Origin: Pantoea sp. RIT-PI-b
GTDB lineage: Bacteria; Pseudomonadota; Gammaproteobacteria; Enterobacterales; Enterobacteriaceae
Reading direction: 5' to 3'
DNA: 64,000 nt
Assembly (NCBI RefSeq): GCF_001187905.1
Contig: NZ_LGIS01000020.1
Span: 372,001 to 436,000 of the forward strand
Position numbers and translations under genes: made by a program. Position 1 is the stretch's first letter. The number at the start of each line of letters is the position of its first letter. Positions 1 to 64,000 of this stretch are shown here, piece by piece. The notes beneath the pieces are model-generated. The model did not search any database and was not told the origin of the DNA. It saw only the letters and a list, made by a program, of their open reading frames with translations.

Positions 1-957
1 CGCGTGCATGGCCGCTGGGATGGCGAACGATTGCGCGGCGAAGCCTGGTGGCCGGCGCAGTCGCTGACGGTGTTCCAGCCGCTGCTCAGTAGCGATCTGA
101 AAATGCGCATCCAGTCGGGTGAACTACGCGCGCAGGTGGCGTTCTCGGCCGCCAGCGTTCAGGGTTTTGAGGCCGGTGGTCACTGGACGGTGAAAAACGG
201 CAGCCTGTGGATGCCGGACAGTGAAATCAACGGTATCGATTTCTCGCTGCCGTTCCGCCTGAAAGATCATCAATGGCAACTTGGACGTCGCGGCCCAGTA
301 TCACTGCGCATCGCTGAAGTGAAAAACCAGTTCTCGCTGCAAAATATCACCGCTGATTTGCAAGGCCACTATCCGTGGCAGGAGCGCCAGCCGTTAATCC
401 TGAGTAATGTCAATCTTGATTTGCTGGGCGGACACGTCAGCATGCCCGAGCTGCGTATGCCTCAGCATCAGGCCGCGCGCGTCTCGCTGAAAGAGATCAA
501 CCTCAGCAAGCTGGTCACCGCGATTAAGCCCAAACAGTTTGCCATGTCCGGTAAAGTTAACGGTGAGCTACCGCTGTGGGTGAATAATCCCCAATGGTTG
601 ATTGAAAAGGGTTGGATCGCTAACAGTGGGCCGCTGACGTTCCGCATGGATAAAGATATGGCGGATGCTATCGTCAGCAACAATGTTGCCGCCGGCGCGG
701 CGATGGATTGGCTGCGCTATATGGAGATTTCGCGTTCGTGGGCCACGCTCGATCTGGATAACTTCGGCAACTTGATCATGCAATCGGAAGTGAAAGGCGT
801 CAGCCAGTTCAGTAACCGTCGACAAACCGTCAATCTGAACTATCGACATCAAGAGAATCTGTTCCAGCTGTGGCGCAGCCTGCGCTTTGGCGATAATTTG
901 CAATCCTGGGTGGAGCAAAATGCCACCTTACCCTCGAAAAAGGATCCCCAACCATGA
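1..957 (+). CDS. ydbH: YdbH family intermembrane transport protein, C-terminal part
   Basis: The reading frame is open from the left edge, so this is the last ~319 residues of a much longer AsmA-like protein (E. coli YdbH is ~880 residues). YdbH belongs with TamB and YhdP, which form hydrophobic bridges carrying phospholipid between inner and outer membrane. The visible part is beta-rich with no membrane segment, as expected for the periplasmic C-terminal end. Its stop overlaps the ynbE start by 4 bases (ATGA), and the ydbH-ynbE-ydbL order is the conserved enterobacterial operon. Family assignment rests mainly on that context plus the sequence style; the N-terminus and promoter lie outside the window. 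Confidence 0.9.
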   Translation, partial: RVHGRWDGERLRGEAWWPAQSLTVFQPLLSSDLKMRIQSGELRAQVAFSAASVQGFEAGGHWTVKNGSLWMPDSEINGIDFSLPFRLKDHQWQLGRRGPVSLRIAEVKNQFSLQNITADLQGHYPWQERQPLILSNVNLDLLGGHVSMPELRMPQHQAARVSLKEINLSKLVTAIKPKQFAMSGKVNGELPLWVNNPQWLIEKGWIANSGPLTFRMDKDMADAIVSNNVAAGAAMDWLRYMEISRSWATLDLDNFGNLIMQSEVKGVSQFSNRRQTVNLNYRHQENLFQLWRSLRFGDNLQSWVEQNATLPSKKDPQP

Positions 958-1142
958 GCCTCAGGGCATTACTGGTGCTGGCAGCCTGGCTGCCATTGAG
1001 CGGCTGCGTGCCGCGTATTGAGGTGGCGGCACCGAAAGAGCCCATCACCATCAATATGAACGTGAAAATTGAGCATGAGATTCACATCAAGGTGGATAAA
1101 GATGTGGAAGCGCTGCTGAAGAACCAGAGCGGCCTGTTTTAA
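954..1142 (+). CDS. ynbE: YnbE family outer-membrane lipoprotein
   Basis: A 62-residue lipoprotein. The N-terminus has a hydrophobic signal sequence ending in the lipobox LSGC, so Cys19 would be lipidated. The remaining ~43 residues contain the NMNVKIEHEIHIKVDKDVE-type strand pattern typical of YnbE. In E. coli YnbE is the outer-membrane partner that continues the YdbH lipid bridge. It is translationally coupled to ydbH through a 4-base overlap and is followed 8 bases later by ydbL. Confidence 0.92.
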   Translation: MSLRALLVLAAWLPLSGCVPRIEVAAPKEPITINMNVKIEHEIHIKVDKDVEALLKNQSGLF

Positions 1143-1153
1143 GGAGAAGCATG

Positions 1154-1474
1154 ATGAAACGCAAGGCAATCGCGCTCGTTGTAGCGCTGCTGTTGGTGCC
1201 ATCAGCGTGGGCGTTGACGCTCGATGAGGCGCGTCAGCAGGGGCGCGTAGGCGAAACGCTGAGCGGCTATGTCGCAGCGCGCCAGCAGGATGACGTAACG
1301 CTCGAACTGGTTAAGCGTATTAATGCCGGCCGAATGGAGCAGTATCAGCGCGTGGCGCAGCAAAATAATCTAACCGCCAGCGAAGTGGCGCGCATCGCCG
1401 GTGAGAAACTGGTGAATCGTGCCGGCAGCGGTGAGTATGTGCGCGGTATCAATGGGCAGTGGCTGCGTAAATAG
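1154..1474 (+). CDS. ydbL: YdbL family periplasmic protein (DUF1318)
   Basis: A 106-residue exported protein with a cleavable signal peptide ending in SAWA-LTLDEA, followed by a small helical domain (DUF1318) with the GRVGETLSGYVAAR and INAGR motifs. YdbL is the third gene of the ydbH-ynbE-ydbL operon and is thought to modulate YdbH-YnbE bridge assembly. Two tandem ATG codons exist (1151 and 1154). The second is preferred because it lies 7 bases after AAGGAG, while the first is only 4 bases after it. Confidence 0.9.
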   Translation: MKRKAIALVVALLLVPSAWALTLDEARQQGRVGETLSGYVAARQQDDVTLELVKRINAGRMEQYQRVAQQNNLTASEVARIAGEKLVNRAGSGEYVRGINGQWLRK

Positions 1475-1480
1475 CGCGCA

Positions 1481-1507
1481 TAAAAAAGCCGGGCGCTCAG
1501 GCCCGGC
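1481..1507 (-). terminator. Rho-independent terminator of azoR
   Basis: Perfect 7-bp stem GCCGGGC (1488-1494) with GCCCGGC (1501-1507) and a 6-base loop. Read on the minus strand it is followed by a run of six T (1487-1482). It sits 54 bases past the azoR stop. On the plus strand there is no U-tract, so it probably does not end the ydbH operon equally well. Confidence 0.85.
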
Positions 1508-1560
1508 AAGAGATGGCATCATACCCTTTATGGCTGGGCATTCATCACGTGCAAAAATGA

Positions 1561-2196
<636 letters not shown>

Positions 2197-2392
2197 TCAA
2201 TGCTTTACACTGTACGGAGTTAGCCCGCGAGGTAAAAGCGCAATATTTCGAGATCTATGTTCGAAATTATTGAACAAGCTCGCACGTCCCGCTCAGGCAG
2301 GCGTTCCAAATTGTGCTATGATGGCGACCATTAATTGCTTGAATCCGCCGGGAAAGTCTCCGGTTTGCTGCAACAATAGGTAACGCATCGCT

Positions 2393-5300
2393 ATGTCATC
2401 ATCCGCACCTTCCCCTTTAGCCTCCCTTTGGACGCGGCTCGATAATCTGACGCTGCGCGATGGTCAACGCCTGCGCCGACGTTTGCTGGGCGCGGCAAAG
2501 GTGAAAAATTCGGTTAAGCAGCAGGAGATTGTGGCTGAACTGGAACCGGAATTTGTCGCGGCCGAACAGCGCCTTGCGCAGCGTAAGGCGGCGACTCCGC
2601 GCATTACCTTCCCAGAAAACCTGCCGGTAAGTCAGAAGCAGCAGGACATTGCCGATGCCATCCGTGAGCATCAGGTGGTGATTGTGGCGGGTGAAACCGG
2701 ATCGGGTAAAACCACCCAGTTGCCAAAAATCTGTCTGGCGCTGGGGCGCGGCGTCAAAGGCCTGATTGGCCACACTCAGCCGCGTCGTCTGGCGGCGCGC
2801 ACCGTAGCGAACCGCATCGCCGATGAGCTGGAAACCTCGCTCGGTGGCACCATCGGCTACAAGGTGCGCTTTAACGATCAGGTCAGCGAAACCACTCAGG
2901 TTAAGCTGATGACTGACGGTATTTTGCTGGCTGAGATCCAGCAGGATCGCCTGTTATTGCAGTACGACACCATCATTATCGATGAAGCGCACGAACGCAG
3001 TCTGAACATCGATTTCCTGCTCGGCTATCTGCGCGAACTGCTGCCACGTCGTCCCGATTTAAAGGTGATCATCACCTCGGCGACCATCGATCCGCAGCGT
3101 TTCTCGCGTCACTTCCATAATGCGCCGGTGATTGAAGTTTCTGGCCGGACTTATCCGGTGGAAGTCCGTTATCGCCCGATGGTGGAAGACGCCGACGATA
3201 CCGATCGCGATCAGCTACAGGCGATTTTCGATGCGGTGGATGAGCTTGGGCAGGAGAGCCGCGGCGATATTCTGATCTTTATGAGCGGCGAACGTGAAAT
3301 TCGCGATACCGCCGATGCGCTGATGAAGCGTGATATTGCACACACCGAGATCCTGCCGCTGTATGCGCGCCTGTCGAATGCCGAGCAAAACCGCGTGTTC
3401 CAGTCGCACAGCGGACGCCGCATCGTGCTGGCCACCAACGTAGCGGAAACCTCGCTGACGGTGCCTGGCATCAAGTACGTTATCGATCCCGGCACCGCGC
3501 GCATTAGCCGCTACAGCTTCCGCACTAAAGTGCAGCGCTTGCCGATTGAGCCGGTATCTCAAGCCTCCGCTAATCAGCGTAAAGGGCGCTGCGGCCGCGT
3601 TTCCGAAGGGATCTGTATTCGTCTCTATTCAGAAGACGATTTCCTTAGCCGCCCGGAATTTACCGATCCGGAAATTCTGCGAACCAATCTCGCATCGGTG
3701 ATTTTACAGATGACGGCGCTGGGGCTGGGCGACATTGCCGCTTTCCCGTTCGTCGAAGCGCCCGATAAACGCAATATTCAGGATGGCGTGCGCCTGCTGG
3801 AAGAGCTGGGCGCCATTACGCTGAGTGAAGATGAAACCTATAAGCTGACACCCTCAGGCCGCCAGCTGGCCCAGCTACCGGTCGATCCGCGTATGGCGCG
3901 TATGGTGCTGGAAGCACAAAAGTTTGGCTGCGTGCGGGAAGCGATGATCATCACCGCCGCGCTGTCGATTCAGGATCCGCGCGAGCGTCCGTCGGACAAA
4001 CAGCAGGCTTCTGATGAAAAACATCGGCGCTTTGCCGATAAAGAGTCCGATTTCCTTGCGTTCGTTAACCTGTGGAATTATCTGCAGGAGCAGCAAAAAA
4101 CGCTCTCCATCAATCACTTCCGCCGCCAATGTAAAACTGACTTCCTCAACTATTTGCGTGTACGCGAATGGCAGGATATCTATACCCAACTGCGCCAGGT
4201 AGTCCGAGAGCAAGGCATGCCGGTCAATAGCGAACCGGCGCCGTACCGCGAAGTACACAGCGCGCTGCTTACCGGCTTGCTGTCACACATTGGGCAGAAG
4301 GACAATGAGAAGCAGGAGTTCACCGGCGCTCGCAACGCGCGCTTCTCGATCTTCCCCGGTTCCGGCCTGTTTAAGAAGCCGCCAAAGTGGACCATGGTGG
4401 CCGAACTGGTTGAAACCAGCCGCTTGTGGGGGCGCGTTGCCGCGCGTATCGATCCGGAATGGATTGAGCCGCTGGCGCAGCATCTGATCAAGCGCAGCTA
4501 CAGTGAACCGCACTGGGAAAAAGCGCAGGGCGCGGTGATGGCGACGGAAAAAGTGACGCTTTACGGCCTGGCGATCGTGCAGGCGCGTAAGGTTAATTAC
4601 AGCCGCATCGACCCACAGCTGAGCCGTGAGCTGTTTATTCGTCATGCGCTGGTGGAAGGTGATTGGCAGACGCGCCACGCGTTTTTCCGTAATAACCTGA
4701 AGCTACGCAGCGAAATCGAAGATCTGGAACACAAATCTCGCCGCCGCGATATTCTGGTCGATGACGAAACGCTATTCGCGTTCTACGATCGCCGCATTGG
4801 CAGCGACGTGGTGTCGGCGCGCCATTTCGATAGCTGGTGGAAACAGGCCAGCAAAGAGAATCCCGATCTGCTGAGCTTTGATAAGCAAATGCTGATCAAA
4901 GATGGCGCCGATAAAGTCAGCCAGCTCGATTACCCTAACTTCTGGCATCAGGGCAACCTGAAACTCAAACTGAGCTATCAGTTTGAACCGGGTGCGCATG
5001 CCGATGGCGTGACGGTGCACATTCCGCTGCCGCTGCTCAACCAAATTGAAGAAACCGGTTTTGAGTGGCAGATTCCGGGCGTGCGCCGCGAACTGGTTAT
5101 CGCGCTAATCAAATCCTTGCCGAAGCCGGTACGCCGTAATCTGGTGCCTGCACCTAATTACGCCGAAGCGTTTCTTGGTCGCGTCACTGCCATGGAACAA
5201 CCGCTGCTGGATGCACTGGAGCGTGAGTTCCGCCGCATGACCGGCGTCACCATTGACCGGGAAGCCTGGCAGTGGGATCAGGTGCCCGATCATCTGAAAA

Positions 5301-6289
5301 TGACTTTCCGCGTAGTCGATGAGCACAACCGTAAACTGCAGGAAGGCAAAAACCTGCACCAGCTCAAGCTGTTGTTGAAGGGCAAGGTGCAGGAGACGCT
5401 GTCAAAAGTGGCGGATGATGGTCTGGAGCAGAGCGGGTTACACATCTGGAGCTTTGGCGATTTGCCACAAAGCTACGAGCAAAAACGCGGCAGCTATCAG
5501 GTTAAAGCCTGGCCTGCGCTGGTCGATGAAAAAGACAGCGTGGCGATTCGTCTGTTTGATAGCGAAGCCGAGCAGCAGAAAATGATGTGGCGCGGCCAGC
5601 GTCGTCTGCTGCTGCTGAACATCCCGTCGCCGACCAAGTATCTGCACGAGAAGCTGCCAAACAAAGCCAAGCTCGGGTTGTACTTCAATCCGTACGGCAA
5701 AGTGCTGGAGCTGATCGATGACTGCATCGCCTGCGGCGTGGATAAGCTGATGGCAGACGCGGGCGGCCCGGCGTGGCAGCAGGAGAACTTCGAACAGCTG
5801 CGCGACAAAGTGCGTGCCGATTTGAATGAAACCGTTGTCACTATCGCCAAACAGGTCGAACAGATCCTGACGTGCGTGTTCAATATCAACAAGTTCTTGA
5901 AAGGACGCGTGGATATGTCGCTGGCGCTGGCATTAGGCGATATTAAAGCGCAAATGAATGGCCTGGTGTATCGCGGGTTTGTTACCGGCAACGGCTGGTC
6001 GCATTTGGGCGATACGCTACGTTATCTGCAGGGTATTGAGCGCCGGCTGGAGAAACTGCCGGTGGATCCGCACAGCGACCGCGCGCGCATGCTGAAAGTG
6101 CAGGCGGTTGAGCAGGCATGGCAGACATGGCGTAATAAATTGCCACCGCAGCGGCAGGATGATGCCGAAGTGCTGGCGACTCGCTGGATGCTGGAGGAGC
6201 TACGGATTAGCTATTTTGCGCAGCAGTTGGGTACGCCTTATCCGATTTCGGATAAGCGCATTCTGCAGGCGATGGAGCAGCTGAGTTAA
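2393..6289 (+). CDS. hrpA: ATP-dependent RNA helicase HrpA (DEAH box)
   Basis: A 1298-residue DEAH-box helicase, almost exactly the E. coli HrpA length (1300). Visible motifs in order: Walker A GETGSGKTTQ at about residue 99, DEAHERS at about 197, SATID at about 225, and motif VI QRKGRCGR at about 393. A long C-terminal region with HA2, OB and HrpA-specific domains follows. HrpA acts on mRNA and on collided ribosomes. It stands alone, divergent from azoR, and ends in front of an unusual structured intergenic element. The start has only a weak ribosome-binding site. Confidence 0.98.
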   Translation: MSSSAPSPLASLWTRLDNLTLRDGQRLRRRLLGAAKVKNSVKQQEIVAELEPEFVAAEQRLAQRKAATPRITFPENLPVSQKQQDIADAIREHQVVIVAGETGSGKTTQLPKICLALGRGVKGLIGHTQPRRLAARTVANRIADELETSLGGTIGYKVRFNDQVSETTQVKLMTDGILLAEIQQDRLLLQYDTIIIDEAHERSLNIDFLLGYLRELLPRRPDLKVIITSATIDPQRFSRHFHNAPVIEVSGRTYPVEVRYRPMVEDADDTDRDQLQAIFDAVDELGQESRGDILIFMSGEREIRDTADALMKRDIAHTEILPLYARLSNAEQNRVFQSHSGRRIVLATNVAETSLTVPGIKYVIDPGTARISRYSFRTKVQRLPIEPVSQASANQRKGRCGRVSEGICIRLYSEDDFLSRPEFTDPEILRTNLASVILQMTALGLGDIAAFPFVEAPDKRNIQDGVRLLEELGAITLSEDETYKLTPSGRQLAQLPVDPRMARMVLEAQKFGCVREAMIITAALSIQDPRERPSDKQQASDEKHRRFADKESDFLAFVNLWNYLQEQQKTLSINHFRRQCKTDFLNYLRVREWQDIYTQLRQVVREQGMPVNSEPAPYREVHSALLTGLLSHIGQKDNEKQEFTGARNARFSIFPGSGLFKKPPKWTMVAELVETSRLWGRVAARIDPEWIEPLAQHLIKRSYSEPHWEKAQGAVMATEKVTLYGLAIVQARKVNYSRIDPQLSRELFIRHALVEGDWQTRHAFFRNNLKLRSEIEDLEHKSRRRDILVDDETLFAFYDRRIGSDVVSARHFDSWWKQASKENPDLLSFDKQMLIKDGADKVSQLDYPNFWHQGNLKLKLSYQFEPGAHADGVTVHIPLPLLNQIEETGFEWQIPGVRRELVIALIKSLPKPVRRNLVPAPNYAEAFLGRVTAMEQPLLDALEREFRRMTGVTIDREAWQWDQVPDHLKMTFRVVDEHNRKLQEGKNLHQLKLLLKGKVQETLSKVADDGLEQSGLHIWSFGDLPQSYEQKRGSYQVKAWPALVDEKDSVAIRLFDSEAEQQKMMWRGQRRLLLLNIPSPTKYLHEKLPNKAKLGLYFNPYGKVLELIDDCIACGVDKLMADAGGPAWQQENFEQLRDKVRADLNETVVTIAKQVEQILTCVFNINKFLKGRVDMSLALALGDIKAQMNGLVYRGFVTGNGWSHLGDTLRYLQGIERRLEKLPVDPHSDRARMLKVQAVEQAWQTWRNKLPPQRQDDAEVLATRWMLEELRISYFAQQLGTPYPISDKRILQAMEQLS

Positions 6290-6307
6290 GCGATTCGCAT
6301 TTTAGGA

Positions 6308-6327
6308 GGTCGCCATGAATGGCGACC
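6308..6327. repeat. GGTCGCCAT palindrome after hrpA
   Basis: A perfect 9-bp inverted repeat, GGTCGCCAT / ATGGCGACC, with a 2-base loop (GA), starting 18 bases after the hrpA stop. It lacks a U-tract, so it is not a standard terminator. The same arm sequence GGTCGCC/GGCGACC recurs in the terminator at 32248-32269. It is either a shared palindromic repeat or convergent terminator sequence. Confidence 0.6.
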
Positions 6328-6330
6328 CTA

Positions 6331-6540
6331 CGAAAGCGGGCATCAATATCACATTAACGAGAGAAAGGTGGGCAGTGGATTAGAGCCTCCGCCGCAGGGA
6401 CAAAAACGCCGGTAGCGTTTTTGAACAACGCATAGCGTTGGCCCACGAAGTGGGCGAGCCTCAGGGACGAGGCGAGTAACCGGCGGTCGAGGCTACAGGG
6501 ATGTATTCACGCCGTCTTTACGCAATGCCCGCCTTTTTCG
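6331..6540. repeat. Multi-hairpin intergenic element (about 210 bp)
   Basis: Nested inverted repeats fill the hrpA-ydgD gap. The outer arms are CGAAA+GCGGGCAT (6331-6343) and ATGCCCGC...TTTCG (6525-6540). An inner closing stem pairs AGCCTC (6384-6389) with GAGGCT (6489-6494) and CGCCG (6390-6394) with CGGCG (6481-6485). Inside are four consecutive hairpins: 6401-6423 (9 bp), 6426-6440 (6 bp), 6441-6455 (6 bp) and 6458-6473 (5 bp). No credible gene lies within it. Its 15-base core at 6456-6470 recurs at 57820-57834. It looks like a non-autonomous intergenic repeat or a structured RNA. Confidence 0.7.
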
Positions 6541-6569
6541 ACTGAGACGCACGTTACAAAGACCGCACA

Positions 6570-7376
6570 TTACTGCGCCAACTCTTCCAGCTTATCCTTA
6601 AACGACGGCACCGCAATGGCGCGGTTATCGGCGCGGTAACGATCTGCCGGTGCGGGTGCCGAACTCTGCACCGCAATTAACTGCCACTCATCGCCATTCT
6701 TCAACAGCAGCGGCGAACCGCTGTCGCCTGGCAAGGTATCGCACTGGTGCGATAACACCGCACGCTGTGCCCAGCCGGTAACTAAACAATCACTGTGCGA
6801 ATAGAGCGTATCCAGATGATCGGCCGGATATCCCGCTTGCGTCACTTTGCGCTCGGTGGTTTTCAGTGCAGCCGTCAAATCGCCACGGGAACCTTCAAAC
6901 AGCGGAATCGGCACAATGCCGGACGGCGGGTTATGCAAAATAACCAGCCCGTAATCGTAAGGTGCAGCACCCGGCGGCACGATCCAGCCTTCGCCGTCAG
7001 CCTGCAATCTGCGCGCTAAAGAGGGCTCTACGCGCGCATCAATATCATGAATCTCGTAACGCCAGCCTTTTGCGCTGGCCATAAAACGCAGTGCTACCGG
7101 CTTATCAAACTTGCCCGGCGGCGCCAGCAAACAGTGCCCGGCAGTTAACGCCAGGTGGGCAGAAATCAGGGTGGCAGTACAGAGGTTACCGCTTTCGGTC
7201 TCTAACTGACCGATGGCATCCCAGGGCGCAGCACTCACGTCGCTAATCGCCTGGCGGTGATCTTTGCCAAAGAACAAGGTTTTGATGTCTTCCGGGCTAG
7301 GCCCATCTTCATCATCGGCATGTGCTGCGAGGTTAAAACTGAAAAGACCAACAAGTAACAGGATAGCCAGGCGCAT
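6570..7376 (-). CDS. ydgD: Secreted trypsin-like serine protease YdgD
   Basis: A 268-residue exported S1-family (V8-like) protease. The signal peptide ends LAAHA at residue 20. The full catalytic triad is visible: His81 in LTAGHCLL, Asp141 in [11 protein letters not shown] and Ser219 in [11 protein letters not shown]. Two cysteine pairs (66/82 and 197/212) could form disulphides. Substrate is unknown. It lies downstream of asr and ydgU on the same strand, the arrangement seen in E. coli (asr-ydgU-ydgD), which supports the symbol. Confidence 0.93.
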
Positions 7377-7492
7377 AGTTCTCTCAATGGCGAGAATAAG
7401 TAGAAGTTGTTGTCATCACGCTTGAGCGATAACTATAGTCGGTGAGCGGTAAAAAAGGGAGAAATATTGGAGTAATCAGCACGCTACAACGA

Positions 7493-7573
7493 CTAGATAA
7501 AAAAGCTGGCTGCAACTATGCCACAGAGGATCATCACAATCAGAATAATTTCGAAGCGATAGCGACGCACCAT
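7493..7573 (-). CDS. ydgU: Small membrane protein YdgU (26 residues)
   Basis: Reading the minus strand from ATG at 7573 gives MVRRYRFEIILIVMILCGIV plus AASFFI and a TAG stop. A basic N-terminus is followed by one transmembrane helix. From memory it matches E. coli YdgU, a ~27-residue single-span protein encoded just after asr, in sequence style, length and position. GGAG lies 9 bases before the start. It is separated from asr by a hairpin terminator, so expression probably needs readthrough or its own promoter. Function unknown. Confidence 0.85.
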   Translation of the reverse strand: MVRRYRFEIILIVMILCGIVAASFFI

Positions 7574-7593
7574 TTTTCGCTACTCCAGTAAAT

Positions 7594-7618
7594 AAACACC
7601 CGGCTTAACCGGGTGTTT
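7594..7618 (-). terminator. Terminator between asr and ydgU
   Basis: A 10-bp perfect stem AAACACCCGG (7594-7603) / CCGGGTGTTT (7609-7618) with loop CTTAA. On the minus strand the stem ends in TTT and runs into ATTTACTGG, a modest U-tract. It lies 37 bases past the asr stop and immediately before the ydgU ribosome-binding site, so partial readthrough could set ydgU level. Confidence 0.8.
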
Positions 7619-7655
7619 TCAATCATTAATGCGGTGTTGGCGCTAAAGGTAAACC

Positions 7656-8126
7656 TTATTTAGCCGCTTTTTTCACTTTGTGATGCTTTTTAGCAGCCTG
7701 AGCTTTCTGTGCAGCTGGCTTAGTTACTTTGTGGTGCTTTTTAGCAGCCTGCGCTTTCTGTGCAGCTGGCTTGGTTGCTTTGTGATGCTTTTTAGCAGCC
7801 TGGGCTTTCTGCGCAGCTGGCTTGGTTGCTTTTTTGTGGTGCTTTTTAGCAGCCTGGGCTTTCTGTGCAGCTGGTTTGGTTGCTTTTTTGTGATGCTTTT
7901 TAGCGGCCTGAGCTTTCTGTGCAGCTGGCGCTTTCTTCTCTACTTTCTTGTGTTTCTTAGCAGCCTGCGCTTTCTGAGCAGCAGGTTTCTTATGATGTAC
8001 TGCTTTGTGTTTCGCTGGAGCAGTAGTCGTCGCTGGCGTTGCAGGAGCAGCTGTAGTCTCAGCAGCGAAAGCAACAGAAGACATACCCATAGCAGCGGCG
8101 ATCACCAGTGCAAATAATTTTTTCAT
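7656..8126 (-). CDS. asr: Acid shock protein Asr
   Basis: A 156-residue exported, very Lys/Ala/His-rich protein. The signal peptide [21 protein letters not shown] is followed by a Thr/Pro/Ala linker and six near-identical copies of [12 protein letters not shown] separated by short basic linkers. Asr is a periplasmic protein strongly induced at low pH and thought to buffer or chaperone in acid. E. coli Asr is about 102 residues, so this copy has extra repeat units. A likely RstA box lies upstream at 8231-8244. The open frame on the opposite strand is only a shadow of the repeats. Confidence 0.95.
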
Positions 8127-8182
8127 TGCAAAATCCTCGAACTATTTTTTCATGTGTAGCCCACTGCGGGGCCGGTGAAAAC

Positions 8183-8244
8183 ACTATATGAAAAACAATT
8201 CAGGCTTTCCGTGAGGCATTGGTATCGGCGTGTAACGGATTGTA
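8183..8244 (-). promoter_or_regulatory. asr promoter region with RstA box
   Basis: Plus-strand TGTAACGGATTGTA (8231-8244) is, on the coding strand, TACAATCCGTTACA. This matches 10 of the 12 fixed positions of the RstA box TACATNTNGTTACA. A plausible -10, TATAGT, lies on the minus strand at 8188-8183, which places the box roughly 55-68 bases upstream of the inferred start. In E. coli RstA directly activates asr, so the site fits, and rstA itself lies nearby. Confidence 0.65.
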
Positions 8245-8296
8245 CAAAGCGGCGTAAAGGAAGTGAAAAGGGCGGCCGCATGGGCCGCCGCGCAGT

Positions 8297-9784
8297 TTAC
8301 TCAGAGAGATAGCGTTGTTCAAGGTGCTGACGGAAATAGTGCGGATTCAGCGCTTCGCCAGTAGCGTTAATCAACAGCTGCTGGGTGGGGAAACGGCTGC
8401 CGTGCTGCCAAATGTTCTGCTGTAACCAATCAAACACTGGCTGCAACTCGCCTTGCTGAATCAGGCTATCTACCTGCGGGATCGCACGTTTCACCGCCTG
8501 GAACAGCTGAGCAGCGTACATCGCGCCCAACGTGTAGGTTGGGAAATAGCCAAAGGCACCGTCGGTCCAGTGGATGTCCTGCATGCAGCCATCGCGATAA
8601 TTACCGCGCGTATCAATGCCCAGTGATTGCTGCATCTTCTCGTCCCACAATGCCGGGATGTCTTCCACCTCAATGTCGCCTTCGATCAAGGCACGCTCGA
8701 TCTCGTAACGCAAAATCACGTGCGCCGGATAGCTCAACTCATCGGCATCAACGCGAATAAAGCCTGGCTTCACGCGCTGCGTCTGGCGGATAAAGTTTTG
8801 CAGCTCGAGCGCTGGTTGATCGCCCATCAGCGCCACAACCTGCGGATGAATGTGCTGCAGAAAGGCTTTGCTGCGTCCGAGCTGCATCTCCATAAACAGA
8901 CTTTGTGACTCATGGATGGCGGTAGAGCGCGCCTGCGCCACCGGCTGACCGCGCCACTGCTGCGGCAGATTTTGCTCATAGCGCGCGTGCCCGGTTTCAT
9001 GGATCACGCCCATCATGGCGCTGAGGAAGTCGTTCTCGTTATAACGCGTGGTGATGCGCACATCTTCCGGCACGCCGCCGCAGAATGGGTGCGCACTGAC
9101 ATCAAGTCGACCGTGATTAAAATCGAAGCCCAGCGTCTTCATCACGCTCAGGCCCAGCTGCTTTTGCGATTCAATCGCGAATGGCCCAACGGGTTGTGCA
9201 ATGGGCGATTGTTGTTGCTTCACTACCGCTTTCTGCAACAGGTCTGGCAACCAACTTTTCAGATCACCAAAGGTTTGATCCAGCTGGGCGCTGGTCATGC
9301 CCGGTTCAAACACATCCAGCAGCGCGTCATAGCGCGAAACGCCGAGCGCGTCGGCTCGCAGCTGCGCCTCTTCACGGCTCAGCTTCACCACTTCTTTCAG
9401 ATTGGCCGAGAAACCTTGCCAGTCGTTAGCCGGACGCTGCTGACGCCATGCATGCTCGCAACGCGAACCGGCCAGCGATTTGGCTTCCACCAGCGATGCA
9501 GGCAGCAACGTTGCCTGCTGCCATGCCCGCTGCATCTCGCTCAGGTTAACCTGCTCGACATCATTCAGTGATTCCTGTTGCGCCGCAGCAAACAGCCCGC
9601 CGAGACGTTTATCAGTCAGCACTTCGTGCATGAACACGCTAAGCTCGGCCATCGCTTCACCGCGGGCCTGGCTGCCGCCTGGCGGCATGGTGGTTTGCAT
9701 ATCGACACCGGCAATGGCGCCTAAATGGCCAAAGCGGGAAAGACGCTGAAAAGTGCGGCTAAGTTCTTGATAAGCTGAAGTCAC
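8297..9784 (-). CDS. Carboxypeptidase M32 (Taq family metallopeptidase)
   Basis: A 495-residue zinc metallocarboxypeptidase of family M32. The zinc motif HETGH is at residues 262-266 with the third ligand Glu near 293 (IHESQSLFMEM). Family motifs DVRITTRYNE and FPTYTLGAMYAAQLF are present. Such enzymes remove C-terminal residues from peptides in the cytoplasm. The GTG start is supported by AAGGAG 9 bases upstream. It begins only 12 bases after rstB on the same strand, so it is probably the third gene of the rstA-rstB operon. Confidence 0.93.
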   Translation of the reverse strand: MTSAYQELSRTFQRLSRFGHLGAIAGVDMQTTMPPGGSQARGEAMAELSVFMHEVLTDKRLGGLFAAAQQESLNDVEQVNLSEMQRAWQQATLLPASLVEAKSLAGSRCEHAWRQQRPANDWQGFSANLKEVVKLSREEAQLRADALGVSRYDALLDVFEPGMTSAQLDQTFGDLKSWLPDLLQKAVVKQQQSPIAQPVGPFAIESQKQLGLSVMKTLGFDFNHGRLDVSAHPFCGGVPEDVRITTRYNENDFLSAMMGVIHETGHARYEQNLPQQWRGQPVAQARSTAIHESQSLFMEMQLGRSKAFLQHIHPQVVALMGDQPALELQNFIRQTQRVKPGFIRVDADELSYPAHVILRYEIERALIEGDIEVEDIPALWDEKMQQSLGIDTRGNYRDGCMQDIHWTDGAFGYFPTYTLGAMYAAQLFQAVKRAIPQVDSLIQQGELQPVFDWLQQNIWQHGSRFPTQQLLINATGEALNPHYFRQHLEQRYLSE

Positions 9785-9796
9785 GTAAAAAGCTCC

Positions 9797-11107
9797 TTAT
9801 GACGGTAAGCGTGGCGCAATGTCCCGCAAGGGTAGATCAACCGGCCAGCAAAAGCGAACGCTGGCACCGCCTAGCGGGCTGCTCTCGATGGAGACATTTC
9901 CCTGCATAGCCAGCGCGATAGAGTGCACGATCGCCAGGCCTAAACCGCAACCGCCGGTGGCGCGATCGCGGCTTGGATCCAGACGTACGAAAGGTTCGAA
10001 AACCCGGGCTCGTTCCTCCTGCGGAATGCCCGGGCCATCGTCTTCCACCTGCAAACAGCCGATAGCGCCATCAAACCACAAACTGACGCGCAATCGCTGT
10101 TGCGCATAGCGCAGCGCGTTGTTCACCAGATTATCCAGCACGCGCTCCATCAGGCGCGTATCGGCGCTGCCGACGTTTTCCAGCTGCGGAATATCCAGCG
10201 CGATCTGTGTCTGCGGATTCATGGTCTGCACATCTTCAATATGCACACGCAGCCATTGGGCGAGATCAAAGGTTTGCAGATGAAGATCGACGCGGGGGCG
10301 ATCGAGGCGCGCATAGGTCAGCAACTCCTCTATCAAACTCTCCAGCTGCCCGACATCGCGGTTCAGCGCGGCGGATTCCGCTGCGGTCAGATTATCGCTC
10401 ATCTCCAGCCGATAACGCAGGCGCACCAGCGGGGTGCGCAACTCGTGCGCGATGCCATCGATTAACTGTTTCTTGCTGGCCACCAGCGTATTGATGTTCT
10501 CCGCCATCTGGTTGAAGGCCACGCCAAGGCTGTGCAGGCTGGAGGTACTTTCAAAATGGGTGCGTACGTCCAGCTCGCCACGGCCAAAACGCTGCGCGGC
10601 TTTCTCAAGGCGCTGCATCTCTTGCCAGTGCGGACGCAGCCAGATAAATACCGGCAGCGCCAGCGACATGCCAATAAATGCCAGCAGCGCAATATCCAGA
10701 ATTCGCATTTGGTGCAGGTAGAAAAGATAGGGAATAGGGCCAACTGAGAGAACGTAATGGCTACGCGGGATGTGCTGCAAAAAAGTGTACTGATCGTCGA
10801 TCGCCACAATTTCACCGGCGCGCAGGCGTTTCATGTCTGCTTCATCCAGCTGATATTTGCTCATGGGTTCGATATTCAGGTCAAATGACAGATCGAGATC
10901 GAGGCTGCGAATGGTTTTACTCCAGTCGCGGGGCGGGATCTCGCGCAGTTCGCTGCGCATTAAAAACAGTGAACTGGCCATCAAATCGTTCATCGACTGA
11001 CGACCCGCGCGTTCGGCGGTGAATTTGTACACCAGACCGACCAGCAGCGTCATCACCAGAAAACAGACGAACAGCAGCAAATAGAACTGAATAAAGAGCT
11101 TTCTCAT
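9797..11107 (-). CDS. rstB: Sensor histidine kinase RstB
   Basis: A 436-residue sensor kinase. Transmembrane segments lie at about 6-27 and 134-156 and flank a ~105-residue periplasmic sensor. A HAMP domain follows, then the H-box IAHELRTPLVRLRYRLE with phospho-acceptor His221, and N, G1 and G2 ATP-binding boxes (NNALRYA, DDGPGIP, GCGLGLAI). It pairs with RstA, whose stop codon overlaps its start by 4 bases. RstBA responds to acid and, in other enterics, to PhoPQ signalling. Confidence 0.96.
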   Translation of the reverse strand: MRKLFIQFYLLLFVCFLVMTLLVGLVYKFTAERAGRQSMNDLMASSLFLMRSELREIPPRDWSKTIRSLDLDLSFDLNIEPMSKYQLDEADMKRLRAGEIVAIDDQYTFLQHIPRSHYVLSVGPIPYLFYLHQMRILDIALLAFIGMSLALPVFIWLRPHWQEMQRLEKAAQRFGRGELDVRTHFESTSSLHSLGVAFNQMAENINTLVASKKQLIDGIAHELRTPLVRLRYRLEMSDNLTAAESAALNRDVGQLESLIEELLTYARLDRPRVDLHLQTFDLAQWLRVHIEDVQTMNPQTQIALDIPQLENVGSADTRLMERVLDNLVNNALRYAQQRLRVSLWFDGAIGCLQVEDDGPGIPQEERARVFEPFVRLDPSRDRATGGCGLGLAIVHSIALAMQGNVSIESSPLGGASVRFCWPVDLPLRDIAPRLPS

Positions 11108-11829
11108 GCGGAGCGGGTATCCCAGGCCTGTGGTGCGAACAGATAGCCTTTATTACGGATGGTTTTAATGCGGAACGGCTCGGTAGCGCTGTCGTACAGT
11201 TTTTTACGCAGGCGAGAAATCGCCACATCAATACTGCGGTCCATGCCATCGTAGGTCACGCCACGCAGCGTTTTCAGCAGCGCATCGCGGTTGAGAATCT
11301 GCCCAGCGTGATTGGCCAGTTCCCACAGCAGATCGAAATCGGCGGTTGAGAGCACAATATTCTCTTCAAATAAGATGACCTGGCGATTAAGCGAATCGAT
11401 GGTCAGCGAACCAAAACGCAGGACGCGCTGCGAACTTTGAATAGCAGGCGTCACTTCAGGCTGGCCGACATGTGCCTGGCGCAGGTGCAACCGCAGGCGC
11501 GCCAGTAATACGGCGGGTGGCGTGGTTTTGAGAATGTAATCGTTAGCGCCCATCTCCAGCGACAAAATATGGTTCATGTCGCTATCGAGCGAAGTCAGCA
11601 GCACAATTGGGCCTTGCCAGCTGGCGCGCAGATCGCGGCATAAGGTCATGCCATCTTTGCCAGGCAACATGATGTCCAGCATCACTAAATCGGGATCGTG
11701 GGTGGCAATGGTGGCTTCGGCGCGGTCACCGCGCGTTTCAACAATCACTTCAATATCGTGGCGGCCAAGGTAAGCGGCGATCAATTCGCCAACTTCTGGC
11801 TCATCTTCCACATAGACGATTTTATTCAT
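11104..11829 (-). CDS. rstA: Response regulator RstA (OmpR family)
   Basis: A 241-residue OmpR/PhoB-type regulator. The receiver domain has the acidic pocket at Glu8/Asp9, phospho-acceptor Asp52 in VMLDIMLPGKDG, and a conserved Thr/Lys (LLTSLD, LKTTPP). The C-terminal winged helix ends DVAISRLRKKLYD...TIRNKGYLFAP. It is the first gene of an rstA-rstB-carboxypeptidase operon. Known targets elsewhere include asr, and a matching box is found upstream of asr here. I see no PhoP box in its upstream region. Confidence 0.96.
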   Translation of the reverse strand: MNKIVYVEDEPEVGELIAAYLGRHDIEVIVETRGDRAEATIATHDPDLVMLDIMLPGKDGMTLCRDLRASWQGPIVLLTSLDSDMNHILSLEMGANDYILKTTPPAVLLARLRLHLRQAHVGQPEVTPAIQSSQRVLRFGSLTIDSLNRQVILFEENIVLSTADFDLLWELANHAGQILNRDALLKTLRGVTYDGMDRSIDVAISRLRKKLYDSATEPFRIKTIRNKGYLFAPQAWDTRSA

Positions 11830-11917
11830 AATTCACTGAGACGGGTGAGAATGTCAGCAGCATAGCTTTTCCTGGTCCTGAGCTCTACGCTACCGCACGA
11901 AATATCCCTGCCTTACT

Positions 11918-11929
11918 GGTATGTATACC
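11918..11929. promoter_or_regulatory. Small palindrome in the rstA upstream region
   Basis: GGTAT-GT-ATACC is a near-perfect 12-bp palindrome in the 176-bp gap between divergent rstA and the small gene at 12006. It could be an operator for either gene, but it matches no motif I know, and a palindrome this short can arise by chance. Confidence 0.3.
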
Positions 11930-12005
11930 GTGAAATGTGCCATTATTAGCGGCGCGTTGTCGCGCAAGGTTCGGAACCGTAACGAAAAACAGGAGGAGTG
12001 CGAGG

Positions 12006-12419
12006 GTGTCTGATAAAGAGATGGCTTCAGCCGGATACAGTGATCGCATCTGCTTCAATTACAGTGATTTTCTCTCCGCTTCCTGCAAAAAACGCTGGAG
12101 TTTTGTCGATGCCATTTACGGCGTGATGCCCATTTTTGGCATGGTGACACGTAAATCAGCGCATAACCTTCCGGCTAGCGACGATCACCTGAAAGAATTA
12201 GCATTACAAATCATTTCAACTCAGGTCAGCGATGAGATTAACATCGCGCGTCTGATCACCCTGGCCGAACAACAGCACATCAGTCGCTTCGATATTCAGC
12301 TGCCTTATCCGTTGTCAGCTGAGCAGCTTGACGCTATTCATCAGGAATACCACAAGCCGCTCAATCTGACACAGCAGGATGACCTGCTGTGCGTTTCCAT
12401 TCCGGTCCAGCCGCACTAA
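12006..12419 (+). CDS. Conserved-looking protein of unknown function (137 residues)
   Basis: An acidic, cytoplasmic-looking protein of 137 residues with no signal peptide or membrane segment. The GTG start at 12006 is chosen because AGGAGG (11991-11996) sits 9 bases upstream; an in-frame ATG follows at 12021. The C-terminal half is helical with a regular pattern (DDHLKELALQIISTQVSDEI). Its stop overlaps the 3' end of ydgI, in convergent orientation, by 4 bases. It occupies the place between rstA and ydgI where E. coli has folM and ydgC, but it is neither of these. I do not recognise the family. Confidence 0.7.
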   Translation: MSDKEMASAGYSDRICFNYSDFLSASCKKRWSFVDAIYGVMPIFGMVTRKSAHNLPASDDHLKELALQIISTQVSDEINIARLITLAEQQHISRFDIQLPYPLSAEQLDAIHQEYHKPLNLTQQDDLLCVSIPVQPH

Positions 12420-13816
12420 TTCGTCAACTGCCACAACGCGGGCAGTGATGCAGCAATCAATAACACAATCGCGATGCGTTCCAGCTGTGACAATAGGTTT
12501 TCGCCACGACCGCCGCGTCGTGCATACAGAAACAGCAACAAACCTGGCGCATAGAGCACCACCGAAAGCAATAAATGCAGTGGACCGGATGCATACAGCA
12601 GCCAAATACCGTAAGCGCTAGCGCCAATGCCGGTGAACATCGCCCAGGGTTTGTTCTGACCGCGTACCACCTTAATCAGATATAAACCGACCAGCAGATA
12701 GGGCACTAAAATCATTTCCGAGGCGATGGTCAGCAGCGTGTTGTAATCCGCGCCGGTCACGGCGATCAAAATCAGACACACCTGCACGCTGCCATTGGTG
12801 AGCCATAACGATGCAGCAGGTGAGTTGTGACGGTTCTGCCGTGCAATGCTGCGTGGAAATGCACCTTGCTGTGCCGCCAGGAACGGTACTTCAGCGGCCA
12901 TAATCGTCCAGCTGAGATAAGCGCCACAAACGGAGATGATCAAACCGACTGCAATCACCGCATCGCCCCAATGTCCCAGCAGGTGTTTCATTAAGCCGGC
13001 CATGGAAGGGTTGCGCATCTGCGCCAGCTCGGCGCGCGGAATGACGCCCAACGACAGCAACGTCACCAGCAGATAAACCAGCAGCGCCGCCAGCACCGCC
13101 ATCAGCGTGGCGCGCCCAACATCCTGTTTGTTACGTGCGCGAGCAGAAACCACCACCGCACCTTCGACACCAATAAACACCCACAAGGTGATCAGCATGG
13201 TTTGCTTCACCTGCTGCCACAGAGGTTGCCCCAGCTCAACGCCGCGAAAATCAAAGCGGAAGCGATCGTAATTGAACGCCAACAGCGCCAGCACTACAAA
13301 TAGCAGCAGCGGTACCAGCTTACCTAACGTTGCCAGTAGATTAATGCTGGCCGCAGTTTGGACGCCGCGCAACACCAGGCAATGCACCAGCCACAACAGC
13401 ACCGATGCACCGAGCATCGCCTGCCAGGTATTACCATCACCAAACACCACGTGTTCGGGTGTATCGGTGAAGAAGCTCAGAGCGGAGAAGACAATCACCA
13501 GATAGGAGACGTTAGCAATTACCGCACACAGCCAATATCCCCACGCCGAGCAAAATCCCATCAGCTCACCAAACCCGGCGCGCGCGTAGGTAAAGATGCC
13601 GCCATCCAACTCCGGTTTCAGTCGCGTGAGTAATAGCATGGCGAGCGAGAGGAAAATAATCCCCACGCCGGTGATAAGCCAGCCGATCAGCAGCGCGGCT
13701 GGACCGGCGACCGCTGCCATATTTTGCGGCAGGCTGAAAACACCCGCGCCGAGCATGGAGCTGAGCACTAACGCAGTGAGCGCGCTAAGACCTAATTTTT
13801 TATCCAAAACGCCCAT
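12416..13816 (-). CDS. ydgI: Basic amino acid antiporter YdgI (ArcD-like, APC superfamily)
   Basis: A 466-residue membrane protein with about 12 predicted helices. The N-terminal GAGVFSLPQNMAAVAGPAALLIGW segment is typical of arginine/ornithine and related APC antiporters. Length and neighbourhood (next to ydgH) match E. coli YdgI (~460 residues). Substrate in this organism is inferred, not shown. The ATG start has a weak ribosome-binding site. It is convergent with the small gene at 12006, overlapping it by 4 bases. Confidence 0.88.
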   Translation of the reverse strand: MGVLDKKLGLSALTALVLSSMLGAGVFSLPQNMAAVAGPAALLIGWLITGVGIIFLSLAMLLLTRLKPELDGGIFTYARAGFGELMGFCSAWGYWLCAVIANVSYLVIVFSALSFFTDTPEHVVFGDGNTWQAMLGASVLLWLVHCLVLRGVQTAASINLLATLGKLVPLLLFVVLALLAFNYDRFRFDFRGVELGQPLWQQVKQTMLITLWVFIGVEGAVVVSARARNKQDVGRATLMAVLAALLVYLLVTLLSLGVIPRAELAQMRNPSMAGLMKHLLGHWGDAVIAVGLIISVCGAYLSWTIMAAEVPFLAAQQGAFPRSIARQNRHNSPAASLWLTNGSVQVCLILIAVTGADYNTLLTIASEMILVPYLLVGLYLIKVVRGQNKPWAMFTGIGASAYGIWLLYASGPLHLLLSVVLYAPGLLLFLYARRGGRGENLLSQLERIAIVLLIAASLPALWQLTN

Positions 13817-14019
13817 CCTAAGCAGCAGAGTATGCTGGGTGGTGACGATTCCTTTGGTATCTCAGGTGGCGATTTGCCAACTTTAAAACGGAATCACCTA
13901 AAAACAAGGCGGCAGATTTTACGGAGTGCGAACAGGGAAGGCAATGCAAGACTATGCAAATCTGCGCACAGATTATGCAATCAATTGAGAAGGGCGGCGA
14001 ATACCGCCCTGAGGGGAAT

Positions 14020-14976
14020 TTATTTGAACAGATCGGCCGTAACGGTCAGATTGCCGCCACTCTGGTTCTGCCATTGGCGCGTAATGTGGTAGTACTTGGC
14101 ACCTTTCGCCACTGCACGCTTGCCAACCGCTTCGGAGATTTCGGTTGGTGTACCGAAGTGATCGGAGAAGGTGATGGTGTCGAACGGTTGCATTTGAGCA
14201 GCGGTAATCGCATTCACTTCCTGCACGCTGCGGCCGTCCGCAGTTTTCACGGTGTAACGTTCGCCAGTGGAGCTTTGTGTTTCGAAGAAACGCCCCACAT
14301 TGCGGCTTGGCGTCTCAGAGGAGGCCACTCCCGGGATGGCTACTTTCGTCGCTGCGGTGCCACCGGCGGCCAGCGCTGCTTTACCGGCTTCTGAATCAGC
14401 AGGGATGGAGTCTGAGGTGTTTTGCACCTTACGCTCTGGCGCATCGGCTTTATACACATAAGCGGTAACGTACTGGTTGCCGCCATTGTTGGCATCAACC
14501 TGACGCACAATAAAGAACGAGGCCGCGCCCTTATTTTTCGCCGCTTTACCAATTGCCTCGTTGACATCCGGCTGGCTAGAGAAGAATCCATTGACCGATA
14601 CGGTATCGTAAGGCTCAAGGCGATAGGCTTCTGCTTTCGGCAGCTCTTTCACGCCTGAGAAGCTGCGATATTTGGTTGAGTCATCCGCTTTCGGGGCATT
14701 GGCTTTATACAGATCAGCCGTTACGCGCCAGTTACCGCCATTGCCGTTACTGTCATTGATACCTTGCACATAGAAAGAGTCAGCGCCTTTGGCATCGGCT
14801 TGTTTAGAGATGGCATCAGTCGCATCGCCAATGGCATTGAAACGGCCGCTGATATTAATACGTTCGAATGGTTTCAACGCGGCCGCTTGCTCTGGCGTTA
14901 ACTCTTTAGCAGCAAAAGCATTTGCTGCCAGCAGTGATAACAAGGTTGACGCCAGAATGGTGTTCTTCAGCTTCAT
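14020..14976 (-). CDS. ydgH: Periplasmic protein YdgH (three DUF1471 domains)
   Basis: A 318-residue exported protein. The start MKLKNT at 14976 is chosen because AAGGA lies 8 bases upstream; the frame stays open 24 bases further. The signal peptide ends LLAANAFA. Three DUF1471 (YhcN/BhsA-like) repeats follow, each ending in a VTADLYK- or VTAYVYK-like strand. Sequence closely follows E. coli YdgH as I remember it (ELTPEQAAALKPF; GRFFETQSSTGERYTV). Function is poorly known; DUF1471 proteins are linked to envelope stress and biofilm. It is divergent from pntA across a ~540-bp gap. Confidence 0.95.
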   Translation of the reverse strand: MKLKNTILASTLLSLLAANAFAAKELTPEQAAALKPFERINISGRFNAIGDATDAISKQADAKGADSFYVQGINDSNGNGGNWRVTADLYKANAPKADDSTKYRSFSGVKELPKAEAYRLEPYDTVSVNGFFSSQPDVNEAIGKAAKNKGAASFFIVRQVDANNGGNQYVTAYVYKADAPERKVQNTSDSIPADSEAGKAALAAGGTAATKVAIPGVASSETPSRNVGRFFETQSSTGERYTVKTADGRSVQEVNAITAAQMQPFDTITFSDHFGTPTEISEAVGKRAVAKGAKYYHITRQWQNQSGGNLTVTADLFK

Positions 14977-15513
14977 AAAATGATCCTTCGCCTTACGCAA
15001 AATGAGTACGAAAACGTGCTGGACTCTTGATGTATAACAGATTAGCCGCTGATTATTGCATGTAATAATCGGCCTGTCTCAGCCAATTTAAGCGCATAGG
15101 ATTGACAATAATTGCGGATTATTCTCCGGGCTGTCATTGGCTTGTGCTAAGGCTTTTTTTTGCACAGTTAACCACTTAATCTGGTAACACTTAGTGCCAT
15201 AATAGTTAACGCATTGTTAATTAAAGGTTTTTAAAAACACTTAATTCGACATGACACGATTTTGCGCAGCAGAATATTTTTTAATACGCCCTAAATGCAG
15301 TGGCAATACATAGCATTCAATCTTTGCGTCTGAATATTTGTGTGAATGTCATAAGTGCGCGTTATCGCTGTAGATCACTCTTCATATTTTCAGTAGGTTA
15401 TAAAGACTTTGTTACATTGTGCATTTTGCTCATAAGAAGCTGAAACACCGTTTCGGCTTTTGAGCATTTGCCACTTATAGAACCTCATCCTTTAATTGTT
15501 GAAAGGAAACAGT
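14977..15513. promoter_or_regulatory. ydgH-pntA intergenic region, AT-rich
   Basis: A 537-bp AT-rich gap between divergent ydgH and pntA, without a plausible gene. It holds a 20-base inverted repeat GATTATT-GCATGT-AATAATC (15051-15070), a second A/T-rich inverted repeat AATAAT-TGCGG-ATTATT (15107-15123), and widely spaced AGCCAAT/ATTGGCT arms. A T-run near 15153 and several TTAA tracts follow. The AT richness would suit Lrp or H-NS type control (E. coli pntAB responds to Lrp), but no specific site can be named. Confidence 0.5.
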
Positions 15514-17043
15514 ATGTTAATTGGGATACCCAAAGAACGGTTAGCCAATGAGTCGCGCGTGGCCGCCACGCCTAAGACCGTTGAGCAACTGATCAAGCTG
15601 GGATTCAGCGTAACCGTTGAACAGAACGCCGGGCTGCGCGCCAGTTTCGATGATGAAAGCTTTATTGCTGCTGGCGCCACCGTGACTAACGGCGCTGAAG
15701 TATGGCAGTCAGATATCGTATTAAAAGTGAATGCGCCTGACGATCAAGAGATCGAACTGACGCGCGCTGGCAGCACGCTGGTGAGCTTTATCTGGCCGGC
15801 GCAAAACCCTGCGCTGCTGGAGAAACTGGCTGCGCGTAACGTTACCGTGATGGCAATGGATTCGGTGCCGCGTATCTCACGTGCGCAGGCGCTTGATGCG
15901 CTGAGCTCAATGGCGAATATCGCGGGTTATCGCGCCATCGTTGAAGCAGCTCATGAATTCGGCCGCTTCTTCACCGGTCAAATCACCGCTGCCGGTAAAG
16001 TTCCACCGGCGAAAGTGATGATCATCGGTGCGGGCGTGGCGGGTCTTGCCGCAATCGGCGCCGCGGGCAGCTTGGGCGCCATTGTGCGCGCTTTCGACAC
16101 GCGTCCGGAGGTGAAAGAACAGGTGCAAAGTATGGGCGCCGAGTTCCTTGAGCTGGACTTCGAAGAGGAAGCAGGCAGCGGCGATGGCTATGCCAAAGTG
16201 ATGTCTGAAGCCTTTATTAAAGCGGAGATGGAACTGTTTGCGGCACAGGCGAAAGAAGTCGACATTATTGTCACCACCGCGCTCATCCCTGGCCGCCCGG
16301 CACCCAAGTTTATTACCGCGGAGATGGTTGCCAGTATGAAGCCGGGCAGTGTCATCGTTGATCTGGCGGCGCAAACCGGCGGCAACTGTGAATTGACGGT
16401 TGCCGATCAGGTTACGCTGACCAGCAATGGCGTGAAAATTATCGGTTACACCGATCTGCCAAGCCGCCTGCCAACACAATCTTCTCAGCTGTACGGCACC
16501 AACCTTGTCAACCTGCTGAAACTGTTGTGCAAAGAGAAAAATGGTGAAATCACCGTTGATTTCGACGATGTGGTGGTGCGCGGTGTCACGGTGATTCGTG
16601 ATGGCGAAGTGACCTGGCCAGCACCGCCGATTCAGGTTTCGGCGGCGCCAAAAGCACAACCCGCAGCGCAACCTTTGCCTAAGGCTGAAGCCAAACCGGT
16701 TTCGCCGTGGCGTAAATATCTGCTGCTGGCGCTGGCATTAGTGCTGTTTGCCTGCCTGGCGAATGTTGCACCGGCTGACTTCTTATCACACTTTACCGTC
16801 TTCGCGCTCTCGTGCGTGGTGGGTTACTACGTGGTGTGGAACGTGAGTCATGCCTTGCATACGCCGTTGATGGCCGTCACTAACGCCATTTCCGGCATTA
16901 TTGTGGTGGGCGCGGTATTGCAGATGGGCCATGGCGGTTGGGTAACGATTCTCTCGTTTATTGCCGTGCTGATCGCCAGCATCAATATTTTCGGTGGTTT
17001 CACCGTCACCCAGCGCATGCTGAAAATGTTTCGTAAGAATTAA
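15514..17043 (+). CDS. pntA: NAD(P) transhydrogenase subunit alpha
   Basis: A 509-residue alpha subunit of the proton-translocating transhydrogenase (NADH + NADP+ to NAD+ + NADPH). The start [10 protein letters not shown] is supported by GAAAGGAAA upstream; an in-frame ATG 18 bases earlier is less likely. The NAD-binding dI domain contains [18 protein letters not shown] near residue 173. A Pro/Ala/Lys-rich linker (~378-402) leads to a C-terminal domain with about four transmembrane helices. pntB follows 11 bases later. Confidence 0.98.
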
Positions 17044-17054
17044 GGGGTAGCAAC

Positions 17055-18443
17055 ATGTCTGGCGGATTAGTTACTGCAGCATATATTGTTGCCGCAATTC
17101 TGTTTATTTGCAGCCTTGCGGGTCTCTCGAAACACGAGACCTCTAAGCAGGGTAATATTTTCGGTATGAGCGGGATGGCGATTGCGCTGCTCGCCACCAT
17201 TTTTGGTCCAAACACCGGTAACGTTGCCTGGATTTTACTGGCAATGGTGATTGGCGGTGCGATTGGCCTGCGTTTGGCGAAGAAAGTTGAAATGACTGAA
17301 ATGCCTGAGCTGGTGGCGATTTTGCACAGCTTCGTGGGTTTGGCGGCGGTGTTGGTGGGCTTTAACAGCTACATCGATCATGCCCCAGGCCTGGCGCCGG
17401 TGATGGAAAACATCCATCTGACCGAAGTGTTCCTGGGTATCTTCATTGGTGCAGTGACCTTTACCGGCTCGCTGGTGGCATTTGGCAAGCTGCGTGGAAA
17501 AATTTCCTCTTCTGCGCTGATGTTGCCACATCGTCATAAAATGAACCTTGCTGCGCTGGTGGTCTCTTTCCTGCTGATGCTGTGGTTCGTGCAGACCGAT
17601 AGCACTGGCGCACAAGTGTTTGCGCTGTTGCTGATGACGATGATTGCACTGGTGTTTGGCTGGCATCTGGTGGCATCAATTGGCGGCGCCGATATGCCGG
17701 TCGTGGTCTCGATGCTGAACTCATATTCCGGTTGGGCGGCTGCGGCGGCAGGTTTCATGCTCAGCAATGACTTGCTGATCGTGACCGGTGCCTTAGTAGG
17801 TTCCTCCGGTGCCATCCTCTCTTATATTATGTGTAAAGCAATGAACCGCTCGTTTATCAGCGTTATCGCCGGTGGCTTTGGTACCGACGTTAGCGTGGGT
17901 GGTGAAAGCGAGGAGGTAGGTGAACATCGTGAGATCACCGCTGAAGAGACCGCCGAACTGCTGAAAGCCTCGTCTTCCGTGGTGATCACGCCGGGTTATG
18001 GCATGGCGGTGGCGCAGGCACAATATCCGGTTGCTGAGATTACCGAGAAACTGCGCGCGCGCGGCATCAAGGTTCGCTTTGGCATTCACCCGGTTGCCGG
18101 TCGTTTGCCGGGTCACATGAACGTGCTGCTGGCGGAAGCCAAGGTGCCTTACGATGTGGTGCTGGAGATGGACGAAATTAACGATGACTTCAGCGATACC
18201 GATACCGTGTTGGTTATCGGTGCTAATGACACCGTCAATCCGGCTGCGCTGGAAGATCCGCGGAGTCCAATCGCCGGTATGCCCGTTCTCGAAGTGTGGA
18301 AAGCGCAGAACGTGATTGTGTTTAAACGTTCGATGAGCACCGGATACGCCGGCGTACAGAATCCGCTGTTCTTCAAAGACAATACGCAGATGCTGTTTGG
18401 CGATGCGAAGGCGAGTGTCGAAGGCATTCTGCGCGCGCTATAA
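17055..18443 (+). CDS. pntB: NAD(P) transhydrogenase subunit beta
   Basis: A 462-residue beta subunit, the standard length. The N-terminal half has about nine membrane helices forming part of the proton channel (for example [14 protein letters not shown]). The C-terminal NADP-binding dIII domain contains [13 protein letters not shown] near residue 315, [14 protein letters not shown], and the terminal [18 protein letters not shown]. It forms an operon with pntA that ends in strong hairpins. Confidence 0.98.
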
Positions 18444-18448
18444 ACAAG

Positions 18449-18518
18449 CAGGGCGGTGAAGTGATTCACCGCCCTGGATGCAAGGAGCAAGGACGGCCAA
18501 TGCGTGCCGTCCTTTTTT
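18449..18518 (+). terminator. Tandem hairpins ending the pntAB operon
   Basis: The first hairpin has a 12-bp perfect stem CAGGGCGGTGAA (18449-18460) / TTCACCGCCCTG (18465-18476) with loop GTGA but no U-tract. The second has a 9-bp stem AAGGACGGC (18489-18497) / GCCGTCCTT (18506-18514) followed by TTTT. The second is a standard Rho-independent terminator and stops two bases short of the convergent uspE stop codon. Confidence 0.85.
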
Positions 18519-18520
18519 AT

Positions 18521-19477
18521 TTAATCGTCTTCATCTTCTTCGTCTTCGTAATCAATCGGCGATTTAAAATCGTCCGGTTTGATTGCCAGCAAATCACAGC
18601 GCAAATGATCGATTACCTGTTCCGCCGTGTTGCCCAGGAATGCCGCAGACAATCCAGTGCGACCAATGGTACCCAGCACCACAATCCCGGCATCCAGATG
18701 CGAAGCGATATCTGGAATCACTTCCTCGGGCAAACCTTTTGCCACATGCGTAAACTCTTCACTGATCGAGAATTTCTGGCGCAGCGCTTTCATCGCCACC
18801 AGATGCTGGCCGCGAATCGCATCGTTATAAACGCTGGGATCAAAGTCAGGCAATTCAATAGCAATATTGATTGGCGTAATAGGGTAGGCGCCGACTAAAT
18901 GTACCTCAGTGTGATTCACCATCTCGGCGAGCAGCGTCGTTTCACGAATCAACTTTTGATTCAGCTCATCATGATGTGGTTCTTCGCTGGCCAGGTTAAC
19001 CGCCACCACCGCTTTGCCCCCTTCAGGCCAGGCCTGATCTTTCACCATCCATACCGGACATGGGCATTTACGCAACAGATGCCAATCGGTTGGGGTGAAT
19101 ATCACCGCCTCCAGACGATCGTGCTGGTGCGCCATTTTCAGCACTAAATCATGCTGATGCGCCAGAATCTCCTGGATGATGGCTTCGTAAGGGCGGTTGT
19201 GCCATACCACTTTGATTTCGATCTCAACGCCGGCTTCCAGATAAGCCTGGGCCTGTTGACGAATCCACTCGGTACGTTGACTAATCACCCCTTTGCGCAT
19301 GTTGGATCGCTCATCGGGTGACAGCAACGTGGTCATTTCGTAGGAGAAGTCGTAAATAGGCAGGAAAGCTTTGATTTTTCCGCCGATACGCTGATTGAGA
19401 TAAACCGCACGACGCAGCGCGGGCTGGTCATCCTGTTGGGCGTCAATCGCCACCAGAATATTTTGGTACCGGGACAT
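18521..19477 (-). CDS. uspE: Universal stress protein E
   Basis: A 318-residue tandem universal stress protein with two Usp domains (about 1-150 and 155-310). The N-terminus [21 protein letters not shown] and the second-domain motif [22 protein letters not shown] are typical. It ends in an acidic [10 protein letters not shown] tail. AGGAGA precedes the ATG. UspE supports stress resistance, motility and adhesion in E. coli, where it is likewise next to fnr. Confidence 0.96.
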
Positions 19478-19594
19478 AAGCCGATCTCCTAAACCAAAGC
19501 AAGTTGGATTAAAGATAGCCTAAGTTTACGTAGGGCAGAAGCGGAAAAGTTGTTGCCGGATCAATAAAATAACTTTTACTGACCCGGCACAGAA

Positions 19595-20347
19595 CTACGC
19601 GGCTTGTTCAGTCTGGCCAGCGAGTTCTGCCAGTAAAGCGTGGTTCTCAATGGTGATATATTTGCCTTTAACGGCAAGCATGCCACTTTTCTGGAAGCGA
19701 CCGAGCAGACGGCTTATGGTTTCTACGGTTAGTCCCAGGTAGTTACCAATGTCGCCACGCGTCATGGTCAGACGGAATTCGCGCTGCGAGAAACCGCGCT
19801 GGCCGAAACGGCGCGACAGGTTCCAGACAAAAGCCGCCAGGCGCTCTTCGGCATTCTTCTTCGACAGCAGCAAAATCATATCCTGATCGCCTTTAATCTC
19901 GCCGCTCATCAAACGCATCATTTGCTGACGCAGGGCGGGCATTTTACCTGAGAGATCGTCAAGGGTTTCGAAAGGGATTTCACACACCATCGAGGTTTCC
20001 AGCGCTTGTGCGAAGCTAGGATGTTTGGCGCCAACAATCGCGTCAAAACCCACCAAATCGCCTGCCAGATGGAAACCAGTAATTTGCTCATCACCTTGTT
20101 CAGTAATGGTATAGCTTTTAATAGAACCGGAACGAATAGCGTAAAGGGATTTCAATTCATCACCGGCTTTGAACAGCGTCTGGCCTTTCTGAATCGGCTT
20201 TTTGCGCTCAATGATATTATCCAGCTGATCCAGTTCGTGCTCGTTCAGCGTGAAGGGAATACACAATTGGCTGATACTGCAATCCTGGCAATGGATGGCA
20301 CAACCGCCAGACTGAATACGTCGTATGCTGCGTTTTTCCGGGATCAT
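19595..20347 (-). CDS. fnr: Oxygen-sensing transcription regulator FNR
   Basis: A 250-residue Crp/Fnr protein. The N-terminal cysteines at 16, 20, 23 and 29 and the internal Cys122 (MVCEIPF) are at the E. coli positions; 20, 23, 29 and 122 bind the oxygen-labile [4Fe-4S] cluster. The C-terminal helix-turn-helix contains [18 protein letters not shown] with the DNA-contacting Glu, Ser and Arg. It switches genes between aerobic and anaerobic states and probably autoregulates through the site at 20368-20381. Confidence 0.98.
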
Positions 20348-20367
20348 ATAGTTACGCTCGATGATTA

Positions 20368-20381
20368 TTGACTGCGGTCAA
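20368..20381. promoter_or_regulatory. FNR-box-like site upstream of fnr
   Basis: TTGAC-TGCG-GTCAA is a perfect dyad one base per half away from the consensus TTGAT-N4-ATCAA. It lies 21-34 bases upstream of the fnr start codon, which suits negative autoregulation. The identity of the binding protein is inferred. Confidence 0.55.
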
Positions 20382-20643
20382 TTTTAACATTTTTCTTCGC
20401 GAAGGGAACTCATCCGAGCAGTAAATGCCCTTAAAACCACATCAATGCTGGGTATTACCGGGTTTGCGCCGCTTTAAACGACATGGCTTTTTTGATCTGG
20501 AACGTTTAGTTGCCATATTTACAGCTATTCAGTTCCTGTTGGAGCGCAAAAAGTGACAGATGTATTGCTAATCATCCTTTGCTACTCTTTTGCTTTGGCG
20601 TCGAAATGGACGCTTAGGTAAACACCAGGCGAGAGGAAACACC

Positions 20644-21210
20644 ATGAACCTTGATGATGAAGACCTTTTCCGCGACGCCATGGGTGATGTCACACCCCTC
20701 AAGAATTGCGCTAATACCCAATGGTTACGCGCGCCATCGCCGAAAGCTCCGCGTGCACCCCATGAAGGTGATAAACAGGAAAATTTTCTAACGCGTGGCT
20801 ATCTGGACATTATTCCGCTGACCACGCCGCTGGAGTATAAGGTGGATGGCGTCCAGCAAGGCGTGCTGGACAAGCTTCGCTTAGGCAAATATCCGCCCCA
20901 AGCCAGCCTTAATCTGCTGCGTCAACCGGTCGAAACCTGCCGTCAGGCGCTGTTTAGCTTCATCCTGCAGGCGAATAAACACGGTTTACGCAATCTGCTG
21001 ATCGTGCACGGCAAAGGGCGTGATGATGAGTCGCACGCCAATATTGTACGCAGTTACCTGGCGCGCTGGCTGCAGGAATTCGAGCAGGTTCAGACATTTT
21101 GTACTGCGCAACCGCAGGACGGCGGGGCTGGTGCGCTGTATGTCGGGTTACGCAAAACCGAACAGGCGCGGCTCGAAAACCGCGAACGCCATGCTAAGCG
21201 CAGTCGTTAA
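20644..21210 (+). CDS. smrA: Smr-domain DNA endonuclease SmrA
   Basis: A 188-residue protein. The start MNLDDEDLF at 20644 has GAGAGGAAA upstream and replaces a longer in-frame opening. A charged N-terminal extension is followed by an Smr domain with DIIPLTTPLEYKVDG and the LLIVHGKGR motif near residue 117. It matches E. coli SmrA (YdaL, ~187 residues), a nicking endonuclease-like protein. It is convergent with the LysR gene, overlapping at the stop codons by 4 bases. Confidence 0.93.
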   Translation: MNLDDEDLFRDAMGDVTPLKNCANTQWLRAPSPKAPRAPHEGDKQENFLTRGYLDIIPLTTPLEYKVDGVQQGVLDKLRLGKYPPQASLNLLRQPVETCRQALFSFILQANKHGLRNLLIVHGKGRDDESHANIVRSYLARWLQEFEQVQTFCTAQPQDGGAGALYVGLRKTEQARLENRERHAKRSR

Positions 21211-22127
21211 CTGTGGAACTTGCGGATGGTCGCCATCAACACTTCGGTGCTCAGGCTTAAAGGGCTGCCGCTGCGGGTAATAATGCCGACCGGCTCGCCC
21301 GGTCCCGGCGACGCAATCGGCAAAGCGCACAGCGCATCGTGATTTAAATCTTCCTTAATCGCGCCAGAGGGCACAAACCACACGTAGTCGTAACGCAGCG
21401 CCAGCTGACGTGCCAGCGACGTAGATGAAGTTTCCACGCAGTTGGCCGGCAGCGAACAGCCTTGTTCATTTAGCATATGCTGGGCAATGCGGCGTGGCGC
21501 CGTACCTTCAGGAGAAATTACTACCGGCCACTGCATCGCGCGTGAAAGCATCACGTTGTCACTCAACAGCGGATGATCCGGGCGTACCACCAACTTGAGT
21601 GATTCCAGGAACAGCAATTCATAGGTCAATCCGGCCATCATTTCACTGTCAGCCATGCGGCCAATGCCGACATCAAACTCGCCGGCCCGCAAGCCAGCCA
21701 GCAAAACGTTGTTGTGCAAAGTAGCCACCTGCACGGTGGTATTCGGCTGCTGTTCGTGGAAGCGATCCAGAATCTGCGGCAGCATGCCCATGGCGGCAGT
21801 GGTAAGCGCGCCAAGGCGAATGACCACCGGGCGTCCCGGCTGCGGTGCGTTAAAACTCTGCCCCGCATGATTGAGCGCATCCAACACTTTTACCGCGTGA
21901 ATCAGAAACTGTTCGCCCAAAGTCGTCAACTGGGCGCCAAGTCGACCGCGTTCGAACAGCCGCGCTCCCGCCAACTCCTCCAGCTCGTTTAGCGTTTTTG
22001 ATAGGGCAGGCTGGCTAAGATTAAGCGTCTCGGCGGCACGGCCAAGCGTGCCTTGCTGCGCCACCGCCACAAAGGTATGTAAATGACGCAAGCGAATGCG
22101 CTGATTGAAAAGGATATTTTTGTCCAT
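21207..22127 (-). CDS. LysR-type regulator, PcaQ-like
   Basis: A 306-residue LysR regulator. The start MDKNIL at 22127 is preferred over an upstream TTG. The winged HTH RLRHLHTFVAVAQQGTLGRA is followed by LSQPALSKTLNELEE, closely resembling PcaQ and related regulators of protocatechuate catabolism. An effector domain occupies about 90-300. It is transcribed divergently from a PcaK-like aromatic acid transporter across ~320 bp, so control of that gene is likely. No pca catabolic genes are in this window, so the inducer is a guess. Confidence 0.82.
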   Translation of the reverse strand: MDKNILFNQRIRLRHLHTFVAVAQQGTLGRAAETLNLSQPALSKTLNELEELAGARLFERGRLGAQLTTLGEQFLIHAVKVLDALNHAGQSFNAPQPGRPVVIRLGALTTAAMGMLPQILDRFHEQQPNTTVQVATLHNNVLLAGLRAGEFDVGIGRMADSEMMAGLTYELLFLESLKLVVRPDHPLLSDNVMLSRAMQWPVVISPEGTAPRRIAQHMLNEQGCSLPANCVETSSTSLARQLALRYDYVWFVPSGAIKEDLNHDALCALPIASPGPGEPVGIITRSGSPLSLSTEVLMATIRKFHS

Positions 22128-22449
22128 ACGCCCAACATAATGAGTTCTGCCGAGTAGCGGCAATGGGGAAAATGAAATTATGTTAACCTGCCTGCAAAAT
22201 TATATTAACAAAATTGCTGCAAAGAGACTTGATCAACTAACTCGCTGAATTTATTGCTGTTACGGTAAGCACTATTATTTCCCCTTATCGCATGACTCGG
22301 ATAATCAAGGGCTTGCAGCCAAAAATATTGAATGATTCTCAATTGCACTCAAAAACTTTGCCCGTTATTGTTAACGATGAGCTATGATTAGCGCCGTTTT
22401 TTTTACTAAATCTGATGCCCTAAACGGTTAAAAGTGCAGGAGTCGTTAC

Positions 22450-23784
22450 GTGACCAGCGTTGAAGCAGTAGACGTTCGCCAGCTTATCAACAAGAGTGCG
22501 CTAAGCAGCTGGCAGAAGCGCTTAATTGCGCTGTGCTTCGTGGTGGTGGCGCTGGACGGCATGGATATTGCGCTGATGGGCTTTATCGCACCCACGCTGA
22601 AAGCCAGTTGGGGCGTCACCAATCATCAGCTTGGCATGGTGATTAGCGCGGCACTGATTGGCCTGGCGCTGGGTGCCATGGTTGCTGGACCGCTGGCCGA
22701 CCGTTACGGGCGCCGCGTGATGATTCTTATCAGCGTACTGTTTTTTGGCCTCTGGACGCTGGCTACCGCGATGGCGCAAAACATCGAACAGATGATGCTG
22801 TTTCGTTTTCTCACCGGTTTAGGCCTCGGAGCCGCAATGCCGAACGTTGGCACATTGGTCGCTGAATATGCGCCTGAACGCCGTCGATCTTTCATTATCA
22901 CCGTGGTGTTCTGCGGCTTTACCTTTGGTGCCGCAACGGGGGGCTTTGCTGCTTCCTGGCTGCTGCCGCGCTACGACTGGCATTCAGTGATGCTGATGGG
23001 CGGCGTGCTGCCGCTGATCGTTCTGCCGTTTTTAGTGCGCGGTTTACCTGAGTCAGTCCGTTTCCTGATTAGCCGTCGCGCACCCGCTGCGCGTATTCAC
23101 GCCATCCTCGAACGCATGATGCCGGGCAGCGTAAAGCCCGGTAGTCATTATCAAAGTCCTGAATTGCCGACTGCGCGCCGCGGCTCGGTGGCGACGGTGG
23201 TGTCGCGCCGCTATCTGTTTGGCAGCTTGATGTTGTGGGGCGGCTACTTTATGGGGCTGTTTCTTGTCTATTTAATTGGTAGCTGGATGCCATCACTGAT
23301 CAGCACGCTTGGCATGTCGGTTACTGAAGCGGCGATTGTCACCGCGATGTATCAGGCGGGTGGCACCATCGGCTCGCTGTTTGCCGGCTGGCTGATGGAC
23401 CGCATCAACGCCAATCTGGCACTGGCGCTCATCTACTTTTGTGGCGGAATTGCCATTGTGGCACTCGGCTTTTCCCCGGCACAGGTCGGCTTAATGAGCG
23501 CCATCGCCTTCTGCAGCGGCTTTTGCTTTAACGGCGCCAACACCGGAATGAACGCGCTCTCCGCCAGCTATTACCCCACTAACGCGCGTGCTACCGGTTC
23601 CAGCTGGATGCACGGCGTGGGGCGTGTCGGCGCCATTATCAGCGCATTCGTTGGCGCAGAGTTGTTAACGCTCGGCTGGTCGTTCAGCCAAATCTTCCTG
23701 CTGCTGGCGATCCCAGCGGTGTTAACCACCATCATGCTGGTGCTGAAGTGTCGTTATGGTGACCAGGCAAACGTCGTTGAGTGA
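22450..23784 (+). CDS. MFS transporter, aromatic acid:H+ symporter family (PcaK-like)
   Basis: A 444-residue transporter with 12 predicted helices. The helix-1 motif ALDGMDIALMGFIAPTL and the loop motif GPLADRYGRR are signatures of the aromatic acid:H+ symporter family, which takes up 4-hydroxybenzoate, protocatechuate and similar acids. The start is GTG with CAGGAG upstream. The divergent PcaQ-like regulator supports an aromatic acid substrate. Exact substrate cannot be read from the sequence. Confidence 0.85.
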   Translation: MTSVEAVDVRQLINKSALSSWQKRLIALCFVVVALDGMDIALMGFIAPTLKASWGVTNHQLGMVISAALIGLALGAMVAGPLADRYGRRVMILISVLFFGLWTLATAMAQNIEQMMLFRFLTGLGLGAAMPNVGTLVAEYAPERRRSFIITVVFCGFTFGAATGGFAASWLLPRYDWHSVMLMGGVLPLIVLPFLVRGLPESVRFLISRRAPAARIHAILERMMPGSVKPGSHYQSPELPTARRGSVATVVSRRYLFGSLMLWGGYFMGLFLVYLIGSWMPSLISTLGMSVTEAAIVTAMYQAGGTIGSLFAGWLMDRINANLALALIYFCGGIAIVALGFSPAQVGLMSAIAFCSGFCFNGANTGMNALSASYYPTNARATGSSWMHGVGRVGAIISAFVGAELLTLGWSFSQIFLLLAIPAVLTTIMLVLKCRYGDQANVVE

Positions 23785-23833
23785 CAAGGCGATCACAGTT
23801 CCACGAAATTGTTACCCGCAGTTAAAGGGTTGA

Positions 23834-23858
23834 TCTACAGTAGCAACAACCCTGTAGA
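23834..23858. promoter_or_regulatory. Inverted repeat just upstream of ydcJ
   Basis: TCTACAG (23834-23840) and CTGTAGA (23852-23858) form a perfect 7-bp inverted repeat with an 11-base spacer. The right arm ends 2 bases before the AAGG ribosome-binding site of ydcJ. It could be an operator or an mRNA hairpin next to the start; no matching regulator is known to me. Confidence 0.4.
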
Positions 23859-23863
23859 CCAAG

Positions 23864-25210
23864 GTGATGATGATGCCTAACTTTCTCAGCAGCGATGCCA
23901 TTCGCACGTTGTTCTCCCAGTCCATGTCGACCATGTATCAGCAGGAAGTGCCGCAATACGGCACGCTGACGCAGTTGGTCACCGCTGTTAATGACCGTAC
24001 GCTGGAAGCCAATCCGGCGTTAAAAAATCGCCTCTCGGCGGCGGATGAACTGAGCCGACTGAGCGTCGAGCGCCACGGTGCGATTCGCGTCGGCAAGGCT
24101 GATGAACTTAATACGCTACGCCAGATGTTCGCCGTCATGGGTATGGAAGCGGTCGGTTATTACGATTTGTCGCAGGCTGGCGTGCCGGTGCATTCGACGG
24201 CATTTCGTCCGGTTAGCGATCGCGCCCTGCGCCATAATCCGTTCCGCGTCTTCACCTCATTGTTGCGCCTCGAATTGATTGATGACGAAGCACTGCGCGA
24301 AAAAGCCGCTGCGATTCTCGCCGCGCGCGACATCTTCACACCCGGCTGTCGCGCCTTGATTAGCCAACATCAGCAGCAGGGCGGCTTAAACGCGGCTGAC
24401 GCGGCTCGCTTTGTGCAGGAAGCGCTGGAAACCTTCCGCTGGCATGCGCATACCACGGTGGACAGCGCCACTTATCGCGCGTTGAGCCAACAGCACCGCC
24501 TGATTGCCGATGTGGTGTGTTTCCGCGGTTGCCATATCAACCATTTGACGCCGCGTACGCTGGATATCGATCGCGTGCAAGCGCTGATGCCCTCGCGCGG
24601 CATCGATCCCAAGACCCTGATTGAAGGCCCGCCATCGCGTCAGGTGCCTATTTTGCTGCGCCAGACCAGCTTTAAAGCATTAGAAGAGACGGTACATTTC
24701 AATGATGGCACGCCAGGCACGCACACCGCGCGCTTCGGTGAAATTGAGCAACGCGGTGCGGCACTGACGCCACAAGGGCGCGCGCTTTACGATCGTCTGC
24801 TGGCTGAAGCCGGCACCGGCAGTGATAACCAGCAGCATCAGCAGCACCTCAGCGCCGTATTCCGTGATTTTCCGGATGATGAAACCGTGTTGCGCGAACA
24901 GCAGCTGGCGTGGTTCCGCTATCGTCTGACCGAAAAAGGCGAGCATCAGCCACCGCGTGCGGGTGAAAGCGTCGCGCAATTGCTGGCTGAAGCGCGTTTA
25001 ACCGCTGAACCGATTGTCTATGAGGATTTCTTACCGGTTAGCGCGGCGGGGATTTTCCAATCTAATCTCGGCGATGTGACGCAGGCACGCAGCGCAGGCA
25101 ATGCCAGTCGAGCGGATTTTGAGCGGGCGTTGGGTAGTGCGGTGCAGGATGAAATGGCGTTGTATCAGCAGATGCAGGAGCGCAGTCTGGATCGCTGCGG
25201 CGTGGCGTAA
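23864..25210 (+). CDS. ydcJ: YdcJ / 2-oxoadipate dioxygenase-decarboxylase-like protein (DUF1338)
   Basis: A ~448-residue DUF1338 protein closely similar to E. coli YdcJ (VPQYGTLTQLV; VPVHSTAFRPV; CHINHLTPRTLDIDRVQ). The family includes HglS, an Fe(II) enzyme converting 2-oxoadipate to 2-hydroxyglutarate in lysine breakdown. Metal ligands appear conserved: His71 (VERHGAIR), His227 (INHLTPRT) and Glu293 (FGEIEQRG). Start is ambiguous among GTG 23864 and ATG 23867, 23870 or 23873; spacing from AAGG favours the last two. It sits alone, with a terminator behind it. Confidence 0.9.
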   Translation: MMMMPNFLSSDAIRTLFSQSMSTMYQQEVPQYGTLTQLVTAVNDRTLEANPALKNRLSAADELSRLSVERHGAIRVGKADELNTLRQMFAVMGMEAVGYYDLSQAGVPVHSTAFRPVSDRALRHNPFRVFTSLLRLELIDDEALREKAAAILAARDIFTPGCRALISQHQQQGGLNAADAARFVQEALETFRWHAHTTVDSATYRALSQQHRLIADVVCFRGCHINHLTPRTLDIDRVQALMPSRGIDPKTLIEGPPSRQVPILLRQTSFKALEETVHFNDGTPGTHTARFGEIEQRGAALTPQGRALYDRLLAEAGTGSDNQQHQQHLSAVFRDFPDDETVLREQQLAWFRYRLTEKGEHQPPRAGESVAQLLAEARLTAEPIVYEDFLPVSAAGIFQSNLGDVTQARSAGNASRADFERALGSAVQDEMALYQQMQERSLDRCGVA

Positions 25211-25224
25211 TGCGTAAATAATAG

Positions 25225-25272
25225 AGCCGGTCTGTGAAGTGGCAGTCTCACTTCAGCAGACCGGCTGCTTTT
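25225..25272 (+). terminator. Terminator of ydcJ
   Basis: A 17-bp stem AGCCGGTCTGTGAAGTG (25225-25241) / CACTTCA-g-CAGACCGGCT (25249-25266), with one bulged G and a 7-base loop, followed by GCTTTTC. It lies just before the convergent DoxX gene. Confidence 0.8.
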
Positions 25273-25279
25273 CTTGTCG

Positions 25280-25714
25280 TTATTGCAAGCGCGAATCACG
25301 CACCAGCGTGTACTTCCCAGCACCCAAAAACATAATGGCCAGCGCGCCAAGCAGGTAAAGAGCTTCTGTTTCCAGGGCCCAGGCACCGACATCCGTGCGA
25401 TGCCAGATGGCGCCCATTTTTACCAGCAGTGTCGCGACGATCATATTCACCGCAATAATGAACGCCGCCGGGCGGGTCATTAATCCGATCATTACCATTA
25501 CTGGCGCCGCTATTTCCCCGATGTAAGCACCGTAAGCGATGAAACCTGGCATCCCTTTGACGGCAAGCATGTGCGCGATCCAGCCAACGCCATGTACCAC
25601 TTTGAATGCACCATGAAACAGCAGTAGTCCGCCAAACGTCAAACGTAACAGCAGCTTACCGAAGTCCGGGTGATCACACATCCGGTTGAACATCTGATTA
25701 ATGCCACCAAACAT
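25280..25714 (-). CDS. DoxX family membrane protein
   Basis: A 144-residue protein with four predicted membrane helices and DoxX-family motifs (LLLRLTFGGLLLFHGAFKV; YIGEIAAPVMVMIGLMTRPAA). DoxX proteins are small inner-membrane proteins with roles in redox or thiol stress, mostly undefined. It resembles YphA-type members of enterics. GGAG precedes the ATG. It is monocistronic and convergent with ydcJ. Confidence 0.85.
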   Translation of the reverse strand: MFGGINQMFNRMCDHPDFGKLLLRLTFGGLLLFHGAFKVVHGVGWIAHMLAVKGMPGFIAYGAYIGEIAAPVMVMIGLMTRPAAFIIAVNMIVATLLVKMGAIWHRTDVGAWALETEALYLLGALAIMFLGAGKYTLVRDSRLQ

Positions 25715-25906
25715 GCTGTTTCTCCGTCGCGCCAGGTTAACTTGTAACCTTAGAACAAATGGCCTTGATAGGGTTAACCAAAATATTTGATGGAGTTGTT
25801 CAAAGATTCACGCCGCGTTTCGGCTTAATCTGCAAATGCTTTCAGAACATGGACATTCACTCAAGGCCTGCAAATAATGGAATGATGCTTTATCAGGGAA
25901 CCCGAG

Positions 25907-27424
25907 ATGAATAATGAACGACGTCTGAGGATCATGACCGCAGAAGGTGAACTCAGAGGCCTAATGGATGAAGATCTTTTTGTCTTCAAGGGAATACCGT
26001 ACGCCGCAGCACCGGTCGGTGCATTACGCTGGCGACCGCCGCAGCCGGTGCAACCCTGGCAAGAGGTGCGCGATGCCACCGAATGGGGCGCTGCGAGCTG
26101 GCAGAATCATAACTATTGCGTGGCTGCCGGCGGTGGCGATCCTGGCCGCTTAAGTGAAGATTGCCTGTACCTGAATATCTGGACCCCCGATGTTGAGCCA
26201 TCGCGACCGCTGCCTGTGATGGTTTGGTTACACGGCGGGGGTTTTACTATTGGTGCGGGCAATCTTGATCCCTATCGTGGCAAAGCGCTGGCGGCACAAG
26301 GCGTGGTGGTGGTGACGCTAAATTATCGCCTAGGCCATTTCGGTTTCTTTTCTCATCCCGCGTTGGATGCGCAATACCCGGCAGGCGGCGTGATCAACAA
26401 CTTTGCCTTGCTCGATCAAATTGCCGCCTTGCAGTGGATTCAGCGCAATATTCCCGCTTTTGGTGGCGATCGTCACAACATTACCTTGTTCGGTGAATCA
26501 TCTGGCGCGCGCAGCGTGCTCTCACTGTGCTGCTCTCCACTGGCTGAAGGGCTGTTTCACAAAGGTATTGTGCAGAGCGCCTACAGCTTGCCGGATATGC
26601 CTAGACAGCAGGCACAACAGCTGGGACTGCAGGTTGCCGCCCATTTTGGTTTGCCAGAAAATGCCAGCGCAGAACAGCTGCGCGAACTGGCTGCCGACCA
26701 ATTTTGGCCGCTAGAACGTCCGTTAGCGCTCGGTCCCGTGCCGATCAGCGGTGATGCCGTGCTGCCCAAACCGATGTTGAATACCTTTATGAGCGGCAAA
26801 CAGCATCGCATCCCTTTAATGATTGGCAGCAACAGCGATGAGGCTAGCGTGCTGGACTATTTTGGTGTTGATGCCACCGCCGTATTGAAGCAGATGCGCA
26901 GCAAAAACCGCGTCAGTTATCGCCTGATGAAATGGCTTTACGACCTCCACGATGACGCGCTGCTAGGACGTGCAGTGGCGCGCGATATGGCTTTTACCGT
27001 GTTGCCGTTTATCGTTGCGCAGGCACAGCACAAAATCGGCTTGCCTGCCTGGCGCTACTGGTTTGATTACGTCTCTGAAAATGCCCGTGACCTTTATCCG
27101 CATGGCACCTGGCATGGCAATGAAATCCCCTATGTCTTCAACACGCTCGATACGCTTACGCCGGTGGCTGAACGCACTTACAGCGAGCAGGATAAAGCGT
27201 TTGCCGTTGAGGTGAGCCGCTATTGGGTCACCTTCGCACGGGAGGCCAGCGAATTTAGCTCGCATTTGCCCGGAGCCGTGGATTGGCCGGTCTGGCGCTC
27301 GGGTGAAGATCTGACGCTGGCGCTTGGCGATCGCGGCAGAGCACAAGCGGTGGTAAAGACGCGATTTATGCGTGGCAGGCTGCGCTTATTCCGCTTAATG
27401 ATGCGCAGTCACGTGAAACTTTAG
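25907..27424 (+). CDS. Type-B carboxylesterase (alpha/beta hydrolase)
   Basis: A 505-residue esterase of the carboxylesterase type-B / p-nitrobenzyl esterase group. The family signature SEDCLYLNIWTP, oxyanion-hole HGGGF and nucleophile elbow GESSG (Ser198) are present. Acid and base are likely the Glu in SNSDEASVL (~308) and a His in the HGTWHGNE segment (~400). There is no signal peptide, so it is cytoplasmic. Natural substrate unknown. Sits alone between DoxX and the chemoreceptor; type-B esterases are uncommon in E. coli, so this may be lineage-specific. Confidence 0.9.
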   Translation: MNNERRLRIMTAEGELRGLMDEDLFVFKGIPYAAAPVGALRWRPPQPVQPWQEVRDATEWGAASWQNHNYCVAAGGGDPGRLSEDCLYLNIWTPDVEPSRPLPVMVWLHGGGFTIGAGNLDPYRGKALAAQGVVVVTLNYRLGHFGFFSHPALDAQYPAGGVINNFALLDQIAALQWIQRNIPAFGGDRHNITLFGESSGARSVLSLCCSPLAEGLFHKGIVQSAYSLPDMPRQQAQQLGLQVAAHFGLPENASAEQLRELAADQFWPLERPLALGPVPISGDAVLPKPMLNTFMSGKQHRIPLMIGSNSDEASVLDYFGVDATAVLKQMRSKNRVSYRLMKWLYDLHDDALLGRAVARDMAFTVLPFIVAQAQHKIGLPAWRYWFDYVSENARDLYPHGTWHGNEIPYVFNTLDTLTPVAERTYSEQDKAFAVEVSRYWVTFAREASEFSSHLPGAVDWPVWRSGEDLTLALGDRGRAQAVVKTRFMRGRLRLFRLMMRSHVKL

Positions 27425-27553
27425 TGAGGCTGCTAATGGTGTAATTGCGCAAATGATTTTATAAGGCAAATTTGCGCCTATGCTGCTGATAAATCGTAGA
27501 AGTGCTTTTTACTCACCTCAATCAGTAAGCAATTAATTAGCTTACAAAACCGT

Positions 27554-27606
27554 TACATTTTCCCTATCCGATGCCGATAAACGCAATATGCCCGATTTTA
27601 TCGGGC
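27554..27606 (+). promoter_or_regulatory. Likely FliA (sigma-28) promoter and leader hairpin of the chemoreceptor
   Basis: TACATTTT (27554-27561), an 11-base spacer, then GCCGATAA (27573-27580) match the flagellar sigma-28 consensus TAAAGTTT-N11-GCCGATAA at 14 of 16 positions, with a perfect -10. Just downstream, GCCCGAT-TTT-ATCGGGC (27590-27606) forms a 7-bp hairpin in the mRNA leader. The start codon is 58 bases after the -10. Confidence 0.8.
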
Positions 27607-27637
27607 CTCCTTCGCGTTTCACACCAAGGGATTATGT

Positions 27638-29311
27638 ATGGGTATCTTAAAAAACTTCACCATCCGCGCCGTAATGCTCACCATTCTCGGGCTGTTTTGC
27701 CTGCTGTGGTGTGCCGTTGGGCTGTTTAGCGTCCACTCACTGAACGCCCTCGGCGAGGGCAACGAGATTGACCGCCAGCTGGTTAATCAAATGACGGTAT
27801 TGAGCAAAGGGAATGACCAGTATTTTCGTGTAGTTACGCGTCTGTCGCGCGTGATGGAAGGCCGTGCGTCGGGAGCCGCTGTCAATGGCGATGCTTTCGC
27901 ACCGGTGCAGCAAGCGCTCGACAATATGAAAAATTTGCTGGCGCAGTTCAAAACCATGGCGCCCGGTCCAATGGACGAAGCGACCGCCAACAGCGTGATT
28001 GCCAACTGGCAAAAGCTGCTGGATGAAGGCATCGCCCCGCAGGTTGCTCTGGCGCAACAGGGCACGGTGGATGCGTATCGCGCGCAGGCCAATAACGTTA
28101 CGCCGCCGCTGAGCCGCGCTTTTGGTGCCAGCGCAGAAGCCTTCAACCAAGCCGCAGGCAACAAACTGGATCAGACGCGCGTCACCGTCGATCATCTCAC
28201 CAGCATTACCAAAGTGATTATTTTAGTGGCGGTGGTGATTGGCTTGTTCATCCTGCTGTTTACCGATCGTTACCTGGTCGCGATGCTGGTAAAACCGCTG
28301 GAGCGCGTGCGCAACCACTTCGCCATCATTGCGCAGGGCGATCTCAGCCAGCCGGTGGCCGAGTTTGGCCGTAACTGCGTCGGCAAACTGGTGCCGTTAC
28401 TCAGTGCAATGCAGGACAGCCTGCGTGAAGCGGTAAGCGCCATTCGCAGCGGCACCGAGAATATCTATCGCGGCGCCGCAGAAATTTCGTCCGGTAACAA
28501 CGATCTCTCATCACGTACTGAAGAGCAGGCGGCAGCGCTGGAGCAGACGGCAGCCAGCATGGAGCAGCTCACCGCCACGGTGAAATTTAACGCCGATAAT
28601 GCGCGTCAGGCCAGTTCGTTAGCAGAAACCGCTACCGGCACCGCGCAACAGGGCGGACGTCTGGTGGGTGAAGTCGTCACCACCATGCAAGGCATTTCCG
28701 GCAGTTCGAAGAAGATTGCTGAAATCACCAATGTGATTAACAGCATCGCTTTCCAGACCAACATTCTGGCACTGAATGCTGCGGTGGAAGCCGCGCGCGC
28801 CGGTGAACAGGGGCGTGGTTTTGCCGTGGTGGCCAGCGAAGTGCGCAATCTGGCACAGCGCAGCGCCGGTGCCGCAAAAGAGATTGCCACATTGATTGAA
28901 GACTCCGTGCAGCGCGTGGAGAGAGGCTCGGAGCTGGTGAGCAGCGCGGGCAGCACCATGCACGATATTCTTAAGTCGGTGCAGGACGTCAATGAAATCA
29001 TGAAGCACATCGCTGCGGCTTCGGAAGAGCAGAGCAAAGGCATTTCGCAGGTCGGCACCGCCGTCACCGAGATGGACAGCGTGACGCAACAGAACGCCTC
29101 GCTGGTTGAAGAAGTGTCTGCCGCTGCCAGCGCGCTGGAGCGTCAAACCCAGGAGCTGCAGGCATCAGTAGCCAGATTCCGTCTGTCGGACAGTACGCCG
29201 GTCAGCAGCGCCGTTGTCGCACCGGCGGCCACCGCGCTGCGTCGTCCGGTACTGGCAGGCGCCGTTGGCGCTCAGCCGAAATCCACGACTGACGAATGGG
29301 TCTCTTTCTAA
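27638..29311 (+). CDS. Methyl-accepting chemotaxis protein
   Basis: A 557-residue chemoreceptor of the Tsr/Tar class. Transmembrane helices at about 8-30 and 190-212 flank a ~160-residue periplasmic four-helix ligand domain. HAMP and the methylation helices follow. The hairpin tip [20 protein letters not shown] is perfectly conserved. The C-terminus EWVSF resembles the NWETF-type pentapeptide that tethers CheR and CheB. The ligand cannot be deduced. A FliA promoter upstream shows control with the flagellar regulon. Its stop overlaps the convergent LysR gene by 4 bases. Confidence 0.95.
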
Positions 29312-30150
29312 ACGTCCGATAACCACGCCACCAGTTCCGGCAGGAACGGTGGCGCATCCTGTTCCGCCCGCTGTAACAGGCTGTAGCTCGCGCCGGTTGC
29401 CACACTGGCGGCAAACGGCGCAATCAAGCGTCCATGCGCCAGATCATTCTGCACTAAGGTGACATCCGCCACCGTGACACCAAAACCCTGAATCGCTGCG
29501 CTGATGGCTAAATCCATGGTGGCGAAATGCTGATTGCGCGCCATTGGCAGCGCCGCAGATTGCTTTGTCAGCCACAGCTGCCAGTCGCGCACATCCTGTG
29601 TGGGATGCAGGAAGGTAAACTTCGCCAATTCACTAATCTGTCCAGGCGGCGTGACGCTGCTGGCCATCACCGGCGTTAAACGCTCCTCGAACAGACAAAT
29701 TGCCCCCGCAGGCGTTGGTCCAAACACAATCGCCGCGTCAAAATTCTCCAGCTGCGAGCCATGATCGAGCGTGGTAGTGAGAGCGACGTGAATGTCAGGG
29801 CGCTGCTGCTCCAGCGCCACCAGTCGCGGCACCAGCCAGCGCATCGCGCAGGTCGGTGCCTTGAGCCGAATGGAGGCGTTGCTGCGGCTGGCTTTTTCGG
29901 TGGCATTGACCAGCAAGGTGAATCCTTGCTGCAGCTCCGGCAGCAGGGCAGCGCCCTGCTCGGTGAGATGCAATCCGCGGGCATGGCGCGTAAACAAAGC
30001 GAATCCTAACCAATTTTCCAGCGTAGCAATTTTGCGGCTCACCGCGCCCTGAGTGATGCACAGTTCGCTAGCCGCGCGCGTTAAATTAAGATGACGTGCG
30101 GTAACCAGAAACGCATGAATGGCATTAAGCGGCAGAGCGGAACGGGACAT
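29308..30150 (-). CDS. LysR-type regulator, GcvA-like
   Basis: A 280-residue LysR regulator of the GcvA-like subgroup: N-terminal [21 protein letters not shown] and [17 protein letters not shown], with effector domain opening [21 protein letters not shown] precedes the ATG. It is divergent from the aminotransferase and amino-acid binding protein genes (~125 bp gap), which it probably controls. Ligand unknown. Confidence 0.85.
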
Positions 30151-30276
30151 AACAACCTCAAGCTATGATTTTTAATCATGGCTATTATGACAACAATTCG
30201 CTTGTCGACTCAAGCCACACGCCGTTGAATAGAAATCTATTTTCATTACGTGGTTATGCAACTTTCCGAGGCAACG

Positions 30277-31443
30277 ATGACCCTGAATAGCAGTGTTAAC
30301 ATCTCTTCCAAACAGCCTGATGTCGGCACGACGATTTTTAGCGTCATTGGCCAGCTGTCGGCGCAACATCAGGCTATTAACCTTTCGCAAGGCGCACCGA
30401 ATTTCCCCTGCGATCCGCAGTTGGTGGAGCTGGTGAGTAAAGCGATGCGTGAAGGGCACAACCAATACGCCTCGATGACCGGCTTGCCGGCGCTACGTGA
30501 AGCGCTGGCCGAGAAAGTCCACACGCTGTATGGCCAGCAATATGATGCTGGCAGCGAAGTATTGATCACCGGCAGCGCCAGCCAGGGCATTTACATGGCG
30601 ATCTCGGCGCTGGTGCATCCCGGCGATGAAGTGATCTTCTTCGAACCGGCCTTCGATAGCTACGCGCCGGTGGTGCGTTTGCAGGGCGCCACGCCAATCG
30701 GCCTGAAGTTGCAGGTACCTGATTTCGCCATCGACTGGGACGAACTGCGCGCTACCATTACTCCGCGCACCCGCATGATCATCATCAACACGCCGCATAA
30801 CCCTAGCGCACAGGTGCTGTCAGCGGCGGATTTGGATCAGCTCGCGGCGTTGACGCGCAACACCGATATTGTGGTGCTGTCTGATGAAGTCTACGAACAC
30901 ATTCTGTTTGATGGCCGCACGCATTGCGGTATGGCGACGCATCCGGAACTGGCGCAGCGCAGCGTGGTGGTTTCCTCCTTTGGCAAAACCTTCCACGTTA
31001 CCGGCTGGCGCGTCGGTTATGCGCTGGCACCGGCCGCGTTGATGGAGGAGATCGTCAAAGTGCATCAGTTCATGATGTACGCCGCTGATACGCCGATGCA
31101 GGTCGGCTTTGCTCACTATCTGCAACAGCCGCAAAACTATCTGCAGCTATCGCCGTTCTATCAGGAGAAGCGCGATCGCCTGCTGACATTGCTGCAGGAT
31201 TCGCCATTTAAGCTGCTGCCGAGCGCCGGCTCATTCTTTATGTTGGCCAGCTACGGACATTTCAGTGACGAAAGCGATAGCGAAATGGTAAAACGTCTCA
31301 TCGTCGATCACGGTGTGGCCACCATTCCGTTGTCGGCGTTTTATATGGACGGCACTGACAATAAATTAATTCGCCTGTCATTCGCAAAAGACGACGCAAC
31401 ACTTCAGGCCGGTGCAGAAGCGCTCTGCCGGGTCAAAGGGTAA
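30277..31443 (+). CDS. Pyridoxal phosphate aminotransferase, YbdL-like
   Basis: A 388-residue fold-type I aminotransferase. The start MTLNSS at 30277 follows GAGG; an earlier in-frame opening is less likely. Motifs include AINLSQGAPNF, NTPHNPSAQV, SDEVYEHI and the PLP-lysine SSFGKTFHVTGWRVGY (Lys237). It resembles E. coli YbdL, which prefers methionine and aromatic amino acids. The next gene starts 16 bases after its stop and encodes an amino-acid binding protein, so the pair likely handles one amino acid. Confidence 0.87.
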   Translation: MTLNSSVNISSKQPDVGTTIFSVIGQLSAQHQAINLSQGAPNFPCDPQLVELVSKAMREGHNQYASMTGLPALREALAEKVHTLYGQQYDAGSEVLITGSASQGIYMAISALVHPGDEVIFFEPAFDSYAPVVRLQGATPIGLKLQVPDFAIDWDELRATITPRTRMIIINTPHNPSAQVLSAADLDQLAALTRNTDIVVLSDEVYEHILFDGRTHCGMATHPELAQRSVVVSSFGKTFHVTGWRVGYALAPAALMEEIVKVHQFMMYAADTPMQVGFAHYLQQPQNYLQLSPFYQEKRDRLLTLLQDSPFKLLPSAGSFFMLASYGHFSDESDSEMVKRLIVDHGVATIPLSAFYMDGTDNKLIRLSFAKDDATLQAGAEALCRVKG

Positions 31444-31459
31444 CTTAGGGGTAAATATA

Positions 31460-32239
31460 ATGAAAAAATTTAACGCACTGTTTGTCGCTCTCGGTATGCT
31501 GACCTCGGCGCACGCGCTGGCGCAGGAAACCTTACGCTACGGTCTGGAATCGCAGTATCCGCCGTTTGAAAGCCGCAACGCGCAGGGCGAACTGGAAGGT
31601 TTTGATATCGAACTGGGCAAAGCGATTTGTCAGGTTGGCAACTTCGACTGTAAGTGGGTGGAAAGCAGCTTTGATGCGCTGATCCCGGCGCTGCAGGCGA
31701 AAAAGTTTGATGCCATCAACTCAGCGATGAACATCACCGAAGCCCGCGCCAAAAGCATCGACTTCACCAAGCCGATTTACCGCATTCCCACCATGCTGAT
31801 CGTGAAAGAGGGCGAGAAGCTGCAGCCAACGGCGGAATCGCTGAAAGGCAAAAATATCGGTGTGCTGCAGGGTTCGATTCAGGAAACCTATGCGAAGAAA
31901 CATTGGGAAGCGCAGGGCGTAACCGTTACCTCTTACCAGGATCAGAACCAGGTTTATAACGATATGGTGGCAGGTCGTCTCGACGGTACGTTGGTGATGT
32001 CGGCGGCGGGGCAATCGGGCTTCCTGGAAAAGCCGCAGGGTAAAGGCTTCGCCTTTGCCGGTAAGCCGGTTGAGGATGACACCATTCTCGGCACCGGTAT
32101 CGGTTTTGGCCTGCGTAAAGGTGATGCCACACTGAAGCAAGCGCTGGATGCGGCTATCACCAAGGTGCAGACCGACGGTACCGTTACCAAACTGGCGGCG
32201 AAATTCTTCCCAGGCATTGACGTGTCAGCGAGCAAATAA
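31460..32239 (+). CDS. Periplasmic amino-acid binding protein (HisJ/ArgT family)
   Basis: A 259-residue solute-binding protein of the polar amino-acid ABC class. The start MKKFNALF at 31460 has AGGGG upstream. The signal peptide ends SAHALA-QETLRYG. Family signatures LEGFDIELGKAIC, SFDALIPALQAKKFDAI and IGVLQGS are present. No permease or ATPase lies nearby, so it must share one encoded elsewhere or work as a receptor partner. It is co-transcribed with the aminotransferase. Confidence 0.88.
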   Translation: MKKFNALFVALGMLTSAHALAQETLRYGLESQYPPFESRNAQGELEGFDIELGKAICQVGNFDCKWVESSFDALIPALQAKKFDAINSAMNITEARAKSIDFTKPIYRIPTMLIVKEGEKLQPTAESLKGKNIGVLQGSIQETYAKKHWEAQGVTVTSYQDQNQVYNDMVAGRLDGTLVMSAAGQSGFLEKPQGKGFAFAGKPVEDDTILGTGIGFGLRKGDATLKQALDAAITKVQTDGTVTKLAAKFFPGIDVSASK

Positions 32240-32242
32240 TGT

Positions 32243-32308
32243 AAAAAAGGTCGCCAAAAAAGGCGACCTCCTTTTAATCGTAAGGTCGTCTTTTATGACG
32301 ACCTTTTT
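32243..32308. terminator. Tandem bidirectional terminators
   Basis: Two hairpins share the arm GGTCG. AGGTCGCC-AAAAAA-GGCGACCT (32248-32269), read on the minus strand, ends in six T and serves pepT. AAGGTCGTC-TTTTAT-GACGACCTT (32282-32305) followed by TTT serves the plus-strand binding-protein gene. The arrangement gives each convergent transcript its own terminator. Confidence 0.85.
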
Positions 32309-32312
32309 GGTG

Positions 32313-33542
32313 TTATTTCGCCGCTAAATAACACAGCGCTTCCGCTACCTGATACGACTTCACAAACGATGGAACCGGTAAAAACTCAAAGCGCGAATGG
32401 AAATTGTGCGCGCCGGTAAAGAAATTCGGCGTCAGCAGACCTTTCGCTGACAGCGCTGCACCATCGGTGCCACCGCGCATTGGAATCACTTTTGGTTCTA
32501 CGCCCACTTGTTCCAGCGCGGCAAAAATCAAGTCAATTGCGCGACGATCCTCACCAATTGCATTACTGATATTGCTGTACGTATCGTTAATGGTCAGCGC
32601 CACATGTCCGGTGGGATAACGCGCGGCAATCTCATCGGCCACTTCCACCAGTTGCTGCTTCCGCTTATCAAAACCCTGCAGATCGAAATCGCGAATCGAG
32701 GCTTTCAGGATGGCGCGGCTGGCATTGGCATGCATATCATTGAACCAGATATAGCCTTCGCGGCCTTCAGTATGCTCGGGTGTTTGCAAGCGATCAAAGC
32801 GCGAGATGAAGTCATGCGCCATCAGCAGTGGATTAACTAACACGCCTTTGCCCGACATCGGATGCGCCGGTACGCCGGTGAACACCAATTCAGCGGCGGC
32901 GGCGTTGAAGTTTTCATATACCACTTCACCCAACTCGCAGCAGTCGATGGTCCAGGCAAAATCGACGTTAAAGCGTTGCTCCAGATCGAGCGCTTTCGCA
33001 CCGCGCAGGCCAATCTCCTCATCGGGCACAAAGGCCACCACGATATCACCGTGATCGCCACGCAGGTTTTCCAGCAGCGTCATCACCACCGTCACCGCCG
33101 CTTTGTTGTCGGCACCAAGCACGCTGGTGCCATCACTAAAGATAATCTCTTGCCCCAGATAAGGTTGGATTTCCGGGTGTTCCGCCACGCGCAGCCAGAT
33201 GTCCTGCGTACGATTCAGGCACAGATCTTCCCCGTTAAACGTCAGGGTTTGCGGGTGAATGTCCGGCGACAAGCCCACATCCACGGTATCAATGTGGGTG
33301 ATAAAGCCAATGCGCGGTGCAGCAGGACGATTGCCGGGTTTGACGGCGGTAACCGTGGCGTGCTGGTCAATCACAATCTCTTGCAATCCCAGTTCGCCCA
33401 GCTCCTTTGCCAGTAATTCCGCCATCGCATGTTGGGACGGCGTACTCGGCAGCGTGGTTGATTTGGCATCGCTCTGGCTGGAAACCGCCAGATAACGGTA
33501 AAAACGCTGGGTCAATTGGCTGGCAAGTTGGTCTGTCATCAC
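32313..33542 (-). CDS. pepT: Peptidase T (tripeptidase)
   Basis: A 409-residue M20B dizinc aminotripeptidase releasing the N-terminal residue of tripeptides in the cytoplasm. Motifs: metal HIDTVD near residue 84, GADNKAA near 144, catalytic PDEEIGLRGA near 177, DCCELGE near 202, and a C-terminal metal His in TGAHNFHSRFEF. The length matches E. coli PepT (408). Two tandem ATG codons are possible; AAGGAA precedes both. In enterics pepT is FNR-regulated, but no clear FNR box is seen here. Confidence 0.93.
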   Translation of the reverse strand: MMTDQLASQLTQRFYRYLAVSSQSDAKSTTLPSTPSQHAMAELLAKELGELGLQEIVIDQHATVTAVKPGNRPAAPRIGFITHIDTVDVGLSPDIHPQTLTFNGEDLCLNRTQDIWLRVAEHPEIQPYLGQEIIFSDGTSVLGADNKAAVTVVMTLLENLRGDHGDIVVAFVPDEEIGLRGAKALDLEQRFNVDFAWTIDCCELGEVVYENFNAAAAELVFTGVPAHPMSGKGVLVNPLLMAHDFISRFDRLQTPEHTEGREGYIWFNDMHANASRAILKASIRDFDLQGFDKRKQQLVEVADEIAARYPTGHVALTINDTYSNISNAIGEDRRAIDLIFAALEQVGVEPKVIPMRGGTDGAALSAKGLLTPNFFTGAHNFHSRFEFLPVPSFVKSYQVAEALCYLAAK

Positions 33543-33665
33543 AATTCCTTATTAGCATTGCGGCGTCGGTAGTACGCGTGCTGGTTAAATCATGTTATTT
33601 ATTAGTCAGATGAACATTAAATAACGAAGCTGACTCATGGAAGTCAATAAAAAGCGAGGATCTTA

Positions 33666-35267
33666 ATGAAAAAAGTGATGGCAAAACTGACGCTGACGGC
33701 ACTCGGATTAGCGGTAGCAGGCGGCGTTTCGGCGAAAACGCTGGTTTATTGTTCAGAGGGATCGCCCGAGAACTTCAACCCGCAGCTGTACACGTCGGGC
33801 ACCAGCGTGGATGCCAGCGCCGTGCCGATTTTCAACCGCCTGGTTGATTTCACTCCGGGCACAACCGAACTGGTGCCGAGCCTGGCCGAGAGCTGGGACA
33901 TCAGCCCGGATGGCACGGTTTACACCTTCCATCTGCGCAAAGGGGTGAAATTCCAGAGCAACAAACTGTTTAAGCCTTCGCGCGACTTCAATGCGGATGA
34001 CGTGATCTTCTCGTTTATGCGTCAGATGGACGCCAAAAATCCCTACCACAACGTCTCGGGCGGCAACTACGCCAACTTTGAAAGCCTTGAGCTGGCGAAG
34101 CTGATCAAAGGCATTGATAAGGTTGATGACAACACCGTGCGCATCACCTTAGCGCATGCCGAAGCGCCATTCCTCGCTGACCTGGCCTGGTATTTTGCCT
34201 CGATCCACTCGGCAGAATATGCCGACCAGATGTTGAAAGCGGGTACGCCAGAAAAAGTCGATATGGAGCCCATTGGCACCGGCCCGTTTGAGCTGGTGCA
34301 GTATCAAAAAGATTCGCGCATTCTCTATAAAGCCTTCCCGGAATACTGGCAGGGCAAGGCGAAACTCGATCGCATCGTGTTCTCTATCACCCCGGATGCG
34401 TCGGTGCGTTACGCCAAGCTGGAGAAAAATGAGTGCCAGATTATGCCGTTCCCCAATCCGGCCGATCTGGAGAAGATGCGCAGCAATCCTGATCTGACCC
34501 TTGAGCAGAAATCGGGTCTGAACACCGGCTTCCTGTCATTCAACACCACCAAAGCGCCGCTGGATAACGTCAAAGTGCGTCAGGCGCTGGCGATGGCGAT
34601 GGCGATTAACAAGCAGGCGATCATTGATGCCATTTTCAAAGGCACCGGCACGGTGGCAAAAAACATTCTGCCGTCCGACGTGTGGAGCGCGGATAAAGAC
34701 CTGAAGGATTACGACTACGATCCCACCAAAGCCAAAGCGCTGCTGCAGGAAGCGGGAATTAAACCGGGTACCGAAATTGCGCTGTGGGCGATGCCGGTGC
34801 AGCGACCATATAACCCGAATGCACGACGGATGGCTGAGATGATTCAGGCCGATTGGGCCCAGGTGGGCATCAAAGCCAATATCGTTAGCTATGAGTGGGG
34901 CGAGTACCTTAAGCGCGTGAAGGGCGGCGAACACCAGGCAGCATTGATGGGCTGGACCACCGCGACCGGCGATCCGGATAACTTCTTCGGCCCGCTGTAT
35001 AGCTGTACGTCGGCGAATGGCGGTTCCAACTCATCCAAATGGTGTTATCAGCCGTTTGAGAAAATCATCACCGAAGCCCGCGCCGAGCAAAATCATGATA
35101 AACGCGTCGCGCTCTATCAGCAGGCACAGCAAATGATGCACGACCAAATGCCAGCGGTGATGATTGCGCACTCAACCATTTTCGAGCCGGTACGCAAATC
35201 GGTGAGCGGTTATCAGGTCGATCCGTTCGGTAAACACATCTTCTATCCGGTGGATATCAAGAACTAA
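33666..35267 (+). CDS. Dipeptide-binding protein, DppA-like
   Basis: A 533-residue periplasmic substrate-binding protein of the DppA/OppA family, very close to E. coli DppA in motifs (KTLVYCSEGSPENFNPQL; FSITPDASVRYAKLEKNECQ; MPVQRPYNPNARRMAEMIQ). The signal peptide ends GGVSA. dppBCDF are absent here, so it is likely a paralogue that supplies another dpp transporter. It is divergent from pepT and convergent with a LysR gene, leaving one base between stop codons. A role in peptide uptake fits the neighbouring peptidases. Confidence 0.9.
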   Translation: MKKVMAKLTLTALGLAVAGGVSAKTLVYCSEGSPENFNPQLYTSGTSVDASAVPIFNRLVDFTPGTTELVPSLAESWDISPDGTVYTFHLRKGVKFQSNKLFKPSRDFNADDVIFSFMRQMDAKNPYHNVSGGNYANFESLELAKLIKGIDKVDDNTVRITLAHAEAPFLADLAWYFASIHSAEYADQMLKAGTPEKVDMEPIGTGPFELVQYQKDSRILYKAFPEYWQGKAKLDRIVFSITPDASVRYAKLEKNECQIMPFPNPADLEKMRSNPDLTLEQKSGLNTGFLSFNTTKAPLDNVKVRQALAMAMAINKQAIIDAIFKGTGTVAKNILPSDVWSADKDLKDYDYDPTKAKALLQEAGIKPGTEIALWAMPVQRPYNPNARRMAEMIQADWAQVGIKANIVSYEWGEYLKRVKGGEHQAALMGWTTATGDPDNFFGPLYSCTSANGGSNSSKWCYQPFEKIITEARAEQNHDKRVALYQQAQQMMHDQMPAVMIAHSTIFEPVRKSVSGYQVDPFGKHIFYPVDIKN

Positions 35268-35268
35268 G

Positions 35269-36195
35269 CTACGGACGCCAGCGCTGGCGCAGCGGCTTCT
35301 CCAGCGCATCCAGCTGCTGTAACAGAAACGAAAGAAACACATTCAGGGCAGCGCTACGGGGCCGCCCTGATTGCGCCTGTAGCTGCAACGTGCGTTGGCT
35401 GAGTTGATCAATGCCCACCGAGCGCAATATCAAACCGTGCGTTTCAGCTTCCTGCAGCACGGTAAAGGCGCTGCAAATGGTCACTGCCTGCGGCGTGCGT
35501 AGCAGGAATTGAAACAGCATCGAGAAGGTATCGCAGGTCATTACCGGTTCCACCAGGCAGCCGCTCATGTGGCTGGCGAGTTCAAACAGCTGACGTACCG
35601 TGGTGTTCTGCTGCGGTAATGCCAGCGGATAGTGGCTGAGGTCGGCCAGCGTGACCTGTGGCGCGGTAGCTAAAGGATGCGACTGATGCATCACAATTAA
35701 CACCGGTGCCGGCCAGGATCCCATCACTTCCACACCGCGTTCGGCATGCAGGCTAAACTGCAACGCCACATCACACTCGCCGTTGCGCAGCGCTTCGGCC
35801 ACGCCTTGCGTACTTGCCACTTTTATCTCGAACAACACGCCAGGATTGTCATTACGAAAATCAGCAATCATGCGCGGCAACAGGGTAAACGCCAGTCCAT
35901 CGGTACAGGCCACGCGAATCAGCGTGCGGCGCACCGCTTTCAGGCCTTTAATTTCCGCCAGCGCATACTCCATATCCAGCAGGTTCTTGCGCACATGATG
36001 GGCGAAAATTTCGCCCGCCTCATTCAACACCATGCCGCGCGCGTGGCGGGAAAACAGCGGCACGCCGACCTGATTCTCCAGCCGTTGAATTTGTCGACTA
36101 ATCGCCGACACCGCCACAAACAGCTGTTCGCTGGCGGCGCTGAGCGAGCCGGTATTCGCGACGGCGAGAAAATAGCGGATTTCACTGCTTAACAT
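35269..36195 (-). CDS. LysR-type regulator
   Basis: A 308-residue LysR regulator: HTH SEIRYFLAVANTGSLSAASEQL and VSAISRQIQRLENQVG, then an effector-binding domain. It lies between the DppA-like gene and a divergent M20 hydrolase-transporter pair (~150 bp gap), which it most likely controls. Ligand unknown. Confidence 0.85.
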   Translation of the reverse strand: MLSSEIRYFLAVANTGSLSAASEQLFVAVSAISRQIQRLENQVGVPLFSRHARGMVLNEAGEIFAHHVRKNLLDMEYALAEIKGLKAVRRTLIRVACTDGLAFTLLPRMIADFRNDNPGVLFEIKVASTQGVAEALRNGECDVALQFSLHAERGVEVMGSWPAPVLIVMHQSHPLATAPQVTLADLSHYPLALPQQNTTVRQLFELASHMSGCLVEPVMTCDTFSMLFQFLLRTPQAVTICSAFTVLQEAETHGLILRSVGIDQLSQRTLQLQAQSGRPRSAALNVFLSFLLQQLDALEKPLRQRWRP

Positions 36196-36343
36196 GCGGG
36201 TGCCTCATCGTGGTGCATGCCTCGAAAGTGGGCAGGCTAGCTTTGCCATAAAAGCAAATCTTACTCGATAAATTGATAATTGTGGCAAAGCAGTGTTTCC
36301 GCAAAGATGACTTAACGACAAAACAATAAAAGACAGGGCAAAC

Positions 36344-37765
36344 ATGACAGCACACCAGGCGGTTCAACAGGCCAGCGCTTATTTCGACAGCGGAGAATTT
36401 CAACGTATTTTGGCGCGTCGTGTGGCGCAACGCACGGAAAGCCAGCGTCAGGATCGTGATAACGAATTACAGCGCTATCTGCAGGACGAAATCGGTCCGC
36501 AGCTGATTGCGCTTGGCTTCACGCTGCACTTTATCGACAACCCGGAAGCCGCCAATCGACCGTTCCTCGTGGCGATCCGCATTGAAGATCCGGCGCTGCC
36601 AACCCTGCTCAGTTATGGTCACGGCGACGTGGTATTTGGCGATGATGAAAACTGGCGCGCGGGCTTATCGCCATGGCATATGGTTGAAGAGGGCGATCGC
36701 TGGTATGCGCGCGGCAGCGCGGATAACAAAGGCCAGCACTGCGTCAATCTGGCGGCGCTTGAGCAGGTGTTTAAGGTGCGCGGCGGAAGTCTGGGCTTCA
36801 ACTGCAAAATGCTGTTCGAGATGGGCGAAGAGATCAGCTCGCCGGGTCTGGCGCAGCTGTGCCAGCAACATGGCGAACTGCTGCAAGCCGACCTGTTTAT
36901 TGCTTCCGACGGCCCGCGTCTGAATGCGATTCGTCCAACGCTGTTCCTCGGCTCACGCGGCGCGGTTAACTTCCGTTTGACGATTAACGCGCGCGACAAC
37001 GCTTATCACTCCGGTAACTGGGGCGGACTGTTAACCAATCCGGGTACGCAACTGGCTAGCGCCATCGCTGCACTGGTTAACGCACAGGGGGTGTTGCAGG
37101 TTGCTGCGTTGAAACCTAACTCGCTCACGCCGCAGGTGCGTGACATTCTGGCGGATATCGAGGTCGGCGGCATGCCGGACGATCCCGCTATTGATGTCAA
37201 CTGGGGCGAGCCGGGGCTGTCACCTACGGAACGCCTGTATGGCTGGAACACGCTGGAAGTGCTGTCATTCCTGACGGGCAATCCGGCTCAGCCGATGAAT
37301 GCGATACCGGGCAGCGCGACAGCGGTATGCCAGCTGCGCTTTGTGGTCGGTACCGATTGGGAAAACCTCGCACAGCATGTGCGCGCCCATCTGCAACAGC
37401 ACGGTTTTGGCTATGTTGAGGTTGAATTCATGCGCGGATCGCCCGCCACACGGCTCGATCCGACCGATCCCCTCGTCGATTGGGTATTAACCAGCATGGC
37501 GGAAACCAGCGGCAAGAAACCGGCGCTGCTGCCCAATCTCGGCGGTTCGCTGCCAAATGAAGTGTTCTCCGATATTCTTGGTTTGCCCACGCTGTGGGTT
37601 CCGCATTCGTACCCGGCCTGTGGGCAGCATGGCGTCAACGAACACATGTTGAAATCGATCGCGCGCGAAGGTTTGCAGATCATGACGCGGCTGCTGTGGG
37701 ATTTAGGTGAGCAGGGTACGCAACTGGTGGCACAGCATCGTGCGCATGTCGGAGGTGGGCAATGA
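36344..37765 (+). CDS. M20 family metallopeptidase / amidohydrolase
   Basis: A 473-residue dizinc hydrolase of the M20 (ArgE/DapE/CPG2) group. Metal motifs are LLSYGHGDVV near residue 88, RGSADNKGQH near 122, EMGEEISSP near 161 and HSYPACGQHGVNEHM near 425. Such enzymes cleave peptides or N-acyl amino acids. It overlaps the following MHS transporter by 4 bases (ATGA), so substrate is probably imported by that transporter and hydrolysed here. Exact substrate unknown. Confidence 0.85.
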   Translation: MTAHQAVQQASAYFDSGEFQRILARRVAQRTESQRQDRDNELQRYLQDEIGPQLIALGFTLHFIDNPEAANRPFLVAIRIEDPALPTLLSYGHGDVVFGDDENWRAGLSPWHMVEEGDRWYARGSADNKGQHCVNLAALEQVFKVRGGSLGFNCKMLFEMGEEISSPGLAQLCQQHGELLQADLFIASDGPRLNAIRPTLFLGSRGAVNFRLTINARDNAYHSGNWGGLLTNPGTQLASAIAALVNAQGVLQVAALKPNSLTPQVRDILADIEVGGMPDDPAIDVNWGEPGLSPTERLYGWNTLEVLSFLTGNPAQPMNAIPGSATAVCQLRFVVGTDWENLAQHVRAHLQQHGFGYVEVEFMRGSPATRLDPTDPLVDWVLTSMAETSGKKPALLPNLGGSLPNEVFSDILGLPTLWVPHSYPACGQHGVNEHMLKSIAREGLQIMTRLLWDLGEQGTQLVAQHRAHVGGGQ

Positions 37766-39036
37766 GTACGCTGAATAGCACCCTGCCGCTGAACACCACC
37801 AAGCCCAGCCTGCACAAAACGCTATTTGCCACTTGTATCGGCAACGCGCTCGAGTGGTTCGATATCGCCGTCTACGGCTTTTTCGCCAGCTACATTGCCC
37901 ATGCCTTTTTCCCTACCAGCGATCCCTCGGTCTCAATGCTGCTGACATTTGGTAGTTTTGGCGTGTCGTTTCTGATTCGTCCTTTAGGCGCGATTGTGCT
38001 AGGCAACTATGCCGATCGTCATGGTCGGAAAAAAGCGCTGCTGCTGTCGATCAACCTGATGATGCTTGGCGGTGCCGTCATCACCTTTATGCCAGGCTAC
38101 AGCAGCATTGGTCTGATGGCGCCGCTGCTGATTTTGCTGGCACGTCTGGTGCAGGGTTTCTCGGCGGGGGGGGGGTTTGGCAGCTCAACGGCATTCCTGG
38201 GGGGGCACTTCCCGGAACGTAAAGCGTTTATCGCCAGCTGGCAGTTTGCTACCCAGGGCGCCAGTACCTTGATGGCATCAGCATTTGGTCTGGGATTGAC
38301 GCAGATCCTGACGGAAAGCCAGATTCAGGAGTGGGGCTGGCGGATTCCCTTCGCCTTCGGCCTGCTGATTGGTCCGCTGGGGATTTACATTCGTCGTCAT
38401 GTCCACGAACCGGCAAGTTTTGCTGAGCACAAACCGGAAGCCGCGCCGCTGAAAAGCCTGTTTGGTCGCCAGAAGGAGCTAATGCTGTTGGCGATCGGGC
38501 TGATGGTGATCTCAACGGCCGTTAACTACATGCTGAATTACGTGCCGACCTATGCCACCAAAAATCTGCACCTCTCTGGCAGCGTCGCGTTCACAGCAAC
38601 GCTGCTGGCGGGGGTGATTTTGACCGTGGTAACCCCGATTATGGGGCTATGGGCAGAACGCGTAGGACGTGTGCCGCTGATGTGGGGTTCACTGCTTCTG
38701 CTGATCGTCACCATTTATCCCGCCTTTAAGCTGGTGGTTGAACACACCACGCCCACCACGCTGATTCTGCTGGTGTGCTGGATGGCGCTGCTGAAATCGA
38801 TTTACTTCTCGACGGTGCCGTCAGTGATGGCGGATCTGTTCCCGATTGGCACGCGTGCCAGCGGCATGGCAATCAGCTATAACGTGGCGGTAACGGTGTT
38901 TGGTGGCTTTGCACCGCTGATTTGTACGCTATTGATTAGCGCCACCGGTACCAGCCTGGCGCCGGGTTATTATCTGATGGCGATGTCGGTATTAAGCGGT
39001 CTGGCCTTGCTGCGCAGCCAGAAGCGCGTCTCGTAA
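37762..39036 (+). CDS. MFS transporter, metabolite:H+ symporter (MHS) family
   Basis: A 424-residue transporter of the MHS family (citrate, alpha-ketoglutarate, proline/betaine carriers). The N-terminus ATCIGNALEWFDIAVYGFFA and NYADRHGRKKAL are typical. It is translationally coupled to the M20 hydrolase. Oddity: residue 138 (SAGGGFGSS) and residue 148 (FLGGHFPERK), where MHS proteins normally have Glu, are Gly inside runs of ten G (38166-38175) and seven G (38199-38205). This may be a base-calling error rather than a real change. Confidence 0.85.
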   Translation: MSTLNSTLPLNTTKPSLHKTLFATCIGNALEWFDIAVYGFFASYIAHAFFPTSDPSVSMLLTFGSFGVSFLIRPLGAIVLGNYADRHGRKKALLLSINLMMLGGAVITFMPGYSSIGLMAPLLILLARLVQGFSAGGGFGSSTAFLGGHFPERKAFIASWQFATQGASTLMASAFGLGLTQILTESQIQEWGWRIPFAFGLLIGPLGIYIRRHVHEPASFAEHKPEAAPLKSLFGRQKELMLLAIGLMVISTAVNYMLNYVPTYATKNLHLSGSVAFTATLLAGVILTVVTPIMGLWAERVGRVPLMWGSLLLLIVTIYPAFKLVVEHTTPTTLILLVCWMALLKSIYFSTVPSVMADLFPIGTRASGMAISYNVAVTVFGGFAPLICTLLISATGTSLAPGYYLMAMSVLSGLALLRSQKRVS

Positions 39037-39042
39037 TGATTT

Positions 39043-39072
39043 CCCGGTGCGCAGCAATGCGCACCGGGTTTT
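39043..39072 (+). terminator. Terminator of the M20-MHS operon
   Basis: An 11-bp perfect stem CCCGGTGCGCA (39043-39053) / TGCGCACCGGG (39058-39068), loop GCAA, followed by TTTT. It ends two bases before the convergent aldA stop. Confidence 0.9.
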
Positions 39073-39074
39073 CC

Positions 39075-40511
39075 TTATGAGAACTGTAAATAGGCCACGT
39101 GCGTCTGTAAAAACTCTTCTAACCCGTGACGTCCATCGGCGCCCCCGATCCCCGACTTACGCCAGCCCGCGTGGAACCCTTGCATCGCCTCAAAATTCTC
39201 ACGATTGATGTAGGTTTCACCAAACTTCAGCTTACGTAGCGCTACCATTGCGGTGTTCAGATTCTGGGTATAAATCGAAGACGTTAGCCCATATGCGCAA
39301 TCGTTGGCCAGCGTCACCGCTTCGTCGAGAGTTTTGAAGCGCATTACCGGCAGTACCGGGCCAAAAATCTCTTCCTGCATAATCTCCATATCCTGACGCA
39401 CGCCGGTGATGATGGTCGGCTCAAAATAGAAGCCTTTATTACCGGCACGTTTGCCGCCCAGCAGCACCTTGCCGCCATCCGCTACCGCTTTTGCGACTTT
39501 CTGCTCAACCCGTTCTAATGCGGCCGCAGTGATGAGCGGTCCCATATCAATGTCGTTGTGCTCCGCCGGGTTACCGAACTTCACCTGCTGCATAGCCGAA
39601 GTCAGTGCGCTGATAAAGCGATCGTAAATGCCCTCCTGCACGTAAACACGCTCGGCACAGTTACACACCTGTCCGGTGTTGATGACGCGGGAACTAACAA
39701 TTGCTTTCACCGCTAAATCCAGGTCGGCATCATCCATCACGATAGCCGGCGCTTTGCCACCGAGTTCCAGCGACACTTTGGTGACATTTTTTGCCGCGGC
39801 TTCCATGGTGGCGATACCGGCATTAACGCTGCCGGTCAGGCTCACCAGGCCCACTTTCGGGTTGCCTGCCAGCTCCTGACCAATTTCCGGACCATAGCCG
39901 TAAACCATGTTGATCACGCCCTTTGGCAGGCCAATGTCATCAATGATTTGCGCGAAGATCGCCGCATTATTTGGCGTCAGCTCACTGGGTTTGATCACGA
40001 TAGTGTTACCGGTCACCAGTGCAGGTGCCGCTTTACGTGCAATCAGGAAGAAGGGGAAGTTCCACGGCAGAATACCGGTGGTGACACCAATGGCTTTTTT
40101 GAAGACAAAAATGTTTTCATTTGGACGGTCACTGTTAATGATCTCTCCATCATAACGACGCGCCCATTCGGCCATATACTCCAGATAGTCGGCAGTAAAC
40201 AGGACTTCGGTTTGTGCCAGACCCTGCGTTTTACCGCCCTCGGCAACGATAGTGGCGGACAGTTCTGCTTCACGCTGGCGTATCCCAGCGGCAATTTTAC
40301 GTAACCAGTTGCCACGCTCTACCGCCGGTAGCGCTTCCCAACCCGGCTGTGCCGCTTCGGCGGCGTTGATCGCCTGTGCGGCGTCTTGCTTACTGCCTTC
40401 CGGCACGCGCGACAGCAGCGCTTCCGTTGCCGGATTAATCACTTCAATCCACTTGTCGTGGTGATCGGCCACAAACGCGCCATTAATATAATGTTGGTGA
40501 TGTGTTGTCAT
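39075..40511 (-). CDS. aldA: Lactaldehyde / aldehyde dehydrogenase A
   Basis: A 478-residue NAD-dependent aldehyde dehydrogenase, E. coli AldA length (479). The start MTTHHQHYING at 40511 follows GGAG; the frame is open 72 bases further upstream. Key motifs: GILPWNFPFFLIARK, LELGGKAPAIV (catalytic Glu), GQVCNCAERVYVQ (catalytic Cys) and the C-terminus GETYINRENFEAMQGFHAGWRKSG, as in AldA. It oxidises L-lactaldehyde to L-lactate, finishing aerobic L-rhamnose breakdown; placement next to the rha genes supports this. Confidence 0.95.
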   Translation of the reverse strand: MTTHHQHYINGAFVADHHDKWIEVINPATEALLSRVPEGSKQDAAQAINAAEAAQPGWEALPAVERGNWLRKIAAGIRQREAELSATIVAEGGKTQGLAQTEVLFTADYLEYMAEWARRYDGEIINSDRPNENIFVFKKAIGVTTGILPWNFPFFLIARKAAPALVTGNTIVIKPSELTPNNAAIFAQIIDDIGLPKGVINMVYGYGPEIGQELAGNPKVGLVSLTGSVNAGIATMEAAAKNVTKVSLELGGKAPAIVMDDADLDLAVKAIVSSRVINTGQVCNCAERVYVQEGIYDRFISALTSAMQQVKFGNPAEHNDIDMGPLITAAALERVEQKVAKAVADGGKVLLGGKRAGNKGFYFEPTIITGVRQDMEIMQEEIFGPVLPVMRFKTLDEAVTLANDCAYGLTSSIYTQNLNTAMVALRKLKFGETYINRENFEAMQGFHAGWRKSGIGGADGRHGLEEFLQTHVAYLQFS

Positions 40512-40712
40512 TTGCAGGGGCTCCGCGATCTTCTTCGTTAAAAGTTTGTGAAGTGCAGAGTGAAACAGAATGCGGTGTCGCACCTTTTTGTCACTGCCAG
40601 GGCGCAGAAAGGGATGGCAAAGAAGGGAAGATCAACACGACAGACGCAGCATTCCTGGCGAAATGCCGCGCTTTCAGCGGGTTAGCAGCAAAATACGCGT
40701 GTTAACAGCGTG

Positions 40713-40811
40713 TCATGAACCGGGCATCGCCGCGCCGCTGGCAATAAACCAGGCCAGAAAACTGATGCCTGCAATGATGATAGCAATGGGGAATAGCAGT
40801 CCGATTTTCAT
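40713..40811 (-). CDS. Small membrane protein, YoaK-like (32 residues)
   Basis: From ATG 40811 the minus strand reads MKIGLLFPIAIIIAGISFLA then WFIASGAAMPGS and TGA. One hydrophobic helix and exactly 32 residues. As I recall, E. coli YoaK has the same length and pattern (start with IG..FP, LAWF, ending in a short Ala/Pro/Gly tail). It starts 14 bases after the stop of the 107-residue gene on the same strand, so the two are probably co-transcribed. Function unknown. Confidence 0.75.
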   Translation of the reverse strand: MKIGLLFPIAIIIAGISFLAWFIASGAAMPGS

Positions 40812-40825
40812 AATAATCCCGAGAG

Positions 40826-41149
40826 TTAGGCGAGCTGAACAATAGCGCGATGGGTTTTCATCATACTAAACAGTTGGAATTGCGTCGCGTCGTCCACCTG
40901 ACGCAGATGTTCACCTTTCTGATAATGAATATGGTGAACCTGCCCCAACTGTCGCCAGACGACAATCACCGAGGCCAGCAAAGCGCAATTCTCTTCGCTC
41001 TGCACGCAATCCAGCGTGGCGTAGTGTGCCTCATCCAATCCATTAATAAAGACGTTTAACGCCTGCGCCGGCACGATAGCGCGGATGTCATCCAGCATCA
41101 CGCGACTCACTGATTGCGACAGCAGTAGTCTCAATCTTTTGGTATTCAT
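40826..41149 (-). CDS. Protein of unknown function (107 residues)
   Basis: A 107-residue soluble-looking protein starting MNTKRLRLLLSQSVSRVMLD. The ATG at 41149 has AAGGA with ideal spacing. The same frame stays open far upstream (to 41881), but that part overlaps rhaT antisense and reads like non-coding sequence. N-terminal half is helical; the C-terminal half has strands and His residues (VHHIHYQKGEHL). I do not recognise a family. It precedes the YoaK-like gene and is divergent from rhaT. Confidence 0.65.
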   Translation of the reverse strand: MNTKRLRLLLSQSVSRVMLDDIRAIVPAQALNVFINGLDEAHYATLDCVQSEENCALLASVIVVWRQLGQVHHIHYQKGEHLRQVDDATQFQLFSMMKTHRAIVQLA

Positions 41150-41515
41150 CTCAATCCTTCGTCTTGATGATTTTCCCAACGTTATACGGATTATTTGCCA
41201 TAGGGGAAAGTCTGGCTGGCGGCTTTGTGTGACTGCCATGTTAATAGACACGGTGGCAGTAAACCAAAAACTGTGCTGATCAACACAACACATTGAGAAA
41301 AAATTCCGAATAATAAGCAACTTATGAAAATCTGAACGTGACCTGCCTGCAAATGCGATTTTGTGATCCTTATGTTGACGACCCCCCGAATTTTGCCAGC
41401 TACCTGCGCTTTCCGGCAGCCATCCAAAGGCTGAAGAAAAGCTGCCCACCGTAGACTGCCGGTAATCGGGAAACCGCCGGTTTCCTGTTGGCCTCAACCT
41501 TACGAAGGAATAACA
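41150..41515. promoter_or_regulatory. rhaT upstream region
   Basis: A 366-bp gap between the divergent 107-residue gene and rhaT. It contains a 7-bp hairpin GGAAACC-GCC-GGTTTCC (41469-41485) in the likely rhaT leader, and a CRP half-site-like TGTGA near 41361 lacking a good second half. A RhaS site is expected here by analogy with E. coli rhaT, but I could not identify one confidently. AAGGA precedes the rhaT ATG. Confidence 0.4.
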
Positions 41516-42550
41516 ATGAACAGTGCCATCATTGCAGGTATTTTCTGGCATCTGGTGGGTGCCGCCAGTGCCGCCTGTTTTTATGCTCCATTTAAGCAGG
41601 TGAAAAAGTGGTCTTGGGAAACGATGTGGTCGGTGGGCGGCATCATGTCGTGGCTGATCCTGCCGTGGGCAGTCAGCGCGGTGTTGCTGCCAAATTTCTG
41701 GGCCTATTACAGCAGTTTTAGCTTCTCCCAACTGCTGCCCGTATTTCTGTTTGGTGCCATGTGGGGCATCGGCAACATCAACTATGGACTGACCATGCGC
41801 TACCTCGGCATGTCGATGGGGATTGGGATTGCCATCGGCATTACCCTGGTGGTGGGAACCTTGATGACGCCGCTGTTGCAAGGCCGCTTTGTCGAGCTGT
41901 TCAGCTCAGCAGGTGGACGCATGACGCTGCTCGGCGTGTTCGTGGCGTTAATCGGCGTAGCGATTGTTTCACGTGCTGGTCTGTTAAAAGAGCGCGCGCT
42001 GGGCATCAATGCGGAAGAGTTTAATCTGAAGAAGGGACTGGTGCTGGCGATCTTATGCGGCATCTTCTCCGCCGGCATGTCGTTCGCCATGGACGCTGCG
42101 AAGCCGATGCATGCAGCCGCCGCGAATCTGGGTATCAATCCACTTTACGTGGCGCTGCCGAGCTATGTCGTGATCATGGGCGGTGGTGCGCTGGTGAATC
42201 TGGCTTATTGCTTTATTCGGCTGGCGGTGAAAAGCGATCTTTCGGTGCGTCGTGATTTCTCCGTGGCCAAGCCGATGCTGCTTGCCAATATCGCCTTTGC
42301 GGTATTAGGCGGCACCATGTGGTATCTGCAATTTTTCTTTTATGCCTGGGGCCACGCCAAAATCCCAGCACAATATGACTTTGTCAGCTGGATGCTGCAT
42401 ATGAGTCTTTATGTACTGTGCGGTGGGTTAGTGGGACTGGTGCTGAAAGAGTGGAAGTCGGTGGGGCAACGTCCGGTACGCGTGCTGTCACTGGGTTGCG
42501 TGGTGATTATTATTGCCGCCAACATTGTTGGCCTGGGAATGGCGGCCTGA
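41516..42550 (+). CDS. rhaT: L-rhamnose:H+ symporter RhaT
   Basis: A 344-residue, ten-helix transporter of the DMT superfamily RhaT family, identical in length to E. coli RhaT. Signatures: N-terminal [57 protein letters not shown], and [18 protein letters not shown]. It imports L-rhamnose with protons. Located at the far end of the rha cluster, convergent with rhaR, as in E. coli. Confidence 0.97.
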
Positions 42551-42553
42551 TGA

Positions 42554-42586
42554 AAAGCCTGACGCATAGATGATGCGTCAGGCTTT
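42554..42586. terminator. Hairpin between rhaT and rhaR
   Basis: A 14-bp perfect stem AAAGCCTGACGCAT (42554-42567) / ATGCGTCAGGCTTT (42573-42586), loop AGATG. It overlaps the last codons of rhaR. The minus-strand read ends in TTTT, so it fits an rhaSR terminator and may also act weakly for rhaT. Confidence 0.75.
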
Positions 42587-43444
42587 GGCCTTCTCAGTTG
42601 AGGGTTCGCGCTGCGGCAGGAAACGCTGCCGCCACGCACTTGGCGTTAAACCTGTTTCTCGCGTAAACACCACGGAAAAGTAGTTACTGTCATCAAAGCC
42701 GCAGCGCGCGGCCACTTCACTGATTAAGCCATCCTGGGTTCTCAACAGGTACTTTGCCTGGCAGAGCTGTAGTTGTCGCAAATAGTGCCCTACGGTCATA
42801 CCGGTTTGCTGACGAAAAAGCTGTTTTAACGCCCGCTCGCTCAACTGATTCTGCTGGCAAAACACCGCCAAATCGAATGGTCGGCTGATTGCACCCTGCA
42901 ATGCTGACATCAGCAGATCCAGCTGCTCGCCCTCCGGCAGTGCCCAGGGGCGGTCGGCGGCATAACCATGACGACGCAAAATCAGCGCAAGCTGTAAAAA
43001 CAGCGCTTCAGAGAGTTGAACGGATAGCGAATCGCTTTTGCGGCTTTCTCGCTCCAGTTGGCTAATGACACCGCGAGCCAATGCCATACCGCGGGTGGTT
43101 AAACGCCAACATGCCGGCGAGTTCTCCTCCTGCGGTGGCAACAACTGGCTCCAGTCGAGCTCAAGACGAAAACGATCGCGGCAGTAAAGAATGTTATCCA
43201 GCGCCAAATCGTTGACGCTGTCATAACTGTGGCAATCATTATCGCGGATGTAAAACACGTCGCCGCAGGTGATCAACCACGGGCGATCGTTTAACACGTG
43301 CAGGCCGTTGCCACGCCAGACAATCACAATTTCACTGAACTCATGGCGATGCGGAGGGAAGGAGGGCTGCGGCATGCGCTCGGCCACCGCAATCGGCAGA
43401 TTGGTGGCCGGAAAATAGTCTTCGCGCGTAAGGATCAGCGACAT
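42578..43444 (-). CDS. rhaR: L-rhamnose regulator RhaR (AraC family)
   Basis: A 288-residue AraC/XylS activator. The N-terminal cupin with [19 protein letters not shown] and the C-terminal double HTH ([39 protein letters not shown]) match RhaR. It senses L-rhamnose and activates rhaSR. It lies 15 bases downstream of rhaS in the same operon. RhaR versus RhaS was decided by position (distal to rhaB) and by the [17 protein letters not shown]-type segment. Confidence 0.93.
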
Positions 43445-43459
43445 GAGGAAACGCTCCCG

Positions 43460-44281
43460 TTATAGCATCTGCTGGCGCTCCGCTCTGGGCGCACAGCCAA
43501 ATTCCCGCCGGAACAGCGTGGAAAAGTGGTTGCTGTCACCAAATCCACACTGATAGGCGATGTCTGTAATGCGCATATCACTATGCCGCAGTAAATGCCG
43601 CGCCTGTAGCAGGCGAAGCCGATTGAGGTAGCGCTGCGGCGTATTGCCGGTTTGCTGCTTCATCTGGCGGTGCAGGGTACGCAATGACAGCGAAAAGCGG
43701 TCGGCCAGCGCATCCCACACAATATCTTCACTGTAGTGCTCATTGAGCCAGTCGAGCAACCGATGCAACCGCGCTTCCTGATCCTGCAATTGATCGTTAT
43801 GAGCCGCTTCGCGCAACACAATCAGCAGCTGTAGAAACAGCTGCTCCTGATGCGCGTGCCGCTCCAGTGACCAACCATCCTGCTGCTTCATCTGCGTCAC
43901 TATCTGCAATGCCTGCGCCATGACTTTGTGATTAATGCGCCAGTGCGAAGCATATTTGTCCTCTTCTTCGCGTGGCAGCAGATCCTGCAAACCCGAGAGA
44001 AAACGAAACGCTGCCGGGCTGCGGTAGAGCACATTGGTCAGACACAAATTCTCCGTCTGCTCATAGAGATGGCGATCGTGATCGCGCACAAAGCAAACGC
44101 AGCCAGCAGATAACGCCTGCGGCTGACCGTTAAACACATGGATACCTGAACCGTGCTCAACCAACACAATTTCATGGAAATCATGATGATGTTCGGGAAA
44201 TGCCTGCTGCGGCACGCGCGGCTCAATGGCGATGGCGTAATTCCCTTCAGGGAAGAAATCTGCGCTATGTAAAACGGTCAT
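43460..44281 (-). CDS. rhaS: L-rhamnose regulator RhaS (AraC family)
   Basis: A 273-residue AraC/XylS activator. The N-terminus [11 protein letters not shown] and [20 protein letters not shown] follow E. coli RhaS closely, as does the HTH region [25 protein letters not shown] and [18 protein letters not shown]. With L-rhamnose bound it activates rhaBAD and rhaT. It is divergent from rhaB, with CRP and RhaS-type sites in the shared ~290-bp gap. Confidence 0.95.
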
Positions 44282-44446
44282 GATTTGCCTCTCAACTCAC
44301 TTAACTGCAGCCGAGTCTACGCAGGCGTTCAGCACCTTACCTTGAATTTTGATCTGAGTGACGCAGGAAAATGGCTAATTTTTCAAGATCTCAGCCCGGA
44401 TTGACGGAAATGCGGCAAGGCTCACAACTCTCTCCTTATGTGGTTC

Positions 44447-44519
44447 TGTGAGCTTTCTCACGAACTTCTTTGTCAGTCTGCCAGCGACTATTACGCACTG
44501 GCAGTAAGGGGAAGGTGGC
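44447..44519 (+). promoter_or_regulatory. rhaB promoter region: CRP site and RhaS half-sites
   Basis: TGTGA-GCTTTC-TCACG (44447-44462) matches the CRP consensus at 9 of 10 core bases. Three bases later TTCTTTGTCAGTCTGCC (44466-44482) resembles the distal RhaS half-site of E. coli (about 11 of 17). GGCAGTAAGGGGAAGGTGGC (44500-44519) matches the proximal half-site CAGTAACGAGAAGGTCGC at 15 of 18. Order and CRP spacing match E. coli as I remember it; the half-site spacer appears one base longer. Confidence 0.8.
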
Positions 44520-44571
44520 AAAAAGCAGAGATTTCTAAGCTGTAGCCATCTCATTACAGGAAGAGCACGCC

Positions 44572-46044
44572 ATGAGTATGCGTAACATTGTTGCCATTGA
44601 TTTAGGCGCATCCAGCGGGCGCGTGATGCTCGCACAATGGAATTCAGCGAATCAGCACATCAGCCTGCGTGAAGTCCGCCGCTTTGCGAATCAGCGGGTG
44701 CGCCGTGCCGACTATGATTGTTGGGATTTGGACCGTCTCGAGCAGGAAATTCGTCTCGGGCTGGCTCAGTTAGATGAGGAAGGTATTGTGCCGGACAGCA
44801 TTGGGATCGACACCTGGGGTGTTGATCTGGTGTTGCTGGATGCCAACGGGGAGCGTGTCGGTGAAGCGGTGAGCTATCGCGATAAGCGGACGGAAGGTCA
44901 TATGGCTCAGGCCATCAAGGACTTGGGTAAAGGCGCAATCTATCAGCGTACCGGTATTCAATTTTTGCCCTTCAACACCCTTTATCAACTGCGTGCGCTG
45001 CATCTGCAGCAGCCGGATTGGCAGGCGCAGGTTAAGCATGCATTGATGATTCCTGATTATCTGCATTATCGCCTTACTGGCCAGATGAATTGGGAATATA
45101 CCAATGCCACTACTACCCAGTTGCTTAACATTCACAGCGGCGAATGGGATAGCGATTTGCTCGCCTGGGCTGGCGTCCCTGCAACGTGGTTGGGTAAACC
45201 GACGGCTCCGGGCAATACCGTGGGTTACTGGACCAGCGCCAGTGGCAATCAGATTCCGGTGGTGGCCGTCGCTACACATGACACGGCCAGTGCCGTGTTG
45301 GCTACGCCGTTGATGCAGGATGATGCCGCCTATCTGAGTTCAGGCACCTGGTCGCTGATGGGCATTGAGAGTTTGCAGCCTTGTGTCAGCGCTGCCGCGC
45401 TTGACGCCAACATTACCAATGAAGGTGGCGCAGAGGGTTACCGCGTCCTGAAAAACATCATGGGCTTATGGTTATTACAACGTGTCTGCAGCGAACTGCA
45501 AATAACCGATCTCTGCACGCTCATCGCCCAGGCCGAAAAAGAGCCTCTCTGCCGCGCATTGGTTAATCCCAATCACAGTCGTTTTATCAACCCAGACAGC
45601 ATGGTGCAGGAGATTCAAAACGCCTGTGCCGAGCAGCACATGCCGGTTCCGCAAACTCCAGCCGCCCTGGCCCGTACCATTTTCGATAGCCTGGCATTGC
45701 TGTATCGCCAGGTGATTGGCGAACTCGGCCAACTGCGTGGTGCGCCGCTGCGTCAGCTGCATGTGGTGGGGGGAGGTAGTCAAAATCCGTTGCTAAATCA
45801 ACTCTGTGCCGATGCCTGCCAGCTGCCCGTGTTGGCCGGACCCATCGAGGCTTCAACGCTCGGTAACATCGGTTGCCAGCTGATTGCCTTAGGCGAATTG
45901 CGTGACGTTAGCGATCTGCGCCGCTGCATTAGCCAAAACTTCCCGTTAGAAAAATTTGAACCGCTGAACAACGGCGCCTTCGCTGCCCATCAGGCACGCT
46001 TCGCGGCGCTGAGCCAACCTGCTAAGGAACTTGCATATGACTAA
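44572..46044 (+). CDS. rhaB: L-rhamnulokinase
   Basis: A 490-residue FGGY-family sugar kinase phosphorylating L-rhamnulose at O-1. Motifs: ATP-binding [42 protein letters not shown] near residue 260, and [16 protein letters not shown] near 400. First gene of rhaBAD, with its start 53 bases after the RhaS site. Its stop overlaps the rhaA start by 8 bases. GGAAGAG lies upstream of the ATG. Confidence 0.97.
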
Positions 46045-47293
46045 GCTGATTGAACAGGCCTTCGAACTGGCCAAACAACGCTACGCAGCAATTGGCGTAG
46101 ATGTGGAACAGGTAATGGCACAACTGGATGGCATTCCTGTCTCGATGCACTGCTGGCAGGGTGATGACGTACGCGGTTTCGAAAATCCCAACGGTGAGTT
46201 GACCGGCGGTATTCAGGCCACCGGCAACTATCCGGGCCGTGCCCGCAATGCGGATGAACTGCGTGCTGACGTTGAAAAAGCGATGTCATTAATTCCGGGC
46301 GCCAAACGCCTCAACCTGCACGCAATTTATCTGGAGAGCGATACACCCGTTGAACGTGATGCGATCGAACCTAAGCATTTCAGCAACTGGGTTGAGTGGG
46401 CTAAAACGCATAAATTGGGTCTCGATTTTAATCCAAGCTGCTTCTCCCACCCGTTGAGTGCGGATGGCTTTACGTTATCGCACGCGGATAAAGGTATTCG
46501 GCAGTTCTGGATCGACCACTGTAAAGCCAGCCGCCGCATCTCCGCCCACTTTGGTGAGCAGCTTGGTAGCCCTTCCGTGATGAATATCTGGGTGCCGGAT
46601 GGCATGAAGGATCTTACGGTTGATCGCCTGGCTCCCCGTCAACGTCTGGCCAGCGCACTGGATGACGTGATCAGTGAAAAACTCAATCCCGCGCATCATA
46701 TTGATGCGGTAGAGAGCAAGCTGTTTGGTATCGGTGCCGAAAGTTACACCGTGGGTTCCAATGAATTCTGCCTCGGTTACGCCAGCAGCCGCCAAACTGC
46801 ACTAACGCTTGATGCGGGTCACTTCCATCCAACTGAAGTCATTTCCGACAAGATCTCTACGGCAATGCTGTATGTGCCACGCCTGCTGCTGCACGTGAGC
46901 CGTCCGGTGCGCTGGGATAGCGATCACGTGGTGATTCTCGACGATGAAACACAAGCCATTGCCACCGAGATTGCCCGCCACAAGCTGTTTGACAAAGTGC
47001 ATATCGGCCTCGACTTTTTTGACGCCTCGATTAACCGCATCGCGGCCTGGGTTATCGGCACGCGCAATGCCAAAAAAGCGCTGCTACGCGCACTGCTGGA
47101 GCCCACGGATCAGTTACGCAAGCTCGAGAGCGAAGGGGATTACACCGGGCGTCTGGCGATGCTGGAAGAGCAAAAATCCCTGCCGTGGCAAGCCGTTTGG
47201 GAAGCCTGGTGCCTGCGCCACGATGTCCCGGCTGATGCCAGCTGGCTGAGCGAAGTCCGTCATTACGAACAACAAACACTGCGTCAACGTTAA
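46037..47293 (+). CDS. rhaA: L-rhamnose isomerase
   Basis: A 418-residue isomerase converting L-rhamnose to L-rhamnulose with Mn2+/Zn2+ in a TIM barrel. Recognised by [49 protein letters not shown] and [20 protein letters not shown]. The ATG at 46037 is preferred over TTG 46031. It overlaps rhaB by 8 bases, indicating translational coupling. Confidence 0.97.
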
Positions 47294-47303
47294 GGGACAA
47301 ACT

Positions 47304-48146
47304 ATGCAAAAAATTCTCTCTTCCGCTTTTGTTCAGGGAATGGTTAAAGCGACTAGCGACATGTGGTTAAAGGGCTGGGATGAGCGTAACGGCGGCAACG
47401 TCAGCCTGCGTTTATTACCAGAAGAAGTTCAGGATTTCACCACTGATTTCTACGCAGAACCGCGTTGTATCGAATTGACCAAACCAGCTCCGGCGCTGGC
47501 CAATGATTGGTTCCTGGTAACCGGTTCGGGCAAATTTTTCCGCAACGTGCAGATCGATCCTGCTGATTGCCTCGCGCTGCTGCAGGTGGATGACAAAGGG
47601 TTGTCTTACAAAATCCATTGGGGATTAAGTAATGGCGGCTTGCCCACTTCCGAGCTGGCGGCGCACTTCCAGTCACATAGCGTGCGTAAGCAGATCTCAA
47701 ACGGCGTTGATCGCGTCATTATGCACTGCCATGCCACCAACTTTATGGCGCTGAGCTATGTGGTGGATCTGGATTCCGCGCGTTTCACGCGTTTGCTTTG
47801 GGAAGGCAGCACCGAATGCCTGGTGGTGTTCCCGGATGGGGTAGGGATCCTGCCGTGGATGGTGCCGGGTACCGATGGTATTGGTCAGGCTACCGCCGAT
47901 GCCATGGCAAATCACAGTATTGTGATGTGGCCGTTCCACGGCATATTTGGTGCGGGTCCAAATCTTGATGAGACCTTTGGACTGATCGATACCGCTGAGA
48001 AGTCATCCGAAGTGGTGGTTAAAGCGCTTTCGATGGGCGGCATTCGTCAAAGCATCACGACTGAACAGTTGATTGCGTTGGGCGAGCGTTTCAACGTTAA
48101 ACCGTGGCAGGCTGCGCTGCAGGCGGAGCGCAGTGATGTTGCGTAA
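47304..48146 (+). CDS. rhaD: L-rhamnulose-1-phosphate aldolase
   Basis: A 280-residue class II aldolase splitting rhamnulose-1-phosphate into DHAP and L-lactaldehyde. Zinc ligands lie in IMHCHATNF near residue 140 and a downstream His; the N-terminus [26 protein letters not shown] is typical. It starts 10 bases after rhaA and overlaps rhaM by 11 bases. Confidence 0.96.
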
Positions 48147-48450
48147 AGCCTTTGTGATGCAGGTACATGCTCACTGCCATGATGAGTATCTGCGTCGTCA
48201 CTCACCGATTTGGCCGGAGCTGGCAGAAACGCTGAAAGCACATGGCGCGCACAACTACGCCATCTGGCTGGATGAGGAGCGTAATCTGCTGTTCGCTAGC
48301 GTGGAAATTGAATCTGAAGCGCGCTGGGATGCGGTGGCGAAAACGGAAGTGTGCCAGCGCTGGTGGGCATCGATGAAAGATTTGATGCCTTCGAATGCGG
48401 ATCACAGTCCGCTGAGTGCGGCATTGAAACCGATGTTTTTCTTGCCGTAA
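48136..48450 (+). CDS. rhaM: L-rhamnose mutarotase
   Basis: A 104-residue mutarotase interconverting L-rhamnose anomers. [41 protein letters not shown] and [14 protein letters not shown] match RhaM. The ATG at 48136 lies inside the end of rhaD (11-base overlap), so it is the fourth gene of a rhaBADM operon. Confidence 0.95.
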
Positions 48451-48459
48451 CTCTGATTT

Positions 48460-48522
48460 GCCTCTGCATGCAGTAAGCGAGCAGAGGCAATATTCAGGCC
48501 GGCAATGACGTCGGCCTGAATA
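48460..48522. terminator. Two hairpins between rhaM and the TetR gene
   Basis: GCCTCTGC (48460-48467) pairs with GCAGAGGC (48481-48488). TATTCAGGCCG (48491-48501) pairs with CGGCCTGAATA (48512-48522). Neither has a strong U-tract, but they sit between two convergent genes and probably act as transcript ends. Confidence 0.55.
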
Positions 48523-48525
48523 ATA

Positions 48526-49176
48526 TTAAGCACTTAATTCACAATATCCTGCCAGAGCGGGCCATATCGCCATCTGCGTATCGACAATCTGGTCAAGATC
48601 TGCACGATCGGCGCCTTCCCGAGCGCGAACCGACATTCCTTGTAATAAGCAGGCCAGATAGCGGGCTAACGTGGTGCTGTTGGCACATTGCGGCAATTCG
48701 CTGCGCTGCTGCCTTGTATCAAGAAAAGCCTTCAAGGCTGATTCCTGCGCATGGTGCTGTTGAGCAAGCATTTGCGCCACTTCTTCTGAGCCTGAAGATA
48801 ACGCGCTGGACGTACAAATAAAGAAGCAGCCAGCGGGTTTGTCACATTCAGTGAAACAAGCGGCAGTCGCGCGGAAATAGGCTTCAATCGCCGTTTTCAC
48901 ATCCAGAGCATCATCATTCAGCACGGCATTACGCTGCGCGCTAAATGTCTCGATGTAACGCTGCATTGCCGCGCGGAATAAACCTTCTTTATTTTCAAAC
49001 TCTGCGTAAAGCGTAGGGGCTTTCGCGCCGGTTGCATTGACCAAATCGGACAGCGACGTGCCTTCGTAACCATGCGCCCAGAACAGCATCAATGCCTTAT
49101 CAAGAGCATCGTTGCGATCAAACACTTTCGGGCGGCCACGCGTTTTACGGTTCACCGCATCGATAATTTCTGTCAT
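48526..49176 (-). CDS. TetR/AcrR family regulator
   Basis: A 216-residue TetR-type repressor. The start MTEIIDA at 49176 follows GAGG and replaces an upstream TTG. The N-terminal HTH is clear (GRPKVFDRNDALDKALMLFW, GYEGTSLSDLVNATGAK, PTLYAEFENKEGLF). It has several Cys in the ligand domain (PAGCFFIC). It is divergent from a BhsA-like gene, similar to the E. coli comR-bhsA pair, so it may respond to metals or oxidants. That link is inference. Confidence 0.85.
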   Translation of the reverse strand: MTEIIDAVNRKTRGRPKVFDRNDALDKALMLFWAHGYEGTSLSDLVNATGAKAPTLYAEFENKEGLFRAAMQRYIETFSAQRNAVLNDDALDVKTAIEAYFRATAACFTECDKPAGCFFICTSSALSSGSEEVAQMLAQQHHAQESALKAFLDTRQQRSELPQCANSTTLARYLACLLQGMSVRAREGADRADLDQIVDTQMAIWPALAGYCELSA

Positions 49177-49470
49177 TGGGCACCTCAAACTTTAAAAACA
49201 CTCAATTAAATTACCGATCACTAACTAAATATGCAAGCGCAGCCGGAAATGTGCGGGGAGCACTTTGCCCGTTTGTGCTTTTAACCTGGCAAAGCACCCG
49301 AATGGATAAGTCAAAAAGGGCGCGGAAGCCCATAATCACGCCACTTCCCATTAAAATAATGACCGTTAATAAAATGATTGACGCGGCCACCCTTTCGGCA
49401 GTAGCATTTAATTAACGGTTGTTAACTTAATCGCAACCGACCCCAATTCATCTGTGAAAGAGAGAAAATT

Positions 49471-49728
49471 ATGAAAAGCATTAAACTGACCCTGGCCGCT
49501 GTAGCCCTGTCTTCAATCGCATTTGGTAGCATGGCTGCCGATCTGGTGAACGAGGCTCCACTGAATCAACAACAAGTTGGCGTGATTAGCGCATCAGGCA
49601 GTACTAACCTGACATCGCTGGAGAATCAGCTAGCGGAAAAGGCCAATGCTGCCGGAGCAAAGTCTTTCCGCATCACTTCGACCTCTGGCAACAACAAGTT
49701 AAATGGCACAGCGGTAATTTATAACTAG
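49471..49728 (+). CDS. Small periplasmic DUF1471 protein (YhcN/BhsA family)
   Basis: An 85-residue exported protein: signal peptide ending FGSMA, then one DUF1471 domain (VGVISASGSTNLTSLENQLA ... AKSFRITSTSGNNKLNGTAVIY). Such proteins (BhsA, McbA, YhcN) are envelope stress proteins affecting biofilm and permeability. GAAAGAGAG lies before the ATG. Divergent TetR gene upstream; terminator downstream. Confidence 0.92.
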   Translation: MKSIKLTLAAVALSSIAFGSMAADLVNEAPLNQQQVGVISASGSTNLTSLENQLAEKANAAGAKSFRITSTSGNNKLNGTAVIYN

Positions 49729-49774
49729 TTGATTATTGTGCGAAGCGCGGAAACGCGCGGCGGGCGAGGCAAGT

Positions 49775-49812
49775 AAAAGGCTTCAGAAGATTATCCTTCT
49801 GAAGCCTTTTTT
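49775..49812. terminator. Bidirectional terminator between the DUF1471 gene and sotB
   Basis: A 15-bp perfect stem AAAAGGCTTCAGAAG (49775-49789) / CTTCTGAAGCCTTTT (49796-49810), loop ATTATC, followed by further T. The A-run on the left arm gives a U-tract for the convergent sotB transcript. Confidence 0.92.
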
Positions 49813-49813
49813 A

Positions 49814-50998
49814 TTATCCGTTAGAACGTAACTGCGGATAGCGGCGGAAGATAGCAATGCACCAGAACAACGCGGCAAGACCAATAATGCCACCCACGTT
49901 ACCAACATCTGACATATTCATATGCAGGCTAACCTGGTTGCCCAGCAAGGCACCGGCGCCAATACCGATGTTGTAAATACCCGAGAATAGCGACATGGCG
50001 ACGTCGGTAGCGTCTGGCGCCAGCGCCAGTACGCGCACCTGCATTGCCAGGCCAATCATCATCATCGCCATGCCCCAGATGATGCACAACACGGTGATAG
50101 CTGCGGGACGCACCGCAGCAAACACCAGCAGCCCCATGCTGAGTGTGATCATCGCAATTGCGGCGATCAGCATTGCCGAAGGGAATTTGTTGCCCAGGGT
50201 ACTGAACAATATGCTGCCGATAATCCCAGCCGATCCAAACAGCAGCAGAAGTAGGGTGGTGAAATTAGCATCAGCATTCGCGACCACTTGCATAAAGGGT
50301 TCGATGTAGCTGTAAGCGGTGTAATGCGCGGTTACCACGACTGTGACCAGGATGTACATGGCCACCAGCGCGGGTCTGCGGAACAGCATCGGCACGCTGC
50401 TCAGCGAACCGGTATGTTCGCTTGGCAGACGTGGCAAGACGCGCATCAGCAAAATCATCAGGACTAATGCCGAAAGACCAATCATGCCAAAAGTCGTGCG
50501 CCAGCCAAGATACTGACCAACGATACGACCAATCGGTACGCCCAGCACCATCGCCAGCGCCGTACCGGTTGCCAGCATACTTAATGCCTGGGTTTTCTTA
50601 CCGGCAGGCGCTACGCGAATGGCCAGCGAAGCGGTAATCGACCAAAACACCGCATGTGCTAAGGCAATACCAATGCGCGAGATTACCAATGAGGTGAAAT
50701 CCCACGCCACGGAGGAGAGCACATGGCTGGCGACGAAGACGATAAACAGGATTGACAGCAGCAAACGCCGCTCAATGTTGCGGGTCAGCAACATTAACGG
50801 TAGCGATAAGAGTGCCACGACCCACGCATAGATAGTCAGCATGATGCCGACATCGGCAGTCTTCATGGCATAACTGGCGGCAATATCCGACAGCAAACCG
50901 ACCGGAACAAATTCGGTGGTATTGAAAACAAAAGCGGCAATAGCCAGCAGCACGACGCGCAGCCAGGCTGTTTTACGGGAGACGGTAGTAGATTGCAT
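49814..50998 (-). CDS. sotB: Sugar efflux transporter SotB (MFS)
   Basis: A 394-residue, 12-helix MFS exporter. [20 protein letters not shown]-like N-terminus, [53 protein letters not shown] and [18 protein letters not shown] match E. coli SotB (YdeA, 396), which exports arabinose and lactose. The ATG at 50998 (MQSTTVSRK) is preferred over TTG 51007. Confidence 0.93.
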
Positions 50999-51007
50999 GG
51001 AGTTCAA

Positions 51008-51354
51008 ATCTGTCAGACAGCGAGTGAAAGGGCCGGCGTTGCACCCAATTTAAGTGACCGGTGTCACAAATTGCCGCTATTGTGGAGCATTAATGAGCTG
51101 AGGGAAACCTTTTGTCGGGCTTTTATTACTGAATATTTTTTATCGCCGAAAGCGTGGTTAATAGCCTGAGGTTATTATTGTTTCTTGCTGCAACGTATCG
51201 ACCTTAGCGCTGAGAATGGACGGCTGGATCTTACCGCTTAAAAGCTGCAGGAAGATCCAGTGAATATTAAGCTGAATTTTATCGTTATTATGAAACGCCT
51301 CAGTACTGCTTAACAAAATGACTTCGCTGTCCGGCCATTCTCAGACCACTATTA
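51008..51354. other. sotB upstream region with a 135-bp inverted-repeat segment
   Basis: No gene is seen. CTGAGAATGGACGG (51210-51223) and CCGGCCATTCTCAG (51331-51344) form 14-base inverted ends matching at 13 positions. Inside, CTGGATCTT (51224-51232) pairs with AAGATCCAG (51252-51260). Could be a small miniature element or a structured RNA. Left of it, 51008-51209 holds the sotB promoter area. Confidence 0.55.
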
Positions 51355-51612
51355 TCAGAGTCTCACCATATGTTTTAGTGCCACGCTATTCTGGGTTGTC
51401 ATGTTTTTTTTTAGCCCAATCGGGCAGCAGTGCTCACATCCTAACGCGCTGGCATAAAATTTACGCGCCTGCTGAATAGCCGCGTTGGGCGTGTAGAAGG
51501 TACCCAGAAAACGCCGTGCATTATCGGAAGGTAAGAACGGGCATCCCGTTGCATGTACTACATGGTTGTCGTTATAGCCGGCATGCTTATCGACGTAATA
51601 ATAGAGTTCCAT
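51355..51612 (-). CDS. Cys/His-rich small protein of unknown function (85 residues)
   Basis: An 85-residue protein MELYYYVDKHAGYNDNHVVH... with motifs VHATGCPFLP and ALGCEHCCP. Cys and His spacing (H..GC and GC..CC) suggests a small zinc-binding fold like the C-terminal domain found in some Ada-like or nuclease proteins, but this is only a resemblance. GAGG lies 8 bases before the ATG. No signal peptide. It is monocistronic, between sotB and ynfM. I do not recognise the family. Confidence 0.72.
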   Translation of the reverse strand: MELYYYVDKHAGYNDNHVVHATGCPFLPSDNARRFLGTFYTPNAAIQQARKFYASALGCEHCCPIGLKKNMTTQNSVALKHMVRL

Positions 51613-51781
51613 CTTACGGCCTCATTGCTGTGAAATAATAAAAAGTCTAACTATTGTTGGAATGGAATGAATTATAGCGATGAATGGACGTTTTGTTTTA
51701 TCTGGGACTGGCAGAATGCCGGATGACGTGGGCCGCAGAAGAGAACGGGGCGCTAACGCCCCGCTTAAAAGATGAAAGGTA

Positions 51782-53038
51782 TTACAGTTTTCGGCACTGC
51801 AAACGCCAGCCAACCAGCAAAGCCATTAACAATAGCAGGCTAATGAAGGCGGTGACGCCGCTCCAACCATAGCTGTGCCAGAAAACCCCGCCCAGCGTAC
51901 CCGCCACGCTAGAGCCAACGTAATAACTGAACAGATAGAGTGACGATGCCTGGCCTTTAGCGCGGCGCGCGCGTGGGCCAATCCAGCCGCTGGCCACCGA
52001 GTGTGCGGCAAAGAAGCCGGCGGTGAACAGCATCATGCCAGGTAAGATTAGCCACAGCGAGTTGAACGCCGTGAGCAGTAGACCAGCCAGCATGATCGCG
52101 GTGGCAGCAATCATTACCGGGCCGCGCCCGAAGCGGCTGGTCATGGCACCGGCTTTCGGCGAACTCCATGACCCCGTCAAATACACCACCGAGAGTAAAC
52201 CCACCACCGCCTGGCTCAAAGACCACGGCGCGCTGAGCAGACGATATCCGATGTAGTTGAATAGCGTGACGAACGCGCCCATTAGCAGGAAGCCTTCGGC
52301 AAACAGCAGCGGCAGACCTTTATCACGCCAGTGCAGGCGGAAATTGATCAATAAACTGCGCGGACGAAGCGAGGCGGGCCTAAAGGGGCGTGATGCCGGC
52401 AGAATTTCCCAGACCCCCAGCGCCCCCGCCAGCGCGAAGCAGCCAATCACTCCAACCGCGACACGCCAGGAGAAGAAGTCGGTGAGTACGCCGGTGAGCA
52501 GACGTCCACTCATGCCGCCAATCGAGTTACCGCTGATATACAGCCCCATTGAAAAGGCGATAACCCGCGGATGAATCTCTTCACTCAAATAGGTCATGCC
52601 AACCGCCGCGACGCCACTCAGCGATAAACCGATCAATGCGCGCATCAGCAAAATGCCTTGCCAACTGCTCATGGTCGCCGAGATTAGGGTACAAATGGCG
52701 GCCAGTAACAGAGCGGTGACCATTACCGATTTACGGCCAATCGCATCAGATAATGGACCGGTAAACAGCAATCCCAACGCCATTAAGCCGGTCGAAAGCG
52801 AGAGCGAGATGCTGCTTTGCGCCGGGGAAACGCCAAACTGCTGTGACAGCACCGGCAAAATGGGCTGCACGCAATAAAGCAGAGCAAAAGTGGCAAGGCC
52901 GGCGGAGAACAGGGCAAGCGTCACGCGCATAAACTGCGGCGATCCGCGTTCAATCCATTCTGAAGGGGTTGCAGTTGAAGCAGGCTTTACCGATATCTCG
53001 TCTTCATCGAATATCACCGCCTGGGAAGAGCGACTCAC
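51782..53038 (-). CDS. ynfM: MFS exporter YnfM
   Basis: A 418-residue MFS transporter, matching E. coli YnfM (417). The GTG start at 53038 follows GAGGA at 6 bases; an open frame extends 78 bases further but is unlikely. Signatures: PQFMRVTLALFSAGLATFAL, CVQPILPVLSQQFGVSPA, EEIHPRVIAFSMGLYISGNS and SSLYLFSYYVGSSVAGTLGG. Substrate undefined. Divergent from its likely regulator ynfL. Confidence 0.93.
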   Translation of the reverse strand: MSRSSQAVIFDEDEISVKPASTATPSEWIERGSPQFMRVTLALFSAGLATFALLYCVQPILPVLSQQFGVSPAQSSISLSLSTGLMALGLLFTGPLSDAIGRKSVMVTALLLAAICTLISATMSSWQGILLMRALIGLSLSGVAAVGMTYLSEEIHPRVIAFSMGLYISGNSIGGMSGRLLTGVLTDFFSWRVAVGVIGCFALAGALGVWEILPASRPFRPASLRPRSLLINFRLHWRDKGLPLLFAEGFLLMGAFVTLFNYIGYRLLSAPWSLSQAVVGLLSVVYLTGSWSSPKAGAMTSRFGRGPVMIAATAIMLAGLLLTAFNSLWLILPGMMLFTAGFFAAHSVASGWIGPRARRAKGQASSLYLFSYYVGSSVAGTLGGVFWHSYGWSGVTAFISLLLLMALLVGWRLQCRKL

Positions 53039-53132
53039 GGAACATCCTCGGTTTGGGAAGCATAGCGTTACTGTAGGAAAGGGCGAATAGGTTGTACAAT
53101 ATATTAATAATCTCAAATGAAACGTTTAACAT

Positions 53133-54029
53133 ATGAATATAGAGTTACGTCATTTGCGCTATTTCATCGCGGTCGCCGAAGAGTTGCATTTTGGTCGTGC
53201 CGCGCAGCGTCTGAATATTTCACAGCCGCCGCTCAGCCAGCAGATTCAACAGCTGGAGCAGGAGATTGGCGCGCAACTGTTCACGCGCACCAATCGCAGC
53301 GTGCAAATTACGCCGGCTGGCGAACTGTTTTTGCAGGATGCGCGCACGATATTACTGCAGGTTGATCAAGCCGCTCGCCGCGCCGCGCGTGTACATAGTG
53401 GTCAGGAGGGCGAGTTGCGGATTGGTTTTACCTCTTCGGCTCCTTTTACCGGATTAGTCTCGGATGCGCTCTATCAATTTCGTCAGCGCTGGCCGGACGT
53501 GCACATTCAGATGCAGGAGAACAATACGCGTCAGCAGCTGGCGCCTCTGCATGATAACCGGCTGGATCTGGGGGTAATGCGCAATACGCCGTTACCGGCT
53601 GATCTGCAGCATCGCGTGTTGCTGCGTGAGCCGCTTTGCGCGGTGGTGCACTGGGCGCATCCACTGGCCGATGCTGAATCGATCTCCATTCAGGCGCTGG
53701 CCAAAGAACCCTTTGTGTTTTTCGATCCGCAGGGTGGAACTGCGCTGTATGGTGAAATTCTGGCACTGCTGCATCGCTATCAAATCAAACCCTTTATTAC
53801 CCAGGAAGTGGGCGAAGCGATGACTATTCTTGGACTGGTGGCGACCGGTCTTGGCGTTTCGATTTTACCCGCTTCATTCCGGCGCGCGCGCCTGGCAGAT
53901 GTGGTGTGGATTCCGTTACAGGAGAGTGACGCGATTTCTGAAGTTTGGCTGGTGTGGTCAGCAATGCGCGAACCCAGTGCGCAGATGACTCATATGATGT
54001 CGTTGATGCTACAAAACGCAGAAATTTGA
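53133..54029 (+). CDS. ynfL: LysR-type regulator YnfL
   Basis: A 298-residue LysR regulator: ELRHLRYFIAVAEELHFGRA, ISQPPLSQQIQQLEQEIG and an effector domain with LRIGFTSSAPF. Divergent from ynfM across 94 bp and upstream of mlc, the order seen in E. coli (mlc-ynfL-ynfM region), which supports the symbol. Likely controls ynfM. Confidence 0.9.
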   Translation: MNIELRHLRYFIAVAEELHFGRAAQRLNISQPPLSQQIQQLEQEIGAQLFTRTNRSVQITPAGELFLQDARTILLQVDQAARRAARVHSGQEGELRIGFTSSAPFTGLVSDALYQFRQRWPDVHIQMQENNTRQQLAPLHDNRLDLGVMRNTPLPADLQHRVLLREPLCAVVHWAHPLADAESISIQALAKEPFVFFDPQGGTALYGEILALLHRYQIKPFITQEVGEAMTILGLVATGLGVSILPASFRRARLADVVWIPLQESDAISEVWLVWSAMREPSAQMTHMMSLMLQNAEI

Positions 54030-54059
54030 ACCACCTTGCAGGCAGCGGCATAAACTTTA

Positions 54060-54075
54060 TGTGCGATAAATCACA
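54060..54075. promoter_or_regulatory. CRP-like site upstream of mlc
   Basis: TGTGC-GATAAA-TCACA matches the CRP core TGTGA-N6-TCACA at 9 of 10. It is ~90 bases upstream of the mlc start codon. E. coli mlc is CRP-controlled, so the site is plausible. Confidence 0.65.
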
Positions 54076-54128
54076 TTTCTAATCAAATATTTGACGCTGC
54101 CGGTCAATCTGCATCACCATAGCTGCTG

Positions 54129-54151
54129 TTTATTTAGAAGCGCGAAAATAA
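54129..54151. promoter_or_regulatory. Mlc operator upstream of mlc (autoregulation)
   Basis: TTTATTT (54129-54135), a GC-containing centre AGAAGCGC, and GAAAATAA (54144-54151) match the Mlc/NagC operator pattern with TTATTT and AAATAA flanks. It lies 12 bases upstream of the mlc start codon, an autorepression position. Confidence 0.7.
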
Positions 54152-54163
54152 TGGGAGCAGGGC

Positions 54164-55381
54164 GTGAATCTGTACAGTCAACCTGGCCATATTGACCAGA
54201 TAAAACAGACCAACGCAGGTGTGGTTTACCGACTGATTGACCTTTACGGCCCGATTTCGCGTATTGAGCTTTCTAAACGTGCCCAGTTAGCACCCGCCAG
54301 TATTACCAAAATCGTGCGTGAAATGCTCGATGCCCATCTGGTACAGGAAACCGAATTTCAGGAGCCGGGCAGCCGCGGTCGTCCAGCGATTGGTCTCATT
54401 CTCGATACGTTAGCCTGGCACTATCTCGCCGTTCGCATTCAACCGGGACAGATTACGCTGACGCTGCGCGATCTCAGCACGCGCGCGTTGCAGGAAGATC
54501 GTTTGCCGTTACACGCCACCGCTGAAAAACCGCTGCTGCAAACGCTGCATGATGTAGTGAATGACTTCTTTATTCGCCACCAAAGCAAGCTGGAGCGTTT
54601 AACGGCCATCGCCATTACCTTGCCGGGATTAATTAACGCCGCATCCGGTGTGGTGCATCGTATGCCAGGTTATGACGTACAGGATATGCCCTTAGGCGAA
54701 ACGCTGGCAGAGCGCACCGGTTTACCGGTTTTTGTGCAGCATGATATTTCTGCCTGGACGTTAGCCGAAGCGCTGTTTGGTGCCTCAAGCGGTGCACAGC
54801 ATGTGATTCAGATTGTGATCAATGAAACCGTTGGCGCCGGTGTGATCAGCGGAGGACAGCTGCTGCATAAAAGTGGCCGCACTCTGGTGGAGATCGGGCA
54901 TACGCAAATCGATCCTTATGGCCAGCAGTGTTATTGCGGCAATAATGGCTGTCTCGAAACCGTGGCCAGCACCGGAAGTCTGTTGAATCTGACGGCGCAG
55001 CGCTTGCCATCACAGCCAGATAGCCTCTTGCATCAGGCACCACTCACCATTGACACGCTTTGTGCCGCTGCGCAGCAGGGCGATCGTTTGGCGCGCGACG
55101 TCATCGCCGGTGTCGGGCATCATGTTGGCCGCATGCTGGCGATGATGGTCAACATCTTTAATCCTCAACAAATACTTATCGGTTCGCCGCTTAATCAGGC
55201 GGCTGATGTCCTGTTTCCTGCGGTGAGCAGTACCATCCGTCAGCAGGCATTGCCGGCTTACAGTAGCGAGATTCAGCTGACACCAACGGCTTTCAGCGAT
55301 CCTGGCACCTTCGGCGGCGCTGCGCTGATAAAAGACGCGCTTTATAGCGGCCATTTATTGGTAAAACTGTTGCAGGGATAA
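54164..55381 (+). CDS. mlc: Global glucose repressor Mlc (ROK family)
   Basis: A 405-residue ROK repressor (E. coli Mlc 406). The N-terminal winged HTH QPGHIDQIKQTNAGVVYRLI and LAPASITKIVREMLDAHLVQE is nearly identical to E. coli. Zinc motif GHTQIDPYGQQCYCGNNGCLE lies near residue 247. It represses ptsG, manXYZ and malT and is sequestered by EIICB-Glc. The start is GTG with GGAGCAGG upstream. Confidence 0.97.
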   Translation: MNLYSQPGHIDQIKQTNAGVVYRLIDLYGPISRIELSKRAQLAPASITKIVREMLDAHLVQETEFQEPGSRGRPAIGLILDTLAWHYLAVRIQPGQITLTLRDLSTRALQEDRLPLHATAEKPLLQTLHDVVNDFFIRHQSKLERLTAIAITLPGLINAASGVVHRMPGYDVQDMPLGETLAERTGLPVFVQHDISAWTLAEALFGASSGAQHVIQIVINETVGAGVISGGQLLHKSGRTLVEIGHTQIDPYGQQCYCGNNGCLETVASTGSLLNLTAQRLPSQPDSLLHQAPLTIDTLCAAAQQGDRLARDVIAGVGHHVGRMLAMMVNIFNPQQILIGSPLNQAADVLFPAVSSTIRQQALPAYSSEIQLTPTAFSDPGTFGGAALIKDALYSGHLLVKLLQG

Positions 55382-55442
55382 TGACAGCCCGCCTTAAGTT
55401 TGCGCTAACGCAATCTGCCGTTAAAAACATTTCCTTAAACTG

Positions 55443-55480
55443 CCTCCTTCGCACGTTACACATCGCTTTAATGAAGGAGG
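55443..55480 (+). promoter_or_regulatory. Possible SD-sequestering hairpin before bioD2
   Basis: CCTCCTTC (55443-55450) is the exact complement of GAAGGAGG (55473-55480), which is the bioD2 ribosome-binding site 6 bases before its GTG. The loop is 22 bases. Folding would hide the whole Shine-Dalgarno sequence. Confidence 0.5.
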
Positions 55481-55486
55481 AGAAAG

Positions 55487-56188
55487 GTGAAAACGCTTTT
55501 TGTCACCGGTACCGACACCGCGGTGGGTAAAACCGTGGTTTCACGCGCGTTGTTGCAGTGCTTTGCCCAAGCGAATGTCTGCGCCGCAGGTTTCAAGCCT
55601 GTTGCCAGAAGCGCGCATATCACGCCGGAAGGATTACGCAATAAAGATGCAGTGTTACTACAGCACTCTTCCGGTCTCACTCTGCCTTATCACGCCGTTA
55701 ACCCTATCATTCTGGAAGAGGATGCGATTAGCACCGGCTCGTCACAGCACGTTGATTATGCACAGCTAAGTCAGGGGTTGAAGGAGTTACAGGAGTGCGC
55801 GGCCCGCGTGGTGGTGGAAGGCACCGGCGGCTGGCGCAGTTTAATGAACAATCGGCAGCCTTTATCACAATGGGTGCAACAAGAGCATCTGCCGGTGGTG
55901 CTGGTGGTGGGAATTAAAGAGGGTTGCATCAGCCACGCTTTACTGACCGCCGATGCCATTGCGCTTGATGGATTGCAATTAGTGGGTTGGGTCGCGAATC
56001 GTATTAATCCCGGCTTAGCGCATTACGCTGAAATCATTGCGGTTTTACGCGAAAAATTGGCTGCGCCACTGCTCGGCGAGTTGCCTTATCTTCCACGCGC
56101 CGAACAGCGCGAACTGAGCGGCTACCTGGATATTTCTTTACTGAATACGGTGTTGTCGCACGACGATAGTGCAAAGCCCGCCGCCTGA
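55487..56188 (+). CDS. bioD2: Dethiobiotin synthetase paralogue BioD2 (YnfK)
   Basis: A 233-residue P-loop enzyme forming dethiobiotin from DAPA, CO2 and ATP. Walker A FVTGTDTAVGKTVVSRALL is at residues 5-20, the substrate Lys is in FKPVA, and VVEGTGGWRSL is near residue 110. It matches E. coli YnfK, the second BioD copy, next to mlc. The GTG start has a perfect GAAGGAGG site. Confidence 0.93.
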   Translation: MKTLFVTGTDTAVGKTVVSRALLQCFAQANVCAAGFKPVARSAHITPEGLRNKDAVLLQHSSGLTLPYHAVNPIILEEDAISTGSSQHVDYAQLSQGLKELQECAARVVVEGTGGWRSLMNNRQPLSQWVQQEHLPVVLVVGIKEGCISHALLTADAIALDGLQLVGWVANRINPGLAHYAEIIAVLREKLAAPLLGELPYLPRAEQRELSGYLDISLLNTVLSHDDSAKPAA

Positions 56189-56209
56189 TGAAACAAAATG
56201 CAGCAAATG

Positions 56210-56250
56210 ATCAATGGCTGAACCCATGGTTTCATGGCTCGGCCATTCCT
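56210..56250. repeat. Imperfect inverted repeat after bioD2
   Basis: AATGGCTGAACCCATG (56213-56228) pairs imperfectly with CATGGCTCGGCCATT (56233-56247). It may be a terminator-like hairpin for bioD2; no long U-tract follows. Confidence 0.4.
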
Positions 56251-56368
56251 ACTCTTCAGTTAAATCCTCATGATTTCAATTTCTTATTATAAAAAACGCA
56301 CTGTTTCTTTCGCGATGGCGTGATTCATGCATCAGCTCCTCTGATGAATATCTTGCCGGAGCCGCGTT

Positions 56369-57742
56369 ATGTCGCAATCAGATGAAAAAGGTTTGTTATA
56401 TGGGCTGAATGACCGCATCGGTCCATTGCCTGCATTTTGTGCCGCACTGCAGCATGTACTGGCCAGCGTCGTTGGCATTATTACGCCACCGCTGATTATC
56501 GGTTCCGTACTGGGACTCCAGGCGTGGATTCCTTACCTGATCAGCATGTCGCTGGTGGTTTCTGGTCTGGGGACATTTCTGCAGGCGCGTCGCTTTATGG
56601 GGATTGGCGCCGGGATGATTTGCCTGCAGGGCACCAGTTTTGCTTTTCTCGGGGTAATTTTATCGGGAGGGTTAATGGTCAAGGCACGCGGTGGATCGCC
56701 CGAAGAGATCATGGCGATGATCTTTGGTTGCAACCTGGTCGCGGCCATGATTCCGATGCTGATCAGCCGCTGCATTGCGCCATTGCGTAAAGTGCTGACG
56801 CCGGTGGTGACCGGCACCGTGATTACCTTAATTGGTATCAGCCTGATTAAGGTCAGCATCACCGATTGGGCCGGGGGACATAACGCCACCAATTTCGGTG
56901 CACCCGGCAACCTGGCGCTGGGGGCGCTGACGCTTCTGGTGATTATTGTGTTAAACCGTTCGCAAAATCGCTGGACGCGCCTTGTCGCGGTGGTTGCCGG
57001 TATTGCCGTGGGTTGTATCGCGGCAGCGTTAACCGGACATCTCAGCCTGAAGCCGATGGCGGAGACGCCCTGGCTGATGATGCCTGAACTGTTTCGTTTT
57101 GGTTTTGCTTTCGACTGGACCATCTTCGTGCCCATTGCGCTGGTCTCTGTGATTGCGGTGATTGAAGCGGTTGGCGATCTCACGGCCAACTGCATGCTGT
57201 CGCAACAGCCGATTGAGGGCGAGGAGTTTGAGCGCCGTATGCAGGGCGGCATTTTTGCCGACGGGATTAGTTGCTTACTCGCTGCGGTTTTTTCTGCCTT
57301 TCCAAATACCACTTTCGCGCAAAATAACGGCGTCATCCAGATGACCGGCGTGGCCAGTCGCTATGTTGGCATGGTGATTGGTGTGATGTTGCTGCTGCTC
57401 GGGATGTTCCCAACCATTGGTTATTTGCTGCAGCAGATTCCGCCGCCGGTGCTAGGCGGAGCAACTATTGTGATGTTTGGTAGCGTAGTTGCGGCAGGTA
57501 TTCGCGTGATGACGCAAACGCCGCTCGGACGTCGCGAGATGTTGATTGTCGCGGTTTCGTTCGGTATCGGCTTAGGCGTAGAAGCGGTACCTGAAGTGCT
57601 GAAACAGTTTCCTTCACTAGTAAGCAACCTGTTTGGTCATGCGGTAACTACGGGTGGGATACTGGCGATTGTGCTTAATGTGATTCTGCCAGCTGAACGT
57701 GGTGAAGTGGTTGCAGTTAAAACGGTGGAGGAATCGCCCTAA
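56369..57742 (+). CDS. NCS2 family purine/xanthine permease
   Basis: A 457-residue permease of the NCS2 (UraA/XanP/UacT) family, ~12-14 helices. The signature AQNNGVIQMTGVASRYVG near residue 316 defines purine-type members; QGTSFAFLG and the E-x-x-GD pattern (IEAVGDLTANCMLSQQP) are conserved. Likely imports xanthine, uric acid or a related purine with protons. Monocistronic; its end is bounded by a large hairpin. Confidence 0.87.
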   Translation: MSQSDEKGLLYGLNDRIGPLPAFCAALQHVLASVVGIITPPLIIGSVLGLQAWIPYLISMSLVVSGLGTFLQARRFMGIGAGMICLQGTSFAFLGVILSGGLMVKARGGSPEEIMAMIFGCNLVAAMIPMLISRCIAPLRKVLTPVVTGTVITLIGISLIKVSITDWAGGHNATNFGAPGNLALGALTLLVIIVLNRSQNRWTRLVAVVAGIAVGCIAAALTGHLSLKPMAETPWLMMPELFRFGFAFDWTIFVPIALVSVIAVIEAVGDLTANCMLSQQPIEGEEFERRMQGGIFADGISCLLAAVFSAFPNTTFAQNNGVIQMTGVASRYVGMVIGVMLLLLGMFPTIGYLLQQIPPPVLGGATIVMFGSVVAAGIRVMTQTPLGRREMLIVAVSFGIGLGVEAVPEVLKQFPSLVSNLFGHAVTTGGILAIVLNVILPAERGEVVAVKTVEESP

Positions 57743-57763
57743 CTAAACGCACCGAGTCAAAGA

Positions 57764-57872
57764 GCCGAGGGGCATATGGCAGAGGAGTAAAGCATCCCGC
57801 GCCAGGGAAGGCGCGGGCTGAGCCTCAGGGACGATTTATGGCGACTTTACTTTCTGCCATATGCCCCTCGGC
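57764..57872. repeat. Long hairpin between the NCS2 permease and osmV
   Basis: A perfect 20-bp inverted repeat GCCGAGGGGCATATGGCAGA (57764-57783) / its complement (57853-57872), extended inward by GAGTAAAG / CTTTACTT with a bulge. Inside is a second hairpin CCCGCGCC-AGGGAA-GGCGCGGG (57796-57817). The 15-base GAGCCTCAGGGACGA (57820-57834) is identical to 6456-6470. It lies between two convergent genes and may serve as terminator, but its complexity suggests a repeat element. Confidence 0.75.
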
Positions 57873-57886
57873 GACTGCACAAAATT

Positions 57887-59023
57887 TTACGGATTCAACC
57901 GACGACGCGTGCGTCCAGAGCTCAGATAATCAGCAATATAATCCTGCGATATCTCGCCGCTGTAACGCCCATCCTCATCAACAATCGGCATCCACACTGT
58001 GTTGTGCTCATAGAGTTTCGATAACACTACGCGCAGGTTTTCTTCCGCTTTGCCCGTCACTTTAAAGGTATGCAGCATCTCTTCGCAGCGGCCCGTTGCG
58101 GCACGCGCTTCGCGACGCTTTACAAAACCCAGTGGCTTGCCATCTTCATCCACCACCGTCACCGAACGCATATCGTTATCATCCATGGTGGCGAAAGCTT
58201 CCTGCAATGGCGTATTACGCTGCACGGTGATGGTAGGTTGTTGATCGGTGACATCGCCCGCTTGCACCAGCAACAAACGTTTCAGCGTACGGTCCTGTCC
58301 GACAAAAGAGCCGACAAAATCGTTGGCGGGTTTTGCCAGCAGCTCATCCGGGCTGGCGCACTGCACAATTTTACCCTGACCAAACACCGCAATGCGGTCG
58401 CCGAGCTTCAGCGCTTCATCGATATCGTGGCTTACCAGCATCACGGTTTTCTTCAGCTGACGCTGCATCTCAAGGAATTCGTTCTGAATCACTTCACGGT
58501 TAATTGGATCGACCGCACCGAAAGGTTCATCCATCAGCAATACCGGTGGATCAGCGGCCAGCGCGCGAATCACGCCGATACGCTGCTGTTGCCCACCGGA
58601 CATTTCACGCGGGTAACGATGCAAGAACTTGGTCGGATCGAGTGCCACCATGCTCATCAGCTCCGTGGCGCGTTCGCGGCAGCGCTTTTTATCCCAACCG
58701 AGCATGCGCGGCACCACGGTGATGTTCTCTTCGATAGTCATGTTCGGAAACAGACCAATCTGCTGGATGACATAGCCAATGTTACGGCGCAGGGTCACGG
58801 TATCCTGTCCGCTGGTGTCTTCACCGTTGATTAAAATTCTGCCGCTTGAAGACGGGATCAAGCGGTTAATCATCTTCAGCGTCGTGGTTTTGCCACAGCC
58901 CGATGGGCCGAGCAGCACACACATTTCCCCGGCAGGGACTTCCAGGCTGACGTTATCTACGGCATTTAATGACGTGCCGTTCTTTTGCGTAAAGGTTTTC
59001 GTCAGGTTTTCCAGTTTTATCAT
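57887..59023 (-). CDS. osmV: Osmoprotectant ABC transporter, ATP-binding protein (CBS domains)
   Basis: A 378-residue ATPase of the glycine betaine/carnitine/choline type. Walker A LGPSGCGKTTTLKMI near residue 40, signature MSGGQQQRIGVIRAL near 143 and Walker B LLMDEPFG near 165. C-terminal tandem CBS domains (~255-370) sense ionic strength. Gene order ATPase-permease-binding protein-permease matches Salmonella OsmU (osmVWXY). Its ATG overlaps the osmW stop by one base (TAATG). Confidence 0.93.
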   Translation of the reverse strand: MIKLENLTKTFTQKNGTSLNAVDNVSLEVPAGEMCVLLGPSGCGKTTTLKMINRLIPSSSGRILINGEDTSGQDTVTLRRNIGYVIQQIGLFPNMTIEENITVVPRMLGWDKKRCRERATELMSMVALDPTKFLHRYPREMSGGQQQRIGVIRALAADPPVLLMDEPFGAVDPINREVIQNEFLEMQRQLKKTVMLVSHDIDEALKLGDRIAVFGQGKIVQCASPDELLAKPANDFVGSFVGQDRTLKRLLLVQAGDVTDQQPTITVQRNTPLQEAFATMDDNDMRSVTVVDEDGKPLGFVKRREARAATGRCEEMLHTFKVTGKAEENLRVVLSKLYEHNTVWMPIVDEDGRYSGEISQDYIADYLSSGRTRRRLNP

Positions 59024-59670
59024 TATCGAATCCCCTTAGGAGTCAGCGCCGACTGCAAACGGTGCAGTAGCCAATCAAGCACAATCGCGAGCAAACAAAT
59101 CATTAAAGCACCAGCAATCAACATGCGCACATCGCTGCCGCTGATACCGTCGAGTAGCTGCAGGCCCAGGCCGCCGGCACCAATGACCGCAGCAATCGCC
59201 ATGACACCTACGTTCATCACTACCGCAGTACGAATACCGCCGAAAATCACCGGCAGCGCCATCGGAATTTCTACCCAGCGCAGGCGTTGCCAGAAGGTCA
59301 TGCCAATCCCGCGACCGGCTTCACGCAGGCCCGGCGACAAATTCTCCAGTGCGGTATGGGTATTGCGCACAATCGGCAATAACGAATAGAGGAAAACCGC
59401 AGTAATCGCGGGAAGGGCGCCGATGCCCTGGCCGATCATCGAAAACAGCGGAATCATCAAGCCAAACAATGCAATGGTCGGAATGGTTAACACAATGGTG
59501 GCAATACCCAATACCGGCGTCGCCAGCCATTTGAAGCGCACAATCAAAATGCCCAGCGGCACGCCAACCATGATCGCGAAACCGACCGCTACCAGCACCA
59601 GCCACGTATGTTGCCAGGTGAGCGTCATCAAGGTGTGCCAGTTATTCATGATGTAATGCAAGGTATCCAC
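59023..59670 (-). CDS. osmW: Osmoprotectant ABC transporter permease
   Basis: A 215-residue permease with ~6 helices and the EAA-type loop LREAGRGIGMTFWQRLRWVEIPMALP near residue 125. The GTG start follows GGAGG. Second permease of the OsmU-type system; lies between osmX and osmV. Confidence 0.92.
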   Translation of the reverse strand: MDTLHYIMNNWHTLMTLTWQHTWLVLVAVGFAIMVGVPLGILIVRFKWLATPVLGIATIVLTIPTIALFGLMIPLFSMIGQGIGALPAITAVFLYSLLPIVRNTHTALENLSPGLREAGRGIGMTFWQRLRWVEIPMALPVIFGGIRTAVVMNVGVMAIAAVIGAGGLGLQLLDGISGSDVRMLIAGALMICLLAIVLDWLLHRLQSALTPKGIR

Positions 59671-59679
59671 AGCGCCTCC

Positions 59680-60606
59680 TTACAGCATGTTTTTAGATTG
59701 AAGGAAATCACGCGCCACCTGTTGCGGTGACTGATGATCGATATCGACGCGCTTGTTCATCTCGGTGATGGCTTCGTCATTAATCAATGCCGACAGCTGA
59801 TTGAGCGCGCTATCTAACCCTGGATGGCTCTCAAGCACATCCTGACGCACCACAGGCGTGACGTTGTAACTTGGGAAGAAGTGCTTATCATCTTCTAATA
59901 CCTTGAGTTCGAAGCCTTTCACCCGGCCATCGGTGGTATAGATCAGGCCGGCATCAACAAACCCATCGCGAATCGCGTTGTACACCAGGCCGGGATCCAT
60001 CTGGCGAATCTGCGGTCTGTCGAGCGGCATGTTGTAAGCTTTTTGCAGCGGCTTCAGGCCATCGGAGCGTCCTGAGAATTCGAGATCCAAACCGAGTTTC
60101 CAGTTGTGGTCCGGATCGTTCTTGCGCACCTCTTCCAGCTTCGCCACCAGCTGCGACATGGTGTTGATGCCTTCTTTGTCCGCGCGGTCACGCTGCATAG
60201 CAAACGCATAGGTGTTGTTCATCGGGGCAGGATTGAGCCACACCAATCCCAGTTTGGCGTCCAGCTGTTTCACCGTCTTATAGGCGTCTTCGGTCGACAT
60301 CGGCTTATTGATGTGATTAAAGATGATCAGTGAAGTCCCGGTGTACTCCCAGGTCATATCAATCTGTTTATTGATCATCGCGTTACGACCAATAGTGGTG
60401 GCGATATTGGTCTTCGGAATCACCTGAAAACCTTTCTTCTGCAGCCACAGCACCGTCATCGCAGACAGGATGTGTTGCTCAGTAAAACTTTTGGTCGCCA
60501 TGGTAATGGGGGTTGCAGCGGCGGCGCTTTGGCTGATTAGCAGCGTCGCGCTCAGTGCCAGCGCAGTACGTTTTACCCAGCGCGCCAGCTTATTGGCAGT
60601 GGCCAT
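59680..60606 (-). CDS. osmX: Osmoprotectant-binding periplasmic protein
   Basis: A 308-residue substrate-binding protein of the OpuAC/YehZ type. The start [10 protein letters not shown] at 60606 follows AAGGAG. Signal peptide ends QSAAAA; mature part begins [16 protein letters not shown]. Motifs [11 protein letters not shown] and [13 protein letters not shown] are family hallmarks. It delivers glycine betaine-type solutes. 16 bases downstream of osmY. Confidence 0.93.
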
Positions 60607-60622
60607 CACAAAACTCCTTGTG

Positions 60623-61339
60623 TTAAGCCGCAGAGTGCGGGCTGAGATAACGTCCCAATGCCGCAAGCAGCATGTCGAGAATCAGGGCAACTAGCGCCGT
60701 TGCGACTGCGCCCAGAATCAGCGTTGGGAAGTCGTTGAGGTAAATGCCAGGGAAGATCAGCTCACCAAAGCTGCTGGCGCCAATCAGGAAGGCTAAGGGC
60801 GCAGTACCCACGTTAATCGCGGTAGCGATGCGTACACCGGCTAAAATCACCGGTAACGCGTTGGGAATCTCTACCTGACGCAAACGCTGAAACTTAGTCA
60901 TACCTATACCGTTGGCGGCTTCAATCAGCGACGGCGGAACCGCACTTAAACCGGCAAAAGTATTACGCACAATCGGCAGCAGCGAGGCGAGGAACAGGGC
61001 AATCAGCGCAGGTCGATCGCCAATACCCACGATCACCATGGCCAGCGCCAATACCGCCAGCGGTGGCAGCGTGTTACCCACGTTGAAGATCTGCATCACG
61101 TATTCTGCCCAGCGACGGGCGAAAGGACGGCTGAGTAAAATGCCGCTGGGAATACCGACCAGTAGCGCGAAGAACATCGACCAAAACACTAAAAACAGAT
61201 GCTGCTGCGCGAGATAAATTAAATCCTCTCGGCGATCGCGCAGCGTATTCAGGCCCAGCCCCCACACCAGCAGGGCTATCACCGCAATGATTGCGAGCAA
61301 TGCCAGTCCAGCACGGCGGGCGAGCGATGCATTTTGCAT
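60623..61339 (-). CDS. osmY: Osmoprotectant ABC transporter permease (OsmU OsmY)
   Basis: A 238-residue permease with six helices and the loop [26 protein letters not shown]. First gene of the operon osmY-osmX-osmW-osmV on the minus strand, with GGGAGA before the ATG. Named after Salmonella OsmU; it is not the E. coli periplasmic OsmY. The 385-bp gap to the divergent exporter must hold the osmotically controlled promoter. Confidence 0.9.
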
Positions 61340-61723
61340 AGCAAGTATCTCCCTGATTTAAAAAATCGTTCGATCGGGTTATGTCATTCTCAGGATGACG
61401 GCGCAGTGCAGAAACACACACCTACGAAAATCCTTCATCCTTTTAAATTGCAGTTAAAATGACTGTTAGCAGATGCTTTTGCAGCGAATAACTGGAAAGC
61501 ACCGTAAAAAGCTATAGCAATGCTTGCCGATAAGCGCCAGTTTTTGCGGCAAAATCAGACAGATAGAAACGATAAAAAATTGTGCTTAACCCGCGTGGAA
61601 TAAGGCATTATCCGACAATAAAAAATTTTCATCGAAATAGGTGACGGCGTCACAAAGTGGCGCACACAGAGGAAACTGCTGCGGTGAATTTTGAGCTAGC
61701 CTTGTTAGAAATTAGGGAGACGT
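61340..61723. promoter_or_regulatory. osmY-exporter intergenic region
   Basis: A 384-bp AT-rich gap between divergent genes. No gene is seen. It contains promoter-like AT stretches around 61540-61640 but no operator I can name. GGGAGA precedes the exporter ATG. Confidence 0.4.
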
Positions 61724-63184
61724 ATGACTGAAACTGCAGAATTGAACACGGAACATCGTCACTGGATTCTCATCGGCTGCATGCTAGCGATGTTTATGGC
61801 GGCGATTGAAGTCACCATCGTGGCCACCGCGATGCCAACCATCATTGCCGATCTTGGCGGCTTTGCGCAGTTCGGTTGGGTATTTTCCATCTATCTGCTG
61901 ACACAGGCGGTCAGTGTGCCGCTGTATGGCCGCTTAGCCGATATGTGGGGGCGCAAACGGCTACTGTTTATCGGCGTGTCGCTGTTTTTGGTCGGCTCCA
62001 TTCTATGCGGATTTGCCCACAGTATGACGTGGCTGATCCTGTTCCGTGCCTTTCAGGGATTGGGCGCAGGCGCGATTATGCCGCTTACCTCAACCATCGT
62101 GGCGGACGTCTACTCGCCGCGCGAACGCGCGAATGTGCAGGGCTGGCTCTCCAGCGTCTGGGGCGTCGCGGCGATCATTGGCCCGCTCAGCGGCGCCTGG
62201 CTGGTGCAACACTTTAGCTGGTCGGTGATTTTCTGGGTCAACGTGCCGATTGGCCTCATCGCCATGCTGCTGCTGGCGCGTTTCCTACCGACACGTGAGC
62301 AGAACCAGCAAACCACGCTTAACCTCACCGGCAGTTGCTGGCTGATGATCTGCGTCACGGCGCTGTTGGTGGCGCTGTTGCAAGCCGAGGTACTGGGTTA
62401 TTGGCTGCTGCCGTTCCTGCTGTTAGCGCTGGTTGCTGCCTGGCGCCTGAAACATCATGAACAGCGCGCCGATGCGCCGCTCTTCCCGCTAGAGATTTGG
62501 CGCAGTCGGCTGATTGTCGCCGGCAACGTCGGCAATCTGATTATCGGTGCCAGCATGATGGGCATCAGCGCTTTTTTGCCGACGTGGATTCAGGGGATTA
62601 CCGGCGGCACGCCGCTGCAGGCGGGTAGCGCATTGGCGATGATGTCGATTGGCTGGCCGCTGGCGAGCACCCTGAGCGGACGATTGATGCTGGTGACATC
62701 GTACCGCTTCACTGCGCAAATGGGGGCGTTACTGCTGATCGCTGGTAGCGCATTACTGCTGCTACTGCGCAGCGATAGCTCGATCATGCAGGCCGGTTTA
62801 ACCGCCTTTGTGATTGGCACCGGCATGGGCATGACCAGCACCACCTTTTTGGTGTCGGTACAGAACCATGCCCATTACGATATTCGTGGCATTTGCACCG
62901 CCTCAATCATGTTCAGTCGCATGATCGGCTCGGCAATTGGAACGGCATTATTAGGCGCGGTGCTCAATCTCAACCTCTCGCTGCGTCTGCCGCAGGCCGA
63001 CGATCCGATGCAAAAAATCATGTCGCACCAGAGCCGCCAGGCGCTGCCGGAGGCGACGCTGCATGACTGGACCGGGCAAATTGCCAGCTCTTTACATTGG
63101 GTGTTTGTGGTTTCACTGCTGATTGCGCTGTTAACGCTGTGGGTAGCGTGGATGATGCCGCGTCAAAGGCCGGAAGTGGAGTAA
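61724..63184 (+). CDS. MFS drug exporter, DHA2 (14-helix, EmrB/QacA-like)
   Basis: A 486-residue exporter with 14 predicted helices. Motif D1 MAAIEVTIVATAMPTIIADLGG, motif A GRLADMWGRKRL and motif C-like GPLSGAWLVQHFSW are typical of DHA2 drug:H+ antiporters. No EmrA-type adaptor is adjacent. Substrate unknown. Confidence 0.9.
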   Translation: MTETAELNTEHRHWILIGCMLAMFMAAIEVTIVATAMPTIIADLGGFAQFGWVFSIYLLTQAVSVPLYGRLADMWGRKRLLFIGVSLFLVGSILCGFAHSMTWLILFRAFQGLGAGAIMPLTSTIVADVYSPRERANVQGWLSSVWGVAAIIGPLSGAWLVQHFSWSVIFWVNVPIGLIAMLLLARFLPTREQNQQTTLNLTGSCWLMICVTALLVALLQAEVLGYWLLPFLLLALVAAWRLKHHEQRADAPLFPLEIWRSRLIVAGNVGNLIIGASMMGISAFLPTWIQGITGGTPLQAGSALAMMSIGWPLASTLSGRLMLVTSYRFTAQMGALLLIAGSALLLLLRSDSSIMQAGLTAFVIGTGMGMTSTTFLVSVQNHAHYDIRGICTASIMFSRMIGSAIGTALLGAVLNLNLSLRLPQADDPMQKIMSHQSRQALPEATLHDWTGQIASSLHWVFVVSLLIALLTLWVAWMMPRQRPEVE

Positions 63185-63188
63185 AGCA

Positions 63189-63208
63189 GGGCGGCCTGAG
63201 AGCCGCCC
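63189..63208. terminator. Hairpin between the exporter and ynfD
   Basis: GGGCGGC (63189-63195) pairs with GCCGCCC (63202-63208), 6-base loop, between two convergent genes. U-tract is short on either strand, so strength is uncertain. Confidence 0.6.
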
Positions 63209-63214
63209 GAAGGT

Positions 63215-63511
63215 TTACTGCGCTGGCGTATCCTGCGAGCTGCCAGCGCTATCTGGTACGCTGCTGTCGCCGTCACGACCATTTTTCTTGTAGACGATTT
63301 TCTGTGTGTCGTTCTCACAATGGCCCACAACCTGACCGCCGACCTGATCGGCTTGATCATTGGCCACGATATCCAGCGTGAAGTCCGATTCGGCAACGCC
63401 GTTATTAATAATTTTTTTGCTGATGTCCGCTTTAACACTTTCACAAGATGCCTGCGCCAGAACCGGCAGCGCCAGCATCGCCATCAACAGAACTGCATTA
63501 CGTTTTTTCAT
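63215..63511 (-). CDS. ynfD: Periplasmic DUF1161 protein YnfD
   Basis: A 98-residue exported protein: signal peptide ending VLAQA, then SCESVKADISKKIINNGV and VVGHCENDTQKIVYKKNG, the two halves of DUF1161 with a likely disulphide between the Cys residues. Two tandem ATG codons exist; the second has better spacing from GGAG. Function unknown. Near ynfB as in E. coli. Confidence 0.85.
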   Translation of the reverse strand: MKKRNAVLLMAMLALPVLAQASCESVKADISKKIINNGVAESDFTLDIVANDQADQVGGQVVGHCENDTQKIVYKKNGRDGDSSVPDSAGSSQDTPAQ

Positions 63512-63563
63512 CATTCACTCCGTTGGTCAGAATTCCTATCAAAACTATAGCAGTGATGACCGA

Positions 63564-63899
63564 TTATGGCGCCAGCGGACGTCCGGTACGACGATCAAGG
63601 CAGCGCAGCGTATTGGGTTCCCAGTAAGCGTTAACGTTGTAGCTCTTCTCGCAGGAGTCGCGGGTATCAAAGGCTTTATCGGCTTTGTCGAACTCTTTCT
63701 CAACGCGCGTATTCACTTTGTTACGCAGGTTTTTGGTATCGTTCCATTGCTCTTTACTTTGGCGAGCGGCTTCGTTGCTGGATGCGCTGCTACCATCTTC
63801 AATAATCAGGCGATCGGTTTTGGCGGAAGCCATTGGCGCAGCCAGCAACACGCTGGAAGTCAGCACGGTAGCCAGCAGGGCAGAAAACAGTTTTTTCAT
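63564..63899 (-). CDS. ynfB: Periplasmic protein YnfB (UPF0482/DUF1283)
   Basis: A 111-residue exported protein: signal peptide ending PMASA, then [20 protein letters not shown] and the conserved C-terminus [21 protein letters not shown], nearly as in E. coli YnfB. The ATG at 63899 is chosen because the upstream ATG (63905) sits directly against AAGGAA. Function unknown. Confidence 0.93.
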
Positions 63900-63983
63900 T
63901 GTCATTTCCTTCAGTTAACACCAGCACAGCCGGGATCGCGGCTGTAACAACCTTAGGCGCTAGTATATCATCGCTGCTTCTTT

Positions 63984-64000
63984 GCTCACCAGCGGTGAGC
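63984..64000. other. Short hairpin at the right window edge
   Basis: GCTCACC-AGC-GGTGAGC is a perfect 7-bp hairpin ending exactly at the window edge, in the upstream region of ynfB. Its role cannot be judged without the next bases. Confidence 0.35.

Follow-up and report, generated by a model that had tools for sequence, protein, structure and literature searches.

The gap at 6290-6569 of the window (the whole 64-kb stretch of DNA that was analyzed) is flanked by hrpA (2393..6289, + strand) and by a convergent gene (6570..7376, - strand). The upstream gene product was identified as HrpA by NCBIfam, placing the element described here directly downstream of hrpA; the downstream gene 6570..7376 has no NCBIfam family, and 'ydgD' is simply the name that it was given in the original prediction. 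That prediction also held that the gap contains no credible gene, in agreement with our finding that it is overlapped by no open reading frame of at least 50 aa (ATG, GTG or TTG start). When Rfam was searched over 6000-6900, no family reached its cut-off and the three matches obtained up to E 10 were all far below it, so that no known family directly names the element. A GTAG-tagged REP-like palindrome located at 6309-6331 on the minus strand is a separate neighbor directly upstream of the element. Farther along the window, positions 7656-8126 (minus strand) encode the repetitive acid shock protein Asr (NCBIfam NF033636), which contains several repeat units.

The predicted fold of the plus strand between 6320 and 6550 has a minimum free energy of -92.3 kcal/mol, as compared to a mean of -73.5 for shuffled sequences (z -4.2, with 0 of 200 shuffles as good), and the minus strand of the same segment folds comparably (z -4.3, again with 0 of 200 shuffles as good). 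Four adjacent hairpins had been proposed at 6401-6423, 6426-6440, 6441-6455 and 6458-6473, and all of them are present as helices of the minimum free energy fold, as is the inner stem, which had been placed at 6384-6394 and 6481-6494 and is formed in the fold by 6384-6398 and 6480-6494. The outer stem required revision. Specifically, the segment 6331-6343 that had been taken as its 5' arm could by eye pair with the same 3' arm, yet it is positioned outside the conserved stem, which instead is a helix between 6361-6377 and 6521-6539. The conservation was assessed in an alignment of 30 genus copies, those picked by BLAST to the window, from which a covariance model (R1) was also constructed. Among these aligned copies, 18 of the 40 consensus pairs show changes on both sides, and such changes affect the outer-stem pairs (alignment columns 15-24/189-198) in up to 13 of the 30 copies. 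The strand of the element is defined as the one whose loops read GGA, which is the same direction as hrpA, and its features are the following:

6348-6542, + strand: whole element, as matched by the family covariance model R1 (184.8 bits)
6361-6377, + strand: 5' arm of the outer stem of the YPAL-type shell, pairing with 6521-6539 (fold helices, both-side changes)
6384-6398, + strand: 5' arm of the shell's inner stem (fold); its counterpart in short copies forms one arm of the first GGA hairpin
6395-6401, + strand: GGA site 1 (CAGGGAC) at the shell/module junction, with GGA in 29 of 30 genus copies
6401-6479 (end approximate), + strand: module M, of the RrB/tRNA-linked-repeat type, occupying the first hairpin loop of the shell (from long versus short copies)
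6401-6423, + strand: hairpin H1 of the module, with loop GGA in 28 of 30 genus copies and GGTA in the window copy
6426-6440, + strand: hairpin H2, variable loop (10 variants in 30 copies)
6441-6455, + strand: hairpin H3, variable loop (11 variants in 30 copies)
6458-6473, + strand: hairpin H4, GCCTC-AGGGAC-GAGGC, a CsrA-type ANGGAN hexaloop with GGA in 30 of 30 genus copies
6480-6494, + strand: 3' arm of the shell's inner stem (fold helices)
6493-6505, + strand: shell GGA site 3, CTACAGGGATGTA, an ANGGAN hairpin with a 3-bp stem (TAC-AGGGAT-GTA), with GGA in 28 of 30 copies
6521-6539, + strand: 3' arm of the outer stem, terminating in CTTTTTC (fold helices, both-side changes)
57755-57871, + strand: second, short shell copy lacking the module (model match), whose ANGGAN hairpin at 57796-57817 has a stem of 8 bp

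In the minimum free energy fold, site 3 is drawn into another helix (6497-6503 with 6513-6519). The second copy at 57755-57871 has a long outer stem and a fold z of -7.0.

Comparison of long and short copies separates a module of ~80 nt from a shell in which long inverted arms accompany two GGA hairpins. On sequence grounds, the window feature is a composite, in which the first hairpin of a YPAL/RU-2-type palindromic shell has a four-hairpin module in its loop. The palindromic YPAL elements of Yersinia were reportedly the subject of work by De Gregorio in 2006. Our comparison sequence, that of the 168-bp YPAL/RU-2 repeat of Yersinia, was taken from Delihas 2007 (PMC2759123). A short copy from the window's own genome (L120) is 88% identical to YPAL over 75 nt and scores 92 bits, as compared to 26.5 for the best of 200 shuffles; seven of the eight short copies in this genome have YPAL alignments with E values of at most 2.4e-7, and the eighth (L127) has one of 3.5e-5. 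The window copy and a short copy have shell blocks in common that are 92% and 86% identical by BLAST, and Yersinia YPAL itself contains two ANGGAN hairpins, with stems of 7 and 3 bp. The element shares with YPAL/RU-2 a homologous shell, internal inverted repeats and dispersed intergenic copies, but the window copy differs in carrying the four-hairpin module in the loop of the first hairpin and in its outer arms. ERIC, REP/BIME and other enterobacterial intergenic repeats are likewise multicopy intergenic palindromes; the ERIC and REP sequences presumably differ from that of the element. The Yersinia sRNA family Ysr224 (RF02770) matches shells at L120, L129, L147 and 6466-6566 of the window, always below its cut-off and on the strand opposite to GGA, from which it follows that Ysr224 may be a transcribed YPAL copy.

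The four-hairpin module is, as judged from covariance model recognition, homologous to the RrB RNA that is encoded in the E. coli rrnB T1-T2 spacer. R1, which was built from Pantoea-genus copies only, matches this spacer in E. coli K-12 at 44.1 bits (E 2e-14, 5.5 kb searched), and rttR gave no match in the same search. The rrnB homology is visible to the covariance model only; blastn of E. coli genomes using a 96-nt query that started inside H1, and thus lacked the module start, returned no match at E 0.01. A structured RNA was one of the two options put forward in the original prediction, and a conserved structure is supported both by the covariation and by the model's recognition of the spacer encoding RrB. 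RrA, RrB and RrF of E. coli are tRNA-linked repeats that are located between rrn terminators and are transcribed and processed (PMC8144298, 2021). The same study reports that RrB binds CsrA in vitro via GGA motifs with a KD of about 100 nM, that RrB in which three GGAs were altered produced no shift across the tested range, that deletion or overexpression of rrA/B/F caused no clear phenotype, and that a program predicting CsrA-binding RNAs gives the 19 E. coli tRNA-operon repeats scores under 0.01 (PMC8144298). For Actinobacillus, Northern signals have been reported for two RtT RNAs (PMC4986893).

The likeness to the tRNA-linked repeats (RrA/RrB/RrF and RtT, RF00391) consists of a homologous hairpin module with aligned hairpins and GGA loops, whereas the window copy differs in being housed inside a YPAL-type shell between hrpA and 'ydgD'. 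The 64-kb window holds no tRNA genes and, with rRNA searched in 6000-6900, the window copy does not share the tRNA/rRNA-operon location of these repeats. Because its upstream gene is hrpA, it also lacks their 18-19 bp repeat of the 3' end of an upstream tRNA or rRNA, and we therefore describe it as carrying a module of the tRNA-linked type and do not class it as a tRNA-linked repeat. The module is also found without the YPAL-type shell. An Rfam tRNA match is present in the same ~3-kb locus at 6 of 16 and 7 of 19 loci scanned, and at several loci an inverted copy of a tRNA 3' end appears by eye to hold the module in its loop. One module copy in the window's own genome, located after a tRNA array, scores as RtT (RF00391) at 54.8 bits against a cut-off of 45. 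At this locus (L128 1026-1605, G000:C31), four tRNA matches are followed by the RtT-scoring copy, which has a GGA loop. Dispersed copies of related sequences have been described before: rtT-like BIME elements of enterobacteria, reported in 2010 and proposed to be attenuators, are likewise dispersed, intergenic and similar to rtT, and, set alongside the present family by description, they are prior art for its dispersal (PMC2965389). They lie upstream of genes such as gatY, rbfA and cvpA, and the part of that account considered here reads them as attenuators and makes no link to CsrA (PMC2965389). Outside the window, L130 (G231:C1:1102980-1105679) contains six model matches within 2.7 kb, one of them in sequence that by eye is T-arm-like and has no Rfam tRNA match, and at L294 (1389-1586) a group II intron domain match (RF02001) overlaps with that of the module, as if the module lay inside an intron loop.

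The identity of the feature as a composite dispersed repeat is firm. The proposed count of copies by BLAST located the element at 7 places in the window's own genome, and the covariance search with R1 gave 12 matches there, comprising 3 long copies, 8 short copies (111-118 bp) and 1 module-only copy. Within the genus, BLAST matched the element in 44 of 60 genomes, and R1 had matches in 31 of 38 genomes and none in 7 of 38, reaching at least 60 matches in relatives (67 candidates scored). At E 0.001, R1 matches 61 of 197 genomes and 27 of 79 genera across the order, and 58 of 185 genomes and 57 of 177 genera across the class; many of these order and class matches span the module alone. Among the matches listed, 35 plasmid records have a match, 34 of which are from Pantoea, and one Klebsiella plasmid record (L327) also scores 51.5 bits with R1; phage records gave no match to the element. 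Copies can be densely clustered, as a close relative has seven element matches within ~2 kb (G023:C10:972665-974729), and at L020 (1714-2617) and L242 (1061-1862) short copies occur in tandem at ~196-bp spacing, also alternating in opposite orientation, near long copies. GC-rich hairpins are common, and a single copy without covariation could be put down to chance or local structure; given the fold z of -4.2, the 12 genome matches, the both-side changes at 18 of 40 pairs and the class-wide model matches, we regard this explanation as having negligible probability, and the copies by themselves already refute it.

Although its stems vary, the element retains its GGA loops. In the 30 genus copies, GGA is retained at site 1 in 29, at H1 in 28, at H4 in 30 and at site 3 in 28, with the H2 and H3 loops serving as an internal control (10 and 11 variants, respectively). 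Counting both strands, the window has hexaloops on perfect stems of at least 4 bp at 690 sites, only 2 of which are ANGGAN, and these are H4 of the element and the hairpin at the tip of the second copy. If stems of at least 3 bp are considered, 5 of 2374 hexaloop sites in the window are ANGGAN, three of them in the two elements (6463, 6497 and 57804) and two elsewhere (19973 and 44249). Loops were then counted in 95 non-redundant copies out of 234 matches. An ANGGAN hairpin with a stem of at least 4 bp is present on the sense strand in 57 of 64 Pantoea copies and in 16 of 31 copies from other genera, and an H1 NGGA pentaloop is present in 39 of 42 loci drawn from the window's own genome, the order and the class (the exceptions being L137, L144 and L150), where the counts from outside the genus are not independent of the search, as the collecting model already includes the GGA columns. 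On the antisense strand of the same non-redundant copy set, no such stem>=4 ANGGAN hairpin occurs. The 18 distinct 4-bp stems all close with a C-G pair, and, since all of them end in C, they produce the published Csr/Rsm motif CANGGANG (PMC6849547). Similarly, site 3 (CTACAGGGATGTA) matches the UACARGGAUGU portion of the CsrA SELEX consensus RUACARGGAUGU, which was published along with ANGGAN hexaloops (PMC7652899). The element therefore displays GGA in hairpin loops of the ANGGAN type, as CsrA-binding RNAs do, and csrA is present in 34 of 34 genomes checked. In one open library, among the matches listed, only PMC8144298 tests a link between a repeat and CsrA, and it concerns rRNA-operon repeats; for the TAACTGA repeat, CsrA was considered and then rejected (PMC4679880).

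The decoy RNAs CsrB/CsrC and RsmX/Y/Z similarly have several GGA loops of the CANGGANG type. They differ from the element, which has few sites per copy and many dispersed copies, and which, as far as can be seen, is not a stand-alone sRNA gene. The hairpin and GGA layout would nevertheless suit an independent CsrB/RsmX-type sRNA gene with its own promoter, and a relative, L132, matches rsmX (RF02144) at E 2e-7 on 201 nt (44 bits against a cut-off of 56) and has its own terminator. For the window copy we consider such a gene very unlikely, as no promoter-like site was found in 6200-6620, rsmX gave no match up to E 10 over 6000-6900, and no other Rfam family reached its cut-off there.

To place the copies relative to genes, gene context was obtained by longest-ORF calling. 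Briefly, 194 Pantoea elements were merged wherever flanks were shared, which gave 73 clusters; a single member of each was placed, and 3 clusters with no gene called on one side were dropped, leaving 70. The elements lie between convergent genes in 51 of these 70 clusters and between divergent genes in 2, as compared to 6 and 11, respectively, of 31 element-free gaps in the window (Fisher p 7e-7 for convergent and 3e-5 for divergent). Element-free gaps beside elements (8 of 52 convergent) were excluded as a baseline, because a gap beside a convergent gap cannot be convergent. This placement is what a bidirectional transcription barrier, an attenuator-like element or a 3'-end stabilizer between convergent genes would show, with the loops being unimportant; the window copy's outer stem terminates in CTTTTTC, and rtT-like BIMEs have been proposed as enterobacterial attenuators (PMC2965389). 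We nonetheless find this account improbable. The terminator scan of 6200-6620 detected one weak site only, which falls outside the element on the minus strand (6578-6565), most copies among the matches listed have no T-run after the outer stem, and the loops are left unexplained. Moreover, a repeat of any kind that does harm close to promoters would be expected in such places, and convergent placement alone fits selection against promoter damage.

The orientation of the copies was compared in tandem-gene contexts, where 7 of 17 are sense and 10 antisense; this is no sense preference and hence no sign of a required strand. For the 55 pairs predicted on both strands, 55 G-U and 42 A-C wobbles were counted, with no clear strand bias, and each strand's own predicted structure favors its own wobbles (71 versus 45, and 56 versus 84). 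A sense-strand role was thus considered and is supported by neither gene orientation nor wobble pairs, and the lack of strand preference in both weakens the case for a role at the RNA level. These observations would be expected of a repeat that acts as DNA and is kept because its single-stranded hairpin is recognized by a transposase or a replication process, the CsrA match then being incidental. That both strands fold about equally well, that there are many copies, tandem arrays and facing pairs, and that the shell is homologous to YPAL, described as mobile (PMC2229807), point in the same direction. A DNA-level repeat would not, however, be expected to keep a Csr/Rsm loop closed by C-G on 18 different stems, or to share a module with the CsrA-binding RrB, and we consider it unlikely, although less so than a transcription barrier.

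Mobility itself has a precedent in YPAL, which has been described as mobile and MITE-like, and for which both empty and filled sites are reported along with 3- to 26-bp target duplications (PMC2229807). The element has inverted arms, as would be expected of a MITE. The original prediction offered a non-autonomous mobile repeat as its other option, of which the dispersed palindromic repeat and the homology to MITE-like YPAL are borne out, while a clean empty site was not seen at either of the sites compared with a same-species genome (G028), which likewise has 12 R1 matches. At site L121, G028 differs through an internal deletion between GGCGGC repeats, and at site L120 the copy is absent from G028 and the flank is rearranged there.

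The loops and the homology to RrB are, in our analysis, best explained if the transcribed element binds CsrA, a reading that we hold to be somewhat probable. It draws on the copies, the composition of the element, the conservation of its loops and its homology to a proven CsrA-binding RNA, all of which are shown by the data above; for the window copy we infer transcription, CsrA binding and titration or 3'-end effects. Also in its favor are the RtT score of one own-genome module copy, the sub-threshold rsmX match of L132, the ANGGAN hairpins of YPAL itself, the shorter forms at the hrpA-ydgD site of two relatives and the presence of csrA in all genomes checked. In the proposed mechanism, the gap would be transcribed, most simply by read-through from hrpA, as the loops read GGA in the hrpA direction. 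The RNA would fold into a closed multi-branch structure and would display CsrA-type GGA sites at H4, at shell site 3 and at junction site 1, the H1 site being lost in this copy. It could then capture CsrA dimers, acting as a local site at the 3' end, and the copies taken together could be a weak CsrA decoy. Counting against CsrA binding are the absence of strand bias, the GGTA sequence of H1, the occurrence of site 3 within a helix of the minimum free energy fold, the lack of a promoter-like site, the strand matched by Ysr224, the low predictor scores and unclear phenotypes published for the E. coli repeats, and the failure of R1 to match rttR.

The match of the hairpin loops to the binding site of CsrA, a global RNA regulator, suggests that CsrA sites may be spread around genomes by a repeat. 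A broader proposal, which we advance tentatively and consider rather doubtful, is that Gammaproteobacteria possess class-wide dispersed CsrA-binding modules, found downstream of rRNA and tRNA genes, within YPAL-type repeats and elsewhere between genes, that together constitute a spreading CsrA sponge. If this were true, spreading would put CsrA sites into dozens of 3' ends, creating a distributed buffer for a global regulator. Earlier descriptions treat YPAL apart from the tRNA-linked repeats, for which no function has been agreed, and if one CsrA-type loop logic unites the two and is present in dozens of copies per genome, intergenic repeats that are usually regarded as 'inert' could be tuning a global post-transcriptional regulator. 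The claim of CsrA-type loops also bears on the rrnB T1-T2 region, which serves as a terminator in many expression plasmids.

The site downstream of hrpA was also examined in relatives, with 19 of 80 hrpA-downstream gaps being read by eye. Shorter forms, with other stems around the same loops, are seen by eye at the hrpA-ydgD site in L037 and L038. In L038, the short form has the hairpins GCCGC-ATGGAT-GCGGC and CCC-AGGGAT-GGG and scores 51.7 bits with R1. L037, from Pantoea endophytica, gave no R1 match and by eye has a single hairpin, GGCCC-AGGGAT-GGGCC, inside outer arms. No element is visible by eye in the hrpA-downstream gaps of L040-L055. At the same site, L037 and L038 also have, by eye, a different GTAG-tagged palindrome. 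The long form is seen by eye downstream of hrpA in L039 (CEFQ01000005.1), where the C-terminal part of HrpA is 96% identical to the HrpA of the window.
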